From: Actinomycetales bacterium
GTDB lineage: Bacteria > Actinomycetota > Actinomycetes > Actinomycetales > Microbacteriaceae
DNA length: 12,014 bases
Assembly: GCA_028868555.1 (NCBI GenBank)
Contig: JAGWUG010000010.1
Span: forward strand, 1 to 12,014
Reading direction: 5' to 3'
The notes beneath the pieces are model-generated. The model was not told where the DNA came from. It searched no databases and was given only the letters and a program-made list of their open reading frames with translations. Shown here piece by piece: positions 1-12,014 of this stretch. Made by a program: the position numbers and the translations under genes. Position 1 is the first letter of the stretch. Each line of letters starts with the position of its first letter.

Positions 1-545
1 GCTGGGTCGCGCTCGATTCGCTCGCGGTACTCGTCTAGGGTGGTGGCGCCGATCAGGCGCAGTTCGCCTCGGGCCAGCATCGGCTTGAGCATGTTGGAAG
101 CATCCATGGAGCCATCTGCGGCACCCGCACCAACTAGGGTGTGCAACTCATCAACGAAGGTGATGACCTGTCCCTCTGCGGCATTGATCTCGGCTAAAAC
201 GGCCTTGAGGCGCTCCTCAAATTCGCCGCGGTATTTGGCTCCAGCCACCATGGCTGCCAGGTCGAGCGAGATGAGTTGCTTGCCCTTGAGGCTCTCGGGT
301 ACGTCGCCCGCGACGATGCGCTGGGCGAGACCCTCAACCACCGCGGTCTTTCCAACGCCTGGCTCACCGATGAGCACTGGGTTGTTCTTGGTGCGGCGGC
401 TTAGCACCTGGCTGACGCGGCGAATCTCGGCATCGCGGCCGATTACCGGGTCAAGTTTTCCGGCCTTGGCAACCTCGGTGAGGTTGATGCCAAATTGCTC
501 GAGGGCAGACTTCTGCTCCTGCTGTTGGTTCTGGGGGTTGTTCAT
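1..545 (-). CDS. clpB: ClpB disaggregase, 5' part only, lacking the N-domain
   Basis: ClpB is a hexameric AAA+ ATPase that works with DnaK to extract proteins from aggregates in the cytoplasm. Only the first 181 codons are present; the gene continues past the left edge. Seen: [13 protein letters not shown] leading into LDPVIGRD (residues 31-38), Walker A GEPGVGKT (60-67), a pore-loop-like segment around [10 protein letters not shown] (103-112), Walker [10 protein letters not shown] (127-135) and the GATTLDEYR stretch (166-174). This is ClpB-type NBD1. The roughly 150-residue N-terminal repeat domain of standard ClpB is absent: the protein starts about 14 residues before the LEQFG segment. The start is well fixed: AGGAG lies 6 nt upstream of the ATG, and an in-frame TAG lies four codons upstream. 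It follows hspR by 47 nt with no visible terminator or HAIR site, so it is probably the last gene of the dnaK operon. Confidence 0.95.
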
Positions 546-592
546 TTGGTGCTCCTAATTGCTGAGCTAAGTTGTGGGTTTGGCGGGCGGCG

Positions 593-1012
593 CTAGTTAG
601 CGCGCTGGCGCCAGACCACAACGCTGTTGTTTTTGGCTGGGCGTTGGCCCTGGGCCAGGCTCACTACGCCCTGGTCGCCGGCGGCAAAGACGCGGGCTCC
701 CGGACGGTTCATGAGTTCGGTTGCGAGAGTTGACTCTAGGTCGCGCACGCGCTTCCGAAGGGTTGCGGTTTCGTTCTCAAGTTCGAGGATTCGCTTGATG
801 CCGGTGAGGCTAACGCCCTCGGCACTCAGGCGGGCAATCTCCTGAAGTTGGGCCACGTTTCGCATGGTGTATCGACGGCTATTGCCAGCGGTTCGCACTG
901 GGCAAACCAAACCCAAGTGGTCGTATTGGCGCAGGGTCTGCGGATGCATCTGCGCCAGCTCGGCGGCCACCGAAATCACAAATATTGGAGTGTCCTCGGT
1001 GATCTCTTCCAT
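593..1012 (-). CDS. hspR: HspR, MerR-family heat-shock repressor
   Basis: HspR represses the dnaK operon by binding HAIR inverted repeats; in Streptomyces and mycobacteria it needs DnaK as co-repressor. The 139-residue protein is normal length. Seen: a MerR-type winged helix-turn-helix with FVISVAAELAQMHPQTLRQY (11-30), then DHLGL, and the wing and second helix at SRRYTMRNVAQLQEI (45-59). After this comes VSLTGIKRILELE (68-80), a leucine-zipper-like helix to about residue 100, and a variable C-terminus ending in VVVW plus basic residues, as in other HspR proteins. Its ATG overlaps the dnaJ stop as TAATG, so translation is probably coupled. Its target sites are at 4431-4451 and 4495-4515, making the operon self-regulated. 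Confidence 0.95.
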   Translation of the reverse strand: MEEITEDTPIFVISVAAELAQMHPQTLRQYDHLGLVCPVRTAGNSRRYTMRNVAQLQEIARLSAEGVSLTGIKRILELENETATLRKRVRDLESTLATELMNRPGARVFAAGDQGVVSLAQGQRPAKNNSVVVWRQRAN

Positions 1013-1944
1013 TAGAGCAAACCGGCTTTCTGGAGCAGTTCGGCACGTGGATCTTCATCGGGTAGCTCTTTGGCAAATGCTTCCAGAGCCTCGGCGGCCT
1101 TGTGGCTGAGGTGCGAAGGCACGGCAATCTCAACGGTTGCCAGCAGGTCTCCCGAGTGCTTCTCGGTGACCACACCCTTGCCCTTCACTCTGAGGACTCG
1201 CCCGTTTGGAGTGCCCGGGGCAACCTTGAGCTTCACCGGTTCGCCACCCAGAGTTGGAACCTGGATGGTGGCACCTAGTGCTGCCTCGACGAAGGTCACT
1301 GGCACGGTAACGCGCAGGTTGTCGCCGTCGCGGGTGAACACAGGGTGAGGCTTGATTGTCACGGTCACGAGCATGTCGCCGTTCGGGCCACCGTTCATGG
1401 ACGGCTGGCCACGGCCACGCAGCTTGATCTTGGCGCCATCCTTGATGCCTGCCGGCACCTTGAATGAAACGTCCTCGCCATGCTGGAAACTCAGCTTGCG
1501 CGTGGTGCCCTTGACTCCATCGATGAAGTCAACGGTCACCGATGCGGTGAGATCGGCTCCCGGGGTAGGACCGCCGAAGCCGCCACCAAAGCCTCCGCCG
1601 AATCCACCGGGGAATCCGGCTCCGCGGCCGCCACCAAACAGGTTGGCGAAGACGTCTTCGAATCCGGCGCCGCCCATGTTTGGACCGGCACCAGTGAAGC
1701 GGGCTCCGCCTCCCATGGCCTTGACTGCGTCATACTCCTTGCGCTGGGCGCTGTCGCTCAGCACGGTGTATGCCTCGGAGATCTCCTTGAAGCGGGCTTC
1801 CGCCTTGGCATCACCCGGGTTGGAGTCCGGGTGATACTGGCGTGCTAGCTTGCGGTAAACCTTCTTGAGTTCGGCATCGGAGACATCTTTGCTCACGCCA
1901 AGGATCTTGTAGAAGTCCTTGTCAAACCAGTCTTGACTTGCCAT
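1012..1944 (-). CDS. dnaJ: DnaJ-type co-chaperone without zinc finger (type II)
   Basis: A J-domain protein that brings clients to DnaK and stimulates its ATPase. It has 310 residues. Seen: J domain about 9-75 with the essential HPD at 38-40, a G/F-rich linker about 78-130 with repeated GGFGG units, then two beta-sandwich client-binding domains of the DnaJ C-terminal type from about 131. The cysteine-rich zinc-binding domain (four CxxCxGxG repeats) that would interrupt the first sandwich is missing, and the protein has no cysteine at all. It is therefore architecturally CbpA-like, although it sits in the dnaK operon. The start is supported by GAGGA 6 nt upstream of the ATG. The gap from grpE is 43 nt, and its stop overlaps the hspR start. 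A second, zinc-containing DnaJ may exist elsewhere in the genome, as in many actinobacteria. Confidence 0.95.
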   Translation of the reverse strand: MASQDWFDKDFYKILGVSKDVSDAELKKVYRKLARQYHPDSNPGDAKAEARFKEISEAYTVLSDSAQRKEYDAVKAMGGGARFTGAGPNMGGAGFEDVFANLFGGGRGAGFPGGFGGGFGGGFGGPTPGADLTASVTVDFIDGVKGTTRKLSFQHGEDVSFKVPAGIKDGAKIKLRGRGQPSMNGGPNGDMLVTVTIKPHPVFTRDGDNLRVTVPVTFVEAALGATIQVPTLGGEPVKLKVAPGTPNGRVLRVKGKGVVTEKHSGDLLATVEIAVPSHLSHKAAEALEAFAKELPDEDPRAELLQKAGLL

Positions 1945-1987
1945 TGCCGTCCTCGCTTTCTTAGGCTGTTGGGTTTCTTGTGGTTAG

Positions 1988-2557
1988 TTATTCGGCAGGA
2001 ATCTGAACGGCTACCTTGGCGGCGCGAATCACGCGGTCACCAAGCTGGTAGCCAGGCTCAACAACGTCACCGATGATCATCTCGGTGACTCCTGGGGTTG
2101 GCAGCTGAACCAGGGCGTCGTGCAACTCAGGGTTGAACGGTTCGCCCTTGGCGCCAAACTGCTTGAGGCCAAACTTGTCGCCAGCGGCGCGAAGCTTGTT
2201 TGCGACGGCCGCGAAGGGTGAGCCCTCGAGGTCGCCGTGAGCCTCGGCACGAGCCAGGTCATCGAGCGCTGGGAACAGCGCGCGAAGTACCTCGGCAACG
2301 GCGTTGGTTCGGGCAACATCGCGGTCGCGCTCAACGCGAGCCTTGTAGTTCACAAACTCGGCCTGAAGGCGCTGCAGATCTGCGAGCAACTCTGCCTCCT
2401 TGCTGACTACCGCGCCGAGGTCTCCAAGCTGGGCCTCGAGGTCGGCGAGTACGTCGGCATCGGAGCCGGCTGGGCCTGGCTGAGAAGGATCGATTGCACC
2501 TTCGCCAGCCTGGCCCTGAGGCTCCTCGGTGCCGGGGTTACTCTCGTGCTCGGCCAT
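1988..2557 (-). CDS. grpE: GrpE, nucleotide exchange factor of DnaK
   Basis: GrpE is a dimer that opens the DnaK nucleotide pocket to release ADP. It has 189 residues. Seen: an acidic, Pro/Gly-rich disordered N-terminus (1-about 35), a long coiled-coil helix (about 38-90) containing LLADLQRLQAEFVNYKARVE (57-76), a short helical bundle, then the beta-wing head. The family signature region is FNPELHDALVQLPTPGV (141-157), followed by IIGDVVEPGYQLGDRVIRAA (161-180) and VAVQIP near the end. Its ATG overlaps the dnaK TAA as TAATG, which predicts translational coupling and a fixed ratio to DnaK. Confidence 0.97.
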   Translation of the reverse strand: MAEHESNPGTEEPQGQAGEGAIDPSQPGPAGSDADVLADLEAQLGDLGAVVSKEAELLADLQRLQAEFVNYKARVERDRDVARTNAVAEVLRALFPALDDLARAEAHGDLEGSPFAAVANKLRAAGDKFGLKQFGAKGEPFNPELHDALVQLPTPGVTEMIIGDVVEPGYQLGDRVIRAAKVAVQIPAE

Positions 2558-4392
2558 TACTTTGTTTCCTCGTCGTCTACAACCTCGGCGTCAACAACGT
2601 CTTCGCCGTTTGCCTCGGCACCTTCGGCTGGCTGCTCTGCGGCAGCTGCTGCGTAGATTGCCTCGCCCAGCTTCTGAGCGCTGGTGTTGAGCTTGTCGGT
2701 TGCTGCCTTTACGGCCTCGATGTCGTCGCCGGCGAGTGCGGTCTTGAGGGCGTCAACGTCGGCCTGAACCTCGGTCTTTACGTCCTCAGGAAGCTTCTCG
2801 TCGTTTTCCTTGATGAGCTTCTCGGTCTGGTAAACAATCTGCTCGCCGGTGTTGCGAACGTCCTGCTCTTCGCGGCGGGCCTTGTCCTCGGCTGCGTGCT
2901 CCTCGGCATCCTTGACCATGCGCTCGATGTCTTCCTTGCTCAGCGAGGAACCACCGGTGATGGTCATGGACTGCTCCTTACCGGTGCCCTTGTCCTTGGC
3001 CGAAACGTGAACGATACCGTTGGCGTCGATGTCGAAGGTGACCTCAACCTGTGGCACGCCACGTGGTGCTGGGGCGATGCCGGTCAGCTCGAAGTTACCC
3101 AGGCTCTTGTTGTCGCGGGTGAACTCGCGCTCGCCCTGGTAAACCTGAATGCTCACCGATGGCTGGTTGTCGGCAGCGGTGGTAAAGGTCTCCGAACGCT
3201 TGGTTGGGATAGCGGTGTTGCGCTCGATCAGCTTGGTCATGATGCCACCCATGGTCTCGATTCCGAGGCTCAGCGGGGTTACGTCGATGAGCAGAACGTC
3301 CTTGCGCTCACCCTTCAGAACACCGGCCTGGATGGAGGCACCAACGGCTACAACCTCGTCAGGGTTTACACCCTTGTTTGGCTCCTTGCCGCCGGTGAGG
3401 GTCTTCACCAGTTCGGCCACTGCAGGCATACGGGTGGATCCACCAACCAGTACGACGTGGTCAATGTCAGACAGCTTGACGCCGGCTTCCTTGATTACGT
3501 CGTTGAATGGCTTCTTGGTGCGCTCGAGCAGGTCTGCGGTGAGGTCCTGGAACTGGGCGCGGGTGATGGTCTCGTCGAGGTTGGCTGGGCCGTTCTCGGT
3601 GAGGCTCAGGTATGGCAGCTGAACGCTGGCCTGAGTAGCCTGTGAGAGCTCCTTCTTGGCCTGCTCGGCAGCTTCCTTCAGACGCTGCAGCGCAATCTTG
3701 TCGTTGCTAACGTCAACGCCGGTGGTCTCCTTGAAACGCTTGATCAGGTGCTGAACAATGCGCTGGTCCCAGTCGTCTCCACCGAGGCGGTTGTCACCGG
3801 AGGTTGCCTTTACCTGGATGGTGCTGAAGCCGTCGTCCTTGCCAACCTCGAGCAGCGAAACGTCGAAGGTACCGCCACCCAGGTCGTAAACCAGGATGAG
3901 CTCGTCTTCCTTGCCCTTGTCCAGGCCGTAGGCCAGAGCGGCTGCGGTTGGCTCGTTGATGATGCGGAGCACGTTGAGACCCGAGATCTCGCCGGCCTCC
4001 TTGGTGGCCTGACGCTCGGCGTCGTTGAAGTATGCAGGAACGGTGATTACTGCATCGGTGACTGCCTCACCCAGGTAGGTCTCTGCGTCACGCTTGAGCT
4101 TGGCCAGAATACGGGCCGAGATCTCCTGAGGGGTGTACTTCTTGTCGTCAACCGCGAACTTCCAGTCGGTGCCCATGTGGCGCTTCACCGATGCAATGGT
4201 GCGGTCAACGTTGGTGACGGCCTGGCGCTTGGCGGTCTCGCCAACCAGCACCTCGCCGTCCTTGGTGAATGCAACCACCGATGGGGTGGTGCGGAAGCCT
4301 TCTGCGTTAGCGATAACGGTTGGTTCGCCACCCTCAAGGACCGAAACGGCCGAGTTGGTGGTTCCGAGGTCGATGCCTACTGCACGTGCCAT
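2557..4392 (-). CDS. dnaK: DnaK, Hsp70 chaperone
   Basis: ATP-dependent cytoplasmic chaperone and first gene of the operon. It has 611 residues. Seen: phosphate-binding loop GIDLGTTNS (6-14), [10 protein letters not shown] (115-124), [12 protein letters not shown] (145-156), DLGGGTFD (170-177), the adenosine motif [11 protein letters not shown] (313-323), interdomain linker DVLLIDV (365-371), the beta-sandwich substrate domain to about 480, then the helical lid and an acidic tail ending DDEETK. The segment after residue 75 is short, as in Gram-positive DnaK proteins, which lack the insertion found in proteobacteria. The start is supported by AGGAG 6 nt before the ATG. Transcription is probably driven from about 4455-4478 and repressed by HspR at two flanking HAIR sites. 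The long open frames on the opposite strand are codon-bias shadows. Confidence 0.99.
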
Positions 4393-4430
4393 GTTGTTCT
4401 CCTATGTTTGTGACAGGCGTTTGACTCAGG

Positions 4431-4451
4431 GTTGAGCCATCTGGACTCAAG
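4431..4451 (-). promoter_or_regulatory. HAIR-like HspR operator, proximal to dnaK
   Basis: On the minus strand this reads CTTGAGT-N7-GCTCAAC, which matches 12 of the 14 defined bases of the published HAIR consensus CTTGAGT-N7-ACTCAAG. It overlaps the end of the proposed -10 and the likely transcription start, a position suited to repression. The start of the site, CAAACTTGAG, also occurs at the upstream site. Confidence 0.85.
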
Positions 4452-4478
4452 TTTGACATCCCGAAAAAAAGTTGTCAA
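4450..4478 (-). promoter_or_regulatory. Probable dnaK promoter
   Basis: On the minus strand a perfect TTGACA (4478-4473) is followed after 17 nt by CAAACT (4455-4450), a weak -10 match. The spacer carries a run of seven T. The box lies between the two HAIR sites, consistent with a housekeeping-sigma promoter blocked by HspR. The -35 is convincing by eye; the -10 is less sure. Confidence 0.6.
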
Positions 4479-4494
4479 GCCCAAAAGCACCAAA

Positions 4495-4515
4495 GTTGAG
4501 TCGTATTGGCTCAAG
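4495..4515 (-). promoter_or_regulatory. HAIR-like HspR operator, upstream of the dnaK -35
   Basis: On the minus strand this reads CTTGAGC-N7-ACTCAAC, again 12 of 14 defined bases of the HAIR consensus. Its centre is 64 bp from that of the proximal site, about six helical turns, so two bound HspR dimers could lie on one face of the DNA with the promoter between them. It is also the HAIR site nearer the divergent glycosidase gene (about 93 bp from its start). Confidence 0.85.
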
Positions 4516-4607
4516 TTTGCCAAAATCCCCGAGCCAGCGATGCGGCAAATGGTACCTAGCCGCCTAGTTATGAGCGCGGCAAGGGGCATCGGTGCCAAAC
4601 TGCACCT

Positions 4608-5537
4608 ATGAAGCTGTCCGAAATTCGCATGCGCGACCCTTTCATCATCGAGTCCGCCCCCGGTGAGTTCACCCTATTCGGTACCACGGACACTAATCTC
4701 TGGGGCGGCCCGGGAACCGGATTCGACTGCTACCAGAGCAGCAACCTTGAGGACTGGACCGGCCCAACGCCGGCCTTCCGCCCACCGGCCAACTTCTGGG
4801 CTGACACCCAGTTCTGGGCGCCGGAGGTGCACGCCGTCAACGGCAGCTTCTATATGTTCGCCACCTTTGCCACATCAGATCCGGCATCCAAGGTTCGCGG
4901 CGTAGCCATTTTGAAATCCACCGATGTGGCCGGCCCCTACCTGCCCTGGAGCGACGGCCCGGTCACCCCGCGCCACCTACCCTGCTTGGATGGCACCCTC
5001 TACACCGATGCCGCTCACCAGCACTGGCTGGTCTACAGCCGCGGCGCCGAGGGCAGCCCCACAGCACCCGGCCTTGCCGACGGCGAGATGTACGCACTGC
5101 GGTTGAACGACGACCTGAGCGCATCGGTGGGCGAACCGGAACTGCTATTCCACTCCTCCGATGCGGCCTGGAGCAAGCCGCTCTGGTTCCCGCCAGGCGT
5201 GAACCCGCCCGAGGAACTGGGCTTGGCCAAAGATCCGCTCTTCACCGATGGCGCGTTCCTTATCAATGCGCCGAGTGGCGGCCTGCTGATGATGTGGTCG
5301 GCCTTTGGCGAGCAGGGCTACGCCATGGGCGTGGCTCACTCAACCACTGGATCGGTGCTTGGGCCCTGGGTTCAAGAACCCACCCCGCTCTGGGCAAAAA
5401 ACGGCGGTCACGGCATGGTGCTGCGCACCACCGATGGTCGCGACCTGCTGGTCTTCCACGCACCCAACGACACCCCAAACGAGCGCGTGGTTTGCGTGCC
5501 GGTTGAGGTCTCAGATAGCGGCCTAACGCTAATCTGA
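4608..5537 (+). CDS. GH43-like glycosidase (five-bladed beta-propeller), cytoplasmic
   Basis: A 309-residue protein resembling glycoside hydrolase family 43, whose members mostly hydrolyse arabinose- or xylose-containing glycans by inversion. Seen: RMRDPFII with the expected base Asp at 10, GFDCYQSSNLEDW (38-50), FWAPEVHAVNGSFYMF (69-84), LDGTLYTD with the modulator-type Asp at 128, the blade-3 motif FTDGAFLI (212-219), MMWSAFGEQGYAMGVAHS (228-245) and GGHGM with His 268. Where GH43 normally has the general-acid Glu, this protein has Asp 214. There is no signal peptide, so it probably acts on small imported saccharides. The substrate cannot be told. The ATG at 4608 lacks a clear ribosome site; a later ATG at 4629 would begin too close to the catalytic Asp. 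The stop lies 4 nt before the transporter start, indicating one transcription unit. Confidence 0.85.
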   Translation: MKLSEIRMRDPFIIESAPGEFTLFGTTDTNLWGGPGTGFDCYQSSNLEDWTGPTPAFRPPANFWADTQFWAPEVHAVNGSFYMFATFATSDPASKVRGVAILKSTDVAGPYLPWSDGPVTPRHLPCLDGTLYTDAAHQHWLVYSRGAEGSPTAPGLADGEMYALRLNDDLSASVGEPELLFHSSDAAWSKPLWFPPGVNPPEELGLAKDPLFTDGAFLINAPSGGLLMMWSAFGEQGYAMGVAHSTTGSVLGPWVQEPTPLWAKNGGHGMVLRTTDGRDLLVFHAPNDTPNERVVCVPVEVSDSGLTLI

Positions 5538-5541
5538 ACCC

Positions 5542-6855
5542 ATGAGCAAAGTAGCCAGCGCCTCTCGTGCCAACCGCCGCGCCACCTGGGCCTGGGCCCT
5601 CTGGGATTGGGCCGAGCAGCCCTACCCCACCATCATTCAGACCTTCATCTTTGCCACCTACATCACCAGCAGCTACTTCGGTGACAAGGATGCCAACACC
5701 TCGCTGCTCTCTGTGGGCAACATGATTGCCGCGGTGCTGGTTGCGGTCACGGCTCCGGTCTTTGGTCGCCGGTCCGACGAAACCGGAAAGCGCAAGTTCT
5801 GGCTGCTGGTCAACTCGGGCGCGCTCATCGCAATCATGGCCGCCAGCTACTTTGTGGCCCCAACCCCGGCCTTCCTGCTCTTCGGTGTTGCCCTGTACGC
5901 CATCGGTTCGGTGGTGCAGGAGACCGCATTCATCAACTACTACGCCATGCTCAACCAGGTGACCACCAAGTCAAACGTGGGCAAGGTCTCCGGCTACGCC
6001 TGGGGTCTGGGCTACGTAGGCGGCATCCTGCTGCTGCTCATTTCGCTGGTTGGCTTTGTGCTCCCAGACCACCCTTGGTTTGGGGTCTCCACCGATGCCG
6101 CGCAGAACATTCGCATCCTCTTCCTCTTCAGCGCCATCTGGATGGCGGTATTCACCATTCCGCTCGCGCTCTTTGTTCCTGAGGTGACCGCCAAGCCAAA
6201 CCAGGTCAAGGAAAGCCTGGTCCAGAGCTACCGCAGCCTCTTCGCCCAGCTGGGTCGCCTGCGCAAAAACTCCCCCGATGCCCTCCGCTTCCTGATTGCC
6301 TCCGCCGTCTACCGTGACGGTCTGGCCGGTGTCTTCACCTATGGCGCAATCCTGGGAGCCGTTGCCTTTGGCTTCACCACCACCCAGGTGATCTTCTACG
6401 GAATCGCGGCCAACATCGTGGCCGGCATCGGTGCCGCACTTGGTGGCTGGCTGGACAGCCGCATTGGCACCAAGCGCACTATTGCCGGAAGCCTTACCGG
6501 TCTGCTGCTTGCCGGCCTTGGCGTGTTTGTCTTTGCCGGCGCCGGCCCAATCACCTACTGGATTGGTGGCCTCATTCTCTGCCTGTTCGTGGGTCCGGCT
6601 CAGGCCTCCAGCCGCACCTTTGTGGCTCGCTTCACCCCGGAGGGTCGCGAGGGCGAGATCTTTGGCATCTACCAAACCACTGGCAAGATCACCAGCTTCC
6701 TCAGCCCAACCTTCTGGCTGATTGCCACCGGCATCGCCGGAGCCATGGGTGTTGCGCACACCGCCATCTTTGGCATCCTGGGCCTCATGGTGGTTCTTGG
6801 TGCCGGCCTGTTCCTACTGCTGCGTGTGCACCCAAACCCGCTGCTGAACGACTAG
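5542..6855 (+). CDS. MFS transporter, UMF1 (Atg22-like) family
   Basis: A 437-residue integral membrane protein with about 12 hydrophobic segments. Family marks seen: WALWDWAEQPYPTIIQTF (18-35), a motif-A-like loop GRRSDETGKRK (75-85), ETAFINYYAML (127-137), and the C-terminal-half GPAQASSRTF (351-360) followed by EGREGEIFGIYQTTGK (367-382). These last elements are typical of UMF1-type permeases, whose bacterial substrates are mostly unknown. Being 4 nt downstream of the GH43-like gene, it may import the saccharide that the enzyme cleaves, or export a product; this is inference from position only. It has no strong ribosome site of its own, so it probably relies on coupling to the upstream gene. 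Confidence 0.88.
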   Translation: MSKVASASRANRRATWAWALWDWAEQPYPTIIQTFIFATYITSSYFGDKDANTSLLSVGNMIAAVLVAVTAPVFGRRSDETGKRKFWLLVNSGALIAIMAASYFVAPTPAFLLFGVALYAIGSVVQETAFINYYAMLNQVTTKSNVGKVSGYAWGLGYVGGILLLLISLVGFVLPDHPWFGVSTDAAQNIRILFLFSAIWMAVFTIPLALFVPEVTAKPNQVKESLVQSYRSLFAQLGRLRKNSPDALRFLIASAVYRDGLAGVFTYGAILGAVAFGFTTTQVIFYGIAANIVAGIGAALGGWLDSRIGTKRTIAGSLTGLLLAGLGVFVFAGAGPITYWIGGLILCLFVGPAQASSRTFVARFTPEGREGEIFGIYQTTGKITSFLSPTFWLIATGIAGAMGVAHTAIFGILGLMVVLGAGLFLLLRVHPNPLLND

Positions 6856-6877
6856 AAATACGAACAGTGCGTCTCGT

Positions 6878-6900
6878 TTTCTACTTTTTGTAGAATTGCA
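6878..6900 (+). promoter_or_regulatory. blaI promoter with overlapping BlaI-type operator; transcript probably leaderless
   Basis: A dyad TTCTAC-TTTTT-GTAGAA (6879-6895) overlaps a good -10, TAGAAT (6891-6896). The -10 ends 6 nt before the blaI ATG at 6903, so transcription should start at or beside the start codon; no ribosome site fits in between. No clear -35 is visible. The stretch 6878-6900 matches 21 of 23 bases with 9766-9788. The operator over the -10 predicts autorepression. Confidence 0.8.
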
Positions 6901-6902
6901 TC

Positions 6903-7280
6903 ATGACTAGTCGCGGCCGTAATCAGGGTGAGCTCGAGTCTGCTGTGCTCGAAGTGCTCTGGTCTGCGCGAGACAGCGACGGCCCGCAGTTAACTAGCCA
7001 GGAGATTTCCGAGCGGCTTACCCCGACTGGAATGCTTGCCATCACAACCGTGCTCACAGTTCTGAGCCGCTTGGTGGATAAGGGTCTGGTTAGCCGCTCT
7101 CAGGGCGCTGGTCGCTCCCTTCTTTTTGAGGCCGCCCAGAGTCGGGCTCAACACGATGCGGCGCTCTTGCTTCGCATTGTCGAGGACAACCCGAACCCAC
7201 TTTTGGCTTTCTCACATTTCACCAGCGGACTCACTCCCGAACAACTGGCGGCTCTCAAGCAGAGCCTGAACCGAGACTAA
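6903..7280 (+). CDS. BlaI/MecI/CopY-family transcriptional repressor
   Basis: A 125-residue winged-helix repressor. Seen: GELESAVLEVLW (9-20), LTSQEISERLTP (30-41), recognition helix and wing in LAITTVLTVLSRLVDKGLVS (45-64) with the following RSLLFEA strand, and the C-terminal dimerisation segment AFSHFTSGLTPEQLAALKQS (102-121), typical of actinobacterial members. In the family the repressor binds as a dimer to a TAC...GTA-type dyad and is inactivated by cleavage or release through a partner M56 membrane protease. That partner is encoded 2 nt downstream. The same dyad occurs at its own promoter and twice before the PCuAC gene, which suggests the regulon. Relatives control beta-lactamase, copper transport or respiration genes; no beta-lactamase is nearby. 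Confidence 0.92.
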   Translation: MTSRGRNQGELESAVLEVLWSARDSDGPQLTSQEISERLTPTGMLAITTVLTVLSRLVDKGLVSRSQGAGRSLLFEAAQSRAQHDAALLLRIVEDNPNPLLAFSHFTSGLTPEQLAALKQSLNRD

Positions 7281-7282
7281 TT

Positions 7283-8020
7283 ATGTTGAACTACCTGGCC
7301 TTGCTAGGCCTAGCCTTGGCATGGTTTTTCGTAGTGGGTTTTGCCGGCCACCGAATTCTCCCTCTCGCAGCTAGGCTCAGTCCTGGCCGGCAGGTTGCAG
7401 CATGGCTGACTTCTCTCTATAGCCTGATCGTTAGTCTGCTCACCGCGCTCGCAACATCCATAGTGCTATCGGTTATGGCTTGGCACTCGCTTCATACCGT
7501 TACACCCGGTCGTTCAAATCTTTGGTTTGTAATTCTGGTGAGTGTCCTGCCCTGGGTAACACTTGGTGCCATCTCTGCCTTGGCAGGTGCACTGCTGACA
7601 CGCCTCGAGCCGGCAAGGCAAGCAGCTCGGGCAGTGGGTGCATTGCTGCACCAGCGAAGTGCAACCTCAAACAGTTTCGAGGGCATGGACATTCAGATGG
7701 TTGCCACTGAGATTCCCCTAGCCTTAGTTGCTGATACTCGGCGGAGGCCGGTGCTATTAATCTCGACTGGTGCTCAGGACCTACTGAATGAAGCCGAGAT
7801 GCACGCCGTGCTCTGGCACGAGTACGCACACGCCATTTACCAGCACAACGGCATTAAGCGTGTGGCGGCCACGGCTGCGGCGTTGGCACCCAGACTGCCG
7901 TTGGCTCGCCTAATGCCATCGAAGATTGATCGGTTGTGTGAGTCCTGGGCGGATGAGTTTGCCTTGGCGAAGGTATCTGGGGAAGACCTCAGCAGCGCTA
8001 GAGAAAAAATGCACTTCTAG
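7283..8020 (+). CDS. Short M56-family (BlaR1-like) membrane metalloprotease
   Basis: A 245-residue membrane protein with three clear N-terminal hydrophobic segments (about 3-22, 40-66, 80-106), then a cytoplasmic protease part. Seen: zinc motif HEYAH (179-183) within MHAVLWHEYAHAIYQHN, and a third-ligand motif ESWADEFA with Glu 220 and Asp 224. PLALVADTRRRPVLLIS (145-161) is the usual strand region before the active site. It is shorter than typical actinobacterial M56 proteins: it ends 21 residues after Asp 224, with no further membrane segment and no extracellular sensor domain like the penicillin-binding part of BlaR1. It starts 2 nt after the repressor gene, the classic pairing in which the protease relieves repression. 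Its TAG shares the CTAG at 8017-8020 with the stop of the opposing peroxidase gene. The signal it senses is unknown. Confidence 0.85.
   Translation: MLNYLALLGLALAWFFVVGFAGHRILPLAARLSPGRQVAAWLTSLYSLIVSLLTALATSIVLSVMAWHSLHTVTPGRSNLWFVILVSVLPWVTLGAISALAGALLTRLEPARQAARAVGALLHQRSATSNSFEGMDIQMVATEIPLALVADTRRRPVLLISTGAQDLLNEAEMHAVLWHEYAHAIYQHNGIKRVAATAAALAPRLPLARLMPSKIDRLCESWADEFALAKVSGEDLSSAREKMHF
8017..8020. other. Shared CTAG: overlapping stop codons of convergent genes
   Basis: TAG at 8018-8020 ends the M56 gene on plus; CTA at 8017-8019, TAG on minus, ends the Dyp gene. There is no intergenic space and no hairpin terminator, so transcripts from each side should run into the other gene. Confidence 0.9.
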
Positions 8021-9261
8021 GCGAATAGCCGGTCAGCCAGGATTTCTCCGGGACCAGGCATCGGTGCAATCACAAAGGTGGCACTTCCAACTGGGACTGT
8101 CCACACGTTGAGGAGATCGAATTCCGCCAACTTACGCTGAACCGGGAGGTACTGGTTGTTTAGGTCGCGTGCATAGGCAAGAAAAAGCAGACCCGCTTCC
8201 CCCTGGGGCTGGCCATGGCTTGGGGTGGCCGTGTAGTTGTACGGCCTCCGATAGAAGCGCTGCTGGAACGAGTCACCGGCGGCACGACGCACGTGAGCAT
8301 ATTCGGGGATTGTGAGAAGGCCACTCGGCAGTTTGGCCTCAAGGTCTACCGGATCGTCAAGGCGAGTTCCACCTAAAGGCGCCCCGTTGGACAGCTTCCG
8401 CCCGATGGTGCTCTCCTTCTGGGGTGTGCTCAATGCGTCCCAGGTGTCCAGTTTCATGCGGATGCGCCGCACCACCAGTTGGGTGCCTCCGATGCACCAA
8501 TCGGGCCCGTCCTTTATCCAAACCAGATTTTCGAAGTCGTCGCTGTTGAAGGCCGGATTGTCCGTGCCGTCCACCTGCCCCATTAGGTTGCGGTGTACTG
8601 GCACTCCTCGGTCAACAATCGACTCCTGACTGAACCCGTCCTGCTGCCACTTGAGTTCGGCAAACTGGGCGCTGTCGCGAAGCAGCAACCGCACCATGTG
8701 GGCCAACTGCAGTGGGAGATTGCTCTGAACCTGCAGAAGAACATCGCCGCCGACGAATGGTTCTTCTAGACGATCGATCGAAAGCGCTGGAACCTGGGAA
8801 AAGCCGGTCGGGGCACGGTGTTCTAGTTTGAGTTTGGCAAACAGCTCGGGACCGAATCCAACCGCGATAGCGGGCTGGCCTGCGCCATTGGCCAACTCCG
8901 GTTGCGGGTCTCCGGCTGGAGCCTCCCCCCGGGTCAGACGCTGGATGTCATCGGTAAGTAACACCATCCACCGATGGACATCCGCTTTTGTGATTCCCGG
9001 GAGCAGGTCCAGCGCAACCAGCGATACATGACGATGCAGCGGGAACTCAATACCCAAACCCGCCCTAGGCACTGCGGCCCTCGTTGCCGCTGCTCGTTTG
9101 GTAGCACGAAGGTTCGCCTCGCCGGTCTCCAACCCCTTGACATGCGCAACGGCCGACCCCGCAACCCCGGCAATCGCCAGGGGTGCGGAGATCAGGACGT
9201 CTCTTCTAGAAACCAAGGGTCTAATTTGTCGGAGCCGGTGAAGGTGTGTAACTCTCGCCAC
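8017..9261 (-). CDS. Tat-exported Dyp-type haem peroxidase (DtpA/EfeB-like)
   Basis: A dye-decolorizing peroxidase using H2O2 and a haem b cofactor. With the GTG start it has 414 residues. Seen: twin-arginine motif SRRDVLI (18-24) followed by a hydrophobic Ala-rich stretch and AVAH, so export folded via Tat is likely. GQVDG at 228-232 contains the distal Asp 231 in MGQVDGTDNP. EYAHVRRA gives the proximal haem ligand His 323, and FYRRPYNY (336-343) carries the distal Arg. It looks A-type, like EfeB or Streptomyces DtpA. The GTG at 9261 overlaps the PCuAC gene by 41 nt. A TTG at 9216, 5 nt beyond the PCuAC stop, gives a shorter, more usual Tat n-region (VSRRDVL) and may be the true start; neither has a good ribosome site. 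No efeU or efeO is adjacent. Pairing with PCuAC recalls the Streptomyces copper chaperone-DtpA cluster. Confidence 0.92.
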   Translation of the reverse strand: MARVTHLHRLRQIRPLVSRRDVLISAPLAIAGVAGSAVAHVKGLETGEANLRATKRAAATRAAVPRAGLGIEFPLHRHVSLVALDLLPGITKADVHRWMVLLTDDIQRLTRGEAPAGDPQPELANGAGQPAIAVGFGPELFAKLKLEHRAPTGFSQVPALSIDRLEEPFVGGDVLLQVQSNLPLQLAHMVRLLLRDSAQFAELKWQQDGFSQESIVDRGVPVHRNLMGQVDGTDNPAFNSDDFENLVWIKDGPDWCIGGTQLVVRRIRMKLDTWDALSTPQKESTIGRKLSNGAPLGGTRLDDPVDLEAKLPSGLLTIPEYAHVRRAAGDSFQQRFYRRPYNYTATPSHGQPQGEAGLLFLAYARDLNNQYLPVQRKLAEFDLLNVWTVPVGSATFVIAPMPGPGEILADRLFA

Positions 9262-9724
9262 CGGCTACAACTGGTTTGGCGATTAGGTTGAAAGTTTGGG
9301 CCTTCGCTCCCTTGAAGGCAAAGGTGAACTTTACGATATCGCCCGCAACGATGGGCTTTTTCAAATTCATGAGCATTACGTGGAGTCCACCAGGTTGCAG
9401 GGTCACAGTTGCACCCTTCGCGATCTTGATCCCACCCTCTTTGTGGCTCATAACCCCGTTAATAACTTGGTGAGTCTGAACCATAGGTGCAATCTTGGTC
9501 GAACCGCCAGTTAGAACCACTGTGTGGTTGGTGCGGTTTGTGATCTTGGCGAAGATGCCAGTCATGCCACCAATGTGGTCCGAATATTCCGAGCTGCGAA
9601 TCCAGGCATCGGTAATTGCTACACCGGAATTTGAAGCCGCCTGGGCGGGCAAAACAGCCGCGGGTGTAAGCAGTGACAGCGCGGCTGCGAGTGACACAAA
9701 ACCGGCGGTGAATTTCTTTGACAT
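9221..9724 (-). CDS. PCuAC-type extracytoplasmic copper chaperone
   Basis: A 167-residue exported protein of the PCu(A)C family, cupredoxin-like chaperones that bind Cu(I) with Met and His and pass it to oxidases or other copper proteins. Seen: Sec signal peptide (1-30: KK, a hydrophobic core, AQA-A cleavage site), DAWIR (39-43), GMTGIFAKITN (53-63), and the copper-site region with Met 81, His 85, Met 92, His 94 and the closing HVMLM (115-119) after LQPGG. This fits the family pattern H...M...HxM, with small differences from the textbook spacing. AGGGAG lies 5 nt before the ATG. It is probably co-transcribed with the Dyp peroxidase gene, which starts within its 3' end or just after it. Two copies of the BlaI-type dyad lie upstream. 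Confidence 0.92.
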   Translation of the reverse strand: MSKKFTAGFVSLAAALSLLTPAAVLPAQAASNSGVAITDAWIRSSEYSDHIGGMTGIFAKITNRTNHTVVLTGGSTKIAPMVQTHQVINGVMSHKEGGIKIAKGATVTLQPGGLHVMLMNLKKPIVAGDIVKFTFAFKGAKAQTFNLIAKPVVAGGESYTPSPAPTN

Positions 9725-9737
9725 GGATGCTCCCTGG

Positions 9738-9760
9738 TTGTTCTACGGTATGTAGAACAA
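9738..9760 (-). promoter_or_regulatory. BlaI-type operator A, over the PCuAC transcription start
   Basis: A perfect inverted repeat with 9-bp arms and a 5-bp centre, TTGTTCTAC-N5-GTAGAACAA. It contains the same TTCTAC-N5-GTAGAA core as the blaI operator. It starts at the edge of the proposed -10 and covers the likely transcription start near 9753. Its centre is 26 bp from that of operator B. Confidence 0.85.
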
Positions 9761-9789
9761 TCTTATTTCTACAGTTTGTAGAATTGCAA
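9760..9789 (-). promoter_or_regulatory. Promoter of the PCuAC-Dyp operon with operator B filling the spacer
   Basis: On the minus strand TTGCAA (-35, 9789-9784) is followed by an 18-nt spacer and TAAGAT (-10, 9765-9760). The spacer is almost exactly the dyad TTCTAC-N5-GTAGAA (9767-9783). A repressor bound there would exclude RNA polymerase. The -10 is good and the -35 moderate. On the plus strand the same dyad includes TAGAAT (9779-9784), the -10 seen at blaI, so weak transcription antisense to dcd is possible. Confidence 0.72.
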
Positions 9790-9802
9790 TCCGTGACGCC
9801 GC

Positions 9803-10399
9803 CTACTGCTCCAGTGGCTCGTTGCCCACATCGGTGATGTGGAAGTTGAGGTGCGAGCGCGAGGCGGTTGGGCCGCGCTGACCCTGGTAGCGGTTGAGGT
9901 ACTTGGAGCTGCCGTATGGGGTTTCGGCTGGCGAGGACAGCTGGAAGAAGCAGAGCTGTCCAACCTTCATTCCCGGCCAAAGCTTGATTGGCAGGTTGGA
10001 GACGTTGGCAAGCTCGAGGGTGACGTGACCGGTGAAGCCCGGGTCAACAAAGCCGGCGGTGGAGTGGGTCAGCAGACCCAGACGACCGAGCGAGCTCTTG
10101 CCTTCGAGGCGGGCTGCGACGTCGTCGGGCAGCGAGACAAACTCAAAGGTGCTGCCGAGCACAAACTCGCCCGGGTGCAGAATGAACGCCTCATCGGAGG
10201 CAACCTCAACCATGTGGGTCAGCTCGGCCTGGTCCTCACGAGGGTCGATGAAGGCGTACTTGTGGTTGTGGAAGAGTCGGAAGAAACGGTCCAGGCGAAC
10301 GTCAATCGACGAAGGCTGGATCAGTTCCAGGTTGAGCGGTTCCAGACCAATGCGGCCGGCTTCGAGTTGCGCGCGAATATCGCGGTCTGACATGAGCAT
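9803..10399 (-). CDS. dcd: dCTP deaminase, probably bifunctional (dCTP deaminase/dUTPase)
   Basis: A 198-residue cytoplasmic homotrimeric enzyme that makes dUMP for thymidylate synthesis. It resembles the mycobacterial bifunctional Dcd-Dut throughout, which takes dCTP to dUMP without releasing dUTP. Seen: [18 protein letters not shown] at the start, [10 protein letters not shown] (28-37), [10 protein letters not shown] (75-84), [20 protein letters not shown] (96-115), [16 protein letters not shown] (116-131) with the catalytic Glu in [17 protein letters not shown], and [11 protein letters not shown] near the C-terminus. The bifunctional call is by resemblance. The ATG at 10399 is preferred because relatives begin MLxSDRDI. 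It lies 17 nt after the MMPL gene; AAAGG is far upstream (about 14 nt), and a TATAT stretch in the gap could be its own weak -10. Confidence 0.95.
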
Positions 10400-10416
10400 G
10401 CTTCAAGGATATACCT

Positions 10417-12014
10417 TTAGTGCTCGAGCCCGACCTTTCGGAAGAACCGCTTGAGCGAGCTTGGCGCCCACCAGTTGTACTCGCCGAATAGGCGCATCAG
10501 TGCCGGCACCAGCAGGGCGCGAACCACGGTGGCGTCCAGCAGGATGGCGAAGGCCACACCCAGACCCAGCAGCTTGATGATGCTCACGCTGCTCACCACC
10601 AGAACGAAGAACGAAACCGCAAGCACCAAAGCCGCGGTGGTGATGATGCGGCCGGAGCGCTGCAGACCAAAGCTCACCGAATCGATGGTGGACTGGCCGG
10701 CGTCGTGCTGCTCCTTGATGCGGCTGAGCAGGAATAGCTCGTAGTCCATGCTGAGGCCGAAGGCAATCACAGCAACCAGCACCATGGTTGAACTGTCCAC
10801 AGAACCGGTGGTCTGGAAATCACCGATGAGCCAGGTGAGGTGGTGGTTCTGGAACACCCAGGTGAGGAAGCCCATGGTGGCGGCCAGCGAAAGCAGGTTG
10901 AGGATGACCGCCTTGATGGGCAGAAGCACCGAGCCGGTGAATAGGAACAGCAGCACGAGGGTTGCCAGAGTGAGCCACAGCAGCGCCCTCGGGAGGTTGC
11001 TCGAGATGCCTTCGAGGGCATCGGTGTAGTTAGCGGCAGCGCCACCAACCCGCACGTAGTGAATGTTGGTTTCCAGGCCGCGCACCTTGCCAATCAGGGC
11101 AACGGCCGCGCTCGACCTCGGGTCGATGTCTGTGATGGCCTGGACGCGGGTGAGGCCATCGGTGTTGTAGTTGGCGAAGGCCGGGCCGTACCCGGTGTCC
11201 AGGACGCCATTCTGGGTGATGCCCAGCGGGCTCTGCACACGCACCACTCCGCTGATCTGGCTGAGCTTGTTGGTGTACTGGATGAGTTCGTCCTGCGAAG
11301 GGTTGCCCAGAATAGCCTCAACCGGGGTGGCCTCACGGCCAGCAAAGCGGGTGCGTGCCTGATCGCTAGCCACAACCACCTTGGCGTCGGCCGGCAGGAT
11401 GCGGTCATCCACCAGGCCAAAGTTCACGCCCTGGCCCAGCGAGACCAAGCCGGCCAGCGCGATTAGGGCAACGAAGAGCACGCGCAGCGGACGCAGCATC
11501 ACGCCTCGGCTGATGCGCTCCCAGATGCCCTTGTCCTTGGGAGCCAGGCTGCCCGGCATGATCTTCCAGTTGTTGACGCGGTCACCCAGCAGGTGAAGCA
11601 GCGCCGGTAGAGCAAAGAGGGCGCCGAGCACCGCGAAGACCACAATGCTGACGCCGGCAACCGCGAAAGAGCGCAGGAAGTACTGCGGGAAGAAGCCCAG
11701 AGCCAGCAGCACCACGGCAACCGTCAGACCCGAGAAGAACACGGTGCGACCAGCTGTCTTGATGGTCACCTCAACCGATTCGGTGACCGAGCGGTTTAGT
11801 CGCTCCTCTCGGTAGCGGTTGACCATCAGCAGGGCGTAGTCGATGCCGAGTCCGAGCGAGAGGCCGGTGATTAGGTTGACGCCAAACACCGAGGTGTCGG
11901 CAAACTGTGCCGCCGCCCAGAGGGCAAAGAGCGAGCCGATTGCCGAGATCAGAGCCACCAGGAATGGCAGGCCAGCGGCAACAACGGAACCAAAAACAAA
12001 TATCAGCAGCAGGA
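10417..12014 (-). CDS. MMPL/RND-superfamily membrane transporter, C-terminal part
   Basis: A large membrane protein whose 5' end lies beyond the right edge; the frame stays open to 12014, so the GTG at 11958 is internal (Val), not a start. About 531 codons are visible. Seen: the end of the first permease half with GLSLGLGIDYALLMVNRYRE, then three hydrophobic segments, an ATP-independent extracytoplasmic (porter) domain with VDDRILPADAKVVVASDQA. The second permease half follows with FTGSVLLPIKAVILNLLSL, FGLSMDYELFLLSRIKEQHD and the closing VVRALLVPALMRLFGEYNWW. This duplicated GLxxDY...RxxE pattern is that of MMPL proteins, proton-driven exporters of lipids or drugs. The short basic C-terminal tail shows no extra domain. 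The substrate is unknown. It probably shares a transcript with dcd. Confidence 0.9.
   Translation of the reverse strand, partial: LLLIFVFGSVVAAGLPFLVALISAIGSLFALWAAAQFADTSVFGVNLITGLSLGLGIDYALLMVNRYREERLNRSVTESVEVTIKTAGRTVFFSGLTVAVVLLALGFFPQYFLRSFAVAGVSIVVFAVLGALFALPALLHLLGDRVNNWKIMPGSLAPKDKGIWERISRGVMLRPLRVLFVALIALAGLVSLGQGVNFGLVDDRILPADAKVVVASDQARTRFAGREATPVEAILGNPSQDELIQYTNKLSQISGVVRVQSPLGITQNGVLDTGYGPAFANYNTDGLTRVQAITDIDPRSSAAVALIGKVRGLETNIHYVRVGGAAANYTDALEGISSNLPRALLWLTLATLVLLFLFTGSVLLPIKAVILNLLSLAATMGFLTWVFQNHHLTWLIGDFQTTGSVDSSTMVLVAVIAFGLSMDYELFLLSRIKEQHDAGQSTIDSVSFGLQRSGRIITTAALVLAVSFFVLVVSSVSIIKLLGLGVAFAILLDATVVRALLVPALMRLFGEYNWWAPSSLKRFFRKVGLEH

What the first reader, a model, noticed from the sequence alone, without database searches (positions are those of the whole stretch)
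6878..9789. Four-gene BlaI/M56-controlled PCuAC-Dyp peroxidase cassette with a shared operator
The dyad TTCTAC-N5-GTAGAA is seen at the blaI promoter and twice before PCuAC-Dyp, and I see no other copy in the window. BlaI repressors are known to act on such dyads and to be relieved by M56 proteases. PCuAC chaperones and secreted Dyp peroxidases (DtpA) are linked in Streptomyces copper trafficking, in a cluster that as I recall also has a Sco protein. The inference is a compact, signal-responsive extracytoplasmic copper/peroxidase system under BlaI control, without Sco, CopC or a beta-lactamase. I do not know of a described system with this exact make-up.
Basis: partly seen in the sequence, partly recalled or inferred. 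Interest (0 to 1): 0.72.

Follow-up and report, generated by a model that had tools for sequence, protein, structure and literature searches.

The report
BlaI operator controls copper-oxidase genes
A small bacterium carries a repressor-protease pair that appears to switch on copper-delivery and peroxidase genes, and related bacteria use the same DNA switch for building or replacing the oxygen-consuming enzyme of respiration, which points to a respiration-guarding control system rather than an antibiotic one.

Summary
Three exact TTCTAC-N5-GTAGAA dyads lie before blaI and, in tandem, before PCuAC-DyP; they are the only exact copies in the 1.32-Mb draft genome. The pattern holds across species: in 67 genomes of the genus all 19 exact dyads sit within 43 bp of blaI, PCuAC/DyP or DUF1775-like/CopC starts. 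blaI and dyp co-occur (12 both, 2 dyp only, 4 blaI only, 49 neither; p=2.4e-8), and the two dyp genomes without blaI lack the dyad at PCuAC. In 7 of the 12 the pair lies away from blaI. In all 17 blaI promoters of the genus the dyad's right arm supplies a TAGAAT hexamer 6 nt before ATG.

But it is not a self-contained cassette. The same operator sits by cydA in 103 of 120 tandem-dyad loci of named genomes and, elsewhere in the order, by SURF1, CtaB-type, COX2, CtaG/CopD, CopC, HemQ and ResA genes. Best reading: a BlaI/protease regulon for cytochrome-oxidase biogenesis and copper supply, here pared to PCuAC-DyP. Binding, proteolysis and signal are inferred. A BlaI link to cytochrome bd is in print for M. 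tuberculosis; my searches found no report of the PCuAC-DyP branch.

The parts
6879..6895 (.). Dyad 1 (blaI operator) TTCTACTTTTTGTAGAA; its right arm runs into TAGAAT, 6 nt before the blaI ATG
   Evidence: Exact match; same position with at most 2 mismatches in 17 of 17 blaI copies of 16 genus genomes, TAGAAT-N6-ATG in all 17
6903..7280 (+). blaI: winged-helix repressor, 125 aa, no cysteine
   Evidence: PF03965 56.5 bits, cut-off 22.6; profile matches 2g9w and the solved BlaI and MecI structures; A46, T48, T49, T52, L54, R56 invariant in 17 cyd-linked and PCuAC/CopC-linked BlaIs
7283..8020 (+). BlaR1-like (M56/M48-type) membrane metalloprotease, 245 aa, no extra sensor domain
   Evidence: HEYAH at residue 179, E220, D224 invariant; N-terminal hydrophobic segments; below Pfam M56 and M48 cut-offs; some relatives beside blaI reach the M48 cut-off, none scanned reaches the M56 cut-off
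8017..9261 (-). dyp: DyP-type haem peroxidase with twin-arginine start (SRRDVLIS), 414 aa
   Evidence: PF20628 129 bits, PF04261 57.5 bits; R19, R20, G228, D231, G232, H323, R338, R339 invariant in 10 rows; related to solved DyPs including DtpA 5map/5mjh
9221..9724 (-). PCuAC copper chaperone, 167 aa, overlaps the dyp ORF start
   Evidence: PF04314 89.6 bits, cut-off 29.4; H85, M92, H115, M117 invariant in 11 rows; solved PCuAC 9yah best match
9741..9757 (.). Dyad 2, 16 nt before the PCuAC ATG
   Evidence: Exact match; distance
9760..9765 (-). TAAGAT, -10-like hexamer between the two dyads (my reading)
   Evidence: Read; the tool's sigma-70 scan reported no promoter here
9767..9783 (.). Dyad 3, 26 bp from dyad 2 start to start; fills the spacer between TTGCAA (9784-9789, minus strand) and TAAGAT
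   Evidence: Exact match; sequence

Best explanation
The window holds the pared-down local branch of a BlaI/M56-type regulon that guards the copper-dependent cytochrome oxidase. BlaI dimers sit on the dyads and shut the blaI-protease promoter (the dyad overlaps its likely -10 box) and the PCuAC-DyP promoter. When oxidase assembly or its copper supply fails, the membrane protease is activated and removes BlaI. The cell then makes PCuAC, which can load the CuA site of COX2 in this apparently Sco-less genome, and DyP, a peroxidase with a Tat-type start that may set the copper redox state or clear peroxide. Larger relatives use the same switch to make cytochrome bd, which needs no copper, and other oxidase-assembly factors. 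Shown by sequence: the dyads, their promoter positions, conservation, joint absence with blaI, dyads at distant loci, the regulon gene content, COX2 with a CuA motif in the own genome. Inferred: DNA binding, proteolysis of BlaI, the signal, and the direction of the copper response.
For: (1) 19 of 19 exact dyads in 67 genus genomes lie 6-43 bp before blaI, PCuAC/DyP or DUF1775-like/CopC starts. (2) blaI in 16, dyp in 14, both in 12 of 67; Fisher p=2.4e-8 without correction for relatedness; the two dyp genomes without blaI (G006, G214) have no dyad before PCuAC. (3) Dyads at PCuAC on loci far from blaI in G028, G016, G149, G209 (same contigs, over 100 kb apart). (5) G281, all 15 sites: COX2, SURF1, UbiA-family (CtaB-type), CopD-CtaG, CopC, HemQ, Sdh_cyt, ResA region, blaI, plus 6 of other or unknown function. 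(6) In a further family (G237, G417) the dyad precedes a small membrane ORF, PCuAC and DyP, all in one direction, PCuAC about 1 kb on. (7) Own COX2 with CAELCGEFHSAM. (8) Print: B. subtilis copper starvation cripples aa3 and raised Cyd rescues growth (PMC13344008, abstract and passages); S. lividans sco-ecuc-SLI_4212-dtpA operon, with reduced oxidase activity in a dtpA mutant (PMC4736821, passages); M. tuberculosis BlaI said to bind cytochrome bd and ATP synthase promoters (PMC5473688, passages).
Against: No binding, expression or metal data. In the wider family only 7 of 30 fetched PCuAC loci have a dyad at up to 1 mismatch while 29 of 30 have DyP beside PCuAC, so the pair does not need BlaI. 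In the window's genus none of the 18 cydA loci over cut-off (8 of them in blaI genomes) has a dyad at up to 1 mismatch; G028 has one 2-mismatch site 77 bp before the cydA match, so the bd branch is not seen there. The raw dyad count is not enriched: 19 against 48 for the backward control in the genus (my addition). Genes with no plain link to oxidases (isocitrate lyase, Usp, PNPOx, amidohydrolase, glyoxalase-like, ManC-like) also lie by dyads in other families; Sdh_cyt in G281 is 242 bp away with a ManC-like gene nearer on the other side, and CopD-CtaG 236 bp. In B. subtilis the DUF1775 protein YcnI is secondary to YcnJ and not critical for aa3. 31 of 67 genus genomes have a PF02630 match just over its cut-off (at most 26.3 bits), which I take for thioredoxin-like cross-hits but did not check, so Sco absence is claimed for the own draft only. 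The protease is below Pfam's M56 cut-off.
Confidence: 0.62

Rival explanations
1. Copper-excess response: BlaI acts like CopY, sensing surplus copper, and PCuAC-DyP protect the envelope.
For: BlaI gives a weak CopY/TcrY match, 26.6 bits against a cut-off of 121.95; PCuAC and CopC bind copper in print.
Against: The window BlaI has no cysteine, so no CopY-type metal site (that motif is recalled); haem, oxidase-assembly and cytochrome bd genes share the operator. No copper ATPase or multicopper oxidase was recognised beside the dyads, but I did not search for those families.
Confidence: 0.15
2. General respiratory or nitrosative stress switch: the protease senses inhibition of the electron chain (NO, cyanide, redox state), copper being only one cause.
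For: Flavohaemoglobin-like genes (L332, L336, L338: globin, FAD and NAD domains in the two scanned by Pfam, but below the NCBIfam flavohaemoprotein cut-off in the one scanned), HemQ, Sdh_cyt and cytochrome bd carry the dyad in relatives.
Against: In the window's genus the exact dyads, apart from blaI's own, lie only by PCuAC, DyP, CopC and DUF1775-like genes.
Confidence: 0.35
3. Cell-wall antibiotic sensing as in BlaR1-BlaI.
For: BlaI family and a BlaR1-like protease.
Against: The protease is 245 aa and ends 25 residues after Glu220, no room for a penicillin-binding sensor; no beta-lactamase among the window's scanned proteins. I did not search the dyad loci of relatives for beta-lactamases.
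Confidence: 0.05
4. Iron or haem-iron uptake: DyP is an EfeB-like deferrochelatase.
For: TIGR01412 hits at 256 bits.
Against: Far under its cut-off of 428; no EfeU or EfeO among the eight window proteins scanned; partner is a copper chaperone with all four ligands.
Confidence: 0.06

Closest known systems
Mycobacterial BlaI-BlaR (Rv1846c-Rv1845c)
   Same: BlaI with a BlaR that lacks the sensor domain; BlaI reported to bind cytochrome bd and ATP synthase promoters (PMC5473688, passages); closest solved structure to our BlaI profile is 2g9w (that 2g9w is Rv1846c is recalled)
   Different: Targets here are PCuAC-DyP and blaI itself; no beta-lactamase branch seen in the window. The mycobacterial operator letters were not seen in any call, so the operators were not compared
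Streptomyces sco-ecuc-SLI_4212-dtpA copper pathway
   Same: Extracytoplasmic copper chaperone with a Tat-exported DyP, tied to cuproenzyme maturation and oxidase activity (PMC4736821, passages)
   Different: Streptomyces operon has Sco and a putative copper transporter; the word BlaI does not occur in that paper's held text
B. subtilis YcnK-YcnJI
   Same: Copper-supply genes (CopC/CopD and DUF1775 domains) supporting aa3 under copper starvation, with Cyd as bypass (PMC13344008, abstract and passages)
   Different: Repressor is YcnK, not BlaI with a protease; cyd is under Rex
CopY/CopR copper repressors
   Same: Repressors of copper genes, related fold recalled (PMC7253601, search listing)
   Different: Export genes, operator TACANNTGTA; no cysteine site in our BlaI
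C. glutamicum copper-deprivation stimulon (bc1-aa3 biogenesis)
   Same: By its title, the same class of genes as the G281 regulon
   Different: Paper not held; seen only as a reference in PMC8424229; its regulator is not known to me

Membership tests
BlaI/MecI repressor family | Penicillinase_R winged-helix domain above cut-off | tested here: met
   56.5 bits against 22.6; matches to BlaI and MecI structures
BlaI/MecI repressor family | Binds a dyad at its own promoter | not testable with these tools
   Dyad present and conserved at 17 of 17 blaI starts of the genus; binding not tested
M56 (BlaR1) peptidase | Pfam M56 match above cut-off | tested here: not met
   11.3 bits against 31
M56 (BlaR1) peptidase | HEXXH plus downstream Glu after membrane segments, gene beside blaI | tested here: met
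   fold not predicted (server busy, 8 tries)
BlaR1 beta-lactam sensor | C-terminal penicillin-binding sensor domain | tested here: not met
   245 aa, ends 25 residues after Glu220
PCuAC chaperone | Four His/Met copper ligands (positions recalled) | tested here: met
   H85, M92, H115, M117 invariant in 11 rows
DyP peroxidase | GXXDG, proximal His, distal Arg (recalled) | tested here: met
EfeB deferrochelatase | TIGR01412 above cut-off | tested here: not met
   256 against 428 bits
CopY copper repressor | C-terminal cysteine metal site (recalled) | tested here: not met
   No cysteine in the 125 aa; 26.6 bits against 121.95
Streptomyces Sco-ECuC-DtpA pathway | Sco present | tested here: not met
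   Own hits 20.0 and 19.1 bits, cut-off 22.8; the first is a peroxiredoxin, the second not examined; assembly 81% complete

The most novel reading that the evidence does not exclude
Many actinobacteria, from Micrococcaceae and Microbacteriaceae to Geodermatophilaceae, run one BlaI/sensorless-protease switch with a fixed operator (TTCTAC-N5-GTAGAA) as a guard of the copper-haem oxidase. Between them it commands copper delivery (PCuAC-DyP, CopC, DUF1775, CopD-CtaG), oxidase assembly (SURF1, CtaB, HemQ, ResA, CcsB, COX2 itself) and the copper-free bypass oxidase (cytochrome bd). Streamlined lineages such as the window's keep only the copper branch. The sensorless BlaR-type protease would then be a sensor of oxidase failure or copper shortage, not of antibiotics.
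Probability: 0.55. Interest if true: 0.8.

Novelty: new variant of a known kind. Interest (0 to 1): 0.66.

Why it matters
[quoted passage not shown] The gene content found here makes a testable answer, oxidase or copper failure, in harmless environmental bacteria. It also gives uncharacterised genes by dyads (small membrane ORFs in L331/L358/L373 and L380/L387) as candidate oxidase-assembly factors, and ties DyP peroxidases to respiration.

Tried and rejected
Counting dyads as proof: rejected, since the backward control is commoner in the genus (48 against 19); position, not number, carries the case. Sigma-70 promoter scan: nothing found. DUF1775 (YcnI) label: the genus genes first named by eye are weak (L080 22.6 and L086 19.6 bits against 25; L087 none); only L246 (the same gene as in L383, G417) is a clear DUF1775 (114 bits), so I write DUF1775-like in the genus. 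Cytochrome bd as a target in the genus: not found in any of the 18 cydA loci over cut-off, bar one 2-mismatch site in G028.

Papers, ten searches: BlaI with DyP (7 papers), DtpA with Streptomyces and copper chaperone (13: 3), BlaI with M56, copper, actinobacteria (14: 20 of 292 listed), YcnI, CopC, PCuAC (20: 5 of 6 listed), BlaI, Rv1846c, operator (21: 20 of 8,174 listed), BlaI with cydAB (27: 20 of 21 listed), copper deprivation in C. glutamicum (47: 20 of 56 listed), BlaI with M56 and Arthrobacter (49: 1), BlaI with cytochrome bd, actinobacteria, repressor (75: 3), BlaI with copper, oxidase, regulon, DyP (88: 18). Passages read: PMC7924339, PMC5473688, PMC5874750, PMC10581053 (its matches are blaIII, irrelevant), PMC12565901, PMC8265638, PMC4736821, PMC8424229, PMC13344008 (plus abstract); the rest by listing only. 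None seen describes the PCuAC-DyP branch; most subscription papers are not held, and Sala 2009 and Morosov 2018 were not seen.

Tree: BlaI rows shorter than 95 aa or with stops were left out, duplicates merged to 143, then two of three cyd rows among the L1xx/L2xx loci dropped, leaving 88; the PCuAC label was set by hand for up to 10 loci from dyads at a distant PCuAC. Few columns, so deep forks are unsure; one PCuAC row (L309) is a long branch.
Full report
CHECK. The window (contig C189 of a 322-contig draft genome, 1.32 Mb, 81% complete) encodes blaI 6903-7280, a membrane protease 7283-8020, and on the other strand dyp 8017-9261 and PCuAC 9221-9724. TTCTAC-N5-GTAGAA occurs exactly at 6879, 9741 and 9767 and nowhere else in the assembly. 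Three of the four families pass Pfam cut-offs. The protease does not pass the M56 or M48 cut-offs; it is called BlaR1-like from HEXXH, the conserved Glu and Asp, its place beside blaI in relatives, hydropathy, and weak profile matches to Ste24, HtpX and BlaR1. Structure prediction could not be run (eight tries, server busy).

GENUS TEST. In 67 genomes of the genus (own included) I searched the exact dyad, DyP, BlaI with an alignment, CydA, Sco and COX2. The dyad occurs 19 times in 12 genomes. All 19 lie 6-43 bp before a start codon of blaI, PCuAC (in G216 between divergent PCuAC and DyP) or the first gene of the DUF1775-like/CopC pair (starts are those of the mechanical ORF calls, G209 and G216 PCuAC with TTG). 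The backward control pattern gives 48 matches, so number alone is no evidence. BlaI is in 16 genomes, DyP in 14, both in 12 (p=2.4e-8; the test ignores relatedness). The DyP genomes without BlaI, G006 and G214, have no dyad before PCuAC. Of the 12 with both, G031's contig ends inside dyp; of the other 11, ten have a dyad with at most one mismatch before PCuAC and G215 has two copies with two mismatches. The BlaI genomes without DyP are G227, G010 and G020, which have the DUF1775-like/CopC pair beside blaI behind a dyad, and G210, which has a CopC gene back to back with blaI and a 1-mismatch dyad between them. In 7 of the 12 genomes with both (G149, G209, G009, G028, G030, G016, G216) PCuAC-DyP lies on another stretch or contig than blaI, so control would have to act in trans. 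cydA is over cut-off in 18 of 67 genomes, 8 of them with BlaI; none of the 18 has a dyad at up to one mismatch before it, and only G028 has one with two.

PROMOTER ANATOMY. In 17 of 17 blaI copies (16 genomes) the dyad, with 0-2 mismatches, ends 7 nt before the ATG and the junction reads TAGAAT-N6-ATG. TAGAAT at that distance looks like the -10 box of a leaderless actinobacterial promoter (recalled knowledge), so a bound repressor would cover the -10. Several PCuAC copies (G149, G028, G030, G016, G009) have the same geometry. The window's PCuAC instead has a leader with GGGAG before the ATG and two dyads 26 bp apart; by eye TTGCAA-N18-TAAGAT brackets the distal dyad. The tool's consensus scan found no promoter.

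WIDER. In 150 genomes of the family PCuAC is found in 37. Of the 30 loci returned, 29 have DyP beside it but only 7 have a dyad at up to one mismatch before PCuAC. Of 34 of the 37 genomes searched with the BlaI alignment (G000, G006 and G149 left out, being covered in the genus), 19 have a BlaI: six with the dyad at PCuAC, five with it at cydA, eight without a dyad at up to one mismatch in the BlaI locus. In four of the six (G140, G188, G116, G185) blaI-protease and PCuAC-DyP are divergent with the dyads between. Across the order 56 of 297 genomes have an exact dyad. A BlaI tree puts 40 of 42 cyd-linked rows in one clade (97/98; L016 and L018 fall elsewhere), the genus with G152/G070 in another (19 rows, 100/99) and the Aurantimicrobium type in a third (6 rows, 99/94). 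So one operator serves different targets in separate BlaI lineages.

REGULON CONTENT. For G281, all 15 exact sites were fetched. Beside them, 25-242 bp off: SURF1, UbiA-family (CtaB-type), COX2, Sdh_cyt, CopD-CtaG and CopC (Pfam), HemQ and the ResA/phosphatase region (by tblastn only, 47% and 42% identity), BlaI-protease, and six with other or unknown function (small membrane protein; isocitrate lyase or unknown; ABC transporter or HTH protein; PNPOx; lipoprotein-like; a small membrane ORF with CopC about 860 bp on). Some sites have an unrelated gene as near on the other side (glyoxalase-like by SURF1, ManC-like by Sdh_cyt). Other genomes add flavohaemoglobin-like genes, HemQ (NCBIfam over cut-off), cydDC (my label by eye), PepSY-TM and CopD-CtaG, Cytochrom_C_asm (CcsB-type), a ResA-like thioredoxin, DUF1775, Usp and amidohydrolase, CtaG, and in G237 and G417 a small membrane ORF followed by PCuAC and DyP. 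I fetched 7 of 10 sites of G237, 5 of 7 of G417 and all 6 of G309; in G309 these gave HemQ, a small membrane protein, cydAB-blaI (two sites), and two places without a recognised gene. Other dyad genomes of the order were seen at a few sites or not at all. Of the genes that I could name, many serve haem-copper oxidase assembly, its copper or haem supply, cytochrome c, or the bypass oxidase.

MECHANISM. The own genome has COX2 with a CuA motif and no Sco above cut-off. PCuAC has its four ligands; DyP has a twin-arginine start and catalytic residues. Print supports the logic: under copper starvation B. subtilis aa3 fails and raised Cyd rescues growth, though YcnI there is secondary to YcnJ (PMC13344008), and Streptomyces DtpA, with ECuC and Sco, serves copper-enzyme maturation (PMC4736821). 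I therefore read the window as a copper-supply branch of an oxidase-guard regulon. Signal, binding and proteolysis are inferred.

NOVELTY. BlaI with a sensorless BlaR acting on respiration is already stated for M. tuberculosis (PMC5473688, citing Sala 2009, which I did not see). The PCuAC-DyP branch, the conserved operator with its leaderless -10 overlap, and the oxidase-assembly regulon were not found in my ten searches (listed under Tried and rejected), which cover open-licence papers only. Hence: new variant of a known kind.

Noticed in passing
window 593-4392: dnaK-grpE-dnaJ-hspR-like heat-shock genes (named by eye) on the minus strand lie beside this locus; an MFS gene, blaI, protease and dcd recur near dnaK in several genus genomes.
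   Followed up: partly
window 9221-9724: The window's PCuAC lacks the lipobox cysteine that the other ten aligned PCuACs have at that column, so it may be secreted rather than lipid-anchored.
   Followed up: no
L380 3287-3934, L387 2503-3153; L331, L358, L373: Small membrane ORFs that recur behind the dyad, one kind before PCuAC-DyP; those scanned (L331, L358, L380) have no Pfam match; candidate new oxidase or copper factors.
   Followed up: partly
L138, L163, L187 (Bacteroidota); L143; L123, L170, L217, L226, L227: Tandem dyads outside actinobacteria with no cyd match; several clostridial ones lie by a BlaI, the Bacteroidota ones match none of my queries.
   Followed up: no
L016 1376: A cyd-linked BlaI in another family (G042) has TACTAC-N5-GTAGTA nearby, a variant of the operator.
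   Followed up: no
L081 and L082 (G031): Two contigs of one draft genome carry closely alike blaI regions, one followed by dyp and one by dcd: strain mixture or duplication.
   Followed up: no
L085 (G216): PCuAC and DyP are divergent here, with the dyads between them, so the pair is not always one operon.
   Followed up: no
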